Positions 1 through 64,000 of a DNA stretch of 64,000 nt are shown here, piece by piece. A program made the translations under genes and the position numbers. This DNA is from Tolumonas auensis DSM 9187 (GTDB taxonomy: Bacteria; Pseudomonadota; Gammaproteobacteria; Enterobacterales; Aeromonadaceae): assembly GCF_000023065.1 (NCBI RefSeq), contig NC_012691.1, forward strand, positions 3,166,501 to 3,230,500, given 5' to 3'. The notes below the pieces were generated by a model that did no database searches, had not been told where the DNA came from, and saw only the letters and a program-made list of their open reading frames with translations. The number at the start of each line of letters is the position of its first letter. Position 1 is the first letter of the stretch.

Positions 1-1163
1 TGGTGCTCATAAGTACCGATATGTTCCCAGGTATTGCGCTTTTCACCGCCGCCAAAGAACGTGGCAGCAAAATTAAGGTGCAGACCCACCGCCGGTGTCT
101 CGTCAATGACAACGATCCCTTCACGATCAGCCAGACGCATCAGTTCTTCGGAATAAGGATAATGGGCAGTGCGGAATGAGTTGGCACCAATCCAGCGCAT
201 CAGCTGGAAATCCATGACGTTGGCCGCTTCATCGAAACCCCGTCCATGAATGGCGGAATCTTCGTGTTTGCCAAAGCCTTTAAAATAAAAAGGCTGATTA
301 TTAATAAGAAACTGGCCGTTTTTGACCGCAACAGTTCTGACACCGAAGGGCTGTTCATAGGCATCAATAAACACCGCATCCCGGATCAGGACAACACGCA
401 GTGTGTAGAGATACGCATTCCGTGGCTGCCACAAGCGGACATTGTCGATCAGCAGCATCCCGGCCGCCCCTTCCCCGCTGGCAACCACCTGGTTGTTTTC
501 ATCCAGCACGCTGACCTGGATCTGAACCTGTTCACCGGTGTGCTTGATCTGATAATCCACGCGGCCTGTCGTGCCGTCGTAATCGGTGACCACGGTAACA
601 TCGCTGATATAGGTATACGGGGTGGTGTAGATCTTCACCGGACGATGGATACCCGCATAGTTGAAGAAGTCAAAATTAGGGCTGTTACGCACGACCTTGC
701 CCAGTCCGGCAACTTCTTCCTCTTTATAAATACCCACCGGTAACGTCGTTTCATCGACAATATTATTCGCCGCGACGGTGATGCGGTTTTTCCCGCCGCT
801 CAGATAACGGTTAATTTCGGCTTCAAACGGTAAAAAACCCCCTTTATGTTCAGTAACCATTACACCGTTCACGTAGACTTTGGCCATATGTGTCACTGAC
901 CCGAAACGCAACATGATCCGCTGATTGGTTAAATACGTCGGAATGGTAAATTCACGCTCATACCAGACCCAGCCAACATGATTCCGGATTTCACCTGAGA
1001 CACCGATATCATTATAGGAAGCCGGTACGGCCATATTTAACGCATCGCTCAATCCGCTCTCATACCATTTATCTTCAATACCATTTCCATGGTCTAATTT
1101 AAATTTCCACATTCCATTAAGATCAATAACACCACGACTTTCTGTATTAACAGGATATAACAT
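1..1163 (-). CDS. uidA: beta-glucuronidase-like glycoside hydrolase, 3' end beyond window (partial)
   Basis: This gene encodes the N-terminal ~387 residues of a GH2-family beta-glucuronidase, which hydrolyses beta-glucuronides to glucuronate. The frame is open from ATG at 1163 to the window edge. Recognisable family segments are [20 protein letters not shown], the domain junction [16 protein letters not shown] and the TIM-barrel start [17 protein letters not shown]. The catalytic glutamates lie outside the window. It is clearly diverged from the complete copy at 8088-9902 (for example [18 protein letters not shown] against PVENQFRERKSLNGLWQF), so it is a paralogue and not a recent duplicate. 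The start is supported by a GGAG ribosome site. It follows the uidC-like porin on the same strand, separated by a terminator-like hairpin. Confidence 0.9.
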
Positions 1164-1181
1164 AGTTACAACTCCAATAAT

Positions 1182-1213
1182 AAAAAATCCCGCATTAATA
1201 AATAATGCGGGAT
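1182..1213 (-). terminator. intrinsic terminator or attenuator between porin and uidA-like gene
   Basis: An 11-bp perfect stem (1187-1197 with 1203-1213, core CCCGCATTA) with a 5-base loop is followed on the minus strand by six T residues (1187-1182). It lies between the porin stop and the uidA-like start, so it should end or attenuate porin transcription before the glycosidase. Confidence 0.8.
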
Positions 1214-1239
1214 GGTAATAATTAATTTCTCGCCATTAA

Positions 1240-2529
1240 TCAGAACACGGGAATGTCATAACTTACTTTCAGTTTGACGTCGTAATAATTTAACGTGTCA
1301 CCCAGCGCACTGCCTTCACGGTATTCTTTCGCTTTATTCAGAATCGCCAGTGCTTTCAGGCCTTTTAACGGACCTGAATCCACTGCGTGCATCACCGAGA
1401 AGTTCACCGACTTGCCTTCAATCGCCACGGCTTTGGTGTAGTCTTCATAACCGTCGGTGGTCAGCAGTGCCACACCCAGTGTGGTGGTCGGCAGAATGTT
1501 GTAGTTCACCCCGGCCTGCAGGGATAACATGTCCTGATGGTTACGATCGATACTCAGATCAAACGGGAAAGTATAATCGGTATCCAGACGCAGTGCGTTG
1601 AGCGGCAGCTTATCGCCAGTCTGACCAGCCGATGCAAATAATGTCGTTTTATCAAAGATATAAGAGAGTTTTGCGGTCGCCAGATAGGTATCATCCAGCC
1701 CTTTGACATCGAGAGCATCCTTGGCTGCGCCAATCGTATTGGCATACAGACCTAACGCTTCGGCTTTCATTTTGGCATTACTGCCGGCATCCCAGGTATA
1801 GCTGCCGCGGCCCATATACTGGTTCATGGTGTCTTGCTGATGCTGTGCACCCAGCATTAACTGCAGCGGGCCGGTATCCCAGACTCCGGCCAGGTTATAG
1901 CGCGGTTCTTCTTCTTTGTTGTAGGCATATTCATCGAGCCAGTCGGTATAAAAACCACCGGCATAGGCCTTGGCATACATGGCGTACAGATGCAGCTTAT
2001 CAAAATCACCCTGCCACAAAGCACCTTCCGCCATGCGAGGTACAACGCGTTGTGAAGCGGAGTGAATCAGCGGAACCGGATATTTCAGGCTGCCATAACC
2101 GGCATCGGTACCAAACCGGCCGACTTTAAATTGTGCCCAGCTGGCAAAATCAAATACTGCAGCCGCACCGGCGATATTAAAACTGTCGTGATCATCCAGA
2201 TACCAGCGTGTTGATTTATCCGGATCGGCGCTTAATTTCTGAATGCGGTAGAGATTACTTTCCACGCCAACCACATCGGCAATTTTTCCGGATTTGAAAT
2301 CAAACATAAAACCCTGGGTCCAGGCATCTATTTCCGGCCCGAAAGGCGCTTTGGCACTGGGTTTATCCGCATTACGGTATTCATTCACCAATTTCAGATT
2401 CAGTGAGGAATCGGCAATTAATTTTGACGCGGCTGATTCAGATTTAACTTCCGCCGCGGTTGCCTGTGCCGCCATCAGTGCCAGAGGCAATACACCTAAT
2501 AGCAGAGCTGTTTTTTTCTTATGAGACAT
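1240..2529 (-). CDS. uidC: OprD-family outer-membrane porin, uidC-like
   Basis: The product (429 aa) is a predicted outer-membrane channel of the Opr/OprD porin family, which includes E. coli UidC, a glucuronide-associated porin. A signal peptide (MSHKKKTALLLGVLPLALMA, cleavage near ATA-AEV) is followed by alternating aromatic-rich strands with OprD-like segments such as WAQFKVGRFGTDAGYGSLKY and RYNLAGVWDTGPLQLMLGAQ, and the chain ends in the aromatic residue F. The ORF is open further upstream, but ATG at 2529 is chosen because it starts the signal peptide and has a GAGG site 7 bases before it. It is divergent from uidB and upstream of the uidA-like gene, which supports glucuronide or oligosaccharide uptake. 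The exact substrate is inferred. Confidence 0.85.
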   Translation of the reverse strand: MSHKKKTALLLGVLPLALMAAQATAAEVKSESAASKLIADSSLNLKLVNEYRNADKPSAKAPFGPEIDAWTQGFMFDFKSGKIADVVGVESNLYRIQKLSADPDKSTRWYLDDHDSFNIAGAAAVFDFASWAQFKVGRFGTDAGYGSLKYPVPLIHSASQRVVPRMAEGALWQGDFDKLHLYAMYAKAYAGGFYTDWLDEYAYNKEEEPRYNLAGVWDTGPLQLMLGAQHQQDTMNQYMGRGSYTWDAGSNAKMKAEALGLYANTIGAAKDALDVKGLDDTYLATAKLSYIFDKTTLFASAGQTGDKLPLNALRLDTDYTFPFDLSIDRNHQDMLSLQAGVNYNILPTTTLGVALLTTDGYEDYTKAVAIEGKSVNFSVMHAVDSGPLKGLKALAILNKAKEYREGSALGDTLNYYDVKLKVSYDIPVF

Positions 2530-2846
2530 ATAAACCTCAGTTGTTGTTTTTTGTGAGTGCGCGATATCACAGACATTTCTGATGAGGTTCCGCATCAGAA
2601 ATGTGCATGAATCTTTATTAGAAAAAATATAAAAAATTAACGTTGGAGCCGATTCGTCAGCGACAAACCTCATCCGGAGCCAATGTTGATTTTGTTTTAA
2701 CACACAGGTACAAAATGAGTGCGAAATAAAGATGTCACACGCATTTCATAATGGGGGGATAGAATTTAAGAACGTGAATACGAGTCAAAAATTACCTGTT
2801 ATATCTCTGTACAGTCAATATGCTGACTAAAGACTGTTTATATATT

Positions 2847-2862
2847 TGTGAGCGTGATCATC
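2847..2862. promoter_or_regulatory. possible CRP site
   Basis: TGTGA-N6-TCATC matches the CRP consensus TGTGA-N6-TCACA fully in the left half and at three of five bases in the right half. CRP control of glucuronide genes is known in E. coli; binding here is a prediction. Confidence 0.4.
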
Positions 2863-3095
2863 AAAACCAGGGAAATAACCCTCACTAAAAAATATAATAC
2901 TTTTATTTCTTATTGTACCAAAATTTAACACCAAAAATATTGATTTTTTCAGATTGTAAATCCACGCAGCCCCACAAAAAGATTCAAAGGAAACATAAAT
3001 ACGCCATCTCATGATTCGCTATACAAAAAACGTATTGAGGCTAATAAATATTGAATTGGCAAATATAACGTTAATAAGCGAATTTTAATGTGTGT

Positions 3096-3147
3096 AGAGT
3101 TCAGCGTTTGTTTTTTCCGGGGGGATTCAAAACAAACGCTGAATTCT
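3096..3147 (+). repeat. 19-bp inverted repeat in uidB leader
   Basis: The arms 3096-3114 and 3129-3147 pair at 18 of 19 positions (core TTCAGCGTTTGTTTT) around a G-rich 14-base loop. It ends 74 bases before the uidB start and has no T-tract, so it is not a standard terminator. It could be an operator or an RNA structure in the leader. Confidence 0.75.
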
Positions 3148-3221
3148 AATTAAAAGAATTAAAGAACGTGAAATAAATACCAACACGACAACATACAAAA
3201 TTCAGATCCCGAGAGGTAAAC

Positions 3222-4643
3222 ATGAGTAACGTCCGCCCTTTAACCTGGAGAAACGTCCTTGGCTTCGGCCTCGGTGATGTCGCCAATAACTTTGCGTTCG
3301 CGATGGGTGCACTGTTTCTGCTGAACTACTACACCGATGTCGCCGGTATCAGTGCCGCCGCTGCGGGCACCATGCTGGCCGCCGTACGTATTTACGATGC
3401 GGTGATGGATATCGTGGCCGGCCGTGTTATCGACCGCACGTCCACCCGCTGGGGCCGCTTCCGTCCGTTCCTGATCTGGGGTGCGATTCCGCTGATGTTG
3501 CTGAGTGTGGCGGTATTTTCCGTACCGGCCGGCTGGGATGCGACTGAAAAGCTGATCTACGCCTATGTCACCTATGCCCTGCTGGGTACCGCGTATTCGT
3601 TCGTCAATATTCCTTACGGTTCGCTGGCCACGGTGATGACACAGCAGCCGCGTGAACGTGCCCGTCTCGGCGCTTCCCGTACCATCATGGCGTCGCTGAC
3701 CTTCGTTTTCCTGGCACTGGTGCTGGGCCCGGTAGTGCGCAGTGTTTCCGGTGCCGAGCTGCAGGCGCAGCTGACGCAGTTCACGCTGATCCTGGCCGTC
3801 GCCGGTCTGGTACTGTATTTCCTCTGCTTCAAGAGCACCCGCGAAGTTGTACAACGCGATATTGAAAGCCCGGCGCTGAAAGAAAGCGTGGGCACGCTGT
3901 TTGGCAACCGTCCGCTGATGATGCTGTGTCTGGTGGCACTGTGTGTGCTGATCGGTTACTTCGCCCTGGCGGCTTCTGCCATGTACTACGCCCGTTATGT
4001 GCTGGGTGATGCCAAACTGTTTGTGACCATGATCGTCATCATCTCTCTGGTCGGTACACTGATTGCTGCACCACTGGTACCGGCACTGGTTGGCCGCTTC
4101 GGCAAGAAAAACGCGTTCCTGCTGGGTCTGGGTCTGGGGGCGGCTGGTTTCACCTCGCTGTTCCTGTCACCGACTACCAGCCTTGGCATGATTTACTTCT
4201 CACTGGGCCTGGGTTCTGTCGGCGTGATGATGTCCATGACCGTGATGTGGGCCCTGGAAGCCGATACTGTGGAATACGGCGAATGGAAAACCGGTATCCG
4301 TATCGAAGGGCTGACCTACTCCTTTTTCTCCTTTACCCGCAAATGCGGACAGGCACTGGGGGGTTCAATTCCGGCCTTCCTGCTGGCAGGCAGCGGTTAT
4401 ATCCCGAATGCTGCAACGCAGAGTGAAAACGCCTTACAGGGTATTCAGCAGGCTATCGCGCTGGTTCCGGCTGCTGCTTTCGCCATCGCCTTTATCCTGA
4501 TGCTGTTCTATCCACTGACGGACAAACGTCACGCCGAGCTGGTAAAAGAAATTCAGGAGCGTCGTGCTAACGGTACCGGTAGCGCGAAAGCCACCAGCAA
4601 AGCCGGGGTTTCTGTCGGTCAGGCGGCAACGGAAATTGCCTGA
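3222..4643 (+). CDS. uidB: glucuronide:cation symporter UidB, copy 1
   Basis: The product (473 aa) is an inner-membrane GPH-family sugar:cation symporter that imports beta-glucuronides. It shares long blocks with E. coli UidB, including GDVANNFAFAMGALFLL, YYTDVAG, TRWGRFRPFL, NIPYGSLAT and TVMWALEADTVEYGEW, and has about 12 hydrophobic segments. The C terminus extends about 25 residues past the second copy (6730-8085) with an Ala/Ser/Thr-rich tail. ATG 3222 follows a GAGAGG site. It is divergent from the uidC-like porin and followed by a terminator, so it is probably monocistronic. Confidence 0.93.
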   Translation: MSNVRPLTWRNVLGFGLGDVANNFAFAMGALFLLNYYTDVAGISAAAAGTMLAAVRIYDAVMDIVAGRVIDRTSTRWGRFRPFLIWGAIPLMLLSVAVFSVPAGWDATEKLIYAYVTYALLGTAYSFVNIPYGSLATVMTQQPRERARLGASRTIMASLTFVFLALVLGPVVRSVSGAELQAQLTQFTLILAVAGLVLYFLCFKSTREVVQRDIESPALKESVGTLFGNRPLMMLCLVALCVLIGYFALAASAMYYARYVLGDAKLFVTMIVIISLVGTLIAAPLVPALVGRFGKKNAFLLGLGLGAAGFTSLFLSPTTSLGMIYFSLGLGSVGVMMSMTVMWALEADTVEYGEWKTGIRIEGLTYSFFSFTRKCGQALGGSIPAFLLAGSGYIPNAATQSENALQGIQQAIALVPAAAFAIAFILMLFYPLTDKRHAELVKEIQERRANGTGSAKATSKAGVSVGQAATEIA

Positions 4644-4676
4644 TACCCGCTAAAAAGAAAAAATTCTTCACGCAGC

Positions 4677-4710
4677 GCCCCGATAGGTAGCCATACCATC
4701 GGGGCTTTTT
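4677..4710 (+). terminator. intrinsic terminator of uidB
   Basis: The stem GCCCCGAT (4677-4684) pairs with ATCGGGGC (4698-4705) and is followed by TTTTT. It lies 34 bases after the uidB stop. Confidence 0.85.
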
Positions 4711-4828
4711 ATTGGGCCGTTATTTTACGCCAGACAGATCTGCAACAGCGTGACATTGATTTTTCATTCGTTTATCATCCGCGCTCTTCTTTTATCGTTC
4801 ATCGTTTTTGAGTGGAATGCCTGTATTC

Positions 4829-5194
4829 ATGAAGCGCAACGTTTTTGCCCTGAAAACGCTCTTGCTGATGATGTTGCTGTCCTGGGCTTTCCATGGGCAT
4901 GCGCTGTCCCCACTCACCAATACCGACTTTATTACCCCTGCAGATACTGCTCAGACCGCTAATGATCCCAGATCGTCCAGCGACGATATGAAGAGTACGT
5001 TAGCCGAGTCTCTTACCGAACACTCTCATAATCACCATACGAAAGATCATTGGCATGAATCCTTCTTTATGCCTGATCAAGCTGGTTTTCAGTCACTGGA
5101 ATTACTCGATAAAAAACGAGATCGTTCCCAGTATTTTATTCCTGAAGCCCCTGTATTCCCGCACGACAAACCTCCGCGTGATGTAACTGCTTAA
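4829..5194 (+). CDS. small secreted His-rich protein, function unknown
   Basis: The gene encodes 121 aa if it starts at ATG 4829. ATG 4817 and TTG 4808 are also in frame; 4829 puts the signal peptide (MKRNVFALKTLLLMMLLSWA) at the N terminus. The mature part has a histidine cluster at residues 65-76 (H65, H67, H69, H70, H74, H76), consistent with metal binding in the periplasm. I do not recognise a family. It is the first of three co-directional genes with a HupE/UreJ-type membrane protein and a membrane-anchored protein, 73 bp upstream of the former. A role as a metal-binding accessory to that membrane protein is inference. Confidence 0.7.
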   Translation: MKRNVFALKTLLLMMLLSWAFHGHALSPLTNTDFITPADTAQTANDPRSSSDDMKSTLAESLTEHSHNHHTKDHWHESFFMPDQAGFQSLELLDKKRDRSQYFIPEAPVFPHDKPPRDVTA

Positions 5195-5267
5195 CTGACA
5201 CTGAACTCTTAGCGTCAGGTTTTGGCTCGCTTTTAGCGAAAACTACATTGTTACAACGAGGATAAGC

Positions 5268-5996
5268 ATGATTCAAATGCTGTTATCTGGCTGTTCGTAC
5301 AACATTTCTGTACGAAAATTAAGCCTGTGTCTGCTGTTTGCCTTTATTTTTATGTTCCTGCCAGATGCATTCGCCCATGGTGTTGCAGAAGGCGATAAAG
5401 GTTTTATTCAGGAAAGTAGTGGCGTCATGATCATTCCCTTTATCTACCTTGGCGCAAAGCACATGGTAACGGGCTATGACCATTTACTGTTTCTGTTTGG
5501 CGTTATTTTCTTTCTTTACCGGCTCAAGGATGTCGGGCTCTACGTTTCCCTCTTTGCCCTCGGGCATTCAGTCACGTTGCTGCTGGGCGTACTCACCCAA
5601 ATCAGCATCAACGCCTATATCATCGATGCCATCATTGGACTGTCGGTCGTTTATAAGGCACTGGATAACATCGGGGCATTCCAGCGCTGGTTTGGTTATC
5701 AGCCGAATACCAAAGTGGCCACGCTGCTGTTCGGGCTGATCCACGGTTTTGGTCTGGCAACCAAAATTCTTGATTACGAAATATCTCCGGATGGTCTCGT
5801 CACCAACCTGATTGCGTTCAATGTTGGTGTCGAGTTCGGTCAGTTGATTGCGTTGAGCCTGATCCTCATTCTGATGGGATACTGGCGGAAAACCGCTTCA
5901 TTCTGGCGATTTGCCTACTCAACCAACGTGGTCATGATGAGTGCTGGTTTTCTGCTCATGGCTTATCAAATTACCGGTCTGATTGTCACATCGTAA
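5268..5996 (+). CDS. HupE/UreJ-type membrane protein, putative metal permease
   Basis: The product (242 aa) is a polytopic inner-membrane protein of the HupE/UreJ_2 type. The N terminus looks like a signal sequence ending near residue 36 (DAFA-HG), leaving a histidine at the mature end. The family signature is GAKHMVTGYDHLLFLFG with H65, D71 and H72, followed by ALGHSVTLLL (H100) and GLIHGFGLA. Classical HupE and UreJ proteins are linked to nickel supply for hydrogenase and urease, but no such genes are in this window, so the substrate is open. ATG 5268 follows GAGGAT. It lies between a His-rich secreted protein and a membrane-anchored protein, 12 bp before the latter. Confidence 0.85.
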   Translation: MIQMLLSGCSYNISVRKLSLCLLFAFIFMFLPDAFAHGVAEGDKGFIQESSGVMIIPFIYLGAKHMVTGYDHLLFLFGVIFFLYRLKDVGLYVSLFALGHSVTLLLGVLTQISINAYIIDAIIGLSVVYKALDNIGAFQRWFGYQPNTKVATLLFGLIHGFGLATKILDYEISPDGLVTNLIAFNVGVEFGQLIALSLILILMGYWRKTASFWRFAYSTNVVMMSAGFLLMAYQITGLIVTS

Positions 5997-6008
5997 GGAA
6001 TTATTTTC

Positions 6009-6662
6009 ATGTTTAACTCAAAACAGCCATCGCTCGATGATTTACCAACGCATCAGCAACTGCTGCGTTCTACAGCGCTTGCATTTATCTCTGCTATTTT
6101 CTTATTAGTAACGGTCGTGATGCCCGCTGAGTTTGCGATTGATATTACTGGTGCCGGACGCCTGCTGGGTCTGACTCAGGTGGGGGAAGTGAAAGCGCAG
6201 ATAAAGGCCGAACAGGAGCCGGAAGATGCTCTGAAATCCGGTTCAGAAATAGCTTCATCATCAGAATCAGTACAAGTTGTCCCGGCAACGGTTATTGATA
6301 CGCCGGTTTCCGTTTCAGATAACAGTGCGCTTGCTATCCGCCGTGATCAGCAAGTGATCGAGCTGAAGCCCAACCAGGGTGCTGAAGTGAAAATGCAGAT
6401 GCAAAAAGGCCAGACAGTGAAATATTACTGGACAGCTAACGGCGGTAAAGTGAACTACGATGCTCACGGCGATCCAATCAATGCGCCGAAAGGGTTCTAC
6501 TATGGTTACGGAAAAGGGCGCTCTATTGGCGATGATTCCGGCACTTTAATTGCGGAGTTTGATGGTAAGCATGGTTGGTTCTGGCGTAATCGCTCTGATA
6601 AAACCGTCACCATTACGCTTAAAACACAAGGCGAATACGCAAACATCAAGCGCGTACTCTGA
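6009..6662 (+). CDS. membrane-anchored periplasmic protein ('transmembrane anchor protein' family)
   Basis: The product (217 aa) has a short cytosolic N terminus with the sequence PSLDDLPTHQQLLRST, one membrane helix at about residues 25-45, a Glu/Ser-rich linker (about 58-100) and a C-terminal beta-rich domain containing VKYYWTANGGKVNYDAHGD and FDGKHGWFWRN. From memory this matches a conserved proteobacterial family often named transmembrane anchor protein and found beside HupE/UreJ-like genes; its biochemical function is not known to me. An AAGGAA site precedes ATG 6009, and the 12-bp gap to the HupE-like gene indicates co-transcription. Confidence 0.75.
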   Translation: MFNSKQPSLDDLPTHQQLLRSTALAFISAIFLLVTVVMPAEFAIDITGAGRLLGLTQVGEVKAQIKAEQEPEDALKSGSEIASSSESVQVVPATVIDTPVSVSDNSALAIRRDQQVIELKPNQGAEVKMQMQKGQTVKYYWTANGGKVNYDAHGDPINAPKGFYYGYGKGRSIGDDSGTLIAEFDGKHGWFWRNRSDKTVTITLKTQGEYANIKRVL

Positions 6663-6670
6663 TAGCTACA

Positions 6671-6699
6671 GTGCCAGTCTCATGTTCTGAGGCTGGCAC
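6671..6699 (+). terminator. hairpin after the three-gene cassette
   Basis: An 11-bp stem with one wobble pair (GTGCCAGTCTC with GAGGCTGGCAC) and a 7-base loop lies between convergent genes. The downstream T-content is poor, so termination is likely but not ideal. Confidence 0.5.
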
Positions 6700-6729
6700 C
6701 GTTTGGTGCTTTACCCATGGATTTACCGG

Positions 6730-8085
6730 TTATCTGCGCAGACGCCGATCTTTGATTTCCTGCACCAGTTCCGCATGGCGTTGATCGGTCAGCGGATAAA
6801 ACAGCATCAGAATAAACGCCAGCATAAAGGCAATGGCCGGCACCAGCGCAATGCCCTGCTGAATACTGAGTAACGCACCGGCACTCTGTTCCGCCGCATT
6901 CGGAATATAACCACTGGCCGCCAGCAGGAACGCTGGGATCGAACCGCCCAGTGCCTGACCGCATTTGCGGGTAAAGGAGAAGAAGGAGTAGGTCAGCCCT
7001 TCGATACGGATGCCGGTTTTCCATTCCCCGTATTCCACGGTATCGGCTTCCAGCGCCCACATTACCGTCATCGGGATCATCACCCCCACCGCCGCTACCG
7101 ACAGGGAGAAGAAGATCCAGATCTTGCTGCTGGCCGGCGCAAAATACAGCGACAGAAAGCCCAGCACACCCATGCTGAGCCCGAACAGAAAGGTCTTCTT
7201 CTTGCCAATCCGGCCCACCATCATCGGCACCAGCGGGGCCGAGACCAAGGTACCGAACAGACTGGTGATCACGATAATACTGACGAACTGTTTCGGATCA
7301 CCGAGGACATAGCGGGCGAAATACATCGCCGAGGCACTCATCGAAAAATAGCCAATCAGCACACACAGCGCAATCAGACACAGGATCAGCAGTGGCTGGT
7401 TACTGAACAGGGTGCCGACGCTTTCTTTCAGCGCCGGACGTTCCACATCGCGTTCGACTACTTCGCGGGTGCTACGGAAACAGAAGAAATAAAATCCCAG
7501 CCCCATCACCGCCAGAATCAGCGTGAATTGCGTCAGCCGGGTCTGTAATTCGGCACCAGACACACTGCGCACCACCGGCCCCAGCACCAGCGCCAGAAAC
7601 GAGAAGGTCAGTGCGGCCATGATGGTCCGCGATGCGCCCAGCATGGCACGCTCACGCGGCTGCTGCGTCATCACGGTGGCCAGTGAACCATACGGAATAT
7701 TGACAAAGGAATAGGCGGTACCGAGCAAAGCGTAGGTGACATAGGCATAGATCAGCTTGTCGGTCGCATCCCAGCTGGCCGGCACCGAGAACACCGCGAC
7801 GCTCAGCAGCATCAGTGGCAGGGAGCCCCATAGAAGAAAGGGGCGAAAACGCCCCCAACGAGTTGATGTGCGGTCGATAACACGACCGGCCACGATATCC
7901 ATGACGGCATCGTAGATACGTACCGCGGCCAGCATGGTGCCGGCGGCAGCGGCGCTGATCCCGGCGACATCGGTGTAGTAGTTCAGCAGGAACAATGCGC
8001 CCATTGCGAACGCAAAGTTATTCGCCACATCACCGAGACCGAAACCAATCACGTTTCTCCAGGTTAACGGACGCACCTCGTTCAT
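6730..8085 (-). CDS. uidB: glucuronide:cation symporter UidB, copy 2
   Basis: The product (451 aa) is a second GPH-family glucuronide symporter, very similar to copy 1 (3222-4643) throughout, with the same GDVANNFAFAMGALFLL, NIPYGSLAT and WALEADTVEYGEW blocks but without the C-terminal tail. It starts 2 bp after the stop of uidA and its GGAGG ribosome site overlaps the uidA end, so the two are translated from one mRNA. Having the transporter directly behind the enzyme indicates that this is the main uptake-plus-hydrolysis unit. Confidence 0.93.
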   Translation of the reverse strand: MNEVRPLTWRNVIGFGLGDVANNFAFAMGALFLLNYYTDVAGISAAAAGTMLAAVRIYDAVMDIVAGRVIDRTSTRWGRFRPFLLWGSLPLMLLSVAVFSVPASWDATDKLIYAYVTYALLGTAYSFVNIPYGSLATVMTQQPRERAMLGASRTIMAALTFSFLALVLGPVVRSVSGAELQTRLTQFTLILAVMGLGFYFFCFRSTREVVERDVERPALKESVGTLFSNQPLLILCLIALCVLIGYFSMSASAMYFARYVLGDPKQFVSIIVITSLFGTLVSAPLVPMMVGRIGKKKTFLFGLSMGVLGFLSLYFAPASSKIWIFFSLSVAAVGVMIPMTVMWALEADTVEYGEWKTGIRIEGLTYSFFSFTRKCGQALGGSIPAFLLAASGYIPNAAEQSAGALLSIQQGIALVPAIAFMLAFILMLFYPLTDQRHAELVQEIKDRRLRR

Positions 8086-8087
8086 TT

Positions 8088-9902
8088 TTAACCTCCGAAG
8101 AGATCCTTCTTATGTGTCGCTGACATCGCGGTCCAGCGTTTACGCAACGCATAGGCACTGGATTTCGGACGACGATCACGGGTGAAGATCCCTTTCTTGT
8201 TGCCACCGACACGAATGATGCCTTGTGAGGTCGCAAAGTCAGCAAAGTTCCATACCTGCTCACCTACCACCGCTTCCACACGATCAAATACCCGGTGATA
8301 CATATTGAGGAACTCGATCTGGAATTCCTCGGTCCACATGGACGGCACCACAGAGCGCAGGCCATTCATGGTATCTGCACCGTATTCGGTGATGATCAGC
8401 GGTACGCCGTATTTTTCTTCCCAGGCTCGCAGATCGGCTTCCAGCATGCGTTCCGCTGCTTTCAGATCACCGGCATCGGTGTACCAGCCGAAATAACGGT
8501 TCAGACAGATCACATCAAACAGCGCCGCGATCTTGTCTTTTTCCGCATTCACGAACATCACGCTGGCATAGGTCACCGGACGGCTCGGATCCAGACGGCG
8601 GGTCTCATCCACCAGCGGCTTAAAGTAAGCATAGGCGTTGTCCGGGCTGCTGTCAGGTTCGTTGGTGATACTCCACGCCACCACACACGGATGGTTTTTA
8701 TCGCGGGCAATCAGTTCGCTGATCGCGGCCAGATGCGCCTGTTGGGTCGCGTTGGAGATCCCTTCTTCCGAATACAGCTCTTTCGGTTCCACCACCTGCG
8801 GATTCAGGGTCTTGCCGATCACCATGTTCAGGCCCACGGCGGCAGTTTCGTTGATCACCACGATGCCGTGACGATCCGCATAGTCGAGCACCTCTTCGGC
8901 ATACGGATAATGCGAGGTACGGAACGAGTTGGCGCCGATCCAGTTCATCAGCTCGAAATCATGCACCATCATCACGTCGTCATGCGCTTTACCGCGCAGG
9001 TCGCTGTCCTCGTGTTTACCGAACCCGGTGAAATAGAACGGCTCGCCGTTGATCAGGAAGCGTTTACCTTCCACCTTCACAGAACGGATACCCACCGCCA
9101 GTGAATAGGCATCGCCGGTACCCTGTTCACCGGTGAACTGGACCGTCAGGGTGTACAGATAGGCTTTGCCCGGCTGCCACGGGGTTGCATTCCCGACATT
9201 CAGACGGCCGCTGTCGCCGCTCGCGGAAGCAACTTCTTTGCCGGCCGCGTCGGTCAAACGCACGCTGACCGAACCGGTACCGGTGGTTACCACCGAATAG
9301 TCCACTACCCCGTCACGGCCATCGTATTCGGTGACCACGGTAACGTCCTGGATGTGGGCTTTCGCCGTGGCATATAACCAGACGGAACGGTGCAGACCGG
9401 CATAGTTAAAGAAATCATGGAAATACTGCTGTTTCAGACGGCCATCCGGCTGTGTCAGCACCTGTCCCGGCGGGATGGTGTCCCAGCTCAGTACGTTGTT
9501 GACGCAGACGGTCAGACGGCAGGATTTACCGGCCTGTACATAGGCGCTGATATCCGCTTCAAACGGGGTATAACCACCCTGATGATCCATCACCAGCACA
9601 TCGTTCACCCACACGGTGCCACGATGGGTAGCGGCATCAAAGCGCAGCACAATGCGCTGATCTTTCCAGCCGGCCGGAATAAAGGTTTCGGTCTGATACC
9701 AGACATCACCGACGTGATCGCGGATTTCGGCTTCCGGAAAAATGTCGTTATAGCTGGCAGGCACCGGGATCTCCCGCGCCGCCGGCAATGGTTGCAGCCA
9801 CCACTGTTGCTGACGCCCTTCCGCCGCACGATCAACAGCAAATTGCCACAAACCGTTCAGTGATTTGCGCTCCCGGAACTGATTCTCTACAGGCTTCAGC
9901 AC
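8088..9902 (-). CDS. uidA: beta-glucuronidase
   Basis: The product (604 aa; E. coli UidA has 603) hydrolyses beta-glucuronides in the cytoplasm. The GH2 layout is complete: jelly-roll domain (about 1-180), immunoglobulin-like domain (about 180-275) and TIM barrel. The acid/base E415 is in SITNEPDSSP, the nucleophile E506 in IITEYGADT, and the glucuronate-recognising Asn-x-Lys (N568, K570) in GGNKKGIFTRDR. It starts at GTG 9902, 6 bases after AAGGAG. It forms an operon with uidB copy 2 and is divergent from a LysR regulator that is a candidate controller. Confidence 0.96.
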   Translation of the reverse strand: MLKPVENQFRERKSLNGLWQFAVDRAAEGRQQQWWLQPLPAAREIPVPASYNDIFPEAEIRDHVGDVWYQTETFIPAGWKDQRIVLRFDAATHRGTVWVNDVLVMDHQGGYTPFEADISAYVQAGKSCRLTVCVNNVLSWDTIPPGQVLTQPDGRLKQQYFHDFFNYAGLHRSVWLYATAKAHIQDVTVVTEYDGRDGVVDYSVVTTGTGSVSVRLTDAAGKEVASASGDSGRLNVGNATPWQPGKAYLYTLTVQFTGEQGTGDAYSLAVGIRSVKVEGKRFLINGEPFYFTGFGKHEDSDLRGKAHDDVMMVHDFELMNWIGANSFRTSHYPYAEEVLDYADRHGIVVINETAAVGLNMVIGKTLNPQVVEPKELYSEEGISNATQQAHLAAISELIARDKNHPCVVAWSITNEPDSSPDNAYAYFKPLVDETRRLDPSRPVTYASVMFVNAEKDKIAALFDVICLNRYFGWYTDAGDLKAAERMLEADLRAWEEKYGVPLIITEYGADTMNGLRSVVPSMWTEEFQIEFLNMYHRVFDRVEAVVGEQVWNFADFATSQGIIRVGGNKKGIFTRDRRPKSSAYALRKRWTAMSATHKKDLFGG

Positions 9903-10057
9903 TTTAGGCTCCTTAGTGATATACGTCTCAAATAACTATAGGCCAGATAACGTCATACTTTCTTACCCCGCCCGTTTGTGTAAGATTCGCCCAGCTGAGC
10001 CATACTTTCCAATTCATTATTCGTTAGCTGTAATACCTTTTTTATATGGGAGTCGCC
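9903..10057. promoter_or_regulatory. divergent promoter region uidA / lysR-type gene
   Basis: These 155 bp separate uidA and the LysR gene and must contain both promoters and probably the LysR binding site. I see no long palindrome or textbook promoter, so no element is assigned. Confidence 0.5.
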
Positions 10058-10984
10058 ATGGATATCCGGCAGCTGAAATACTTCATTGCAGTAGCAGAAG
10101 AACAGAATTTTGGCCGTGCTGCAGAGCGCCTGCACCGCTCGCAACCGCCGCTGACCCGCCAGATCCAGACGCTGGAAGAAGAGCTGGGTGTCCTGCTGTT
10201 CCGGCGTACCGCCAAGGGGGTGGAACTGACCCAGGCCGGCGAAACGCTGCAACGCGATGCGATGAATATTCTGGCACTGGTGAAACAGGCGACCGAGCGG
10301 GCACAGCTTGCCGCGAAAGGACAAATCGGCATTCTTGATGTCGGGGTCTATGGCTCGGCCTCGCTGAATACCATCCCCGCACTGCTGTCGATCTTTTCCG
10401 AAAAACATCCGGATGTGGAGATCCGCCTGCATAACGCGCACCGTTCGATTCAGCTCGAGGCGTTACGCCAGCGGCGTGTCCTGATCGCGTTCGATCGCTA
10501 CCGGCCGGAAGATACCGACCTGGCGGTCGAACTGGTCTCGCAGGAGCCGCTGATCGTTGCCTTTAAACAGAATCATCCGCTGGCGGCAAAAGAAATTGTT
10601 TCGATAGAAGATCTGAGAAATGAACCAATGTCGATGCCGGCTGCGCTGAACACCCTGACCGTGAATGCCGCGCTCAACCTCTGCCGGGCACATGGCTTTG
10701 AACCCCGGCTGGTGAACGAAGCAACCGATGTCATTACCGGACTGGTCACCCTCGCCAGCAGTCAGCATGGCGTGGCACTCATTCCGGCATCCGTAGCCAC
10801 CCTGCAGATCCCGGGGCTGGTGTTCCGTCCGCTGAAAGAGACCCGCGAAATCTTTATGGAACTGAACTGCTTCTATCTGAAAGATGAAGCATCCCCGCTG
10901 CTGCGCGAACTGCTGCAGGTGGTGCACGAGTATCGCCGGGAGAATGAACGGATGTTGCGGGAGAGTATTTCAGTTCAGGCATGA
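10058..10984 (+). CDS. LysR-family transcriptional regulator
   Basis: The product (308 aa) has an N-terminal winged helix-turn-helix (MDIRQLKYFIAVAEEQNFGR, then RQIQTLEEELGVLLFRR) and a periplasmic-binding-like effector domain from about residue 90, as in the CatR/BenM branch of LysR proteins. An earlier in-frame ATG exists at 10046, but GGGAG 5 bases before ATG 10058 favours the shorter form. It is divergent from uidA-uidB, the usual layout for a LysR regulator and its target. The effector is unknown; a glucuronide or glucuronate is a guess from position. E. coli uses the TetR-type UidR instead. Confidence 0.88.
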   Translation: MDIRQLKYFIAVAEEQNFGRAAERLHRSQPPLTRQIQTLEEELGVLLFRRTAKGVELTQAGETLQRDAMNILALVKQATERAQLAAKGQIGILDVGVYGSASLNTIPALLSIFSEKHPDVEIRLHNAHRSIQLEALRQRRVLIAFDRYRPEDTDLAVELVSQEPLIVAFKQNHPLAAKEIVSIEDLRNEPMSMPAALNTLTVNAALNLCRAHGFEPRLVNEATDVITGLVTLASSQHGVALIPASVATLQIPGLVFRPLKETREIFMELNCFYLKDEASPLLRELLQVVHEYRRENERMLRESISVQA

Positions 10985-10997
10985 TTCGGGGAAATAA

Positions 10998-11019
10998 CGC
11001 CGGGTTCACCGCCCCGGCG
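10998..11019. terminator. hairpin between convergent lysR-type gene and atzF-like gene
   Basis: CGCCGGG (10998-11004) pairs with CCCGGCG (11013-11019), followed on the plus strand by CTATTCTTCCT. It could serve both convergent genes. Confidence 0.5.
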
Positions 11020-11042
11020 CTATTCTTCCTGATCCCATTTCG

Positions 11043-12845
11043 TTATGCGTTTTTCCGGCGCATATAATGCCGCCAGCCACCCAGCGCGGTGATCTCTTCG
11101 GCGCCGGCAATGCCGTACGGTTCACAAATAAATCCGGACACCCGGCTGCCATCAGCCAGTTGTACCTTGCCAATACCCAGTGGTGCCGGAATGCCGGCGA
11201 CAAAGGAGCCGAACTCTGCTGCCGGTACACGCCACACTTCCACCTCAATCGCCTTGCCGACTTGTTCATCACGGATCAGCCCCGGACGATACGGCGGCCC
11301 GCCCGCCAGTGCATACATGCGGTAACAAGCTGCCGTGGTGGTGGTCTGCACCAAGACTGCATGGCGTTCCGTCAGCTGCCAGTTCAGCGGCAGACCGGAA
11401 AGATGCGCTCCGCACACCACCACATCAATCGTATCTGCCTGCGGCATGACAACCACGGGGGTATTGGCAGGTAATGGCTGATGACCCGCGCCCAGCGGTA
11501 ATGCCAGCTGTCGTTGCCACTGATCGCCCAATGCCAGCAGTACGTCATCCTGAAAGGCCGGTGCAAACAGCGTGATCCCGAACGGTAAATTCTGCTTGTC
11601 GCCACCGGTACGGAAACCGGCAGGTAAGGCGATCGCGCTGTAATCCAGCAGATTCATAAAGTTGGTGTAATAACCGAGATTGCTGTTGAGCTGGATCGGA
11701 TCCACTTTCACATCCTGAATTTTATAAATCGTACCGGTGGTCGGCGTGACAATCAGATCTACCTTCGCCAGCTCGGCATCGGCAATTCGTTTCAGGCGTT
11801 GCAACTCATACAATGCTTCATAGGCCTCCACGGCACTGCGCGACTCAGCACCCCCGACAATGGTCTGAATCACCGGCAGACAACGGCCGGGATCGGCGCG
11901 GAAGAAATCCTTAATCGCCGCCAACCGCTCCGCCACCCACGGACCTTCATACAGCAGACGCGCGGCCTGTAGGAAAGGTTCAAGATCAACGGTGATGGCC
12001 TTGCCACCCAAAGCCTCCAATGTTCTGACGGATTGCCAAAACAGGACTTCCGCTGCTTCATCGCCGAAAAACTTCAGTTGGTCTTGCGCCGGAACACCAA
12101 AGCGGAACTGAGCTGGAATTGGTTTTGCCGTCTGCGCTTCCCGTGCAAACGGATCCTGCGGATCAAACTGCGCCGCAATCGGCCAGACCGCCGCCAGATC
12201 CGCCGCGGTCTGTGCAAAGATGGTCACGCAATCCAGGCTCTTGCAGGCCGGCACCACGCCAGAACAACTGATGCGCCCTTTGGTGCCTTTTAAGCCGAGA
12301 ATATTGTTAAACGCTGCCGGTACCCGACCTGAACCGGCGGTATCGGTGCCCAGTGAAAAACAGACCTGACTGGTCGCCACCGCCACCGCCGAACCGGAGC
12401 TGGAGCCACCGGAGATATAGTCCGGATCAATACTGTTCTGACATGCACCATATGGGCTGCGCACGCCCACCAGCCCGGTTGCAAACTGATCGAGGTTGGT
12501 TTTACCCAGCGGAATGGCACCGGCTGCAATCAATTGCTGCACCACAAAGGCTGATGCCGGCGGCTGATAGGCAAAATCCGGACACGCCGCGGTCGTCGGC
12601 AGCCCGGCCAGATCGATGTTGTCCTTGATCGCAAACGGAATGCCGAACAGGGGCAGATCGTCCGGCGAATGTCCTTCCAGCCCGTCAAGATACGATTGTA
12701 GCTGTTCGCTGGAAAGCAGCGAGATCCAGACATGGCGTTCGTCCGCCTGCGCCTGCTGCAGACAGCGGTGTACTAACTGATGCGGGGTCAGTTCCCCGCG
12801 GCGATATGCGTCATGAATGGCACTGATGGTCATCGGTTGCGTCAT
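11043..12845 (-). CDS. atzF: allophanate hydrolase
   Basis: The product (600 aa) hydrolyses allophanate to two ammonia and two CO2. The N-terminal amidase-signature domain has the Ser-cisSer-Lys triad at K74 (FAIKDN), S148 (GGSSSGSA) and S172 (DTAGSGR). The C-terminal part (about 450-600) matches the allophanate hydrolase C-terminal domain with GLPLNWQL and YALAGGPPYRPGLI. It starts 2 bp after the carboxylase stop, with GGAGGAA overlapping the carboxylase end, and is the last gene of the operon. Allophanate can come from urea carboxylation or from deimination of carboxyguanidine; the leader riboswitch favours the second. Confidence 0.94.
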   Translation of the reverse strand: MTQPMTISAIHDAYRRGELTPHQLVHRCLQQAQADERHVWISLLSSEQLQSYLDGLEGHSPDDLPLFGIPFAIKDNIDLAGLPTTAACPDFAYQPPASAFVVQQLIAAGAIPLGKTNLDQFATGLVGVRSPYGACQNSIDPDYISGGSSSGSAVAVATSQVCFSLGTDTAGSGRVPAAFNNILGLKGTKGRISCSGVVPACKSLDCVTIFAQTAADLAAVWPIAAQFDPQDPFAREAQTAKPIPAQFRFGVPAQDQLKFFGDEAAEVLFWQSVRTLEALGGKAITVDLEPFLQAARLLYEGPWVAERLAAIKDFFRADPGRCLPVIQTIVGGAESRSAVEAYEALYELQRLKRIADAELAKVDLIVTPTTGTIYKIQDVKVDPIQLNSNLGYYTNFMNLLDYSAIALPAGFRTGGDKQNLPFGITLFAPAFQDDVLLALGDQWQRQLALPLGAGHQPLPANTPVVVMPQADTIDVVVCGAHLSGLPLNWQLTERHAVLVQTTTTAACYRMYALAGGPPYRPGLIRDEQVGKAIEVEVWRVPAAEFGSFVAGIPAPLGIGKVQLADGSRVSGFICEPYGIAGAEEITALGGWRHYMRRKNA

Positions 12846-12847
12846 GC

Positions 12848-15800
12848 TTATTCCTCCAGTACCAGTAAACGTTGTCCGGCGCGCACCTGCTGTCCGGCTT
12901 CACGACAGACATTGACCACCAGACCGGCATGCGGTGCCAGCACCTCAATTTCCATCTTCATCGATTCGATGATCAGCAACGGCTGGCCGGCCTTGACCTG
13001 CTCACCTTCGTTGACCAGCATCTGCCAGACGTTACCGGAGACCAGACTTTCCACCGCCTTGTGATGATCCGGCAGCTCTTCCTCTTCGCCGGTTTCCAGC
13101 ATCATGTCGCCGTCGGCACTGAAGTTGGCCTGACCGCTTTCAATCCAGCGCTGACGCTCGGCTTCAAACGCGGTTTGCTGGCGTTCTTTCGCCACCCGGA
13201 TTTCATCCGCATGTTCATCCAGCAGCTGGTTATAATCGGCCAGTGAGAACTCGATTTCTTCTATCTTCAGCGGATAACGCCCGCGCGGGAAATCACGGCG
13301 GATTTTCAGTAACTCTTCCGCAGAGACTTCATAGAATTTGATTTGATCGAAGAAGCGCAGCAGCCATGGCTGGCTGAATTCGGCAGTCTGGCGATAGCGG
13401 TTCCACATCTGCAGCGTGCGACCGACAAACTGATAACCGCCCGGCCCTTCCATGCCATACACGCAAAGGTACGCGCCGCCGATGCCGACCGCATTTTCCG
13501 GGGTCCAAGTGCGTGCCGGGTTGTATTTGGTGGTCACCAGCCGATGCCGCGGATCGAGTGGTGTTGCCACCGGCGCACCGAGATAGACATCACCCAAGCC
13601 CATCACCAGATAGTTGGCATTAAAGACAATCTCTTTGACCTGTTCGATGGAGTCGAGCCCGTTAATGCGGCGGATAAACTCGATATTCGACGGGCACCAC
13701 GGCGCATCTTTACGCACCAGCTCATCGTATTTGCGGATCGCCAGCCGGGTCGCTTCGTCATCCCACGACAGTGGCAGATGCACGATACGCGCCGGCACTT
13801 TGATCTGCTCGATATCGGTCAGCTCGCTTTCCGCCTGTTCCAGTAATTCCAGTAACCGCGTCAATGGTAACTGCAGATTATCGTAATGGATCTGCAGCGA
13901 ACGGATGCCCGGCGTGAGTTCCAGCACCCCGGCAATACCGGCTTCCTGCAGCCACAGCATCAGCGCATGGGCACGGAAACGCAGGCGAATATCCAGCACC
14001 TGCGTGCCGTATTCCACCAGCAGATAATCATCACCACTCGGGCGATACACTACTTTTTCACCGTATTTTTCCGCCGCCAGGATTTTCAGCACCGGCGTGG
14101 TGGGCGGTGCAATTTCAACAGTAACCGGTTGTGCGGTTAATGAGTCCAGTTCTGCCAGCTGGGCGCGTTCCAGTCTTTCGGCATCGGCAATCGACACCGG
14201 CACGAAACGCACTTTATCGCCCGCTTTCAGCTGGCCCATCTTCCACAGGTCGGCTTTAACAATGGTGGCCGGACAGACAAAGCCGCCCAGACTCGGGCCA
14301 TCCGGCCCTAAGATAACCGGCATATCGCCGGTAAAATCCACCGTCCCGATGGCATACGCGTTGTCGTGCAGGTTGGACGGATGTAATCCCGCCTCGCCAC
14401 CATCGGCGCGTGCCCACTCCGGTTTCGGGCCAATCAGACGCACCCCGGTCCGGCTGGAGTTGTAATGCACCTCGTAGTCGGTGGCGAAGAAGGCGGTAAT
14501 ATCGTTATCGGTGAAAAAATCCGGCGCACCGTGCGGGCCGTAAATGACGCGGAGTTCCCACTGATTGGCAATCGCGGGTTGCAGTTCAGTCGGTAAGCTT
14601 TGTTCTGCTACCAGTACAGACTGTTCCGGCAGATGCAACACATCCCCGGCCTGAAGCGAGCGGCCGACATGACCGCCAAACTGCCCCAGCGTAAAGGTGG
14701 AACGGCTGCCCAGATATTCCGGACAATCAATGCCGCCCGCCAGCAGCAGATAGCTGCGCGCCCCGGCAGTCGCCACTTTGCCCAGCTGCAACGTGCTGCC
14801 CGCCGGCACCGTGACCACCTGCCACATCGGCACAGGTGCACCATCAAGTTTTGCGTCGATAGCGGCACCACTGAGCACGATCTGACGGGCGGTATTGAAT
14901 TTCAGTGTCGGCCCGGACAGGGTAATTTCCAGTCCGGCACAGGTTTCGTCATTCTTCAGTAAACGGTTGCCCAGACGGAACGACCAGTTATCCATCGGAC
15001 CGGACGGCGGCACGCCGATATCCCAGTAACCAACGCGGCCGGGGAAATCCTGAATGGTGGTCTGCGTGCCACCGGAGAGCACATCAATCGTTGCCGGGGT
15101 GTAACTGAATTCATTCAAGGTGCGGGTCAGCACTTTGCCCTGCTGCACCACCTCACTGCTCAGCAGCGCCAGCAGATAATCACGGTTGGTTTCGATGCCG
15201 TAAACTTCGCTGTGCTGCAGCATAGCGCTCAGTTGCTGAATGGTCTGCTCACGATCTGCCGACCAGGCAATCAGTTTTGCCAGCATTGGATCAAAGAACG
15301 GCGGCACTTCCAGACCGGCATCCAGCCAGTGATCGATACGGCAGGTTTTGCGATCCTGCTCTGGAAAGCTGACATGACTGATCAGCCCGGCACTCGGACG
15401 GAAATTCTTCGCCGGATCTTCGGCATACAACCGCACCTGAATGGCATGCCCTTTCGGCGTCAGATCTTTCGCCAGACTATCCAGTGGTGCCAGTTCACCG
15501 GCGCCCAGTTCAATCATCCAGCGCACCAGATCCACGCCATACACCTGCTCGGTAACACCGTGCTCGACCTGCAAGCGGGTGTTTACTTCGAGAAAATAGA
15601 ACTGGCCACTGAGGTCGTCATAGACATATTCCACGGTACCGGCACTGCGGTAGCACACCTGCTGACCCAGTTGCACCGCGGTCGCTTGTAATGCCTGACG
15701 CACGTCGTCGGAGAGGTTCGGCGCCGGACACTCTTCAATCACTTTCTGGTTACGGCGCTGGGCGGAGCAGTCACGTTCACCAATGGCAATCACCTTACCC

Positions 15801-16450
15801 TGACCATCACCAAACATCTGTACTTCGATATGACGGGCATTTTCGATAAACTTTTCGAGGAACATGCCGCCGTTGCTGAAGTTGTTTTCCGACAGCCGTT
15901 TGACCGATGCATACGCTGACGTCAGCTCTTCCGCAGAAAAGCAGCGCTGCATACCAATACCACCACCACCGGCGGTACTTTTCAGCATCACCGGATAACC
16001 AATGCGTGCCGCTTCAACTAACGCATCATCCAATGATGACAACAAACCGGTGCCCGGCAATAACGGCACCTGTGCCGCTTCCGCCAGCGCCCGCGCTTCG
16101 TGTTTCAGACCAAACGCCACCATCTGCTCCGGGGTCGGGCCTAAAAACACCAGCCCTTCCTCGACACAACGACGGGCAAAATCCGGGTTTTCACTGAGGA
16201 AACCATAACCGGGATGAATGGCCTGCGCGCCGGTCTGTCTGGCAATGGCGATGAGTTTGTTTTGCGCGAGATAGGTTTGTGCGGCAGCACCTTCACCGAG
16301 TGACCAGGCTTCGTCAGCGTCTAACACATGACGGCTGTCCGCATCGGCTTCGCTATATACCGCTACAGAGGTAACACCCATGCTTTTCAGGGTGCGGATA
16401 ATTCGGCAGGCAATCGCGCCGCGGTTGGCAATCAATACTTTACTGAACAT
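12848..16450 (-). CDS. urea-carboxylase-type biotin enzyme, probably guanidine carboxylase
   Basis: The product (1200 aa) is a single-chain ATP- and biotin-dependent carboxylase. In order it has a biotin carboxylase domain (MFSKVLIANRGAIACRIIRT, ATP-grasp KSTAGGGGIGM), carboxyltransferase regions of the KipA/KipI type (GGTQTTIQDFPGRVGYWDIG; later GDVYLGAPVATPLDPRHR) and a C-terminal biotin carrier with the ESMKMEI motif, biotinylated at K1165. Homology alone gives urea carboxylase. The guanidine-I riboswitch and the two urea-amidolyase-associated genes indicate the guanidine carboxylase branch, as shown for related ykkC-controlled clusters. ATG 16450 is chosen by homology; the ORF is open 63 bases further upstream. 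Confidence 0.93.
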   Translation of the reverse strand: MFSKVLIANRGAIACRIIRTLKSMGVTSVAVYSEADADSRHVLDADEAWSLGEGAAAQTYLAQNKLIAIARQTGAQAIHPGYGFLSENPDFARRCVEEGLVFLGPTPEQMVAFGLKHEARALAEAAQVPLLPGTGLLSSLDDALVEAARIGYPVMLKSTAGGGGIGMQRCFSAEELTSAYASVKRLSENNFSNGGMFLEKFIENARHIEVQMFGDGQGKVIAIGERDCSAQRRNQKVIEECPAPNLSDDVRQALQATAVQLGQQVCYRSAGTVEYVYDDLSGQFYFLEVNTRLQVEHGVTEQVYGVDLVRWMIELGAGELAPLDSLAKDLTPKGHAIQVRLYAEDPAKNFRPSAGLISHVSFPEQDRKTCRIDHWLDAGLEVPPFFDPMLAKLIAWSADREQTIQQLSAMLQHSEVYGIETNRDYLLALLSSEVVQQGKVLTRTLNEFSYTPATIDVLSGGTQTTIQDFPGRVGYWDIGVPPSGPMDNWSFRLGNRLLKNDETCAGLEITLSGPTLKFNTARQIVLSGAAIDAKLDGAPVPMWQVVTVPAGSTLQLGKVATAGARSYLLLAGGIDCPEYLGSRSTFTLGQFGGHVGRSLQAGDVLHLPEQSVLVAEQSLPTELQPAIANQWELRVIYGPHGAPDFFTDNDITAFFATDYEVHYNSSRTGVRLIGPKPEWARADGGEAGLHPSNLHDNAYAIGTVDFTGDMPVILGPDGPSLGGFVCPATIVKADLWKMGQLKAGDKVRFVPVSIADAERLERAQLAELDSLTAQPVTVEIAPPTTPVLKILAAEKYGEKVVYRPSGDDYLLVEYGTQVLDIRLRFRAHALMLWLQEAGIAGVLELTPGIRSLQIHYDNLQLPLTRLLELLEQAESELTDIEQIKVPARIVHLPLSWDDEATRLAIRKYDELVRKDAPWCPSNIEFIRRINGLDSIEQVKEIVFNANYLVMGLGDVYLGAPVATPLDPRHRLVTTKYNPARTWTPENAVGIGGAYLCVYGMEGPGGYQFVGRTLQMWNRYRQTAEFSQPWLLRFFDQIKFYEVSAEELLKIRRDFPRGRYPLKIEEIEFSLADYNQLLDEHADEIRVAKERQQTAFEAERQRWIESGQANFSADGDMMLETGEEEELPDHHKAVESLVSGNVWQMLVNEGEQVKAGQPLLIIESMKMEIEVLAPHAGLVVNVCREAGQQVRAGQRLLVLEE

Positions 16451-16564
16451 AAGTTTAACTCTGTTCAATGCTGCCGGAAGGTATCTTCCGTCAGACTTCG
16501 GGTCGTCCCGCAAAAAATCAGGGAGCGGCTCAAGGTCGTCCTTGCGCTCAAATCTTTTGGCTAG
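16451..16564 (-). other. intercistronic gap with stem-loop inside the guanidine operon
   Basis: This 114-bp gap is the only sizeable one in the operon. It contains a bulged hairpin (16523-16549: GAGCG/CGCTC outside, CAAGG/CCTTG inside) and a short palindrome GGAAGGTATCTTCC just before the carboxylase. There is no strong T-tract at either structure. Confidence 0.5.
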
Positions 16565-17203
16565 TTAATTCCAGACCAGCACGTCAACCGGGGTCGGGTT
16601 GTAGGCATTACACGGGTTGTTCAGCTGCGGACAGTTGGAAATCAGCACAATCACATCCATCAATGCTTTCAGCTCGACATATTTACCCGGCGCACTGATA
16701 CCGTCGGCAAAGCTCAAACCACCATCCGCGGTGATCGGCACGTTCATGAAGAAGTTGATGTTATGGGTGATGTCGCGTTTGCTCATGCCGAATTCCGGAT
16801 TTTCGGTCACCGCCAGCAACCAGCTGTCGCGGCAGGCATGCATGTGTTTTTTGCCCAGATCGTAACGCACCTGATTACTCTCGGTGGCACAGGCACCGCC
16901 CAGTGTGTCGTGACGACCGCAGGTATCGGCGACAATCTCCAGCATCGGATGGCCTTCGTTGGTCATCAATACAGAACCTGTCGTCAGATAGACATTGCCC
17001 TGCTCACGGATGGTATCCACCGCGCTGTAACGCTCGGCCGGGTTAGCCGCTGAGTAAAACAGTGTGTCCGCCGCCTGATTACCTTCCGAATCGACAATGC
17101 GGATGGTCTGGCCGGCTTTTACCACTTTCATCCAGTAATCCCCCGCCCGCACCGTTTCGCGATAGGCAACATCAACCGGGTTTAACAGACTTTCCTTGAT
17201 CAT
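16565..17203 (-). CDS. urea amidolyase-associated protein 2 (DUF1989), carboxyguanidine deiminase subunit
   Basis: The product (212 aa) belongs to the DUF1989 family. Proteins of this pair, first called UAAP1/UAAP2, were later shown to be the carboxyguanidine deiminase CgdAB, which removes ammonia from carboxyguanidine to give allophanate. Visible features are [18 protein letters not shown], the [14 protein letters not shown] stretch and the cysteine segment [15 protein letters not shown], likely for metal binding, with [10 protein letters not shown] and [18 protein letters not shown] near the end. ATG 17203 has AAGGAG 6 bases upstream; a longer in-frame start at 17296 lies inside the preceding gene. 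The gap to UAAP1 is 10 bp. Confidence 0.9.
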
Positions 17204-17213
17204 GAATGGCTCC

Positions 17214-17936
17214 TTAGTGACCGGCACAGCAAACATAACGACGGGTATTTTCAAAACCACGGCCATTTTCCGGACGGGACATGCGGCAGATATCATCCGC
17301 CGCCACCGGATCCGCCTTATACACCCCGTACTGAATGGGTTTGCGCGGATAGTCAGCAGCCGGGTTCATCGGATGCGGACAGGTGTTAAACACCACCAGC
17401 GTTTCCATTTCAAAGCGCAGGGTTATCGTGTTGCCAGCCTGGGAATGCCCTTCGGCAAACTGCAGATTACCTTCATCATCGGTAAACACTTTGCTGAACA
17501 GATTGAGGTTCGCCGCCAGATCGCGCGCGCCTAGCCCGTATTTCGCCACTTCCACCAGAAAGCTGTCGTAGCCGTTCTGCTTCCACAGATTGCGCTCATG
17601 CTGATAATCACGATCGCCCCAGCGCGCCGCGATTTTGGCTTTGTTGGTGGTACCGGCCACGGTATCGATCCAGCCGGTATCATCCTGAATAACCGAGCAA
17701 AAAATGCGGCCCATATCGGAATACAGACAATGCCCGGTCGTCAGTTTAAAGGTGTGCTGACATTTCAGCGTATCCGGCGCGTTATAACGCTCCAGCAGGT
17801 TGCGCGGGTTGTAAAACAGCATCCCGACATTGGCGCCACCTTCCACATCGGTGATTTTCAGCAGCGACCCTGCCGGCATCACCATCGACCAGTGACTGCC
17901 ACCCGGCAGTGCATCTTCATACAGTAATTCGGCCAT
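17214..17936 (-). CDS. urea amidolyase-associated protein 1 (DUF1989), carboxyguanidine deiminase subunit
   Basis: The product (240 aa) is the partner DUF1989 protein. It shows the parallel pattern [40 protein letters not shown] and the C-terminal [17 protein letters not shown]. The two DUF1989 proteins are thought to act together as carboxyguanidine deiminase. ATG 17936 ([13 protein letters not shown]) follows GGGGAG at good spacing and starts 1 bp after the ABC ATPase stop, so translation is coupled; the longer open frame to 17999 overlaps that gene. Assignment as CgdA or CgdB is not attempted. Confidence 0.9.
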
Positions 17937-17937
17937 G

Positions 17938-18741
17938 TTATTGCTCCCCTTCTGTTTTTTCTGAGGATAAGAGTGCTTCCGGTGAAAAGCGTTGCGCATC
18001 TTCGGCTTTCAGCTTTCCACCGTGTAAAGGAATGTCATAGGTAATTTGCGCGCCATAGCGTTGCGGCGATTGCGGGTCATGCCGTGCTTTATCAAACACC
18101 CACAACCGGCTGCCCAGCGCAAATCCCTCTTTCAAATCGTGCGTCACCATGAAAATGGTTAAGCCCTGCTGTAACCACAGTTCACGGATCAGCTGATGCA
18201 TATCCGCGCGGATACCGGGATCCAGCGCCCCGAACGGTTCATCCAGCAGCAGAATGCGCGGCTTTTTCATCAGTGCCTGCGCAATCGCCAGCCGTTGTTG
18301 CATGCCGCCGGACAGTTCACTCGGATAACGCTGTAACGCATGACCTAAGCCCACCCGTTCCAGCATCGCTACCGCGCGCTCTTCCGCCTGCTTTTTTGCA
18401 GCACCGAACAACTTGCCCAGCCATCTGGATTGCGCGAACTCATCCGCCAGCAGCACATTGCCGAGTGCGGTTAAATGCGGAAACACCGAATACTTCTGGA
18501 ACACGATGCCGCGATGCTCGTCCGGTTCCTGCGGGATCGGTTTGCCATCCAGCAACAACTCGCCGCGCGACACACTCTCGGTGCCCAGCACCAGTTTCAG
18601 GAAGGTGCTTTTGCCACAACCGGATGCACCGACCACCGTGACAAACTCACCGGCATTGATGGAGACGTTGATGCGCTCCAGCACACACACATCGCCGTAT
18701 TCTTTCCAGACGTTTTTCGCCTGCAGGATTGGCATACTCAT
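17938..18741 (-). CDS. ABC transporter ATP-binding protein (guanidine/urea cluster)
   Basis: The product (267 aa) is a nitrate/sulfonate/taurine-type ABC ATPase. It shows Walker A GASGCGKST, Q-loop FQKYSVFPHL, signature LSGGMQQRLAIA, Walker B RILLLDEPFGALD and the switch histidine in VTHDL. It overlaps the permease stop by 4 bases (ATGA), showing coupled expression. It powers uptake of the substrate of this operon, which the riboswitch suggests is guanidine. Confidence 0.93.
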   Translation of the reverse strand: MSMPILQAKNVWKEYGDVCVLERINVSINAGEFVTVVGASGCGKSTFLKLVLGTESVSRGELLLDGKPIPQEPDEHRGIVFQKYSVFPHLTALGNVLLADEFAQSRWLGKLFGAAKKQAEERAVAMLERVGLGHALQRYPSELSGGMQQRLAIAQALMKKPRILLLDEPFGALDPGIRADMHQLIRELWLQQGLTIFMVTHDLKEGFALGSRLWVFDKARHDPQSPQRYGAQITYDIPLHGGKLKAEDAQRFSPEALLSSEKTEGEQ

Positions 18742-19568
18742 CCCTGTGCCTCCCCGTTACGACCGAAATACCAGGGGAACGCTTTCCGGGCCGTCACTTT
18801 TAATAACCAGTCCATCGCAAACGCCAGCAGCGTGATCCAGACCACATACGGCAGGATCACCGACATATCGAGGTAACGCCGCACCAGGAAAATCCGGTAG
18901 CCCAGCCCCTGCGTCGCGGCAATCGCCTCCGCTGCAATCAGGAACAGCCAGGCACTGCCGAGTGTCAGACGGACCGCCTCAAACAGACGCGGTAACACCT
19001 GCGGCAACATCATGCGCAGCAAAATCTGCCAGCTGGTCGCCCCCAGTGTCTGCGCCTTGATCAGTTGTTCTTCCGGCAGACTCAGTGTTTTTAACTGCAA
19101 ATCACGGATCAGGATCGGGCAGATGCCAATCACAATCAGCATCACCTTCGCCAGATCGCCGAGTCCGAATACAATGAACAGAATCGGCAGGATCGCCATC
19201 GGCGGGATCAACGACACAGTCGTGACCAGCGGTGAAAAAGGGATCCGGATCAGCGGAATGCCGCCATTCAGCAAGCCGACACTCAGCCCCAGCAGCGCAC
19301 TGATGCCGACCCCCATCAGCAGCAGACGCAGGCTGGACAGCGTATCGGCCCACAGCAGGTATTCCCCGGTACGACGGCTCGGCTCGAACGCCATTTTTGC
19401 AATCGAATCAAAGATCGCCGGAAAAGAAGGCAGCAGCTTGTCATTCGGGTTCACCGCCAGACGCGCTTCTGAATTCAGCAAATAAAGCACCAGCACAATC
19501 ACAAACGGCAGCAGTGCCAGTAACCAGCGACCTAAGCGATCCGGTTGTCGATTAATGAGTCGGGCCAT
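18738..19568 (-). CDS. ABC transporter permease (guanidine/urea cluster)
   Basis: The product (276 aa) is an inner-membrane permease of the SsuC/TauC type (BPD_transp_1) with about six helices; the coupling loop is around KAQTLGATSWQILLRMMLPQVLPRL. ATG 19568 follows AAGGAG. It lies between the binding protein (24 bp gap) and the ATPase (4-base overlap). Confidence 0.92.
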   Translation of the reverse strand: MARLINRQPDRLGRWLLALLPFVIVLVLYLLNSEARLAVNPNDKLLPSFPAIFDSIAKMAFEPSRRTGEYLLWADTLSSLRLLLMGVGISALLGLSVGLLNGGIPLIRIPFSPLVTTVSLIPPMAILPILFIVFGLGDLAKVMLIVIGICPILIRDLQLKTLSLPEEQLIKAQTLGATSWQILLRMMLPQVLPRLFEAVRLTLGSAWLFLIAAEAIAATQGLGYRIFLVRRYLDMSVILPYVVWITLLAFAMDWLLKVTARKAFPWYFGRNGEAQG

Positions 19569-19592
19569 CGCCTATCTCCTTAAAACCTGAGA

Positions 19593-20669
19593 TCACAGCT
19601 TGCCGTCGGCAGCCATCTGCATATAAGTCGGATCAAAACGCAGCTTCACGTTGTTGGCGTCACCGTAAATCCCGGTTGGCGTCTGCACCCCGACAAAACC
19701 GGCATTCGGTGCACTGTCACCTAACAGGCCGTGCTTGTAGGAAAACTCCGCTACCTGCTGCATGGTCAGCTTCAGATTCGGGCTCTGAGTCTGCGCCACC
19801 GCATCCGCTGGTTTATAGAACATGAACGTCGCTTTCAGCTGCGAGTCATAGTCCGCCAGATCCGTGCCGGCCGCTTTCGCCATCAGCGTGCGCGCCTCTT
19901 TGGCTTTGGCATCCGAACCCGACATCACACCCATGATTTCATACCAGGCACCGGTCAGCGCTTTACCCAACTCAGGGTGCGCTTTCAGCTTGTCGGTTTT
20001 CACCACCATCAAATCAAGAATTTCACCGGGGATCTGGCTGGAATCGAATACTTTGTTCGCATTCGGCTGTTTCATGATTTCAGATAACAGCGGGTTCCAG
20101 GTCACTGTTGCAGTGACATCCGGTGTAGTAAAAGCGGAAACCAGATCGGCATCCGAGGTATTCACGACCGTCACATCCTTCTCGCTCAGCCCCTGCGTTT
20201 CCAGCGCACGCGCCAGCAGATAATGCGACACACTCAGTTCAACCAGATTCACCGACTGACCCTGAATATCTTTCAGTGAGGTTTTGTCTTTCAGTACGAT
20301 ACCGTCATTGCCGTTGGAATAATCACCCACGATCAGCGCGGTAGAATCAACGCCACCGGCCGCCGGGATCGTCAGCGCATCCATGTTGGTCATCACGCAA
20401 CCATCAAAGCCACCCGCGGTATATTGGTTGATCGATTCGACGTAGTCGTTGACCTGTACGACATCAATCTCAATGTCGTATTTATCCGCCCATTTTTTGA
20501 CAATACCGCTTTGCGCCGCATAGTCCCAGGGCATCCAGCCGGCATAAATCGTCCAGGCAACTTTGAATTTTTCTTTCGCAAACGCAGGAACAGAACCGAA
20601 TAAAAAGACCGGCAACAGGCCAACACACAGCCATTTGCGGAATGACGAGCCAAATGAAGATTTTTTCAT
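19593..20669 (-). CDS. periplasmic substrate-binding protein of urea-carboxylase-associated ABC transporter
   Basis: The product (358 aa) is a NMT1/SsuA-like periplasmic binding protein matching the urea-carboxylase-region family by its WTIYAGWMPWDYAAQSGIVKKWADKY start and ATVTWNPLLSEI segment. A signal peptide runs to about residue 31 (VPAFA-KEK). It is the first gene of the operon, 60 bp downstream of the guanidine-I riboswitch, with ribosome site GGGAGGG (20680-20674). By position it delivers guanidine or a close analogue; older annotation calls it a urea binder. Confidence 0.92.
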   Translation of the reverse strand: MKKSSFGSSFRKWLCVGLLPVFLFGSVPAFAKEKFKVAWTIYAGWMPWDYAAQSGIVKKWADKYDIEIDVVQVNDYVESINQYTAGGFDGCVMTNMDALTIPAAGGVDSTALIVGDYSNGNDGIVLKDKTSLKDIQGQSVNLVELSVSHYLLARALETQGLSEKDVTVVNTSDADLVSAFTTPDVTATVTWNPLLSEIMKQPNANKVFDSSQIPGEILDLMVVKTDKLKAHPELGKALTGAWYEIMGVMSGSDAKAKEARTLMAKAAGTDLADYDSQLKATFMFYKPADAVAQTQSPNLKLTMQQVAEFSYKHGLLGDSAPNAGFVGVQTPTGIYGDANNVKLRFDPTYMQMAADGKL

Positions 20670-20721
20670 GTTTCCCTCCCTGGGAGCACGTTGGTCAAAT
20701 ACGAGAGATCATGGCTGTGCG

Positions 20722-20832
20722 CCGCTGTCTCCCGGGTTTTTGTCCCGCCGTGTAACCTTCAGGAAGGTCGATAACTCTCGGACCAGTCACTTAAGCATTG
20801 TTTGCCAAGCCGGAACCCTAGTCATCCATTAA
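20722..20832 (-). promoter_or_regulatory. guanidine-I (ykkC) riboswitch
   Basis: Read on the minus strand, the leader contains the hallmark ykkC motifs in order: CTAGGGTTCCG (20821-20811), ACTGGTCCGAGAG, ACACGGCGGGA and AAAACCCGGGAGA (ending at 20728). These are the conserved guanidinium-binding core of the guanidine-I class. It lies between the sigma-54 promoter and the first gene of the operon. In this class ligand binding normally raises expression. The CTCCC segment at 20686-20682 can pair either with GGGAG of the aptamer end or with the ribosome site, suggesting control of translation initiation. Confidence 0.97.
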
Positions 20833-20899
20833 CAAGTTGTGGCACAGAAGTCAGCGCAAACACGCCATCATCATCAAGTGCGGTATTCGGTTAACAATG

Positions 20900-20917
20900 A
20901 TGCAAGTCATGCGCCAA
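20900..20917 (-). promoter_or_regulatory. sigma-54 (RpoN) promoter of guanidine operon
   Basis: TTGGCGCATGACTTGCAT on the minus strand has GG and GC separated by exactly 10 bases and matches the -24/-12 consensus TGGCAC-N5-TTGCA at all but one position. The predicted start near 20890 lies 60 bases before the riboswitch. A possible NtrC-like half site, GCACC-N5-TGGGC at 21009-21023, is upstream. Confidence 0.8.
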
Positions 20918-21143
20918 TTCCGGAAAATGATTTTTTCGACAAAAAACACCCAAACAAATCCCTTTTTGGATCATTACTGACAAAAGTAAGGATTAATTGA
21001 CCCGAATCGCACCAATTCTGGGCCCCAGAAAGGACCACCAGGCAAGCAAAGTCATACGGCAAAGAAAGATAGAACGATTATCGGCACAGGCATCGCTGAC
21101 CCGCTTCGCTCAGGGAATAGATGATGAAATTTTCCGGACGCCG
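20918..21143. other. upstream region of guanidine operon, no gene
   Basis: This stretch between the sigma-54 promoter and the tRNA repeat holds the possible NtrC half site (21009-21023) and is where activator sites are expected. The open frame 20997-21179 has no ribosome site, starts with TTG and runs into the tRNA terminator, so it is not taken as a gene. Confidence 0.5.
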
Positions 21144-21151
21144 GAAAAGCA

Positions 21152-21175
21152 AAAACCCCGCCGAAGCGGGGTTTT
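21152..21175 (-). terminator. terminator after tRNA-Pro copy 1
   Basis: The stem AAAACCCCGC / GCGGGGTTTT with loop CGAA is followed by a T-run on the minus strand, directly downstream of the tRNA. Confidence 0.92.
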
Positions 21176-21182
21176 CTGAAGA

Positions 21183-21259
<77 letters not shown>

Positions 21260-21432
21260 AATGCGTGCATTATGCCACCAACACTATAAAAGGGAAATCA
21301 AAGATAACGCCGTTCTGACTGATTGCTCAATTTGACACCAATTCGCGTGCATTTACCATTCAATGCACACTTTATTATCATATGATGACCATAGAATGCG
21401 GCAATTTATCCATCGCCACGGACGTGTGGCCG

Positions 21433-22125
21433 TTATTTGGTGCCGGTCAGAAACGTTGTATCCACCCAGGCCGAGGCCTCCTGTAATGAGGCAAAGACGC
21501 CCTCGGCAGTCGAAAAATCGTGGTGCGCAGACATGGGAGTCGGTACCGCCAGACACGCCACGCCCGCCGAAGCAGCCGCCCTGACACCAGATTCCGTATC
21601 TTCAAACGTCAGACATTCGGCCGGGGTAATCCCCAGTTGCGCCATGGCCAGCAGGTAACAATCCGGCGCCGGTTTGTTCCGGCTGATATCCTCCCCGGAC
21701 ACAATCACCGAAAAATAGTCATGCAAGGCATGCACCCGTAATGTCACATCCACATTGCGTCTGGCGGCCCCCGTCACAATTCCCAGCTTCAGATCATGGC
21801 CGGAAAAATGCGCCAGTATGTCCCGCACCGCCGGCATTAACGGAAACCCCGCACTCGCAACGACCGCCCGGGTGAGTGATTTTTTCGCATCCGAGATGAC
21901 ATTGTACGGCACCGGCAAAGCAAACCGCCTTACCATATCTTCGGCATTTAATGTGGTCGGCACACCCGCGTAATGCTCTTTATACTGCTCAACGGTTAAG
22001 CCAACCCCATAGGCCGCTAACACCTGCTGCCACATCTGAAAATGCAACGGCTCCGAATTCACCAGCGTGCCGTCAAAATCAAAGAAGATCGCCTTCAGCG
22101 GCTTACGTCCAGCCGATGTATTCAT
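21433..22125 (-). CDS. HAD-superfamily (IA) phosphatase
   Basis: The product (230 aa) is a soluble haloacid-dehalogenase hydrolase with a helical cap. The four motifs are present: IFFDFDGTLVNSEPLH (I), GIVTGA (II), the lysine in SRNKPAPDCY (III) and LTFEDTESGV (IV). It resembles sugar-phosphate phosphatases and beta-phosphoglucomutase-like proteins; the substrate cannot be read from sequence. It sits between two identical tRNA-Pro genes on the same strand, so it may be partly transcribed from the tRNA promoter by readthrough and was probably inserted or trapped by duplication. Confidence 0.92.
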   Translation of the reverse strand: MNTSAGRKPLKAIFFDFDGTLVNSEPLHFQMWQQVLAAYGVGLTVEQYKEHYAGVPTTLNAEDMVRRFALPVPYNVISDAKKSLTRAVVASAGFPLMPAVRDILAHFSGHDLKLGIVTGAARRNVDVTLRVHALHDYFSVIVSGEDISRNKPAPDCYLLAMAQLGITPAECLTFEDTESGVRAAASAGVACLAVPTPMSAHHDFSTAEGVFASLQEASAWVDTTFLTGTK

Positions 22126-22245
22126 GCACTCATATCTCCAGCGGGATTAATAAGATATAGCTAATTAAAGCATAGCTACGGAGAGTTTCGTCGTCTGAGA
22201 TGCGATAAAAATTGGAGAGGAAATATTTCAAAACGCAGAAAAGCA

Positions 22246-22269
22246 AAAACCCCGCCGAAGCGGGGTTTT
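22246..22269 (-). terminator. terminator of tRNA operon
   Basis: This is the same AAAACCCCGC / GCGGGGTTTT hairpin as at 21152-21175, directly after tRNA-Pro. Confidence 0.92.
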
Positions 22270-22276
22270 CTGAATG

Positions 22277-22353
<77 letters not shown>

Positions 22354-22377
22354 ATTTTGTAACTCTTTAGTAAAGAT

Positions 22378-22462
22378 TGGTGCGAAAGGAGGGACTCGAA
22401 CCCTCACACCCGAAGGCACTAACACCTGAAGCTAGCGCGTCTACCAATTCCGCCACCTTCGC
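22378..22462 (-). tRNA. leuT: tRNA-Leu(CAG)
   Basis: This 85-nt gene has a long variable arm and anticodon CAG within TAGCTTCAGGTGTTAG. The first half is nearly identical to E. coli tRNA-Leu1, and CCA is encoded. Confidence 0.97.
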
Positions 22463-22486
22463 ATCACTATTCTTTACTTTTAAATC

Positions 22487-22562
22487 TGGGGTGGCTAATG
22501 GGGCTCGAACCCACGACAACTGGAATCACAATCCAGGGCTCTACCAACTGAGCTATAGCCAC
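22487..22562 (-). tRNA. hisR: tRNA-His(GTG)
   Basis: This gene has acceptor GTGGCTA/TAGCCAC, anticodon GTG in GGATTGTGATTCC and encoded CCA. The extra G at -1 typical of tRNA-His is encoded at 22563. Confidence 0.97.
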
Positions 22563-22603
22563 CATTGCTATCTTGGAACTTCTCAGTTGAATCTATCAAC
22601 GCT

Positions 22604-22680
<77 letters not shown>

Positions 22681-22701
22681 CTTGTCCTCAAGACGGGGCG
22701 A

Positions 22702-22730
22702 ATATTAAGGTCTGATGAAAAACATGTCCA
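22702..22730 (-). promoter_or_regulatory. stable-RNA promoter of the tRNA operon
   Basis: A -35 TGGACA (22730-22725), 17-bp spacer and -10 TAATAT (22707-22702) are followed by a GC-rich discriminator (TCGCCCC), the pattern of stringently controlled tRNA promoters. Confidence 0.8.
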
Positions 22731-22858
22731 GCAATTTTAATAAAAAAATGTTCAGTTGCTGCAACTCTGTCCAATCCCCGCGCAATCCGGATATTTGTTG
22801 CTCAGTTTTCGGTCGGCAAAGCTTGATCTGACCGTAAATCAATTTACACTCAATTAAC

Positions 22859-22876
22859 TGAATGAACGTTCATTCA
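22859..22876. promoter_or_regulatory. palindromic TetR operator
   Basis: TGAATGAACGTTCATTCA is a perfect 18-bp palindrome of the type bound by TetR-family efflux repressors. It lies directly in front of the TetR gene, after a possible promoter TTGATC-N16-TACACT (22823-22850), so autoregulation and control of the RND operon are likely. Confidence 0.85.
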
Positions 22877-22894
22877 TTTTTTATGGGTGTGAAT

Positions 22895-23461
22895 ATGGCG
22901 CTGGAAAAACCTGAATTAATCATGGCTCATGCTGAGCAGTTATTTATTAGCCATGGCTTTCATGGCACCTCAATGCAGATGATTGCCAAGGCAGCCGGTA
23001 TCGCGGCAGGCACCGTCTATCTGCACTTCGCCAGCAAAGAGGGGCTTATCCGCACCATCTATCGCCGGGCCGTCACCGATATGCTGGGTTGTCTGCTGAA
23101 AGGTTATGACCCGGCGCTGGCACCTTTCGAACGGTATCGGAGTTTCTGGCTAAACGCGTATCACGAGCTGAAAGAAAAACAGAATCTGGTGCACTTTAAA
23201 GATCTCTATGAACGTTCGCCGTTTTATAACGAAGATGACCGCCTCTGGGCGGATGAACAATGGAAACCGGTAGAACAGTTCTATCAGGATGGCATTGAAA
23301 GCGGTCTTTTACGCAACATGCCGCCGTGTATGTTGGGCTATTTGAGCCTGGGTTCCGTATTAAGTATTTCACAAACTCAAAGGGTAACCCCTTTTGAGAT
23401 GACGCCGGAACTGGAAGAGCAACTGATCCGGGCCAGCTGGCGTGCCATTCTGGCGGAATGA
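22895..23461 (+). CDS. TetR-family transcriptional repressor of RND efflux operon
   Basis: The product (188 aa) has an N-terminal TetR helix-turn-helix (AEQLFISHGFHGTSMQMIAK, then GIAAGTVYLHFASKEGLIRT) and a ligand-binding C-terminal domain. Earlier in-frame ATGs at 22862 and 22883 exist, but the first lies inside the operator palindrome and the second has no ribosome site, so 22895 is preferred with modest support. It is followed 41 bp later by an efflux adaptor and pump on the same strand, the standard layout of an efflux repressor. Confidence 0.9.
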   Translation: MALEKPELIMAHAEQLFISHGFHGTSMQMIAKAAGIAAGTVYLHFASKEGLIRTIYRRAVTDMLGCLLKGYDPALAPFERYRSFWLNAYHELKEKQNLVHFKDLYERSPFYNEDDRLWADEQWKPVEQFYQDGIESGLLRNMPPCMLGYLSLGSVLSISQTQRVTPFEMTPELEEQLIRASWRAILAE

Positions 23462-23502
23462 TCCCTGCCGTCCCATCAGAAAACACAATAACGGAGAGCA
23501 GA

Positions 23503-24624
23503 ATGAAAAAGTGGATGGTCATTATGATACTGGTTGCGCTGTTGCTGTTCGGCAGTGTCATCGGTTTTAACTTCTATAACTTTGCCCAGAAGGGTAAAGA
23601 GATGGCCAGCAAGCCGGCACCGGTCTTTCCGGTAACGACGCTGACCGTGGAAGGCAGCGACTGGTCGCCAACACTGGAGGCGATTGGCTTTATTGAACCC
23701 AATCAGGGGCTGGATATCAGCACGCAGATTGCCGGCACCGTGGATAAGCTTTCTTTTGAATCGGGTGAGCAGGTGAAAAAAGGCACACTGCTGCTGTCAC
23801 TGAATACCGATGTCGAACGAGCCAATCTGAAGAGTTCGCAAGGCAAGCTGCCGGCAGCAAAGGCCAATTATGAACGCATGCGCAGCCTGTATACCAAAGG
23901 CGGAGTCTCCAAAGGCAATCTGGATGATGCGCAGGCCGAGTATCTGGCACTGCAAGGGCAGATTGATGCGCTGCAGGCCACGATTGATCGTATGACCATC
24001 CGCGCACCGTTCAATGGTCAGGTCGGTTTACGCAATGTGTTTCTGGGTCAGTATCTGAAAGCGGGCGATAACATCGTACGACTGGAAGACACCTCAGTGA
24101 TGAAGATCCGCTTTACGGTTGCGCAGACCGAACTGGCAAAAATCAAAGTCGGCCAGCAACTGGACATCATGGTCGATGCCTATCCGCAACGTCCGTTCAA
24201 AGGCACGATTGCCGCGATTGAACCGGCGGTAAAACAGCTCTCCGGTGTGATCGAAGTCCAGGCTGCGATCCCGAATGCGGAAGGGCTGCTGCGTTCCGGT
24301 ATGTACGCCAAAGTTCAGGTGCTGCTGCCGGTGATCCGAGAGCAGATCATTGTTCCTCAGACGGCCATTAACTTTACCCTCTACGGCCAGACCGTGTATG
24401 TCGTGGAACAGGGTAAAGACGCCAAGGGTCAGCCGGTGAACATCGCGAAACAGGTCGTCGTGAATGTCGGTGAACGTGAAGCGGAGGTCGCTCATGTACT
24501 GAGTGGTCTGAAAGCCGGTGACGTGGTGGTCACTTCCGGCCAAATCCGTTTATCCAACGGCAGTCAGGTCAAGGCAGTGGAAGATAACACACTGGCGAAA
24601 CCGGCTACTGTTCCTGCACTGTAA
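23503..24624 (+). CDS. RND efflux periplasmic adaptor subunit
   Basis: The product (373 aa) is a membrane-fusion protein of the HlyD/AcrA type. It has an N-terminal membrane anchor (about residues 4-27) without a lipobox, a lipoyl half motif near GFIEPNQGLDISTQIAGTVD, a coiled-coil hairpin (about 95-155) and beta-barrel segments (MTIRAPFNGQVGLRNVFLGQ). It bridges the inner-membrane pump to an outer-membrane channel. ATG 23503 follows CGGAGAG. The pump gene starts 11 bp downstream. No TolC-like gene is in the operon. Confidence 0.94.
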   Translation: MKKWMVIMILVALLLFGSVIGFNFYNFAQKGKEMASKPAPVFPVTTLTVEGSDWSPTLEAIGFIEPNQGLDISTQIAGTVDKLSFESGEQVKKGTLLLSLNTDVERANLKSSQGKLPAAKANYERMRSLYTKGGVSKGNLDDAQAEYLALQGQIDALQATIDRMTIRAPFNGQVGLRNVFLGQYLKAGDNIVRLEDTSVMKIRFTVAQTELAKIKVGQQLDIMVDAYPQRPFKGTIAAIEPAVKQLSGVIEVQAAIPNAEGLLRSGMYAKVQVLLPVIREQIIVPQTAINFTLYGQTVYVVEQGKDAKGQPVNIAKQVVVNVGEREAEVAHVLSGLKAGDVVVTSGQIRLSNGSQVKAVEDNTLAKPATVPAL

Positions 24625-24635
24625 CGGAGCCGAAT

Positions 24636-27600
24636 ATGCGTTTTACTGATCTCTTTATCAGGCGGCCCGTGTTGGCCGTGACTATCAGTCTGATGATGGT
24701 GTTATTCGGACTGGAAGCCTTGCGTGGCATGGCGATCCGCGAATATCCGAAAGTCACCAATACGGTGATCACGGTCACCACCAACTATTACGGTGCCAGT
24801 GCTGACGTTATTCAGGGCTTCATCTCCCAGCCGGTCGAACAGGCTATCGCGCAGGCGGAAAACATTGACTACATGACCTCGCGCAGTCAGCTGGGGCGTT
24901 CCACCATTACGGTGAATATGCGTCTGAATACCGATCCGAACGCGGCGCTGGCGGATGTACTGGCCAAGGTGAACTCGGTACGTTCACAGCTGCCGAGAGA
25001 AGCGGATGATCCGAGTATCACCTCCTCCACCGGTAGTAATACTTCCATCGTCTATATCGCGTTCTCCAGTGCCGAACTGAATTCATCCCAAATCACCGAT
25101 TATCTGGAACGGGTGATCAAACCGCAGCTGTTTACGGTTCCCGGTGTGGCTAAAGTTAACCTGTACGGCGGTACTCAGTTCGCGATGCGTGTCTGGTTAG
25201 ACCCGTTGAAAATGGGCGCGTATAACCTCTCATCAACGCAGGTATTGTCTGTGTTGCAGTCGAATAACTACCAATCCGCACCCGGTCAGGCGACCGGCTA
25301 TTTTGTGCTGTATAACGCCGAAGCGGATACGCAGGTTAACAGTACCGAACAACTGGAGGAGCTGGTCGTCGCCAGCCATGACGGCGCGGTGATCCGCTTG
25401 CGGGATATCGCGAAAGTCTCGCTGGAGAAAAACCACGACCAATATCGTGCGCTGGCAAATGGTAAAGAAGCCGTGATCGCGGCTGTCGACTCCGCTCCGT
25501 CGGCGAATCCGCTGGAAATTGCGGCCAATGTACGCAAGTTATTGCCGGATTTTGAGCGTAACCTGCCGAATACCATGAACATGAAACTGCTGTATGACTC
25601 GACGCAGGCGATCAACGAATCCATCCATGAAGTGCTGAAAACCATCGTAGAAGCGGCGGCGATCGTACTGGTGGTGATAGCGCTGTTCCTCGGCTCGATG
25701 CGCGCGGTGGTGATCCCGATTGTGACCATTCCATTGTCATTGATTGGTGTGGTCATGCTGATGCAGATGTTTGGCTTTTCCATCAACCTGATCACCCTGC
25801 TGGCCATGGTGCTGGCGATTGGTCTGGTGGTGGATGACGCTATCGTGGTGGTAGAAAACGTCGACCGGCACATCAAGGCCGGGGAGCCACCGTTCCGTGC
25901 CGCGATCATCGGGACACGCGAAATTGCCAGCCCGGTTATCACGATGACCATCACGCTGGCGGCGGTATATACCCCGATTGCACTGATGGGCGGCGTGACC
26001 GGTTCGATCTTCAAGGAGTTCGCGCTGACGCTGGCTGGCGCGGTATTTATCTCCGGGGTTATCGCACTGACACTGTCGCCGATGATGTGTTCGGTAATGT
26101 TAAAACCTCACATCAACCCGAACCGCTTTGAGCGCGGGGTAGAAAACACCCTGAACAGCATTACCTCCGGTTATAGCCGGATGCTGGATAAGGTGATGAC
26201 CCGCCGGCCAGTGATTATTATCTTTGGTATTATCGTGCTGGCCGTGATGCCGCTGCTGTTTAAACTGATCCCGGCCGAACTGGCACCCTCAGAAGACCGC
26301 GGTGCGTATCTGATGATGGCGAAGGCGCCGAATACGGCGAACCTCGACTACATACAGAACAATATGGCCGCGGCGGGTGAAACGCTGATGAAAGATCCGG
26401 CCATGTCGACCAATCTGGCGCTGGCGGGTATTCCGAACAATAACCAGGGGCTGGCGATTGCGATCCTGAAACCATGGAGTGAACGTGAGAAAGCACCGGT
26501 GATCGTGCAACGGACTAACGCTGCCCTGCAGGATATGCCGGGCGTGGCGATCAGTTCGTTCCAGTTCCCGGAACTGCCGGGCGCCGGCGGTGGTCTGCCG
26601 TTACAGCTGGTGATCACTACACCAAACGAGTTCCGCAGTCTGTTTGAAGTGGCCAGCGATGCGCTGGCAAAAATCAAAACCAACCGTCAGTTCGTGTATA
26701 CCGATCTGGATCTGGCCTTTGATTCGGCCACCATGCATATCGCGATCAACCGCGATAAAGCCGGTGCCTATGGTGTTTCGATGCTGGCTATTGCGGAGAC
26801 ACTGAGCACGCTGATGGGCGATGGCAACGTCAACCGGGTGTCACTGAATGGCCGCAGCTACGAAGTGATCCCGCAGGTGGAGCGTCAGTTCCGTCTCAAT
26901 CCGGAATCGATCAAACACTACTATGTGACCGCAGCAAACGGTCAGTCGATCCCGCTGAGTAATCTGGTCACGGTTGATCTGAAAAGCGAAATCCGCGCCC
27001 TGCCCCATTTCAACCAGCTGAACTCGGCCACGATCGGTATTGTGCCGATCATGCCGATGGGCGATGCGGTGACATGGCTGGAAGAGAATGTGGTCTCGGA
27101 ACTGCCACTGGGTTATCAGCATGATTATATGGGCGAAGCGCGTCAGTATGTGCAGGAAGGCAGTGCACTGATGTACACCTTCCTATTGGCACTGTGTGTG
27201 ATCTTCCTGGTGCTGGCCGCACAGTTTGAAAGCTGGCGCGACCCGCTGGTGATCATGATGTCGGTACCGCTGGCCATCAGCGGTGCATTGGTCGCGCTGG
27301 CGTGGGGGCTCTCGACCATGAACATCTACACCCAGGTGGGGATCATCACGCTGGTCGGGCTGATTAGTAAACACGGTATCCTGATCTGCGAAGTAGCCCG
27401 TGAACAGCAATTGCTGAAAGGCCTGAGCAAGATGGATGCGGTGAAGATCGCGGCCCGCGTGCGTCTGCGTCCGATCCTGATGACTACCGCGGCGATGGTG
27501 ACCGGTTTGTTACCACTGTTGGGGGCGATGGGCGCCGGGGCGCTCAGTCGTTTCAGTATCGGTATCGTGATCGTCGCCGGTCTGACCATCGGTACGTTCT

Positions 27601-27710
27601 TTACGCTGTTTGTGCTGCCGGTGATTTATACCTATGTCGGTAAAACACATAAACCATTACAGGAATTTGATGAATCCGTTGCGCCATTAGCGTTGCATGA
27701 TGATGAGTAA
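24636..27710 (+). CDS. RND-family multidrug efflux permease (HAE1 type)
   Basis: The product (1024 aa) is a full-length proton-driven RND pump. It begins MRFTDLFIRRPVLAVTISLM and has two large periplasmic loops, with the TM4 motif GLVVDDAIVVVENVDRH carrying the two proton-relay aspartates and the TM11-TM12 region ending VLPVIYTYVG. Sequence blocks resemble the VexH/MexK-like branch and not AcrB itself. Substrates cannot be predicted. It is the last gene of the TetR-adaptor-pump operon and is followed by a terminator. Confidence 0.95.
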   Translation: MRFTDLFIRRPVLAVTISLMMVLFGLEALRGMAIREYPKVTNTVITVTTNYYGASADVIQGFISQPVEQAIAQAENIDYMTSRSQLGRSTITVNMRLNTDPNAALADVLAKVNSVRSQLPREADDPSITSSTGSNTSIVYIAFSSAELNSSQITDYLERVIKPQLFTVPGVAKVNLYGGTQFAMRVWLDPLKMGAYNLSSTQVLSVLQSNNYQSAPGQATGYFVLYNAEADTQVNSTEQLEELVVASHDGAVIRLRDIAKVSLEKNHDQYRALANGKEAVIAAVDSAPSANPLEIAANVRKLLPDFERNLPNTMNMKLLYDSTQAINESIHEVLKTIVEAAAIVLVVIALFLGSMRAVVIPIVTIPLSLIGVVMLMQMFGFSINLITLLAMVLAIGLVVDDAIVVVENVDRHIKAGEPPFRAAIIGTREIASPVITMTITLAAVYTPIALMGGVTGSIFKEFALTLAGAVFISGVIALTLSPMMCSVMLKPHINPNRFERGVENTLNSITSGYSRMLDKVMTRRPVIIIFGIIVLAVMPLLFKLIPAELAPSEDRGAYLMMAKAPNTANLDYIQNNMAAAGETLMKDPAMSTNLALAGIPNNNQGLAIAILKPWSEREKAPVIVQRTNAALQDMPGVAISSFQFPELPGAGGGLPLQLVITTPNEFRSLFEVASDALAKIKTNRQFVYTDLDLAFDSATMHIAINRDKAGAYGVSMLAIAETLSTLMGDGNVNRVSLNGRSYEVIPQVERQFRLNPESIKHYYVTAANGQSIPLSNLVTVDLKSEIRALPHFNQLNSATIGIVPIMPMGDAVTWLEENVVSELPLGYQHDYMGEARQYVQEGSALMYTFLLALCVIFLVLAAQFESWRDPLVIMMSVPLAISGALVALAWGLSTMNIYTQVGIITLVGLISKHGILICEVAREQQLLKGLSKMDAVKIAARVRLRPILMTTAAMVTGLLPLLGAMGAGALSRFSIGIVIVAGLTIGTFFTLFVLPVIYTYVGKTHKPLQEFDESVAPLALHDDE

Positions 27711-27731
27711 ATAATTCCGTTATCTCTGAAA

Positions 27732-27757
27732 AAGCCCTCTAAGCTGAGGGCTTTTTT
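27732..27757 (+). terminator. intrinsic terminator of RND operon
   Basis: AAGCCCTC pairs with GAGGGCTT around a 6-base loop, followed by a T-run. Confidence 0.92.
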
Positions 27758-27962
27758 ATCCGGCAGAATATCAGGCTGTTATTCTGCAAACAGGACAAAA
27801 ATCCATCCGTAAATCCGCTAAAATGATCCTAAGTAGTATTTTTACTATGCCTTCTGCTCAATTTTTATATAATTCACCGCCACATACGCATAAGAATTCA
27901 TATGGCCATTATAATTAATGGGCAGATTTAAACGCGGTTCATGTCAAACAAGGAAGCCAGAA

Positions 27963-29384
27963 ATGGAAAATATAATTAATGCACTGAGTGACCTCTTATG
28001 GGGCCAGCTCGTCTATGTGCTGCTGGCCGTAGGGATTTTTTTCACTATCCGTACAGGTTTCATTCAATTCCGTCATTTCGGTCACATGTTCACCGTACTG
28101 AAACACAGTACCGTCAGTGATGCCGCCGGGATCTCCTCCTTTCAGGCACTGTGTACCGGTCTGGCAGCACGCGTCGGTACCGGTAATCTGGCCGGTGTCG
28201 CAGTCGCCATTTACCTCGGCGGTCCGGGTGCTATTTTCTGGATGTGGCTGATCGCGATGATTGGAATGGCATCCGCTTTTGTAGAAAGTACGCTGGCGCA
28301 GCTCTACAAAGTGAAAGACGATAATGGCAGCTACCGTGGTGGTCCGGCCTATTACATGGAAAAAGGCTTGGGTCAGCGCTGGATGGGCGTGCTGTTCTCC
28401 ATTTTCCTGATCATCTCGTTTGGTCTGGCCTTTAACTCGGTGCAGGCCAACTCGATCAGTGGCGCCATGCAGTCTGCATTCGGTATTCCAAACTGGATCA
28501 CCGGCGTTGTATTAGCCGTTCTGAGTGGCATCGTTATTTTCGGTGGCCTACGCAGCATCGCGCGTTTTTCCGAGCTGGTCGTGCCATTTATGGCTATCGC
28601 TTATCTGCTTCTGGCTGTTGTTATTGTCGGCATGAATCTGGAGAAGTTACCAGATGTGTTCATGACCATTATCAATTCTGCCTTTGGTCTGGAACAGGCG
28701 GGCGCCGGTGCGCTGGGTTATACCATCGCCCAGGCAATGATGAATGGCATCAAGCGTGGTCTGTTCTCTAACGAAGCAGGGATGGGTTCAGCTCCAAATA
28801 CTGCTGCAACCGCCAGTCCTTATCCGCCGCATCCAGCATCACAAGGTTATGTGCAGATGATGGGGGTATTTATCGATACCATCGTGATCTGTACCTGTAC
28901 TGCGGCAATCGTATTGCTTTCCAATCAGTATGTGCCGGGTAATAACCTGACCGGGATCCAACTCACGCAGGCGGCATTGTCGGAGCACATCGGCAGTGCT
29001 GGCAATTATTTCATCGCGTTTGCGGTGTTCTTCTTTGCCTTTACTTCGATTGTCGCTAACTACGCGTACGCCGAAAACAACCTGGTGTTCCTGGAACACA
29101 ATCACCCGGCCCGTCTGGCACTTTTCCGTCTGTGTGTACTGGGGATGGTGATGTTTGGCGCGGTGGCTGAGTTGCCGGTTGTCTGGACACTGGCTGATAT
29201 CTCCATGGCATTCATGATTGTGACCAACCTGATTGCCATCATTTTGTTGTCCGGTACCGCATCCAAACTGGCGAAAGATTACAACGCACAACGTAAAGCC
29301 GGTAAATTACCGACTTTTGATGTGAATCAGTTCCCGGAAATGAAAGCGAAAATCGAACCGGGGATCTGGGATAACAATAAATAA
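27963..29384 (+). CDS. sodium:alanine/glycine symporter (AGCS family)
   Basis: The product (473 aa) is an inner-membrane Na+-coupled amino-acid carrier, probably for alanine or glycine. AGCS signatures include FRHFGHMF after the first helices, GTGNLAGVAVAIYLGGPGAIFWMW, YRGGPAYYMEKGLG and GLFSNEAGMGSAPN TAATA. It has about 11 hydrophobic segments. The ORF is open to 27918, but ATG 27963 has AAGGAAG 7 bases upstream. It is monocistronic between two terminators. Confidence 0.94.
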   Translation: MENIINALSDLLWGQLVYVLLAVGIFFTIRTGFIQFRHFGHMFTVLKHSTVSDAAGISSFQALCTGLAARVGTGNLAGVAVAIYLGGPGAIFWMWLIAMIGMASAFVESTLAQLYKVKDDNGSYRGGPAYYMEKGLGQRWMGVLFSIFLIISFGLAFNSVQANSISGAMQSAFGIPNWITGVVLAVLSGIVIFGGLRSIARFSELVVPFMAIAYLLLAVVIVGMNLEKLPDVFMTIINSAFGLEQAGAGALGYTIAQAMMNGIKRGLFSNEAGMGSAPNTAATASPYPPHPASQGYVQMMGVFIDTIVICTCTAAIVLLSNQYVPGNNLTGIQLTQAALSEHIGSAGNYFIAFAVFFFAFTSIVANYAYAENNLVFLEHNHPARLALFRLCVLGMVMFGAVAELPVVWTLADISMAFMIVTNLIAIILLSGTASKLAKDYNAQRKAGKLPTFDVNQFPEMKAKIEPGIWDNNK

Positions 29385-29401
29385 TCCTGCTCTGCCGAGA
29401 C

Positions 29402-29431
29402 AAAGAAGGCCGCTTTTGCGGCCTTCTTTTT
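29402..29431. terminator. bidirectional terminator between symporter gene and lacZ
   Basis: A 12-bp stem (AAAGAAGGCCGC with GCGGCCTTCTTT) with a TTTT loop has a T-run on the plus strand and A-residues upstream, serving the two convergent genes. Confidence 0.92.
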
Positions 29432-29435
29432 ATGG

Positions 29436-32531
<3,096 letters not shown>

Positions 32532-32653
32532 CTATTTTCATACATCATTCCTCCTTATTCAGCAGAAATGATGGGTTATAAATTTCATCATAAAGAGCAG
32601 ATATGAAACTGACTGTCAGATTTTATTCATGGCGTGATTCCCGTCATAAAATG

Positions 32654-32671
32654 AATGTAAACGATTACATT
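32654..32671. promoter_or_regulatory. LacI/GalR-type operator upstream of lacZ
   Basis: AATGTAAACGATTACATT is a near-perfect palindrome of the LacI/GalR/PurR class with the central CG. It lies 140 bp upstream of lacZ. The regulator is not encoded in this window. Confidence 0.7.
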
Positions 32672-32715
32672 TTTAGAGGGAATTAAAGGGGGTATCATCC
32701 CCCTGTTGGTCATAT

Positions 32716-35619
32716 TTACTGGATCGGCTGATCCGGTGCAGGTAACTGCCGATCAATCAGCTTATGCCACAAAGCCACTACTGCTGCGCGTTCTTCCTGT
32801 AATTCCTGACCATCAATAATCCGGGTTACGCCGGACAAAGTACAACGATGCGCCCGATCCCGGATTGCCAGATAGGCTTTTTTCAGTGTAATCGATTCCT
32901 CTTCTGTGAGTAATCCGGCTTCCACACAAGATTCAAAGATACGCACGTTATCCGACCAGCGGGTCAGTAATGCCGGATTCTGCGCCGCATAGGCCAGCAC
33001 CATAAACTGAGCAATAAACTCAATTTCTATCATGCCGCCCGCGCTCTGTTTCAGATCAAACTGATCCGCCGTACCGCGCAACAAATGTTTGCGCATCTTA
33101 TTGCGCATATCCGCCACCGATTTCGCCAGTGAGTGGATTTCCCGCGGCTGACTCAGGATCTCAGCCCGCACCCGCTCAAAACCGGCCAGCAGCGCAGCAT
33201 CGCCATACACGGCCCGCGAACGCACCAGCGCTTGATGTTCCCAGACCCAGGCTTCATGTTGCAGATAATGCTCATAAGCATTCAGCGTAGAAACCAGCAT
33301 GCCGGAAGCACCGGACGGGCGCAGTTCCATATCAATTTCATACAGAATGCCGGACGTCGTACGGGTCTCACATAGATGAATGATTTTCTGTGCCAGACGC
33401 ACATAAAACTGCCGTACACTCAGCGGTTTATCCCCGTTGGTATACCCTTCCCCTTCGGTCGCGTGGATAAACACAACATCCAGATCCGAACCATAACCCA
33501 GCTCAATACCACCCAGTTTGCCATAGGCAATCACCGCAAAATTTTTCTCGCCGTTTTTTACGGAAAGCGGTGGTAAACCGTGTCTGGCCGTGAGCTGACC
33601 CCATGCCTGATTGACTGCTTCCGTCAGCAACGCTTCCGCCAGCCAGGTCAGGTGATCACTGACTTTCATCAGCGGTAAGGCACCCGCGATATCCGCCGCG
33701 ACAATTTTCAGTAACTGGATCTGTTTGAACTGGCGCAACGCTTCCATCTGCTGCTCGACATCATCTTCCGGTACCCGCAGCAGATACTGACGCAGTTCAT
33801 CCCGATACTGATTGAGGGGGGTCGGGTTGTACAACTGTGCCGGATCGAGCAGTTCATCCAGCAACACCGGATATCGCGCCAGCTGCTCAGCCACCAGCGG
33901 TGTGGCCGCACACAGTTTCAGTAACTGTTTCAGTGCGCCCGGATTTTCAGCCAGCAACTGCAGATAGGCGGAACGGGTAGCAATATGCAGCAGCACTTTG
34001 CGGATCCGGTTCAGCAGCTCCGTCGGGGCGGCATCCTGCACCAGCAGGCTCAGCAGACGCGGCATGAGTTTCCCCAATGCTTCCCGTCCCTGCGGGCCGA
34101 TCGGCCGGTGCAGACATTCATCGCGTAAGTGTGTCAGCTCCGTTGCCAGTTTCTCTGCTTCCGCCACATTTTGCTGCTGCAATAACGGCACCAGATCTTC
34201 CGCCGGTAAATGGCTGTGCCACATATCCTGCCAGGCAGTAGGCACATCCGATTCCTGCTCTTCCTGCTCACCAATCACCTGACTGAATAACTGGTGAATC
34301 GCCGCGTGTACCTGCTGTAAGGCCTGAGCGAATTCTTCCCAGGAGTGATATCCCATGGCGACCGTCACCCGCAGCCGATCCCGGTCATTATCCGGTAATG
34401 TCTGGGTTTGCTGATCGGCGATCTCCTGCAGGATATTTTCTACCCGCCGCAGATAGTGATAACCGGACGAGAGTGTCTGATATTCCTCATCCGTCAGCAC
34501 ATGATGCTGCTGTAACGCCCGGAGTGCCGCCGGCATATGCCGCACCTGCAGCTCTGGTTCACGGCCACCCCGGATCAGCTGATGAGCCTGGACAATAAAC
34601 TCGACATCACGGATACCACCGGCCCCCAGCTTGATGTCATTTTTTAACCCTTTGCGCCGTATTTCAGCGACGATCATGCCTTTCATTTTCCGCAGCGCAT
34701 CAATCGCCCCGAAATCCACATAGCGGCGGTAAATAAACGGTTTCAGCATCTGCATCAGGTAGCGGCTGTCATCATTTTCCGGTCCCATGATACGCGCCTT
34801 CACCATCGCATAACGTTCCCAGTTACGGCCGTGCTGCTGGTAATACTCTTCCAGCGCCGCAAAACTTGCCACCAGCGGACCGGAATCGCCGAATGGCCGC
34901 AGCCGCATATCGACCCGGTACACCTGACCATCCGCGGTCTGCTGATGCAGCGCATTAATCAGTTGCTGGCCCAGACGGGTGAAGAAGGACTGATTATCCA
35001 GTTCCCGTCGTCCGCCCTGCGTGAAGCCCCGTTCCGGATAAGCAAAAATCAGATCAATATCGGACGAAAAGTTCAGCTCCCCTCCGCCCAGCTTACCCAT
35101 ACCAAAGATCAGCATGCGTTGTGGTTCGCCACTTTCCCTGCCGATCGGCGTACCGGCTTCACGGCACATTTTGGTATACAGCCAGTCATAGGCTGCCATG
35201 ATCAGGCTTTCCGCCAGCACTGAGAGATGTTTAAAGCTTTCTTCTACTTCGGATAAGCCCAGCAACTCACGCCAGGCAATCAGCACCATATGCTCCCGAC
35301 GGAACTGGCGCAGCACCCGCTTCAGACTATCCTCACTGTCCACGTGTTGTAAGGCGGTTTGCAGCAGAGCCGGATACGCCGCACTGCGTTCTGCCTGCAA
35401 ATATCGCTCACTGGTAAGCAGTTCAGCCAGCATGGCCGGAGAATAAATAAATGACTCGGCGACAAAATCAGATAACGCCAGCAAACGCAGCAACATCGGC
35501 TGATGAGATAAAAACAGCGCTTGCTGCTGTGCATCAGCGCGCTCCAGCAGACGTCGCCACTGTTTTGCCGCCAGTTCAGACAGTAATGCAGGTAAAGGAA
35601 TGGCAGTAGATGAAGTCAT
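32716..35619 (-). CDS. glnE: bifunctional glutamine synthetase adenylyltransferase/adenylyl-removing enzyme
   Basis: The product (967 aa) adds and removes AMP on glutamine synthetase in response to PII and glutamine. It has two nucleotidyltransferase halves: the N-terminal deadenylase with GMGKLGGGELNFSSDIDLIF (D187, D189) and the C-terminal adenylylase with YGKLGGIELGYGSDLDVVF, each followed by a GlnD-PII helical domain (RKGLKNDIKLGAGGIRDVEF, then DQFDLKQSAGGMIEIEF). The start at 35619 is the first that fits the family length; no strong ribosome site is seen. GlnB, its partner, is encoded at 41869-42207. Confidence 0.96.
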   Translation of the reverse strand: MTSSTAIPLPALLSELAAKQWRRLLERADAQQQALFLSHQPMLLRLLALSDFVAESFIYSPAMLAELLTSERYLQAERSAAYPALLQTALQHVDSEDSLKRVLRQFRREHMVLIAWRELLGLSEVEESFKHLSVLAESLIMAAYDWLYTKMCREAGTPIGRESGEPQRMLIFGMGKLGGGELNFSSDIDLIFAYPERGFTQGGRRELDNQSFFTRLGQQLINALHQQTADGQVYRVDMRLRPFGDSGPLVASFAALEEYYQQHGRNWERYAMVKARIMGPENDDSRYLMQMLKPFIYRRYVDFGAIDALRKMKGMIVAEIRRKGLKNDIKLGAGGIRDVEFIVQAHQLIRGGREPELQVRHMPAALRALQQHHVLTDEEYQTLSSGYHYLRRVENILQEIADQQTQTLPDNDRDRLRVTVAMGYHSWEEFAQALQQVHAAIHQLFSQVIGEQEEQESDVPTAWQDMWHSHLPAEDLVPLLQQQNVAEAEKLATELTHLRDECLHRPIGPQGREALGKLMPRLLSLLVQDAAPTELLNRIRKVLLHIATRSAYLQLLAENPGALKQLLKLCAATPLVAEQLARYPVLLDELLDPAQLYNPTPLNQYRDELRQYLLRVPEDDVEQQMEALRQFKQIQLLKIVAADIAGALPLMKVSDHLTWLAEALLTEAVNQAWGQLTARHGLPPLSVKNGEKNFAVIAYGKLGGIELGYGSDLDVVFIHATEGEGYTNGDKPLSVRQFYVRLAQKIIHLCETRTTSGILYEIDMELRPSGASGMLVSTLNAYEHYLQHEAWVWEHQALVRSRAVYGDAALLAGFERVRAEILSQPREIHSLAKSVADMRNKMRKHLLRGTADQFDLKQSAGGMIEIEFIAQFMVLAYAAQNPALLTRWSDNVRIFESCVEAGLLTEEESITLKKAYLAIRDRAHRCTLSGVTRIIDGQELQEERAAVVALWHKLIDRQLPAPDQPIQ

Positions 35620-35722
35620 TTTCAGGCAATCCGTTGACAGTGAATACCTAAAGCATAACAGCATCCATACGACTGCGGGATGATGGGATAGTCAATCTGT
35701 GACTTTTAAATCATGCTGCCGT

Positions 35723-35831
35723 GAGGGCATTCAGGTAACAGATAAGCGACCGTTGGCGGCAAGGATGCCGCCGCCCGAGCCTACAGGGATGTATTTATGG
35801 CGTGTCGGCGTTCTGCTACCTGAACGCCCTC
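35723..35831. repeat. 109-bp inverted-repeat element
   Basis: Terminal 15-bp arms (35723-35737 GAGGGCATTCAGGTA and 35817-35831) pair at 14 of 15 positions. Inside is a perfect 7-bp hairpin (GGCGGCA-AGGA-TGCCGCC, 35755-35772) followed by a CTACAGGGATGTATTTATGGCG segment. It fills most of the gap between glnE and zur. The shape is like a small palindromic interspersed repeat. Confidence 0.6.
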
Positions 35832-35857
35832 AACTGACTCTGCTGCTGATGGGATGA

Positions 35858-36289
35858 TTAGCTGGCTTTTGCGTCTTTGCAGGTCTTGCAAATACCCTGC
35901 AATTCCAGAAATTGCGGGATCAGTTCAAACTGATGTGTCGCGGCCTGCTGCTCCAGCTCAGCCACCAGACTTTCCGCAATCGGCACTTCCTGCACCAGCC
36001 CGCACTGGTGACAAATCAGCAGCTGAGTGACATGGCCGCAGTGCTGATGATGACAAACCATGTATTTCTGGATCGACTGGATATAATGCACCATGCCGGC
36101 TTCCACCAGAAACCCCAGTGCGCGGTAAACCGTCGGTGGCTGCCAGTGCACTTCTCTTGCCCGCAACAATTGCAGCACATCATAGGCACTGACCGCACGA
36201 TCAGCCTGTAATAACGCATCCAGCACCAGCTTGCGATTGGTCGTTAATCCCGCCTGATTGTGTTCACAATGTGGTGAGGCATGCTGCAT
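35858..36289 (-). CDS. zur: zinc uptake regulator, Fur family
   Basis: The product (143 aa) is a Fur-family metalloregulator. A winged-helix domain (LVLDALLQADRAVSAYDVLQ, PPTVYRALGFLVEAGMVHYI) is followed by a metal-binding dimerisation domain with the two structural CxxC pairs C93/C96 and C134/C137 plus C79 and C84, as in Zur. It is divergent from the zinc ABC genes with a Zur box between, which fixes its identity. ATG 36289 follows an AGGAGAG site. The longer in-frame start at 36322 is not supported. Confidence 0.93.
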   Translation of the reverse strand: MQHASPHCEHNQAGLTTNRKLVLDALLQADRAVSAYDVLQLLRAREVHWQPPTVYRALGFLVEAGMVHYIQSIQKYMVCHHQHCGHVTQLLICHQCGLVQEVPIAESLVAELEQQAATHQFELIPQFLELQGICKTCKDAKAS

Positions 36290-36388
36290 GAACCCAACTC
36301 TCCTGAATAACCTGATACTCACTAAGGATACCGAATCATTGCCTGTTCAGCAGCAAAAAGTCTTATTGATAACCCTTTTCATCTCGGG

Positions 36389-36403
36389 TGTTATGTTATA
36401 ACA
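36389..36403. promoter_or_regulatory. Zur box
   Basis: TGTTATGTTATAACA matches the enterobacterial Zur core TGTTATANTATAACA at all but one defined position. It lies between zur and the znu genes, 34 bp before the 43-codon ORF, so zinc-loaded Zur should repress the znu operon here. Confidence 0.88.
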
Positions 36404-36436
36404 TCCGCAGCAATTTGTAACCTCCGGTTATTGTTT

Positions 36437-36568
36437 ATGCCGCATTCTCATCACTCTTCCACCGTACGTCCGGCGGCCAGTCTGTTCTGGTCGGTCTGGC
36501 AACGCTTATTCGTGGCTGCCATCGTGTTATTGCCCATCTGGGCTTTACTGTTATGGAGCATGAGCTGA
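36437..36568 (+). CDS. 43-residue His-containing single-helix membrane protein, unknown
   Basis: This short ORF begins MPHSHHSSTVRP and contains one hydrophobic segment (about residues 24-41), ending SMS. The stop is 1 base before the znuC start and the ORF follows the Zur box directly, so it is the first cistron of the zinc operon and translationally coupled to znuC. A ribosome site is not obvious (CCTCCGG lies upstream). The three N-terminal histidines could contact zinc. I know no named family; it may be a small accessory protein or a leader peptide. Confidence 0.55.
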   Translation: MPHSHHSSTVRPAASLFWSVWQRLFVAAIVLLPIWALLLWSMS

Positions 36569-36569
36569 T

Positions 36570-37313
36570 ATGTTGCACTGTGAAAATCTGACACTGGGCT
36601 ATGACCGCCATCCGGCAATCCATCATCTGAATCTGGATGTCCCGGCCGGGCAGTTGCTGGCAATCGTCGGCCCTAATGGTGCCGGCAAATCCACGTTGCT
36701 GAAAGGCATTATGGGACAACTCAAGCCACTACAGGGACACCTGCAGCTGAACGGAATAGAGCGCGAACAGATCGCCTATCTGCCGCAACAATCGCGGATT
36801 GATCGACAGTTCCCTATCAGTGTTACCGAGCTGGTCGGTATGGGATTGTGGCATAAACTGGGGAGTTTTGGCCGTCTCACCAAAGCGCACCGGCATCAGA
36901 TCGAACATGCACTGCAGGCTGTCGGTATGCAGGGTTTTGCTAACCGGCCGATAGCGTCGCTTTCCGGCGGACAAATGCAACGCACCCTGTTTGCCCGTCT
37001 CTATCTGCAGAATGCCGAACTGATCCTGCTGGATGAGCCGTTTAATGCCATCGACAGCCGGACCTGCCAGGATCTGCTGCAACTGCTGCAACACTGGCAT
37101 CAGCAGGGCCGGACCATTCTGGCGGTACTGCATGACAGTGAACAGGTGCGTCACCATTTTCCGTACAGTCTGCTGCTGGCTCGCCAGTTAGTCGCATATG
37201 GTGCAACCACCGAGGTGCTCACACCAGAAAACTGGCAACGCGCCCGTCACCAGATCGAGTCGTTCGATGAACATGCACCGGTCTGTCACCAATCAGAAAA
37301 GGATGTTGCCTGA
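36570..37313 (+). CDS. znuC: zinc ABC transporter ATP-binding protein
   Basis: The product (247 aa) is the ATPase of the high-affinity zinc importer. It has Walker A GPNGAGKST, Q-loop YLPQQSRID, signature SLSGGQMQRTLFA and Walker B ELILLDEPFNAID. Its last base overlaps the znuB start (TGATG). Confidence 0.94.
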   Translation: MLHCENLTLGYDRHPAIHHLNLDVPAGQLLAIVGPNGAGKSTLLKGIMGQLKPLQGHLQLNGIEREQIAYLPQQSRIDRQFPISVTELVGMGLWHKLGSFGRLTKAHRHQIEHALQAVGMQGFANRPIASLSGGQMQRTLFARLYLQNAELILLDEPFNAIDSRTCQDLLQLLQHWHQQGRTILAVLHDSEQVRHHFPYSLLLARQLVAYGATTEVLTPENWQRARHQIESFDEHAPVCHQSEKDVA

Positions 37314-38191
37314 TGTTAGCTTTGCTCTGGCAATGGCTGATCGAGCCATTCGCCGAATTTGATTTTATGCTGCGGGCACTGGCCGGCTGTATTGCCCTGT
37401 CACTGAGTGCGCCGCTGGTCGGCGTCTTCCTGATGCTGCGTCGCATGAGCCTGACCGGGGATGCCATGGCACATGCCATTCTGCCAGGTGCGGCACTGGG
37501 TTATCTGGTCGCCGGATTATCGGTTGAAGCCATGACCATCGGCGGTCTGCTGGCTGGCGGACTGGTGGTGATCCTCTCCGGTTTCGTGGCCCGCCTGACC
37601 GAAAGCGGTGAAGACAGCAGTCTGGCTGCCTTTTATCTGATTTCGATGGCCCTCGGGGTGATGATCATCTCCGTCAATGGCAGCAGCGTCGATCTGCTGC
37701 ACGTGCTGTTTGGTTCGGCACTGGCGCTGAACGATGCCGCACTGTGGCTGCTCGGCAGCGTGACATCACTGACCTTGTTGCTGCTGGCACTCCTGTATCG
37801 TCCGCTGGTCATGGAATGTCTCGACCCCGACTTCCTTGGCAGCGTCAGCCGCATGGGGCCGGTCGCGCATATCGCCTTCCTGCTGCTGGCAGTACTGAAC
37901 CTGATTGCCGGATTCCACGCCATTGGCACGCTGATGGCGGTCGGGATCATGATCCTGCCGGCGATCACCGCCCGCTACTGGACCAACCGTCTCAGTCATC
38001 TGCTGATGATTTCGGTGGTGCTGGCAATGTTCAGCAGTCTGGCTGGTTTGCTGGTTTCCTATCATCTGGGATGGCCAACCAGTCCGGCGATCATTCTGAC
38101 GCTGGGGGTCTGCTATTTTCTGTCTATCATTGCCGGTCACCGCAGTGGTCTGCTCTGGCGTTATGTGCGACGCGCTCATCTGCAAGCTTAA
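37313..38191 (+). CDS. znuB: zinc ABC transporter permease
   Basis: The product (292 aa) is an ABC-3 family permease with about eight helices; family segments are SAPLVGVFLMLRRMSLTGDA and HAILPGAALGYL. It forms the membrane channel with ZnuC. Confidence 0.94.
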   Translation: MLALLWQWLIEPFAEFDFMLRALAGCIALSLSAPLVGVFLMLRRMSLTGDAMAHAILPGAALGYLVAGLSVEAMTIGGLLAGGLVVILSGFVARLTESGEDSSLAAFYLISMALGVMIISVNGSSVDLLHVLFGSALALNDAALWLLGSVTSLTLLLLALLYRPLVMECLDPDFLGSVSRMGPVAHIAFLLLAVLNLIAGFHAIGTLMAVGIMILPAITARYWTNRLSHLLMISVVLAMFSSLAGLLVSYHLGWPTSPAIILTLGVCYFLSIIAGHRSGLLWRYVRRAHLQA

Positions 38192-38200
38192 GGAGTCTTC

Positions 38201-39145
38201 ATGCGTTTTTCTCATTGCCTCACATCGGTATTGCTCAGCAGCAGCCTCTGCTCGCCGTTCGTACTGGCCGACGATAAAATTCCGGTTATCGCCAGTTTTT
38301 CTATTCTGGGCGATCTGGTGCAACAGGTTGGCGGCGAACATGTCACCGTCTCGACCCTGGTAAGCCCGAATGGCGATGCTCACGTTTATCAGCCAACGCC
38401 ACAGGACACTATCCGCCTGACCAAATCACAGCTGTTTGTGGTCAATGGTCTGGGCTTTGAAGGCTGGATGGAGCGTCTGGTCTCTGCCAGTCACTACAAA
38501 GGCAAAGTGATCACCGCCAGTGCCGGTATTCACGTTTTAGCCTTTGGTGACGAAGAGCAAAACCAGCCTGATGATGCCGATGAGCATCATGACGAAGCAG
38601 ATGAGCATCAGCACGGCAGTCAGAATCCTCATGCCTGGCACAGCATTCCGAATACCATTCAGTATGTCCGCAACATTGCCGATGGCTTAAGCCAGATTGA
38701 TCCGGCGCATAAAGCTGATTATCAGACGAATGCCGGCAACTATATTCAGCAACTGGAACAGCTGGATAAATCACTGCTGCAGGAATTTGCTGCCATTCCG
38801 GCGGAAAAACGCAAGATGATCACCAGTCATGATGCTTTTGGTTATCTGTCAGCCCGCTATCAGATCACCACGATTGCACCTCAGGGTGTCAGCACCGAAT
38901 CTGAAGCCTCTGCCAGTGACATTGCCAAGATTATCAAACAGATCCGCAAGGAAAATATCAAAGCACTGTTTGTGGAAAACATCTCTGATCCGCGACTGAT
39001 GCAGCAAATCAGCAAAGAAACCAGTGTGAAACCGGGACAACCTCTGTTCTCTGATGCGTTGTCAGATGACAAAGGTCCCGCGCCAACCTATCTGGAGATG
39101 ATGCGTTACAATACCGCACAAATCCTTGCCGCACTGAAGCAGTAA
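38201..39145 (+). CDS. znuA: zinc ABC transporter periplasmic binding protein
   Basis: The product (314 aa) is a cluster A-I metal-binding protein with a signal peptide (residues 1-23). H61 (GDAHVYQP) and H144 (NPHAW) are the expected zinc ligands, and a flexible His/Asp-rich loop (residues 117-140, DEHHDEADEHQHG) is typical of ZnuA and not of manganese homologues. It lies 9 bp after znuB, unlike E. coli where znuA is divergent. Confidence 0.93.
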   Translation: MRFSHCLTSVLLSSSLCSPFVLADDKIPVIASFSILGDLVQQVGGEHVTVSTLVSPNGDAHVYQPTPQDTIRLTKSQLFVVNGLGFEGWMERLVSASHYKGKVITASAGIHVLAFGDEEQNQPDDADEHHDEADEHQHGSQNPHAWHSIPNTIQYVRNIADGLSQIDPAHKADYQTNAGNYIQQLEQLDKSLLQEFAAIPAEKRKMITSHDAFGYLSARYQITTIAPQGVSTESEASASDIAKIIKQIRKENIKALFVENISDPRLMQQISKETSVKPGQPLFSDALSDDKGPAPTYLEMMRYNTAQILAALKQ

Positions 39146-39237
39146 AAAAGATTAATCCGTCGCTTTCTTGTCTGACTGAGCCTCGTCCACCAGCTGGCGC
39201 TGGCTCACTCTCTCCGATCGGCAATAGCGTTAAATCA

Positions 39238-39252
39238 TTCGATTAAATCGAA
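39238..39252. promoter_or_regulatory. 15-bp palindrome upstream of pirin gene
   Basis: TTCGATT-A-AATCGAA is a perfect palindrome about 86 bp before the pirin start. It may be an operator; the protein that binds it is unknown. Confidence 0.45.
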
Positions 39253-39338
39253 CAAACCAAGCCAAATAATCCGCTTATTTTTCGACTGAGTTGAAGCCAT
39301 ACTGTAGTTGTAAACAAAATGTAGCAACAGGTGGAAGT

Positions 39339-40181
39339 ATGTCTCAGAGCAGCCGTAAAACAGAACATATCGTACAAGGTCAGCCAACCCGCGATGGTGC
39401 TGGTGTAAATCTGATCCGTGTACTAACCCAGCAATGGCAACGTCGTCTTGATCCATTCCTGATGCTGGATGAATTCCGCTCCGACGATCCGAATGACTAT
39501 ATTGCCGGCTTCCCAGAGCATCCACACCGCGGCTTTGAAACCGTCACCTACATGCTGGCTGGCCAGATGCGGCATAAAGACAATGCCGGCCATGAAGGTG
39601 TTGTCGGTCCCGGCGATGTGCAATGGATGACCGCAGGCAAAGGCATTTTGCATTCCGAAACACCGGAGCAGGTGGCCGGTCTGATGCATGGTTTTCAGTT
39701 ATGGATCAACCTGCCGGCAAAAAACAAACTGGCGAAACCCAGCTATGCCGAAGTACCTGCGGCACAAATTCCGGTTGTCACGACTGACGAAGGTCATCGG
39801 GTGAAAGTGGTTGCCGGGTCGTGGAATGACATTGTCGGGCCACTGCAACGCCCGGATACGAACCCTGTATATCTGGATATTCAGCTGACCAGCGCGCAGC
39901 CACTGTTTGTTCCGATCCCTGCCGGGCATAATGCGTTTGTGTATGTGGTACAGGGCCAACCGCACGTAGCCGGTCAGACTATTGCTCCACGACGGATGGC
40001 TATTCTGAGCAATGACTCGCAAGCGACTGGGGTTTTATTGCAGGGGCAAGCCGGTGATCAGCTGCTGGTGTTATCCGGGCAGCCGTTAGGTGAACCGATC
40101 GTCCAGTGGGGACCGTTTGTCATGAACACCCGCAGCGAAATCGAGCAAGCGATCAGCGATTATCAGTCTGGGCAGCTTTAA
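39339..40181 (+). CDS. pirin family protein
   Basis: The product (280 aa) is a two-domain cupin of the pirin family. The metal site is formed by the motif HPHRGFETVTYML with further ligands in DVQWMTAGKGILHSE, as in quercetinase-active pirins such as E. coli YhhW. Its in vivo substrate is unknown. ATG 39339 follows AGGTGGAAG. It stands alone and is followed by a terminator. Confidence 0.93.
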   Translation: MSQSSRKTEHIVQGQPTRDGAGVNLIRVLTQQWQRRLDPFLMLDEFRSDDPNDYIAGFPEHPHRGFETVTYMLAGQMRHKDNAGHEGVVGPGDVQWMTAGKGILHSETPEQVAGLMHGFQLWINLPAKNKLAKPSYAEVPAAQIPVVTTDEGHRVKVVAGSWNDIVGPLQRPDTNPVYLDIQLTSAQPLFVPIPAGHNAFVYVVQGQPHVAGQTIAPRRMAILSNDSQATGVLLQGQAGDQLLVLSGQPLGEPIVQWGPFVMNTRSEIEQAISDYQSGQL

Positions 40182-40194
40182 TTCACCTGAGATC

Positions 40195-40230
40195 AAAAAA
40201 GGCGGCTAGTTTCAAGTTAGCCGCCTTCTG
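40195..40230. terminator. bidirectional terminator between pirin gene and rraB
   Basis: AAGGCGGCTA (40199-40208) pairs with TAGCCGCCTT (40218-40227), with A-run before and T-rich sequence after. Confidence 0.9.
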
Positions 40231-40253
40231 ATTTTCATGATACTGAAATAGGG

Positions 40254-40601
40254 TTATTCCGCGAAGTAAGTGCCCCAGCCGTCATAATCAACGTGGTACT
40301 TCTTACACAACGGTAACAGCGTCGAGATCTCGGCAGTGATACGCTCAACGTCCAGCGAACCTTCTTTCGTGGCATCGAAGCAGAACACGATCGCGCCGTC
40401 ATCCAGCTCAACCTCTTCCGCATCTTCGACTTCAAAACCGGCTTTGTACAGATCCACCGCCAGCTTTTCCAGACTGTCAAAATCCACTGCCGCGAAATGA
40501 TGTTCGATAGGATATTCCGCATCCGGATTACTGCCGTCCTCGACCAGTTCAGCAATAATCTCGGCCGTCTCTTCCTGCCATTCCTGTAATTCCTGATTCA
40601 T
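40254..40601 (-). CDS. rraB: ribonuclease E inhibitor RraB
   Basis: The product (115 aa) matches RraB, which binds RNase E and modulates mRNA decay. Conserved segments are EDGSNPDAEYPIEHHFAA and the end YHVDYDGWGTYF. It lacks the acidic C-terminal tail of the 138-residue E. coli protein. ATG 40601 follows AAGGAGC; the frame is open to 40673 but without a better start. It follows luxS closely. Confidence 0.92.
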   Translation of the reverse strand: MNQELQEWQEETAEIIAELVEDGSNPDAEYPIEHHFAAVDFDSLEKLAVDLYKAGFEVEDAEEVELDDGAIVFCFDATKEGSLDVERITAEISTLLPLCKKYHVDYDGWGTYFAE

Positions 40602-40675
40602 TTCTGCTCCTTGCCCCGAACCATTATGCCGCGAGACTTCCTGCTTCGCCGGCGCTGATTTTTCATGTTTCATAG

Positions 40676-41185
40676 TTACAGACTAGCCAGTTTATCGGAT
40701 GGCAATGCCAGTTCCGCATTTTTATTAACACCAACACCATGCGCCAGAATCGCGCGCGCGATCTCATGCGCCTCTTCCAGCGAATGCATCTGATAGGTAC
40801 CGCACTGATATTCATTCAGCTCCGGGATCTTCGCCTGATCCACGACTTTCAGTACGTCTTCCATGGCAGCACTCCAGGCAGCCGCAACGCGGGCCTCATC
40901 CGGCGTACCAATCAGGCACATGTAAAAACCGGTTCGGCAGCCCATCGGGGAAATATCAATGATTTCCACATCGCTGCCATTCAGATGATCACGCATAAAG
41001 CCGGCAAACAGATGCTCCAGCGTATGAATGCCACGTTCCGGCAGGATCTCCTGATTCGGCACACAGAAACGCAGATCAAACACGGTAATCGGATCACCAT
41101 GTGGTGTCCGCATCTGTTTGGCCACACGTACAGCAGGCGCCTGCATCCGGGTATGATCCACAGTAAAACTATCTAATAACGGCAT
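40676..41185 (-). CDS. luxS: S-ribosylhomocysteine lyase
   Basis: The product (169 aa) cleaves S-ribosylhomocysteine to homocysteine and the AI-2 precursor. The metal site H54-TLE-H58 and C128 and the catalytic C83 ([10 protein letters not shown]) are all present. It probably shares a transcript with the upstream transglycosylase-like gene (24 bp gap) and with rraB. Confidence 0.96.
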
Positions 41186-41209
41186 GCTGCCTCCTTTAAA
41201 ATTCTAAGC

Positions 41210-41791
41210 TCACAGCGAACTGCGACATTGCTGAAACTGTACCGCATACCGCTTTGCCCGTGCGTCCACAACCCGTGAGGTTTTCAGCAACCAGCGTTTC
41301 TGATAATGGGTACCACGGCGAAAACCGCCCCAGCCTTCATGGTAATTAAGATACTGATTATACGCATCAGACGGAGCCACCTTGTTCACCCGGCTGGTTT
41401 TGTACGAATACCAACCCATAAAATCGATGGCATCGGCAAAATCATCGCGATCCGCCCAGCTGTTTCCGGTCTGATCTTTATAATCGCCCCAGGTCTCATC
41501 TTTGACCTGAGCATAACCATAAGCCGAGCTGCGACGACCCAGCGGAATAAACAGGAAATAATCCATCGGCGGCTTGGCATCATGCCTGAAGCTCGATTCC
41601 TGATACATCATCGCCATCGATACCGTGAGCGGCACTCGCCACCGCGTCTGCATATCCAGCGCAGCTTCATACCAGTCACTGTTTTGCCGGAAAATATCAC
41701 AGATATTCTCCGGATTATCCGGACGGTTGGTTGTGGTGGAACTACAGGCTGTCAGCAATAACAGCGTCAGCAGGAAAAACGGTTTTAACAT
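41210..41791 (-). CDS. lytic-transglycosylase-like lipoprotein
   Basis: The product (193 aa) has a lipoprotein signal with lipobox LTAC (C16) and an SLT-like fold: the likely catalytic glutamate is in AMMYQESSFRHDAKPP, with SAYGYAQVKDETW and YNQYLNYHEGWGGF downstream. It should cut peptidoglycan from the periplasmic face of a membrane. ATG 41791 starts the lipoprotein signal; ATG 41806 is an alternative, and neither has a clear ribosome site. Confidence 0.85.
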   Translation of the reverse strand: MLKPFFLLTLLLLTACSSTTTNRPDNPENICDIFRQNSDWYEAALDMQTRWRVPLTVSMAMMYQESSFRHDAKPPMDYFLFIPLGRRSSAYGYAQVKDETWGDYKDQTGNSWADRDDFADAIDFMGWYSYKTSRVNKVAPSDAYNQYLNYHEGWGGFRRGTHYQKRWLLKTSRVVDARAKRYAVQFQQCRSSL

Positions 41792-41868
41792 GGTACAACT
41801 ATCCATAAAAACAAAACCACACCGCCATCTGTTATTGAAAACAGCAACGATGTGGTCGCAGGAAGAGA

Positions 41869-42228
<360 letters not shown>

Positions 42229-42360
42229 TCATATCCTGTTATCAGCATGATACCTGTCGCTGATAATTTCTACTACCCGAGCTTTTCCGAGGATTGTACT
42301 GTGACACGATCTGATAACAATTAACATTCGTTATAGCACAGGATCCGCTTTTTCCCGGAT

Positions 42361-42393
42361 AAAAAAAAACCGTCCGGCTTTCGCCAGACGGTT
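42361..42393 (-). terminator. terminator of rplM-rpsI
   Basis: An 11-bp stem with one G-U pair on the minus-strand RNA and a 4-base loop is followed by nine T residues, 33 bases after rpsI. Confidence 0.93.
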
Positions 42394-42425
42394 TTTCGCA
42401 ACACAAATACTGTATAACGTAAAAA

Positions 42426-42818
42426 TTAACGTTTGGAGTATTGTGGACGCTTACGCGCTTTGTGCAGACCCACTTTCTTACGTTCAACGCGACGAGCGTC
42501 ACGAGTAACAAAGCCTGCTTTACGCAGAGTAGGACGCAGTGATTCGTCATATTGCATCAGTGCACGGGTAATACCGTGACGGATAGCGCCAGCCTGACCA
42601 GTGATACCACCACCAGCTACAGTGATATACAGATCCAGTTTACCAGTCATATCGACCAGTTCCAGAGCCTGCATAACCACCATACGAGCGGTAGGACGAC
42701 TGAAGTAGTCCTGCAGTGAACGCTTGTTGATAACGATATCGCCGCTACCTACTTTAGCAAACACACGAGCGGTAGCGCTTTTGCGACGGCCAGTGCCGTA
42801 GTATTGATTGTCAGCCAT
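42426..42818 (-). CDS. rpsI: 30S ribosomal protein S9
   Basis: The product (130 aa, the family length) starts [20 protein letters not shown] and ends in the conserved [11 protein letters not shown] tail that reaches the ribosomal P site. It follows rplM by 14 bp. Confidence 0.98.
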
Positions 42819-42832
42819 TTGCCAGCTCCCGA

Positions 42833-43261
42833 TTAGATGTCCAGTACTTGAGGTTGTTGAGCAGCGTGATTGTGCTCGGTACCTGCGTAAACTTTCAGTT
42901 TACGAAGCATGGCACGACCCAGCGGGCCCTTTGGCAACATACCTTTGACTGCGATCTCAAGAATCATTTCTGGCTTGCGAACGATCAGTTTGTCAAAAGT
43001 AATAGACTTCAAACCACCTGGAAAACCAGAGTAGGAGTAGTAAGTTTTAGCCGCAGCTTTATTACCTGTCACAGTGATTTTCTCTGCATTGATAACAACG
43101 ATATAATCACCGGTATCAACATGCGGAGTAAATTCTGCTTTATGCTTACCACGTAAACGGGAAGCGATTTCAGTAGCCAGACGGCCTAAAGTTTTGCCTT
43201 CTGCGTCAACAACGTACCAGTCACGCTTTACGGTTTCTGGCTTGGCAACGAAAGTTTTCAT
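42833..43261 (-). CDS. rplM: 50S ribosomal protein L13
   Basis: The product (142 aa) has the L13 signatures [18 protein letters not shown] and [20 protein letters not shown]. It is the first gene of the rplM-rpsI operon. Confidence 0.98.
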
Positions 43262-43627
43262 CGAGTAAACCCAAATTACCTAAATAAAAAAAACAATCAC
43301 GTCTATCTTGAGACGCAATCTGTGAATGCTTTCGCTTGTACCCCTTCGAATACAAGACCTGCAGGAGTTGCTAGTCCACGCGTAGCGGCGTGGGCACCGT
43401 CTACGGAGGTGGCCTGTAACGTGGGCCGCAAGATTATAGGAGAAGCTGACGAGAAAAGCATCTTGATTTTCATTTTATCTGTGGATAAATATTCTCTTCG
43501 TTTCAGCTGATTTCCAGGTTTTTATTGCGAAGTCACACTCCGTAGTGTCCACTGAGCAAAAGCGATACACTTACTCAAAGTCTGCGGCTATAGTGAGGCC
43601 GTGTCCTGAAATGTATAAGGTGTTGTT
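43262..43627 (-). promoter_or_regulatory. rplM leader and promoter; divergent promoter of zapG
   Basis: A consensus -10 TATAAT (43438-43433) predicts a leader of about 165 nt before rplM. The leader contains a hairpin (CCACGC/GCGTGG near 43378-43392) and other GC-rich segments, consistent with the autogenous L13 leader of gammaproteobacteria, though I cannot align it to the known fold. The remainder holds the zapG promoter. No gene is seen; the frame at 43322-43510 crosses the rplM promoter and is rejected. Confidence 0.6.
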
Positions 43628-44026
43628 ATGACGACTGAATTCACCATGATCCTGTTTGTACTGATTGGCCTGATTGTTGGCTTTGTCGCAGGACGTTCCA
43701 CCTCCCGAGCCGGTGATGCGGCCAAGTTACACAAAGAACTGACCAAAACACGCAAAGAATTTGAACAATATAAACGTGATGTGCAGGATCACTTTATTGG
43801 CTTCTCCGGTCTGATGGAGCAATTGGGTACGCAATATCAGCGGATGTCACAGCATATGTCCGAACAGAGCGAAAAACTGACTAACAGTCAGACGATTTAT
43901 AGCATCCAGCCGGATGTGCCGGCAGAAGAAACCGAACAGACAGCACCGGTTAATGAAGGCGTACATCAGCCACGTGATTATTCCGGTGAACCATCTGGTT
44001 TGTTAAATGATCACAAATCGTCGTGA
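43628..44026 (+). CDS. zapG: ZapG/YhcB family cell-envelope protein (DUF1043)
   Basis: The product (132 aa) has one N-terminal membrane helix (about residues 7-23, ending FVAGRSTS) and a cytosolic coiled coil (about 30-85, KLHKELTKTRKEFEQYKRDV). YhcB/ZapG links cell division with envelope growth. The order zapG-degQ-degS with divergent rplM is conserved. Confidence 0.92.
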   Translation: MTTEFTMILFVLIGLIVGFVAGRSTSRAGDAAKLHKELTKTRKEFEQYKRDVQDHFIGFSGLMEQLGTQYQRMSQHMSEQSEKLTNSQTIYSIQPDVPAEETEQTAPVNEGVHQPRDYSGEPSGLLNDHKSS

Positions 44027-44100
44027 ACTCTTCTCTATGATTCTTGTCATATAACAATGAGTTGGTAATTACCTGGTCTTGTTGTAAGGAGCTGTAGCGC

Positions 44101-45465
44101 ATGAGCAATACCCGACACATGTTGAGTGTTTTAGCATTAAGTTTGAGTATGGCTTTATCTGTATTACCTGCCCAGGCAGCCTTGCCGTTGAGCGTCGACG
44201 GACAGGATATGCCGAGTCTGGCCCCGGTAGTCGAACAGGTTACCCCGGCCGTGGTGAACATTCTGGTTTCAGGTAAAAAGGTCACCCGACAGGAGATCCC
44301 GGAGCAATTCCGTTTCTTCTTCGGACCGGATATGCCTGATGCTCAGGTTCAGGAGCAGCCGTTTCAGGCTCTGGGTTCCGGTGTCATCATTGATGCCGCT
44401 AAAGGTTATGTGATCACGAACCATCACGTCATAGATGGTGCAGATGAAATCAAAGTTACCCTCAAGGATGGTCGGGAAGTCAAAGCGAAAAAGATTGGTG
44501 AGGATCAGCAATCCGATATCGCATTACTGCAGATTAAAGCGGATGGTTTAACCGAAATTAAACTGGCGAACTCAGAACAGCTGCGGGTCGGTGATTTTGC
44601 TATCGCGATCGGGAACCCGTTTGGTCTGGGACAAACGGTTACCTCCGGTATTATCAGTGCGCTGGGACGAAGCGGGCTGAATATCGAAAATATTGAAAAC
44701 TTCATTCAGACGGATGCCGCGATTAACTCCGGAAACTCCGGTGGTGCGCTGGTTAACCTGAGAGGCGAGCTGATTGGTATCAACACCGCAATTCTGGGAC
44801 CCAACGGCGGTAATATCGGTATCGGCTTTGCGATCCCATCCAATATGGTACGTGACCTGTCAGAGCAGATCCTGAAATATGGTGAAGTGCGTCGCGGTGT
44901 ACTCGGCATTATGGGTGGCGAACTGACCTCGGATCTGGCAAAAGCCTTTGGTACCGATAAACAGCAGGGTGCTTTTGTTAATCAGGTCATGCCAAATTCC
45001 GCCGCGGATGTGGCCGGTATAAAAGCCGGAGACATTATCGTGAAACTGAATGGCAAAGCAGTGCGTTCATTCGGTGAATTACGCGCCAATATTGCCACCA
45101 TGGGCGCCGGGAAAACGGTCATCTTAGGTGTGATCCGGGATGGAAAAGAGCAGGAAGTCAGTGTCACACTGAAACAAGCTGATCTTTCCGAAACCAAAGC
45201 CAGTGTGCTGCATCCGGCTTTGGAAGGCGCCACTTTAGGTAACAGTGAGCCCGGCTCAAAGGTTACCGGCGTCGTCATTACCAAACTGGAACAACGCTCT
45301 CCGGCCGCACAAGCCGGGTTGCAGAAAGATGATGTGATTGTCGGCGTCAACCGGACCCGCATCAATAATCTGCAGGAGCTGCGGACTGCAATGAAGAACC
45401 GGGCCGATATTCTGGCATTGAATATCCGCCGTGGTGACGCAACCCTGTATCTGGTACTGCGTTAA
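44101..45465 (+). CDS. degQ: periplasmic serine endoprotease DegQ
   Basis: The product (454 aa) is an HtrA-type protease and chaperone. It has a signal peptide (to about residue 27, AQA-ALP), a trypsin-like domain with catalytic H109, D139 and S213 (NSGNSGGAL), and two PDZ domains (about 265-350 and 370-454). Two PDZ domains and the position before degS point to DegQ. An AAGGAG site precedes ATG 44101. Confidence 0.95.
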   Translation: MSNTRHMLSVLALSLSMALSVLPAQAALPLSVDGQDMPSLAPVVEQVTPAVVNILVSGKKVTRQEIPEQFRFFFGPDMPDAQVQEQPFQALGSGVIIDAAKGYVITNHHVIDGADEIKVTLKDGREVKAKKIGEDQQSDIALLQIKADGLTEIKLANSEQLRVGDFAIAIGNPFGLGQTVTSGIISALGRSGLNIENIENFIQTDAAINSGNSGGALVNLRGELIGINTAILGPNGGNIGIGFAIPSNMVRDLSEQILKYGEVRRGVLGIMGGELTSDLAKAFGTDKQQGAFVNQVMPNSAADVAGIKAGDIIVKLNGKAVRSFGELRANIATMGAGKTVILGVIRDGKEQEVSVTLKQADLSETKASVLHPALEGATLGNSEPGSKVTGVVITKLEQRSPAAQAGLQKDDVIVGVNRTRINNLQELRTAMKNRADILALNIRRGDATLYLVLR

Positions 45466-45553
45466 CAAATACGCCTGCTGGCGTTCTGTCAGCAGGCCAT
45501 CCTTCTGAAAGATATGCTATTCTTTTCATTCGTTTTGAATGGAGAGAGGACTT

Positions 45554-46654
45554 ATGTGGATTGCAGCCTTACGTTACATCGGCAAAGCCGTATTGTTAGG
45601 GCTGTTGCTTGCAGGTCTGCTCATCTGGGCTCCCCATTTACGCCAGTTTACTTCCGACAGCTATGATCCCAGAGAGGCGCCGCCGCTGAGTTATGCCTAT
45701 GCTGCCAGCCGGGCCGGTCCGGCGGTCGTTAATATCTATACCCGCAGTTTTCAGCACTCCGCCTTAAATGACAGCAAAGAGCTGTTACCCCAGAATCTGG
45801 GCTCCGGTGTGATCATGAGCCGGAAAGGTTATGTGCTGACGAATTTTCATGTGATCTCTGATGCCGACCAGATCATTGTCGCACTACAGGATGGCCGGGT
45901 ACTCACTGCTGAGCTGGTAGGTGCCGATGTTCCCACGGATCTGGCGGTGCTCTCTATCTCTGCCGACAATCTGCCGGAGATCCCGCAGGATCCTCAACTT
46001 TCTCCGTTGGTCGGTGATGTGGTTCTGGCCATTGGCAACCCGTATAACGTTGGGCAAACCATTACCCAAGGCATTATCAGTGCCACCGGCCGCATTGGTT
46101 TGAGCACCATGGGACCAGACAGCAACGGTCGGCAGGATCTGCTGCAAACCGATGCAGCCATTAACTCCGGTAACTCTGGCGGTGCACTGGTCAACACCCG
46201 CGGTGAACTGGTCGGTATCAATGCCGGAGCCTATCATATGGGGACATCTCAGGAAGGTTACGGTATCAGCTTTGCTATCCCCTACCAGCTGGCGAAGCGG
46301 ATTATGGATGAACTGATCTCTCACGGGCGGGTTAAGCGTGGCTATGTCGGGATTTCCAGCGTACAGATTGATTCCGTCACTGCCAAATTACAGGACGCCC
46401 AACTTTCTAAAGGATTAATCATTGAGAATATGGACAGTGATGGCCCGGCAGTCAAAGGCGGTCTGCAACGGGGTGATTTGCTGCTCCGGATCAATGATAA
46501 ACCCATCAATAATGTCAGGGATGCCATGGATATCATTGCTGAGATGCCACCCGGAACGAAGGCTAAATTCACCGTGCTGCGCAATGGCAAACAGTTGGTC
46601 TGTACCATTACCGTAGAAGAAGACGTGCGTTTCAGTGAATCAGGAAACAGTTAA
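45554..46654 (+). CDS. degS: inner-membrane serine protease DegS
   Basis: The product (366 aa) is the membrane-anchored site-1 protease of the sigma-E response. The N-terminal helix (about 8-27) is followed by the protease domain with H99, D129 and S208 and a single PDZ domain (about 265-355) that senses misfolded porin ends. ATG 45554 is preferred over an in-frame start 15 bases earlier. Confidence 0.95.
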   Translation: MWIAALRYIGKAVLLGLLLAGLLIWAPHLRQFTSDSYDPREAPPLSYAYAASRAGPAVVNIYTRSFQHSALNDSKELLPQNLGSGVIMSRKGYVLTNFHVISDADQIIVALQDGRVLTAELVGADVPTDLAVLSISADNLPEIPQDPQLSPLVGDVVLAIGNPYNVGQTITQGIISATGRIGLSTMGPDSNGRQDLLQTDAAINSGNSGGALVNTRGELVGINAGAYHMGTSQEGYGISFAIPYQLAKRIMDELISHGRVKRGYVGISSVQIDSVTAKLQDAQLSKGLIIENMDSDGPAVKGGLQRGDLLLRINDKPINNVRDAMDIIAEMPPGTKAKFTVLRNGKQLVCTITVEEDVRFSESGNS

Positions 46655-46657
46655 ACA

Positions 46658-46684
46658 AAAGGCACCCGACGGTGCCTTTGTTTT
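46658..46684. terminator. terminator between convergent degS and murA
   Basis: AAAGGCACC pairs with GGTGCCTTT around CGAC, followed by GTTTT; A-rich sequence on the other side allows use for murA too. Confidence 0.85.
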
Positions 46685-46699
46685 CACTAAGGAGTGACT

Positions 46700-47971
<1,272 letters not shown>

Positions 47972-48010
47972 TCAATATTCAGACTTCATAGCGCGGCAAT
48001 CCGCGCTGAC

Positions 48011-48265
48011 TCAATAACCGTTCAGTTTACGATCACGTTGCCACTCTTCCGGAGTGAACGCCTTGATACTCAGGGCGTGGATGGCATTGCTGGCAATATG
48101 TTCCTTCAGCGGAGCATAAACGGTTTGCTGTTTTTTCACCCGGCTCATACCGGCAAACAGGGAAGAAACGGCAATGACTTTATAGTGACCGTTTTCACCC
48201 TGTACATATAACTCGTCCAGCGCGAGAGCGGCCCGAAGAATACTCTCAATCTCGGTTGGATGCAT
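48011..48265 (-). CDS. ibaG: BolA-family iron metabolism protein IbaG
   Basis: The product (84 aa, the same as E. coli IbaG) has the BolA-type segments [21 protein letters not shown] with the conserved histidine and [20 protein letters not shown]. BolA proteins bind Fe-S clusters with monothiol glutaredoxins. ATG 48265 matches the family length; 48271 is possible. Confidence 0.93.
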
Positions 48266-48278
48266 AATCATTTCTCGT

Positions 48279-48539
48279 TTATTGCGATGAGGCCAGATCG
48301 AATAATGCACTGACGCCATATAATGAAATCAGCTGCACTAATTCGGGTGATGCGCCCTGTACTAACAGACGCTGATTGGTTGCCTGACAAGCCTGAGCCC
48401 ACTTGACCAGAAAAGCGACGCCCGCCGAGTCAATCTTATTGACGGAACTGACATCAAGCTCATTCTGTCGGAACAGCTCCTCCCTTCCCGGCCACAATTG
48501 TGTCACCTGGACGGCATCAAGATTGCCAGTCAGTTTCAT
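48279..48539 (-). CDS. mlaB: MlaB, STAS-domain subunit of phospholipid transporter
   Basis: The product (86 aa) is a STAS protein ([20 protein letters not shown] around the conserved serine) that stabilises MlaF in the MlaFEDB complex. It overlaps mlaC by 4 bases. Confidence 0.92.
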
Positions 48540-49174
48540 GACTGTTTACCCGGTAAAGTAGCCGGTTTTAAATTATGTTGTTCCAGCATATTGCTGACAC
48601 TATCAATCCCTTTCTGACGGATAGAACCACCCAGCTCAGACTGTTTGGAAGAAAGCAGACTTACACCTTCAGCAACCATATCAAACACTTTCCATTCGCC
48701 GGTTTTGCTGTTCTTCCGTAGCTGAAAAACCACATTAATTTCAGGTTTACCCGGATCAATGACCGTCACTTTTACAGAGACCTCTTTCTTGGTATCCAGC
48801 GGCTGGCTCTGTTCTACCTTGATAGTCTGTTTATCATATTTTCCCAGTGCATCGGCGTAAGTCGCTACGATGTAATCGGTAAATGCTGAAACAAAACGAT
48901 CTCGTTGTGATGGCGTTGTATTTTTCAGCTCTTTACCGATCACTTTATACGCCGCAAACTTGTTATCTACATAAGGTAATAACTCTTCGCGAATAATCGT
49001 CCGCAGATGATTCGGATTTTGCTTAACCTGAGGAGCATCCTGCTCCAGACGAGTGAATGTCTTTCCTGCCGCTTCTTTGACCAGCAGATAGGGATCTTGT
49101 GAATTAATAGCGAATGACTGTGCAGAAACCAGTAACAGTAACCAGACAGCACAACGGTTTACCCACTTAAACAT
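48536..49174 (-). CDS. mlaC: MlaC, periplasmic phospholipid-binding protein
   Basis: The product (212 aa) has a signal peptide (to about residue 22) and a Tol_Tol_Ttg2 domain that carries phospholipids between MlaA and MlaFEDB. ATG 49174 follows AAGGAG. Confidence 0.94.
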   Translation of the reverse strand: MFKWVNRCAVWLLLLVSAQSFAINSQDPYLLVKEAAGKTFTRLEQDAPQVKQNPNHLRTIIREELLPYVDNKFAAYKVIGKELKNTTPSQRDRFVSAFTDYIVATYADALGKYDKQTIKVEQSQPLDTKKEVSVKVTVIDPGKPEINVVFQLRKNSKTGEWKVFDMVAEGVSLLSSKQSELGGSIRQKGIDSVSNMLEQHNLKPATLPGKQS

Positions 49175-49194
49175 TGCGTGACTCCTTAGATGCT

Positions 49195-49710
49195 TTAGTT
49201 ATTAGTATCTGTTGCAGCAGAAGTCTGGCCATCAGATTTGCCATCCGCCTGCCCGTAGACAAATTTGCCAATCAAATCTTCCAGTACCATCGCTGATTTG
49301 GTATCTGAAATCGCATCGCCGCTTTTCAGTATTTCAGTTCCCATTTCTTCATCAGAAAAACCGGGGGTAATACCAATATACTGCTCGCCTAATAAGCCGG
49401 AAGTCAGAATGGCTGCCGTACTGGTGTCAGACAACTGGTTATAGTTTTCGTCGATCTGCATTTCCACTTTCGGTGTAAACGATTTGGCATCAATCGAGAT
49501 ATCAGATACCCGGCCAATCACGACACCACCAATTTTTACCGGAGATCTGACTTTAAGACCGCCGATATTATCAAAATTGGCATACAGCGAATATGTATCG
49601 CCCTTATTGCCAAAGGTCAGGCCTGCTACTTGCAATGCCAGCATGACACCGGCAAATATACCCGCCAGCATGAAACACCCAACCAGAAACTCAATTTTGC
49701 TGAACTTCAT
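49195..49710 (-). CDS. mlaD: MlaD, MCE-domain subunit of phospholipid transporter
   Basis: The product (171 aa) has one N-terminal membrane helix and an MCE domain (YSLYANFDNIGGLKVRSPVK to LLGEQYIGITPG) that forms the hexameric periplasmic ring. ATG 49710 follows GGTGAGAG; an upstream GTG is less likely. It starts 5 bases after mlaE ends. Confidence 0.94.
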   Translation of the reverse strand: MKFSKIEFLVGCFMLAGIFAGVMLALQVAGLTFGNKGDTYSLYANFDNIGGLKVRSPVKIGGVVIGRVSDISIDAKSFTPKVEMQIDENYNQLSDTSTAAILTSGLLGEQYIGITPGFSDEEMGTEILKSGDAISDTKSAMVLEDLIGKFVYGQADGKSDGQTSAATDTNN

Positions 49711-49715
49711 CGCTC

Positions 49716-50495
49716 TCACCTGAACATGACGGCTGTCATTACAAAATCCAATCCCAATACCAGCAACGAGGCGTGAACTACTGTTCGTGTGGTCGCCTGA
49801 CTGATTCCTGCTGCCGTTGGCAGACTGTCATAACCATTAAATAAAGCAACCCAGGTGACGACCAGTGCAAACGCTACCGACTTGATAATCCCCTGAACAA
49901 TATCTTCCTGCCAGTCCACCGATGCCTGCATCGCTGACCAGAAACCACCCTCATCAGCGCCGAGCCAGTCAACACCGACCAGTTTGCCACCAATAATACC
50001 GATAAAACAAAATATCAGAGACAACAGCGGCAGGCTGATCGCCCCGGCCCAGAAGCGTGGCGAGACAATCCGGCGTAGCGGATCAACTGCCATCATTTCC
50101 AGACTGCTCAGCTGTTCGGTCGCTTTCATCAGACCAATTTCTGCGGTAAGCGCCGATCCGGCACGCCCGGCAAATAATAAAGCAGAAACCACCGGACCAA
50201 GTTCACGTAACAATGACAGTGCCACTAATGGTCCGAGAGATGCTTCAGCACCAAAATCCACCAGCACCCGGTATCCCTGAAAGCCAAGCACCATACCGAT
50301 AAACAGACCTGAAACCAGAATAATCAATACAGACTCAACGCCAACGACATAGAGTTGCTGAATCAACAACGGGAAATGTTTTCTCGGTTCTGGTCGTCCA
50401 ACAAGTGCCTGATACAACATGATGCCGGCACGTCCGGTCGCCGTCAGGCTTTGTATGCCACGCCGTCCGAGACGGCTGATTAAATCGACCAACAT
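49716..50495 (-). CDS. mlaE: MlaE, phospholipid ABC transporter permease
   Basis: The product (259 aa) is an MlaE-family permease with segments [20 protein letters not shown] and [24 protein letters not shown]. It directly abuts mlaF. Confidence 0.95.
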
Positions 50496-51284
50496 CTAAA
50501 GTTCCTGTAACAATTCAATGGCCGGATAGTGGAATGGCACCGGTCCATCAGGTAAACCCTGCACAAACTGCACTACTTCCGGATTACCTTCACGGCGCAA
50601 CTCTTCCGGCGAGCCATGCGCCACAATACTATGATTTGCTATCAGATAGACGTAATCCGCAATGCTCATCACTTCAGCCACATCATGCGATACGATAACG
50701 GATGTAATCCCCATTGACGTGTTTAACTCGCGGATCAGTTTTACCAGCACCGCCATCGTGATCGGATCCTGGCCGGCGAACGGTTCGTCATACATGATCA
50801 ATTCCGGATCCAGCGCTATCGCCCTGGCCAGTGCCGCGCGACGGGCCATACCGCCGGAAAGCTGGGATGGCATCAGACTGGCCGCACCACGCAATCCCAC
50901 CGATTCCAGTTTCATCAGCACGAGCGTACGGATAATCTCTTCCGGTAAACGGGTATGTTCACGTAACGGATAAGCGACATTGTCAAAAACACTGATCCCA
51001 CTGAATAATGCGCCGCTCTGGAACAACATACTCATACGTTTACGGATAGCATAAAGATCGCGTCGGTTTAACTGAGGAATATCGGCACCATCGAACAGGA
51101 TCTGCCCGTGATCCGGCTTCAGTTGCCCGCCGATCAATCGCAGCAAGGTGGTTTTACCGATACCACTGGGTCCCATCAGCGCAGTGATCTTGCCTTTGGG
51201 AATATCCAGACTGATATTGTCGTAAATCAACCGCTCTCCATGACTGAAACTTAAGTCCCGGATCTGGATCAATGAATCACTCAC
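50496..51284 (-). CDS. mlaF: MlaF, phospholipid ABC transporter ATPase
   Basis: The product (262 aa) has Walker A GPSGIGKTT, signature QLSGGMARRAALA, Walker B LIMYDEPFAGQD and the switch histidine in VSHDV. It powers retrograde phospholipid transport that keeps outer-membrane asymmetry. GTG 51284 (VSDSLIQIRDL) is chosen because GGAGG lies just upstream and the family length fits; the frame is open to 51344. It is divergent from kdsD. Confidence 0.93.
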   Translation of the reverse strand: MSDSLIQIRDLSFSHGERLIYDNISLDIPKGKITALMGPSGIGKTTLLRLIGGQLKPDHGQILFDGADIPQLNRRDLYAIRKRMSMLFQSGALFSGISVFDNVAYPLREHTRLPEEIIRTLVLMKLESVGLRGAASLMPSQLSGGMARRAALARAIALDPELIMYDEPFAGQDPITMAVLVKLIRELNTSMGITSVIVSHDVAEVMSIADYVYLIANHSIVAHGSPEELRREGNPEVVQFVQGLPDGPVPFHYPAIELLQEL

Positions 51285-51454
51285 GCAACCTCCGCTGACA
51301 AACTTCTGTCGCCCATTGTATATGGTGAAAAATGTCGTAGCCAATTAAACAGGTACCACTGATACTGTTTTCAGGCAAAAAAAGTGCCGTTATCGCTTCT
51401 GTGCCGAGGTTTTCATATAATGTGATCTCGCGCAACACGCTCAGAGGATCGTAA

Positions 51455-52429
51455 ATGCCAACTAATTTTGATTTCCGCCAGTCCGCAGAACGCGTTTTAC
51501 GTCTGGAACTCCAGGCAATTGAAGGACTTTTCCAGACACTGGATGAACAATTCACTCAGGCTTGTCAGATGCTTTTCCACTGCAAAGGGAAAGTTATCGT
51601 AATGGGCATGGGTAAATCAGGACACATCGGCCGGAAGATGGCAGCCAGTTTTGCCAGCACCGGAACCCCGGCTTTCTTCGTCCATCCGGGTGAAGCCAGC
51701 CATGGTGATTTGGGCATGATCAGCAGCAATGATGTGGTCATCGCCATTTCAAATTCCGGTGAAAGCAACGAAATACTGGCTGTCTTGCCGGTGATGAAAC
51801 GCTGGGGAATCAAGCTTATCTGCATGACCAGCCGGCCTGAATCAACCATGGCAAAAGAAGCCGATATTCACCTTTGTCTGCATGTGGAACAGGAAGCATG
51901 CCCGCTGGGTCTGGCTCCGACTTCCAGTACGACCGCAACACTGGTACTTGGTGATGCTCTGGCAGTGTCATTACTCGAAGCCCGTGGCTTTACCGCGAAT
52001 GACTTTGCCATGTCTCATCCGGGTGGCGCGCTCGGCCGGAAACTGTTGCTGCGGAATGCAGATATCATGCATCAGGGTGAACAGATCCCGGCCGTGTCAG
52101 ATAAAGCGTCCGTCAGCGATGCCTTACTGGAAATGAGCCGTAAAGGTCTGGGGATGACCGCGATTCTGGATGATACCGGAACACTGGCCGGGATTTTCAC
52201 GGATGGTGATTTGCGCCGTATACTGGATCAACAACTGGATATTCATACCACATCAATCACCAAAGTGATGACAACCAACTGCATCACCGTCCCTGCCGAG
52301 ATGCTGGTGGCTCAGTCGGTGAAGCTGATGCAGGAAAGAAAAATCAACGCACTGATCGTGCTGGATAAACAACACCGCCCGGTCGGTGCATTTAACATGC
52401 ATGATGTGCTGAAAGCCGGAGTAGTATGA
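51455..52429 (+). CDS. kdsD: arabinose-5-phosphate isomerase KdsD
   Basis: The product (324 aa) converts ribulose-5-P to arabinose-5-P for Kdo synthesis. It has a SIS domain (about 40-180; GMGKSGHIGRKMAASFASTG) and two CBS domains (about 205-324). Confidence 0.95.
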   Translation: MPTNFDFRQSAERVLRLELQAIEGLFQTLDEQFTQACQMLFHCKGKVIVMGMGKSGHIGRKMAASFASTGTPAFFVHPGEASHGDLGMISSNDVVIAISNSGESNEILAVLPVMKRWGIKLICMTSRPESTMAKEADIHLCLHVEQEACPLGLAPTSSTTATLVLGDALAVSLLEARGFTANDFAMSHPGGALGRKLLLRNADIMHQGEQIPAVSDKASVSDALLEMSRKGLGMTAILDDTGTLAGIFTDGDLRRILDQQLDIHTTSITKVMTTNCITVPAEMLVAQSVKLMQERKINALIVLDKQHRPVGAFNMHDVLKAGVV

Positions 52430-52983
52430 GCGATTATATAGCCACGCCTTACGGTACTGTGGAAAAACGCATTATGGCACTGGCAGCTGAGATCCGGCTG
52501 CTGGTATGTGATGTCGATGGCGTCTTATCCGATGGCCGGATCTATATGGGCAATGACGGTGAAGAGCTGAAAACCTTTCATACGCATGACGGGTTTGGCA
52601 TCAAGGCTCTGCTGAACGCCGGTATTGATGTGGCCGTTATCACCGGACGCAGTTCAAACATAGTGCAGCGCCGGATGCAGGCACTGGGGGTGCAGCATAT
52701 TTATCAGGGCCAGGGCGACAAACTGCCCGCGTTTGAAGCGTTACTGGATAAGCTGGAACTCTCCGCTTCTCAGGCTGCCTATATCGGTGACGATGTCATC
52801 GATTTACCGGTCATGCATAATGCCGCATTAGGTATTGCCGTGGTAAACGCTCATCCGCTGGTACTGCAAAAAGCAGACCTGGTGACCCGGACCAGTGGTG
52901 GCTATGGTGCCGTCAGAGAAGTCTGTGATTTGATTTTACAGGCTCACGGCCAGCTCGATTCCGCACAGGGAACCTCGGTATGA
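52426..52983 (+). CDS. kdsC: 3-deoxy-D-manno-octulosonate-8-phosphate phosphatase KdsC
   Basis: The product (185 aa) is a capless HAD phosphatase that removes phosphate from Kdo-8-P. Motif I is LLVCDVDGVLSDG and motif IV AYIGDDVIDLPVM. It overlaps kdsD by 4 bases. Confidence 0.95.
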   Translation: MSDYIATPYGTVEKRIMALAAEIRLLVCDVDGVLSDGRIYMGNDGEELKTFHTHDGFGIKALLNAGIDVAVITGRSSNIVQRRMQALGVQHIYQGQGDKLPAFEALLDKLELSASQAAYIGDDVIDLPVMHNAALGIAVVNAHPLVLQKADLVTRTSGGYGAVREVCDLILQAHGQLDSAQGTSV

Positions 52984-53543
52984 TCAACCGGCAAACGTTA
53001 CTGATATTATTGCTGTTTCTAGTGTCACTGCTGGCATGGCAATGGTCATCACAGCATGATAATCAGAATACATTGCTGCAGAAAAAAGATCTGTCATTAC
53101 CGAGTTTTACCGCGTCCAAGCTGCATAACCAGCGTTACAGTGCCGATGGTAAATTAACGGATATTTTTACCGCCGATCAGGCGCTTTATTATCAGCACAA
53201 TAAAGTGACCGATGCGGTGCATCCGGTATTGCAGACATTCGAACCGAATGGCCAGAAAGCCTGGAATGTCTCGGCGAACTCCGGACAAATGATCAGTAAT
53301 GATCGATTGATTCTGCGTGATAGCGTGTTAATTAAAAATCACAATCCGGCACTCAACATTGACCGGATGCAAACCAGTTATCTGGAAATGGATATGAACA
53401 GCCGCCAGATCAGTAGCGATAAACCCGTCACTATTGACAGTCCGGACTATCATGTCCAAGGTGTCGGCTTACATGCTGATTTGAATACCAAACGTTACCA
53501 AATTTTGGATAAAGGCCATGCAACTTACTTTAAGCCACGCTAG
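52980..53543 (+). CDS. lptC: LptC, LPS transport protein
   Basis: The product (187 aa) is anchored by one N-terminal helix (about 6-22) and has a periplasmic beta-jellyroll that hands LPS from LptBFG to LptA. It overlaps kdsC by 4 bases and lptA by 26. Confidence 0.93.
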   Translation: MINRQTLLILLLFLVSLLAWQWSSQHDNQNTLLQKKDLSLPSFTASKLHNQRYSADGKLTDIFTADQALYYQHNKVTDAVHPVLQTFEPNGQKAWNVSANSGQMISNDRLILRDSVLIKNHNPALNIDRMQTSYLEMDMNSRQISSDKPVTIDSPDYHVQGVGLHADLNTKRYQILDKGHATYFKPR

Positions 53544-54036
53544 TTTCGGACTGCTTTTGCTGCTTTCAGTCAGCGCGCAGGCCAAACAATCAGATTATCA
53601 GCAACCGGTCGTCGTTGACTCCGTCAGCCAAGAGGCTGAACTGAATGAAAATAAAGTAACTTTTCTGCAGGATGTGACGATCACTCAGGGTTCCATCATT
53701 ATTCACGCCGATAAAGTAGTGGTATTACGGCATGAGAAAGGGAATGATGAGATGATCGCAACCGGTCGGCCGGCCACCTTTTTCCAGATCCTGGACAACG
53801 GTAAACCGGTTAACGCCAGTGCCAGCGAATTACGTTATCAGTTAAAAGATCGCCTGGTCACCCTGACAGGGAAAGCCGAGCTGAAGCAGGATGATAATCA
53901 GGTGAACGGTGATGTGATCCGTTATGACATCCAGAAACAGCAGATGATAGCGCAGAGCAGCGGTAAAGGTTCCCGCGTGAAGACTATTTTTCTTCCACAG
54001 GAAATCGAAGAATTCAACAAAGCAGGCAAACCGTAA
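53518..54036 (+). CDS. lptA: LptA, periplasmic LPS bridge protein
   Basis: The product (172 aa) has a signal peptide (to about residue 21, AQA-KQS) and an OstA-type beta-jellyroll that forms the LPS bridge across the periplasm. Its start lies inside the end of lptC. Confidence 0.94.
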
Positions 54037-54040
54037 ATCT

Positions 54041-54766
54041 ATGACTCTTTTGCAAGCAAGTGGCCTGAAGAAAAGTTACAAGGGCAGACAGGTCGTACAA
54101 AACGTCAGTCTGCAGGTCGCCACTGGTCAGGTAGTGGGTCTGTTAGGCCCGAATGGTGCAGGAAAAACGACCTCCTTTTATATGATCGTCGGACTGGTAC
54201 CGCAAGACGGCGGAACCGTTATGATCGACCAGTTGGATATCACCGCGATGCCGATGCATCAGCGGGCGCGCCATGGTATTGGCTACCTGCCACAGGAAGC
54301 CTCTATTTTCCGGCGTCTGACCGTTGAAGAAAATCTGCTGGGCGTATTACAGCTACGCAGTGAGCTGAGCCGGGCAGAGCAAAAAGAAAAAATGGAAGCG
54401 CTGCTGGAGGAATTCCATATCGGACATATCCGTAAAAACACCGGTATGAGTCTCTCCGGTGGTGAGCGCCGCAGAGTGGAAATTGCGCGGGCACTGGCCG
54501 TTGAACCGCGCTTTATTCTGCTGGATGAACCATTTGCCGGGGTCGATCCCATTTCCGTGATCGACATTAAGCGGATCATTGAACATTTACGGGATCGCGG
54601 ACTCGGTGTATTAATTACCGATCATAATGTGCGTGAAACGCTGGATGTCTGCGAAAAAGCCTATATTGTCAGCCACGGTAATCTGATTGCTGAAGGTTCC
54701 CCTGCAGAGATTCTGCAAAATGAGCACGTTAAACAAGTTTATCTGGGTGAAGGATTTACCCTGTAA
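54041..54766 (+). CDS. lptB: LptB, LPS export ATPase
   Basis: The product (241 aa) has Walker [10 protein letters not shown], signature [13 protein letters not shown] and Walker [17 protein letters not shown], the typical LptB form. It drives LPS extraction with LptFG. Confidence 0.96.
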
Positions 54767-54864
54767 ACAATGTGCCTATGGCCATAATCAGCCATAATAA
54801 AAATACGGACTGCTTAGTTACAAGCACCGATACGGAAATTAGAAATTAAGGACATATCCCGTAG

Positions 54865-56319
54865 ATGAAGCCGACCTTACAGTTGCGTCTTGGGCAACAA
54901 CTTGCCATGACCCCACAATTGCAACAAGCGATTCGTCTGCTGCAACTGTCTACTCTGGAACTACAACAGGAGATCCAGCAGGCTATCGATGCTAATCCTT
55001 TATTAGAACAAGAGGATGAATCTGACATCGCTACTCCGGAAATTCCGGATGATGACGATTTCACACCTCCGGATAGCAGCGAAGAAATGGCTCAGGCTCA
55101 GGAAAACATGCCTGAAGAACTGCCGATGGACACAACCTGGGATGAGGTCTATACCGCCGCCGGTTCAACATCGTCCGGTAGTGGTCTGATGAACAGTGAT
55201 GAAGAATCCGTTTATCAGGGAGAAACCGCTGAAAGTCTGCAGGATTATCTGTTGTGGCAGATGCGCTTAACACCGTTCAGCGAACAGGATGCCGCCATTG
55301 CCCTGACCATCATTGATAGTATTGATGAGTCCGGTTATCTCAGCGCCTCGCTGGAGGAGATCCAGCAAGCAGTCAGTGCTGATGATGAACTGGTCGAAAT
55401 GGATGAAATTGAAACCGTTCTGAAACGCATTCAGCATTTTGATCCGGTTGGTGTTGCCGCACGCTCGGTACAGGAATGCCTGCTGATCCAGCTGAATCAG
55501 TTTACTGCCGATACCCCCTGGCTCAATGAAGCACGTCTGGCGATTAAAGATCACATGGATCTGCTGGGCTCCCGTGATTACCGCAATCTGGCGCGTAAAC
55601 TGCAGTTGAAAGAAGGTGACCTGAAAGAAATCCTACAACTGATCCAGACGCTGGAGCCGCGCCCGGGCAGCAGAATTATACCCAGCGAATCCTCGTATGT
55701 GATCCCGGATGTGGCCGTCCTGAAAAAAAGCAACCGCTGGGTCGTCGAACTGAACCCCGATGCGATGCCAAAAGTCCGGATCAATGAAACCTATGCTTCA
55801 ATGGCCCGTCACGCCCGTAACAGCAGTGACAGCCAGTTTATTCGTTCTCATCTGCAAGAAGCCAAATGGTTTATCAAGAGCTTAGAAAGCCGTAACGAAA
55901 CCCTGCTTAAGGTTGCTAACTGCATCGTGCAACAACAACAGGACTTTTTTGAGTACGGCGAAGAAGCGATGAAACCGATGGTTTTGAACGATGTGGCCGA
56001 AGAAGTAGAGATGCATGAGTCGACAATTTCGCGAGTTACTACACAAAAATACATGCATACGCCTCGTGGCATCTTTGAACTGAAGTATTTTTTCTCCAGT
56101 CATGTTAATACTGATAGCGGCGGAGAGTGTTCTTCGACTGCAATCAGAGCCTTAATAAAAAAACTGGTCGCGGCGGAAAACCCGGCCAAACCTTTGAGCG
56201 ACAGCAAGATCGCAGACTTGCTGACGGAACAAGGCATAATGGTGGCAAGAAGAACCATCGCAAAATACCGCGAATCGTTGTCTATTCCACCATCAAGCCA
56301 ACGCAAACGCCTGCTGTAG
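54865..56319 (+). CDS. rpoN: RNA polymerase sigma-54 factor
   Basis: The product (484 aa) has the glutamine-rich region I ([20 protein letters not shown]), an acidic region II (about 50-110), and the C-terminal DNA-binding part with the RpoN box [10 protein letters not shown]. It recognises -24/-12 promoters such as the one at 20900-20917 in this window. A ribosome site (AAGGA) is 13 bases away, so translation may be modest. Confidence 0.97.
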
Positions 56320-56340
56320 GCCAACAATAAGGAAGACGTT

Positions 56341-56628
56341 ATGCAAATCAACCTGTCAGGTCACCATATCGAGTTAACTGATGCATTGCGTGATTATGTC
56401 ACCAGTAAATTTGCCCGTTTAGAACGTCACTTTGAGCACATTAATAACGTTCAAGTGATCTTAACTGTAGAAAAACTGAAACAAATTGCAGAAGCAAAAC
56501 TGAACGTCAACGGCGGTGAAATTTTCGCTAATGCCCAAGATGATAGTATGTACGCTGCCATTGATGCACTGATGGATAAACTGGATCGCCAGATCATCAA
56601 ATACAAAGAAAAATTAGCCAGCAAGTAA
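56341..56628 (+). CDS. hpf: ribosome hibernation promoting factor (short HPF)
   Basis: The product (95 aa) is a short HPF, start MQINLSGHHIELTDALRDYV, which helps form 100S ribosomes in stationary phase. It follows rpoN by 21 bp as in enterobacteria. Confidence 0.95.
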   Translation: MQINLSGHHIELTDALRDYVTSKFARLERHFEHINNVQVILTVEKLKQIAEAKLNVNGGEIFANAQDDSMYAAIDALMDKLDRQIIKYKEKLASK

Positions 56629-56630
56629 TC

Positions 56631-57077
56631 ATGTTAATTTCTGAAATCTTGTCTGCGGACTGCACCAAAAGTGCAGTCCCTTGCAGCAGCAAAAAGCGCG
56701 TGCTGGAAATTATCAGCGAATTAGCCGCCCCCCGACTGGGACTTGATGAACAAAAGATATTTGACAGTCTGCAGGCCCGGGAAAAAATGGGCACTACAGG
56801 CATAGGCAGTGCCATTGCCATTCCTCATGGTCGTATTCCTGATGGCTATCCGGTCACAGGTATACTGCTGACACTGGAGCAACCGATACCGTTTGATGCA
56901 ATTGATAATCAACCGGTGGATCTGCTGTTTGCCATGCTGGTACCGGAAAGTGAATGTAAAACCCACCTGAAAACACTGGCACTGGTGGCCGAAAAATTTA
57001 ATGATAAGAACTTCTGTCGTCAGTTGCGTCTGGCTGAATCGGATGAAGCTCTGTATCAACAAATGATCAATGGATGA
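56631..57077 (+). CDS. ptsN: PTS IIA-Ntr protein
   Basis: The product (148 aa) is EIIA of the nitrogen PTS; the phosphorylated histidine is H66 in AIAIPHGRIPDG. It regulates potassium and nitrogen metabolism. It starts 2 bp after hpf. Confidence 0.95.
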   Translation: MLISEILSADCTKSAVPCSSKKRVLEIISELAAPRLGLDEQKIFDSLQAREKMGTTGIGSAIAIPHGRIPDGYPVTGILLTLEQPIPFDAIDNQPVDLLFAMLVPESECKTHLKTLALVAEKFNDKNFCRQLRLAESDEALYQQMING

Positions 57078-57083
57078 TTACCG

Positions 57084-57950
57084 ATGAAACTCATCGTCGT
57101 GAGTGGTCGCTCTGGTTCCGGAAAAACCGTTGCATTACGGGTTCTGGAAGATCTGGGTTATTACTGTGTGGACAATCTGCCTGTATCCCTGCTGTTTCAG
57201 CTGGTCGCAGAATTACGCGGTAAATATGATCAGATCGCGGTGAGTATTGATGTCAGAAACCTGCCAGCTACAGCGGAAGATCTGGTTTCAATTCTGGATG
57301 AAATCAGACAGCATCAGGATCTGCAATTTTCCAGTTTCTTCTTTGATGCCGACAATGCGACTTTGCTGAAACGCTATGGTGAAAGCCGCCGCCTGCATCC
57401 GCTATCGCGACAACAATTCACACTGGCCCAGGCGATCCGGCAGGAAACTGACCTGCTCTCCCCGCTCTCCTCCAGTGCCGACTTACGCATTGATACCAGT
57501 CATATCAGTATCCATGAACTCAGTGAACAGATCCGGGAACGGGTACTGGGCAAAAAAGAGCATGAGCTGGTGATGGTATTTGAATCTTTCGGCTTCAAAC
57601 ACGGTATCGCAAAAGATGCTGACTTTGTGTTTGATGCCCGCTTTCTGCCTAATCCACACTGGATCGCTGAACTCAAACCGCTGACGGGTCTGGATGAGCC
57701 GGTACAACGTTACCTGCAGTCACAACCCGATGTCGTCAAATACATCAATCAGCTGATCAGTCTGCTGGAGACCTGGTTACCGCAACTGGAACGGAATAAC
57801 CGCAGCTATGTGACTGTGGCTATCGGCTGCACCGGTGGTCAGCACCGCTCGGTATTTATTGCTGAGCAACTGGCGAATCATTTCCTGGTGCTGGGGAAAA
57901 ATGTCCAGCGTCGCCACCGCACACTGGAGAAATTACATGCCCCGGGTTGA
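57084..57950 (+). CDS. rapZ: RNase adapter protein RapZ
   Basis: The product (288 aa) has Walker [20 protein letters not shown] and the C-terminal [20 protein letters not shown] motif. RapZ directs RNase E to the sRNA GlmZ and so controls glucosamine-6-P synthesis. Confidence 0.95.
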
Positions 57951-58212
57951 GAATCAGGTCGCGGTCATCAACAAGCTGGGATTGCATGCCCGGGCAGCAA
58001 TCAAACTGGTGCAACTGGTTGCGAATTTTCAGGCAAAAATCACTCTGTGTAATGGTGAAAAACAAGCCAGTGCAGACAGTGTCGTTGGCCTGTTAATGCT
58101 GGAGGCTGCACAAGGCGAAACGATCCGCGTTATCTGCGATGGCCCGGAAGCCATTGAAGTCATGGACGCAGTGCTTCACCTGTTTGAAGCCCGTTTTGAT
58201 GAGAACGAATAG
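57937..58212 (+). CDS. ptsO: phosphocarrier protein NPr
   Basis: The product (91 aa) is the HPr-like carrier of the nitrogen PTS with active H17 in [13 protein letters not shown] 57937 follows CTGGAG and overlaps rapZ by 14 bases. The frame is open to 57835 but homology starts here. Confidence 0.94.
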
Positions 58213-58222
58213 CCCGCAACGT

Positions 58223-59110
58223 TCATTTTGCTTCTGCAGGATGCCGGGTCAGCGCTTTAATTAATGTTCTGATCGCCGGTTGTTGCCGCTCCCCGACCCT
58301 GACTGCCGCATGTAAACGCCGCCACAAACCATCACCCAGCGCTTTCGAAATGATTAATTGCTGTTGTTCAAATTCCCGGCAAACCCAATCCGGTAACACG
58401 GTAATGCCCCATCCGGCCGCCACCATTTGTGTCAACATCAGGGTATTCTCGAGCGTCTTTATCTGTTTAGGTTTAAGACCTGCCGGCTGCATAAAATGAC
58501 GCAGCACATCCAGCCGTTGTGGTACGACCGGATAGGTAAGTAACACTTCATCACTCAGATTTTCTGCGGTAATCAGCTCAGCACTGGCCAGCGGATGAGT
58601 TACCGGCAATACCAGCCGCATTTCAAAATCAAATAATGGTGCATAGTAAATCCCATTCTCCGGCAACAGATCGGCGGTTAATACCATATCCAGTTCTCCC
58701 TGCAGCAGCGCTTGCTGCGGAGTAAAATCAAGCTGACTGGCAAATGTCAGTTCCAGATCAGGATAACGTTGCTGCAACTGTTGCAATGCCGGCGTCAGCC
58801 AGCGGATACAGCTGTGACACTCCACGTTGATACGCAGCTGAACCGGCTGCAGGTCGCGCCGCAGATAATGCACTACCTCGTCCACCTGCGGTAATACAGA
58901 TTCCGCGAGCGTTACCAGTCTGAGTCCATCCGCAGTGAAATTCAGCGGCTTACTTTTCCGCAAAAACAGCGGCCCACCCAAACGTTGCTCCAGCTCGGTT
59001 AACTGATGGGATAAAGCAGACTGACTCAGATTTAGCATATCTGCCGCTGCCGCCAGCGAGCCTTGCTGCTTTAAGGCTAATAGTGACCGGAGATGTTTCA
59101 GTTCAAACAT
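58223..59110 (-). CDS. metR: MetR, LysR-family activator of methionine genes
   Basis: The product (295 aa) aligns with E. coli MetR throughout, for example [29 protein letters not shown] in the helix-turn-helix region and [13 protein letters not shown] in the effector domain. It uses homocysteine as coactivator. It is divergent from metE, its main target. ATG 59110 matches the family start; the frame is open further upstream. Confidence 0.95.
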
Positions 59111-59182
59111 GAAAAACCTGCAAGTTGCGGATGCAAAGAATGCACTGGTACTGACTAAGGTAACGCGGAAATATAGCCATGT

Positions 59183-59206
59183 AAACATCCGGACATCTAA
59201 ACATCC
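59183..59206 (+). promoter_or_regulatory. three tandem MetJ-like met boxes
   Basis: AAACATCC, GGACATCT and AAACATCC lie exactly end to end and match the 8-bp met box AGACGTCT at about five to six positions each. MetJ binds such tandem boxes. They lie just before the metE ribosome site. Confidence 0.65.
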
Positions 59207-59219
59207 AATCGGAGCAAGC

Positions 59220-61493
59220 ATGACTTTTACTACGCATACCCTAGGTTTTCCCCGTATCGGATTACAGCGGGAACTGAAACAAGCACTGGAAGCCTATTGG
59301 GCAGGAAATATTACACAAACAGCATTATTACAAACTGGCAGGAATCTGCGTCACCGCCACTGGCAATGGCAGCAACAAGCCGGGGTAGATCTCTTGCCCG
59401 TCGGCGATTTCGCCTGGTATGACCATGTACTGACCACCAGCCTGATGGTAGGAAATGTGCCTCCGCGCCACCAGAACAGCGATGGCAGTGTCGATCTGGA
59501 TACGCTGTTCCGGATTGCCCGCGGACGCGCACCAACCGGGAAGCAAGCTCCGGCCGCAGAGATGAGTAAATGGTTTAATACGAATTATCATTATCTGGTC
59601 CCCGAGTTTCATGCTGAGCAGGAATTTAAACTGAGCTGGACTCAGTTATTCGATGAAACCGACGAAGCACTTACTGCCGGTTATCGAGTTAAACCGGTAT
59701 TACTCGGTCCGCTAAGCTACCTCTGGCTGGGTAAAACCAAAGGCACCGCATTTGATAAACTGTCACTGCTACCGCAATTGCTGGCCGTCTATCAGCAAAT
59801 CCTGCAGAAACTGGCCGCGCAAAAAATCGAATGGGTACAAATTGATGAACCCGTACTGGCATTAGACCTTCCGGCTGAATGGCAGCAGGCATATCTGTCG
59901 GCGTATCAGCAGTTGCAGGGTTCCGGCTGTAAATTGCTGTTAACGACTTATTTAGGTGGTATCGCCCACCAACTCGACTGGTTACCCAAGCTTGATGTCG
60001 ACGGCCTTCACCTGGATGCGGTGGCCGGTAAAAACGAATTAGCACCGACTCTGGCCGCAATTCCGGCACACTGGCAGCTGTCACTGGGAGTTATCAACGG
60101 GCGCAATATCTGGCGGGCTAATTTGCATGAACTGTATGCACAGCTGACTGAACTGAAGCAAACGCATCGGGACTTTTGGTTGGGCACATCCTGTTCGTTA
60201 TTACATAGCCCGATAGATTTACAGGCAGAACACGGATTGGAGCCGGAAATCAAAAGCTGGTTCGCGTTTGCCCGGCAGAAGTGTACCGAGTTGCATCTGC
60301 TGCAGCGGACACTGCGCGAACCGGACGATCAGAAAATCCTGACCTTGCAAGCCTACAGTGCACCGCTGCGGCAACGACAACAATCCGTTCGCGTACAGGA
60401 TGAGACCATTCAGGCCGCAGTCGCGGCGATCCGTCCGGAAGATGCCGAACGTAACGCAGTTTATGCACTGCGCGCAACAGAACAACAGGTTCGCTTCCAG
60501 TTGCCGGACTGGCCAACCACGACCATCGGCTCCTTCCCGCAAACCGGCGAGATCCGCACCTTACGCCGTCGCTTTAAACAAGGCGAAATCGATCTGGAAA
60601 CTTATGAACAGGGTCTGAAACAGGAAATCGCTTATGCCGTAACAGAACAGGAACAGATAGGTCTGGATGTTCTGGTACATGGTGAAGCGGAACGTAATGA
60701 CATGGTGGAATATTTCGGTGAACAGCTGACAGGCTACGCTTTCACACAAAATGGCTGGGTACAGAGTTACGGCTCCCGCTGCGTCAAACCGCCGGTGATT
60801 GTCGGCGATATCAGCCGCCCGGCGGCGATGACCGTACGCTGGAGTCAGTACGCCCAGTCCCTGACCAGCAAACCCATGAAAGGCATGCTGACAGGCCCGA
60901 TTACCATGCTGTGCTGGTCATTCCCGCGTGAGGATATATCACGGGAAACCATGGCATTACAGCTGGCACTGGCCTTACGTCATGAAGTTCAGGATCTGGA
61001 AAAAGCCGGGATCGGGATTATTCAGATTGATGAACCGGCACTGCGTGAAGGTTTACCACTGCGTCAGCAGGAGCAGGCTGCGTATCTCAACTGGGCAGTA
61101 AAAGCCTTTAAACTGACCGCCGCCGGTGTCGCAGATGATACGCAGATCCATACCCACATGTGTTATTGCGAGTTCGGTGATGTCATGCCATCCATTATCG
61201 CACTGGATGCCGATGTGATTACCCTGGAAACCTCCCGTTCCGATATGGAATTACTGGATGTGTTCCATCATCAGGCATATCCGAACGATATTGGCCCGGG
61301 CGTTTATGACATCCACTCACCGAATGTGCCAACGGTGGAATGGATAACACAGTTGCTGCAAAAGGCCCGGCAGCACATCCCGACAGAACGTCTTTGGGTA
61401 AACCCGGATTGCGGACTGAAAACGCGCGGCTGGCCGGAAACCCGTACGGCACTCAGCAACATGGTTGAAGCCGCCCGATTATTGCGTCAATAA
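59220..61493 (+). CDS. metE: cobalamin-independent methionine synthase
   Basis: The product (757 aa) transfers methyl from methyltetrahydropteroyl-triglutamate to homocysteine. It begins [19 protein letters not shown]; the zinc ligands are in [11 protein letters not shown], the [11 protein letters not shown] segment and [14 protein letters not shown] 59220 follows CGGAGC. Confidence 0.97.
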
Positions 61494-61505
61494 TCCGTCA
61501 CCCTG

Positions 61506-61536
61506 ACCAGTCAGCAATCGCCCGCTGACTGGTTTT
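61506..61536 (+). terminator. intrinsic terminator of metE
   Basis: ACCAGTCAGC pairs with GCTGACTGGT around an 8-base loop, followed by TTTTCCTCTC. Confidence 0.9.
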
Positions 61537-61620
61537 CCTCTCTTCACCCGCATTCAGAGAACATGCTACTCTGTCGTTCATTCATGATTTATGTGAACTA
61601 TTTCACTAACGAGAGAGAAG

Positions 61621-62397
61621 ATGCTGTTCTGGAATGCAGATCCGATTTTAATTCAGCTCGGCCCGATTGCTGTCCACTGGTACGGCGCACTGTTCGCCAC
61701 CGGCTTTTTACTGGGCTATCAGTTAATGCAACGGATCTACCGTCAGGAAGGTCGCCCCACAGAACAACTGGATAAATTACTGACTTACATTTTCATCGGA
61801 ACTGTCGTTGGTGCGCGTCTGGCGCATACCCTGATCTATGAACCGGAATATTATCTGGCACATCCGATCGACATTCTGAAAATCTGGGAAGGTGGACTGG
61901 CCAGTCATGGCGGTGGTATTGGTGTACTGCTTGCGATTTGGTTGTTTGTCCGTCAGCATCCGGAAAACAAATTCCTCTGGCTGGCCGATCGTCTGGCCAT
62001 TCCAACGGCATTAACCGGATGCTTTATCCGTCTGGGTAACTTCATGAACTCGGAAATTATCGGCAATTCGACTGATGGCAGCTGGGGTGTGGTCTTTGAG
62101 CGTATTGATACGCTGCCGCGTCATCCGGTACAGCTTTATGAGGCCGCCAGCTATTTTGCGATTTTCGTCTTATTGCTGATGTTGTTCCGTACCACGAAAA
62201 GCAAACAAACGGGTTTCCTGTTCGGTCTGTTTCTGACGTTGGTATTCGCGGCCCGTTTCATTATTGAATATTTCAAAACCCCGCAAGCTGCTTACGAAGC
62301 CGGAAATCTGATCTCGGTAGGACAATGGCTGAGCGTGCCATTTGTACTGGCTGGTATCGTTCTGATGCTTCTGTCTGCGAAGGAAAAAGCCCGCTGA
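61621..62397 (+). CDS. lgt: prolipoprotein diacylglyceryl transferase
   Basis: The product (258 aa) is a seven-helix membrane enzyme that attaches diacylglycerol to the lipobox cysteine. It has the Lgt signature GCFIRLGNFMNSEIIGN and the segment RHPVQLYEAASYF. GAGAGAAG precedes ATG 61621. Confidence 0.96.
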   Translation: MLFWNADPILIQLGPIAVHWYGALFATGFLLGYQLMQRIYRQEGRPTEQLDKLLTYIFIGTVVGARLAHTLIYEPEYYLAHPIDILKIWEGGLASHGGGIGVLLAIWLFVRQHPENKFLWLADRLAIPTALTGCFIRLGNFMNSEIIGNSTDGSWGVVFERIDTLPRHPVQLYEAASYFAIFVLLLMLFRTTKSKQTGFLFGLFLTLVFAARFIIEYFKTPQAAYEAGNLISVGQWLSVPFVLAGIVLMLLSAKEKAR

Positions 62398-62404
62398 TAT
62401 CTGA

Positions 62405-62441
62405 CGGCAGTGATACTGTTAGCACCACCGTATCACTGCCG
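62405..62441 (+). other. 11-bp hairpin between lgt and fimT-like gene
   Basis: CGGCAGTGATA pairs with TATCACTGCCG around a 15-base loop. There is no T-tract, so its role (mRNA stability, pausing, attenuation) is unclear. Confidence 0.55.
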
Positions 62442-62511
62442 GATCTGGCAGTTTCAACTCTACCCGCTGGCATAGACAATCGGGATCTGACTCCATTACA
62501 GCAGAGCCACC

Positions 62512-63015
62512 ATGCGCTCAGACGGCTTTACCTTCCTTGAACTGATCATCACGCTGGCAGTCGCGGCTATTTTATTGCTTGTTGGTATTCCCGGTTTACA
62601 GCACTTACTCGCCGAGAGTGCTCTGCAGACCGAAGGGTTTTCCTTGCATAACGCCTTGCACCGCGCCAGAAGCCAGGCGATAGATCATCAGACCGATGTA
62701 ATTGTCTGTCTGGCTGATAAGCAGGAACAGTGCGTTAAACAAGGTTTCACCCACCTGCTCCTGTTTAACGACCAGGATCAGAACAGAAAATTCTCCGCCA
62801 GTCAAAATGGCGATACCATCCTGCTCCGGCATGCATTACCCGGCCCGGCTCTGACAATCACCACCAATCAATTACACTTTGTTTTTCAGCCCGATGGCAC
62901 ACAAGCCGGAACCCCGGGCACGATTAGTCTCTGCGGCTCAGGAATGAGCGAAGGGATAGGAATCGCCATCGCCATGAGCGGACGGGTACGACAACAGAAA
63001 ATCAGCTGCTCTTAG
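62512..63015 (+). CDS. type IV pseudopilin, FimT/GspH family
   Basis: The product (167 aa) has a class III leader cleaved after DG (MRSDG-FTFLELIITLAVAAILL) with the conserved E5 of the mature protein, then a GspH/FimT beta-domain with cysteines in IVCLADKQEQC and SLCGSGM. It is a minor pilin candidate that primes type IV pilus assembly. It lies 114 bp after lgt and converges on pilY1. Confidence 0.9.
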   Translation: MRSDGFTFLELIITLAVAAILLLVGIPGLQHLLAESALQTEGFSLHNALHRARSQAIDHQTDVIVCLADKQEQCVKQGFTHLLLFNDQDQNRKFSASQNGDTILLRHALPGPALTITTNQLHFVFQPDGTQAGTPGTISLCGSGMSEGIGIAIAMSGRVRQQKISCS

Positions 63016-63026
63016 CTGCAAGATGA

Positions 63027-64000
63027 CTAATACTCCGAGGGATATTCCGCGATCTTGCGAGGTTTCAGCGCGTCCGCCAAAGAGATCACCGGTGAAGCAC
63101 AACCCGTTTGGCTGTCAGCAACATCATTTATTCCGGTTATCCACAATTGCCCTGTTTCCGTTTGATATGCCAGCCCAGGATTTTCCAGTAATCGATCATG
63201 CATCTGACTTACGAACGCTGTCGCACCACTAAAAGCACCAGAGACCAGATCGATCTGGTACAAACGGGTAACACCAATTGAGGGTTGTCCGTTAGCTGAA
63301 TGGCCTGCAGGAGCAAAAGAGGTAAACCATACTTTCCCGGCAACAACATAACCGTTGCCAAATACCTGCTCCTGCTGAGCCTGATCTAAATTCACATACC
63401 AACCCTGCATAAAGACACCGGGCGGTGTCTTATCGTTGCTTTGTGAATAGGCAGGATGTAACTCCGCGGCTTCCAGCGGGGCCGGAATAGCATCATTCTG
63501 CTGATAGGGCTTTACCTGCCGGTCAGGTAAAGCGAAATAACGGTTTTGAGCCGGAGCATTCCCGGAACCAAAACCAGGATTGGCCCGATCACCACTGCCA
63601 ATTAAAACCCAGTCGGCAGGTATCTCAGCAACCGAATCCTTGCCAGTGTTAACTCTCAGCAACGAACGAACAATCACCGGCTGCCCAAAGAAACGGCGAG
63701 TATTGCTGCTTTCTGCATTCTCATCTGCCGTATGCCCACCACCGAGCACAGCCAGTTTACTCATCCGCCAGTCAGAAAAACGACCAGTCATATCCAGCCG
63801 CCAGACATTACCGCCAACATCTCCGACATATAGCCGATCTGTCCTGCCATCCAGATCACTATCCAGCAAAGCGACATCAGCCGGAATCGCGTCCGTCAGC
63901 GGTACCTGTAAATTAGTCAGGCCATCGGGCTCCGGGCTAACTGAAAACAATTTTTGCCCGGAATCCGCATCAATAATGTAAATAACCCGCCCGGTTAAAG
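63027..64000 (-). CDS. pilY1: PilY1 C-terminal region (partial, 5' end beyond window)
   Basis: The frame is open to the window edge and encodes the last ~324 residues of a PilY1-like pilus adhesin or tip protein. Beta-propeller blades are visible: GRVIYIIDADSGQKL at the edge, then the calcium-binding stretch LDSDLDGRTDRLYVGDVGGN VWRLD (DxDxxxD), and later GVTRLYQIDLVSGA. The end is KPRKIAEYPSEY. PilY1 works with minor pilins at the pilus tip; the rest of the cluster should lie to the right. Confidence 0.9.
   Translation of the reverse strand, partial: LTGRVIYIIDADSGQKLFSVSPEPDGLTNLQVPLTDAIPADVALLDSDLDGRTDRLYVGDVGGNVWRLDMTGRFSDWRMSKLAVLGGGHTADENAESSNTRRFFGQPVIVRSLLRVNTGKDSVAEIPADWVLIGSGDRANPGFGSGNAPAQNRYFALPDRQVKPYQQNDAIPAPLEAAELHPAYSQSNDKTPPGVFMQGWYVNLDQAQQEQVFGNGYVVAGKVWFTSFAPAGHSANGQPSIGVTRLYQIDLVSGAFSGATAFVSQMHDRLLENPGLAYQTETGQLWITGINDVADSQTGCASPVISLADALKPRKIAEYPSEY

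Follow-up and report, generated by a model that had tools for sequence, protein, structure and literature searches.

A sigma-54 promoter element ahead of the guanidine riboswitches of a carboxylase operon in Tolumonas auensis, and its recurrence in related proteobacteria

Guanidine carboxylase operon and riboswitches of the locus

The stretch of DNA analyzed here (hereafter the window) covers 64,000 nucleotides of Tolumonas auensis DSM 9187, the genome of which is a single contig of 3,471,292 bases. Seven of its genes form a row on the minus strand, behind roughly 500 nt of untranslated sequence. Gene 1 (19593-20669) encodes an ABC substrate-binding protein (TIGR03427, 560.9 bits), and is followed by genes for an ABC permease (gene 2, 18738-19568) and an ABC ATPase (gene 3, 17938-18741). 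Genes 4 (17214-17999) and 5 (16565-17296) encode UAAP1 (TIGR03425, 321.7 bits) and UAAP2 (TIGR03424, 337.6 bits), the true start of the latter probably lying near 17203. From literature titles, we take UAAP1 to be a carboxyguanidine deiminase-type subunit, a putative function. Gene 6 (12848-16450, start codon at 16450) encodes a guanidine carboxylase of 1200 residues (TIGR02712, model name urea carboxylase, 1874.8 bits), and gene 7 (11043-12845) an allophanate hydrolase (TIGR02713, 807.3 bits). The presence together of a carboxylase, two deiminase subunits, an allophanate hydrolase and an importer on one strand identifies a guanidine carboxylase operon; a first-pass annotation of the same sequence had described a seven-gene guanidine operon.

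The operon has a LysR regulator and a HAD hydrolase as neighbors. On its upstream side, a tRNA gene (21259-21186, minus strand) is followed by a hairpin with Ts (21175-21151). This tRNA gene and another of identical sequence (22280-22353, minus strand) flank the upstream HAD-hydrolase gene, as if by local duplication. The window also contains two beta-galactosidase-type family-2 glycosyl hydrolases (8088-9902 and 29436-32519).

A ykkC aptamer had been placed at 20722-20832 by the first-pass annotation, and a covariance-model search identified a Guanidine-I riboswitch aptamer (RF00442) at 20832-20727 on the minus strand, with 84.1 bits (gathering score, 63) and a full-length match to model positions 1-107. 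Alignment of nine leaders from the genus revealed a conserved hairpin-like stretch in the predicted 5' leader ahead of the aptamer (20833-20890, minus strand), and their consensus fold predicts a hairpin that takes in both the Shine-Dalgarno sequence and the gene 1 start codon (20667-20690, minus strand), the pairs of which are invariant across the nine sequences and so lack covariation support. In the window leader, no hairpin-plus-U terminator was found in the stretch from the aptamer to the first codon of gene 1; T-runs 3' of the aptamer are present in several relatives. Since no U-tract terminator precedes the coding sequence in this genus, the first gate in Tolumonas probably acts on translation (or through Rho).

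A second covariance-model match, to the Guanidine-II riboswitch (RF01068), lies between genes 5 and 6 (16498-16547, minus strand), with a score of 38.5 bits against a gathering score of 32 and two GGACGACC hairpins. It precedes the carboxylase gene and is the only such match in the genome. The two-layer control proposed at first, by a sigma-54 promoter and one riboswitch, is thus incomplete: its promoter, aptamer and operon architecture hold and are widely conserved, but the internal Guanidine-II was missed and the operon therefore has at least three control points. All nine Tolumonas genomes with Guanidine-I also have Guanidine-II; in eight the two share a contig, with Guanidine-II 4.2-4.3 kb farther downstream, and in the ninth they are on separate contigs. 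A match within the operon was obtained for 28 of the 37 carboxylase genomes of the order sample (one contig being too short to judge), and both GGACGRCC hairpins were visible by eye in several further operons of this sample. We considered the internal Guanidine-II as the novelty of the operon and rejected this idea, since operons with Guanidine-I followed by Guanidine-II are already described, in the available text of PMC12186494, for three enterobacteria growing on guanidine; the double-riboswitch layout is therefore not new.

The sigma-54 promoter element

The first-pass annotation had also pointed to a GG-N10-GC promoter at 20900-20917. The sequence TTGGCGCATGACTTGCA, at 20917-20901 on the minus strand, is an exact match to this arrangement, with GG and GC exactly ten bases apart and near-consensus flanks, and it scores 16.8 out of a possible 21.0 with our sigma-54 matrix. 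This matrix is an approximation built from the consensus, and is consistent with the motifs in the available parts of PMC8743547, in which the Escherichia coli motif is given as TGGCACnnTTnTTGC, and PMC5491218. The transcript start predicted from the element lies near 20890, and 69 nt separate the −12 C from the Guanidine-I aptamer. A matrix scan of the whole window on both strands gave three positions with scores of at least 12 and two with scores of at least 16, the element included. The strict pattern YTGGCRCRNNNNTTGCW has four matches in the entire genome (3.47 Mb), versus none for the reversed-pattern control. Another of these four matches is on the strand of ntrC and 3.3 kb upstream of that gene, a position that would suit a glnA promoter.

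The genome carries both genes called for by an NtrC-activated promoter. The rpoN gene lies within the window (54865-56319; TIGR02395, 538.7 bits), together with glnE (32716-35664), as the first-pass annotation had noticed, and ntrC is found at C1:511349-512749 of the single contig (TIGR01818, 769.2 bits).

Conservation of the promoter-riboswitch pairing

An element was counted when a sigma-54 site no more than 160 nt from the aptamer scored 11 bits or higher, and 160-nt windows in the bodies of the same operons served as background. By this measure, a sigma-54 element was present in 74 of the 84 Guanidine-I loci of the GTDB order and class samples, versus 31 of 2043 background windows. The combination of sigma-54 and ykkC flagged in the first-pass annotation is therefore recurrent; it is confirmed here, and it matters more widely than that annotation stated. 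Guanidine-I was found in 9 of the 11 Tolumonas genomes, and at all nine loci a sigma-54 site scores 13.8-16.8 bits at a distance of 67-72 nt from the aptamer. In the order sample, 39 of 394 genomes contained Guanidine-I; at the order level, including the genus, 43 of 47 loci have the element, and the class sample (369 genomes) yielded 31 of 37. The binding protein led to at least 80 named loci (at least nine of which share contigs with the genus, order or class sets); among those listed, the aptamer could be placed, with sufficient sequence ahead of it, in 75, and 61 of these reached 11 bits.

The phylum sample (398 genomes) provided 44 new loci, 38 of them with the element; these 44 include L203, already in the order set, and leave out four loci not located by the search expression. 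Outside the class, the element was present in 7 of the 13 located loci of this sample, and in all seven the −12 C lies 9-11 nt ahead of the aptamer, so that transcription would begin at the aptamer's own first nucleotides. The promoter-aptamer spacing is thus constrained outside the class. In Rhizobium johnstonii 3841, the element scores 20.3 bits, with the −12 C 11 nt ahead of the aptamer. Upstream of the binding-protein gene of Azospirillum sp. B510, neither an aptamer nor a strong sigma-54 site was found. No sigma-54 site was detected within 400 nt of any of the 21 sister-genus Guanidine-II loci preceding an SMR efflux gene (orientation being clear from the SMR gene in 17), and the single efflux-type Guanidine-I locus (L115) has no sigma-54 element.

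The 10 of 84 loci below the threshold are L112, L113, L114, L115, L154, L157, L170, L172, L176 and L178; the sigma-54 elements of L114, L172 and L176 (9.8-10.8 bits) may be real. The idea that loci without the element come from genomes without sigma-54 or NtrC was not upheld. In the 14 genomes tested, consisting of those without a scored element and some with it, rpoN was matched in all 14 and NtrC exceeded the cut-off in 12, the exceptions being G254 (the efflux locus) and G755 (L178). Four of the genomes with a locus below the threshold (G256, G402, G734 and G796) have rpoN and an NtrC above the cut-off, and sigma-54 control is therefore not obligatory. In G796, the guanidine operon of which has no scored element, the rpoN match (G796:C1:1827992-1829358) is split in two pieces.

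Four class loci (L162, L165, L168 and L172) have a ureohydrolase-like gene after Guanidine-I, and the two such genes tested both match Pfam Arginase. The element scores 15.7-18.2 bits at L162, L165 and L168, and 9.9 bits at L172; the first three loci suggest that a second guanidine pathway may share the promoter-riboswitch arrangement. Some of the arginase-family loci are divergent from a second Guanidine-I leader. Paired Guanidine-I leaders on the same strand, about 1.4-1.6 kb apart and each with its own sigma-54 element, were observed at L193, L196, L219 and L226.

NtrC-like sites upstream of the element

The region 20-160 nt upstream of the sigma-54 element was scanned with a matrix approximating the NtrC consensus, TGCACCAnnnTGGTGCA, which is given in the available text of PMC8743547. 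The window contains the NtrC-like enhancer site GGCCCAGAATTGGTGCG (21008-21024, minus strand), centered roughly 126 nt before the predicted start. This site is weak, with 9.5 bits under the approximate matrix and a p of 0.03 from 60 mononucleotide shuffles, and two other genomes of the genus have stronger ones (14.7 bits at L040 and 13.8 at L041). NtrC-like sites of at least 8 bits were found in 63 of the 74 loci with the element, versus 121 of 2058 background windows, and precede the predicted start by a median of 118 nt. Against mononucleotide shuffles, 42 of the 43 order-level loci with the element passed a threshold of p 0.05. Taken by itself, the window site is suggestive, and it would be convincing only together with the full locus set.

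A possible long-range helix around the aptamer

Many relatives show complementarity between the stretch that begins at the predicted sigma-54 start and another a short way 3' of the aptamer. We noted this complementarity in L235, L240, L258, L268, L269, L163 and others, and it is strong in Alcanivorax profundi (L240). An ungapped helix score was compared with those of shuffles and of 200 windows of the same operon. Against the operon windows, the predicted helix passed a threshold of p 0.05 in 34 of the 78 order and class loci tested (17 of 42 genera by median) and, among the matches listed, in 47 of the 66 named loci tested, the latter set being the at least 80 named loci less six short leaders and eight dropped for having no aptamer, a short or N-containing upstream region or no locatable 3' end. 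The sequences of the arms differ widely between groups. Among the matches listed, 39 loci combine significance with a scored element; in 38 of them the 5' arm starts 0-16 nt after the predicted start, and this position provides independent support for that start. The predicted helix extends to six loci in which no element was scored and is therefore independent of sigma-54, and loci in which the element abuts the aptamer leave no room for it. On its 3' side there is a terminator-like T-run in some families and a possible anti-Shine-Dalgarno segment in others.

In the genus Tolumonas, the helix did not reach significance (the ungapped p was 0.585 at the window locus and ranged over 0.09-0.785 among its eight relatives). 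It is predicted there by RNAalifold, but the four pairs in which both partners vary are confined to the aptamer, and we rejected a Tolumonas helix as unsupported. Cross-family duplex energies were dropped as a test of the helix: the mean was −27.3 kcal/mol for own arms versus −20.9 kcal/mol for cross pairings, several families had a cross mean below their own value, and the energies did not discriminate because many leaders share GAGAG/CTCTC stretches.

With confidence falling a little short of even, we tentatively suggest that Guanidine-I and the sigma-54 promoter of proteobacterial guanidine-assimilation operons may form one co-evolved unit, with the start fixed relative to the aptamer, and that the 5' end of the transcript and the post-aptamer segment may, in many gammaproteobacteria, form an undescribed long-range helix (P0) that encloses the aptamer and sets the expression platform. 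If the two are a co-evolved unit, promoter choice and RNA switch would not be independently exchangeable, and if P0 exists, aptamer constructs starting at the Rfam boundary would lack part of the natural switch.

Proposed control of the operon

We consider it likely that the operon is controlled by gates in series, with transcription by sigma-54 and NtrC followed by Guanidine-I and then Guanidine-II. Under nitrogen limitation, phosphorylated NtrC would bind about 100-150 nt upstream, and sigma-54 RNA polymerase would start transcription from the element at 20917-20901. The Guanidine-I aptamer of the leader would allow expression of the first genes, for the importer and the deiminase, only when guanidine is bound, and Guanidine-II would act as an internal second gate, again licensed by guanidine, for the carboxylase. 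Nitrogen shortage would thus permit transcription, and guanidine would permit expression twice. What the sequences show directly is the two RNA motifs, the conserved promoter motif and the ntrC and rpoN genes; NtrC binding, the start site, the direction of the switches and a plausible AND logic are inferred.

The alternative that survives best, although we regard it as rather unlikely, is an OR-like or graded logic, in which NtrC sets the level, the riboswitches only tune it and nitrogen limitation alone gives substantial expression. According to the available text of PMC5491218, which makes no mention of guanidine, the corresponding operon of Burkholderia cenocepacia is transcribed under nitrogen limitation, and this argues against a strict AND at the RNA level; the window leader has no intrinsic terminator, and its RNA level could therefore be independent of guanidine. 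A merely tuning role is opposed by the available text of PMC12186494, which describes Guanidine-I as in most cases an ON switch of transcription and Guanidine-II as a translational switch.

It is improbable that sigma-54 drives the operon with an enhancer-binding protein other than NtrC, responding to another signal, as activator. The genome has many NtrC-family matches (30 among the matches listed), and most relatives have a stronger NtrC-like site than the window does. However, the suitably spaced NtrC-like palindromes of 63 among 74 related loci and the NtrC dependence in B. cenocepacia (PMC5491218, available text) point to NtrC itself, and no enhancer-binding-protein gene adjoins the operon, next to which lie only the LysR and HAD-hydrolase genes. 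Still less probable is a sigma-70 housekeeping promoter starting the transcript, with a secondary or inactive −24/−12 match: L112, L113, L154, L170 and L178 retain the aptamer although no sigma-54 element was detected in them, and other promoters can thus be used, but a simple scan of 20600-21300 found no sigma-70-like promoter (0.7 expected from shuffles), and the sigma-54 element is present in all nine genus loci and rare in the genome.

If control by sigma-54/NtrC and the two riboswitches in series is correct, guanidine would be a last-resort nitrogen source for many proteobacteria, and the operon would be licensed by nitrogen status rather than being merely guanidine-inducible. Comparisons of growth or proteomes on guanidine versus ammonium cannot separate nitrogen status from ligand, and reporters placed outside the sigma-54 context would miss one of the inputs. 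The available text of PMC12508155 reports higher expression on guanidine or methylguanidine than on ammonium, a design in which the two are inseparable.

Comparison with known systems

The open-access literature, covered mostly by title and the start of the abstract and with the central guanidine papers lying outside it, yielded no paper linking a guanidine riboswitch to sigma-54, NtrC, RpoN or nitrogen starvation. The term NtrC does not occur in PMC11410670 or in PMC12508155. We take the COG3665 family to be the UAAP family. A genome-scale prediction assigned sigma-54 control to 102 COG3665 genes, 59% of them called urea carboxylase (PMC12316311, available text); unlike the present analysis, this text has no occurrence of guanidine and draws no link to a riboswitch.

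A close regulatory parallel is provided by nitrogen-scavenging operons under NtrC and sigma-54, such as those in the NtrC regulon of B. cenocepacia H111. Under nitrogen limitation, the ntrC mutant gave no reads for a urea-carboxylase-related ABC periplasmic protein and an aminomethyltransferase, and urea carboxylase was 6.0-fold lower (PMC5491218, available text). Judged by its genes, this operon appears to be a homologue of the window operon, and its NtrC dependence passes unremarked in the table of that study. Both systems have a −24/−12 promoter, an NtrC-type enhancer (in the window a candidate one) and urea-carboxylase-related genes for the catabolism of an alternative nitrogen source. They differ in that the terms riboswitch and guanidine do not occur in the available text on H111, whereas the window operon has a predicted ligand-specific RNA gate after the promoter.

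The operon described in the available text of PMC12186494 resembles that of the window in its nitrogen-assimilation role and in its layout, with the importer and deiminase behind Guanidine-I and the carboxylase and allophanate hydrolase behind Guanidine-II. NtrC does not occur in the available text of that review, whereas the window operon has a sigma-54 element and NtrC-like sites before Guanidine-I.
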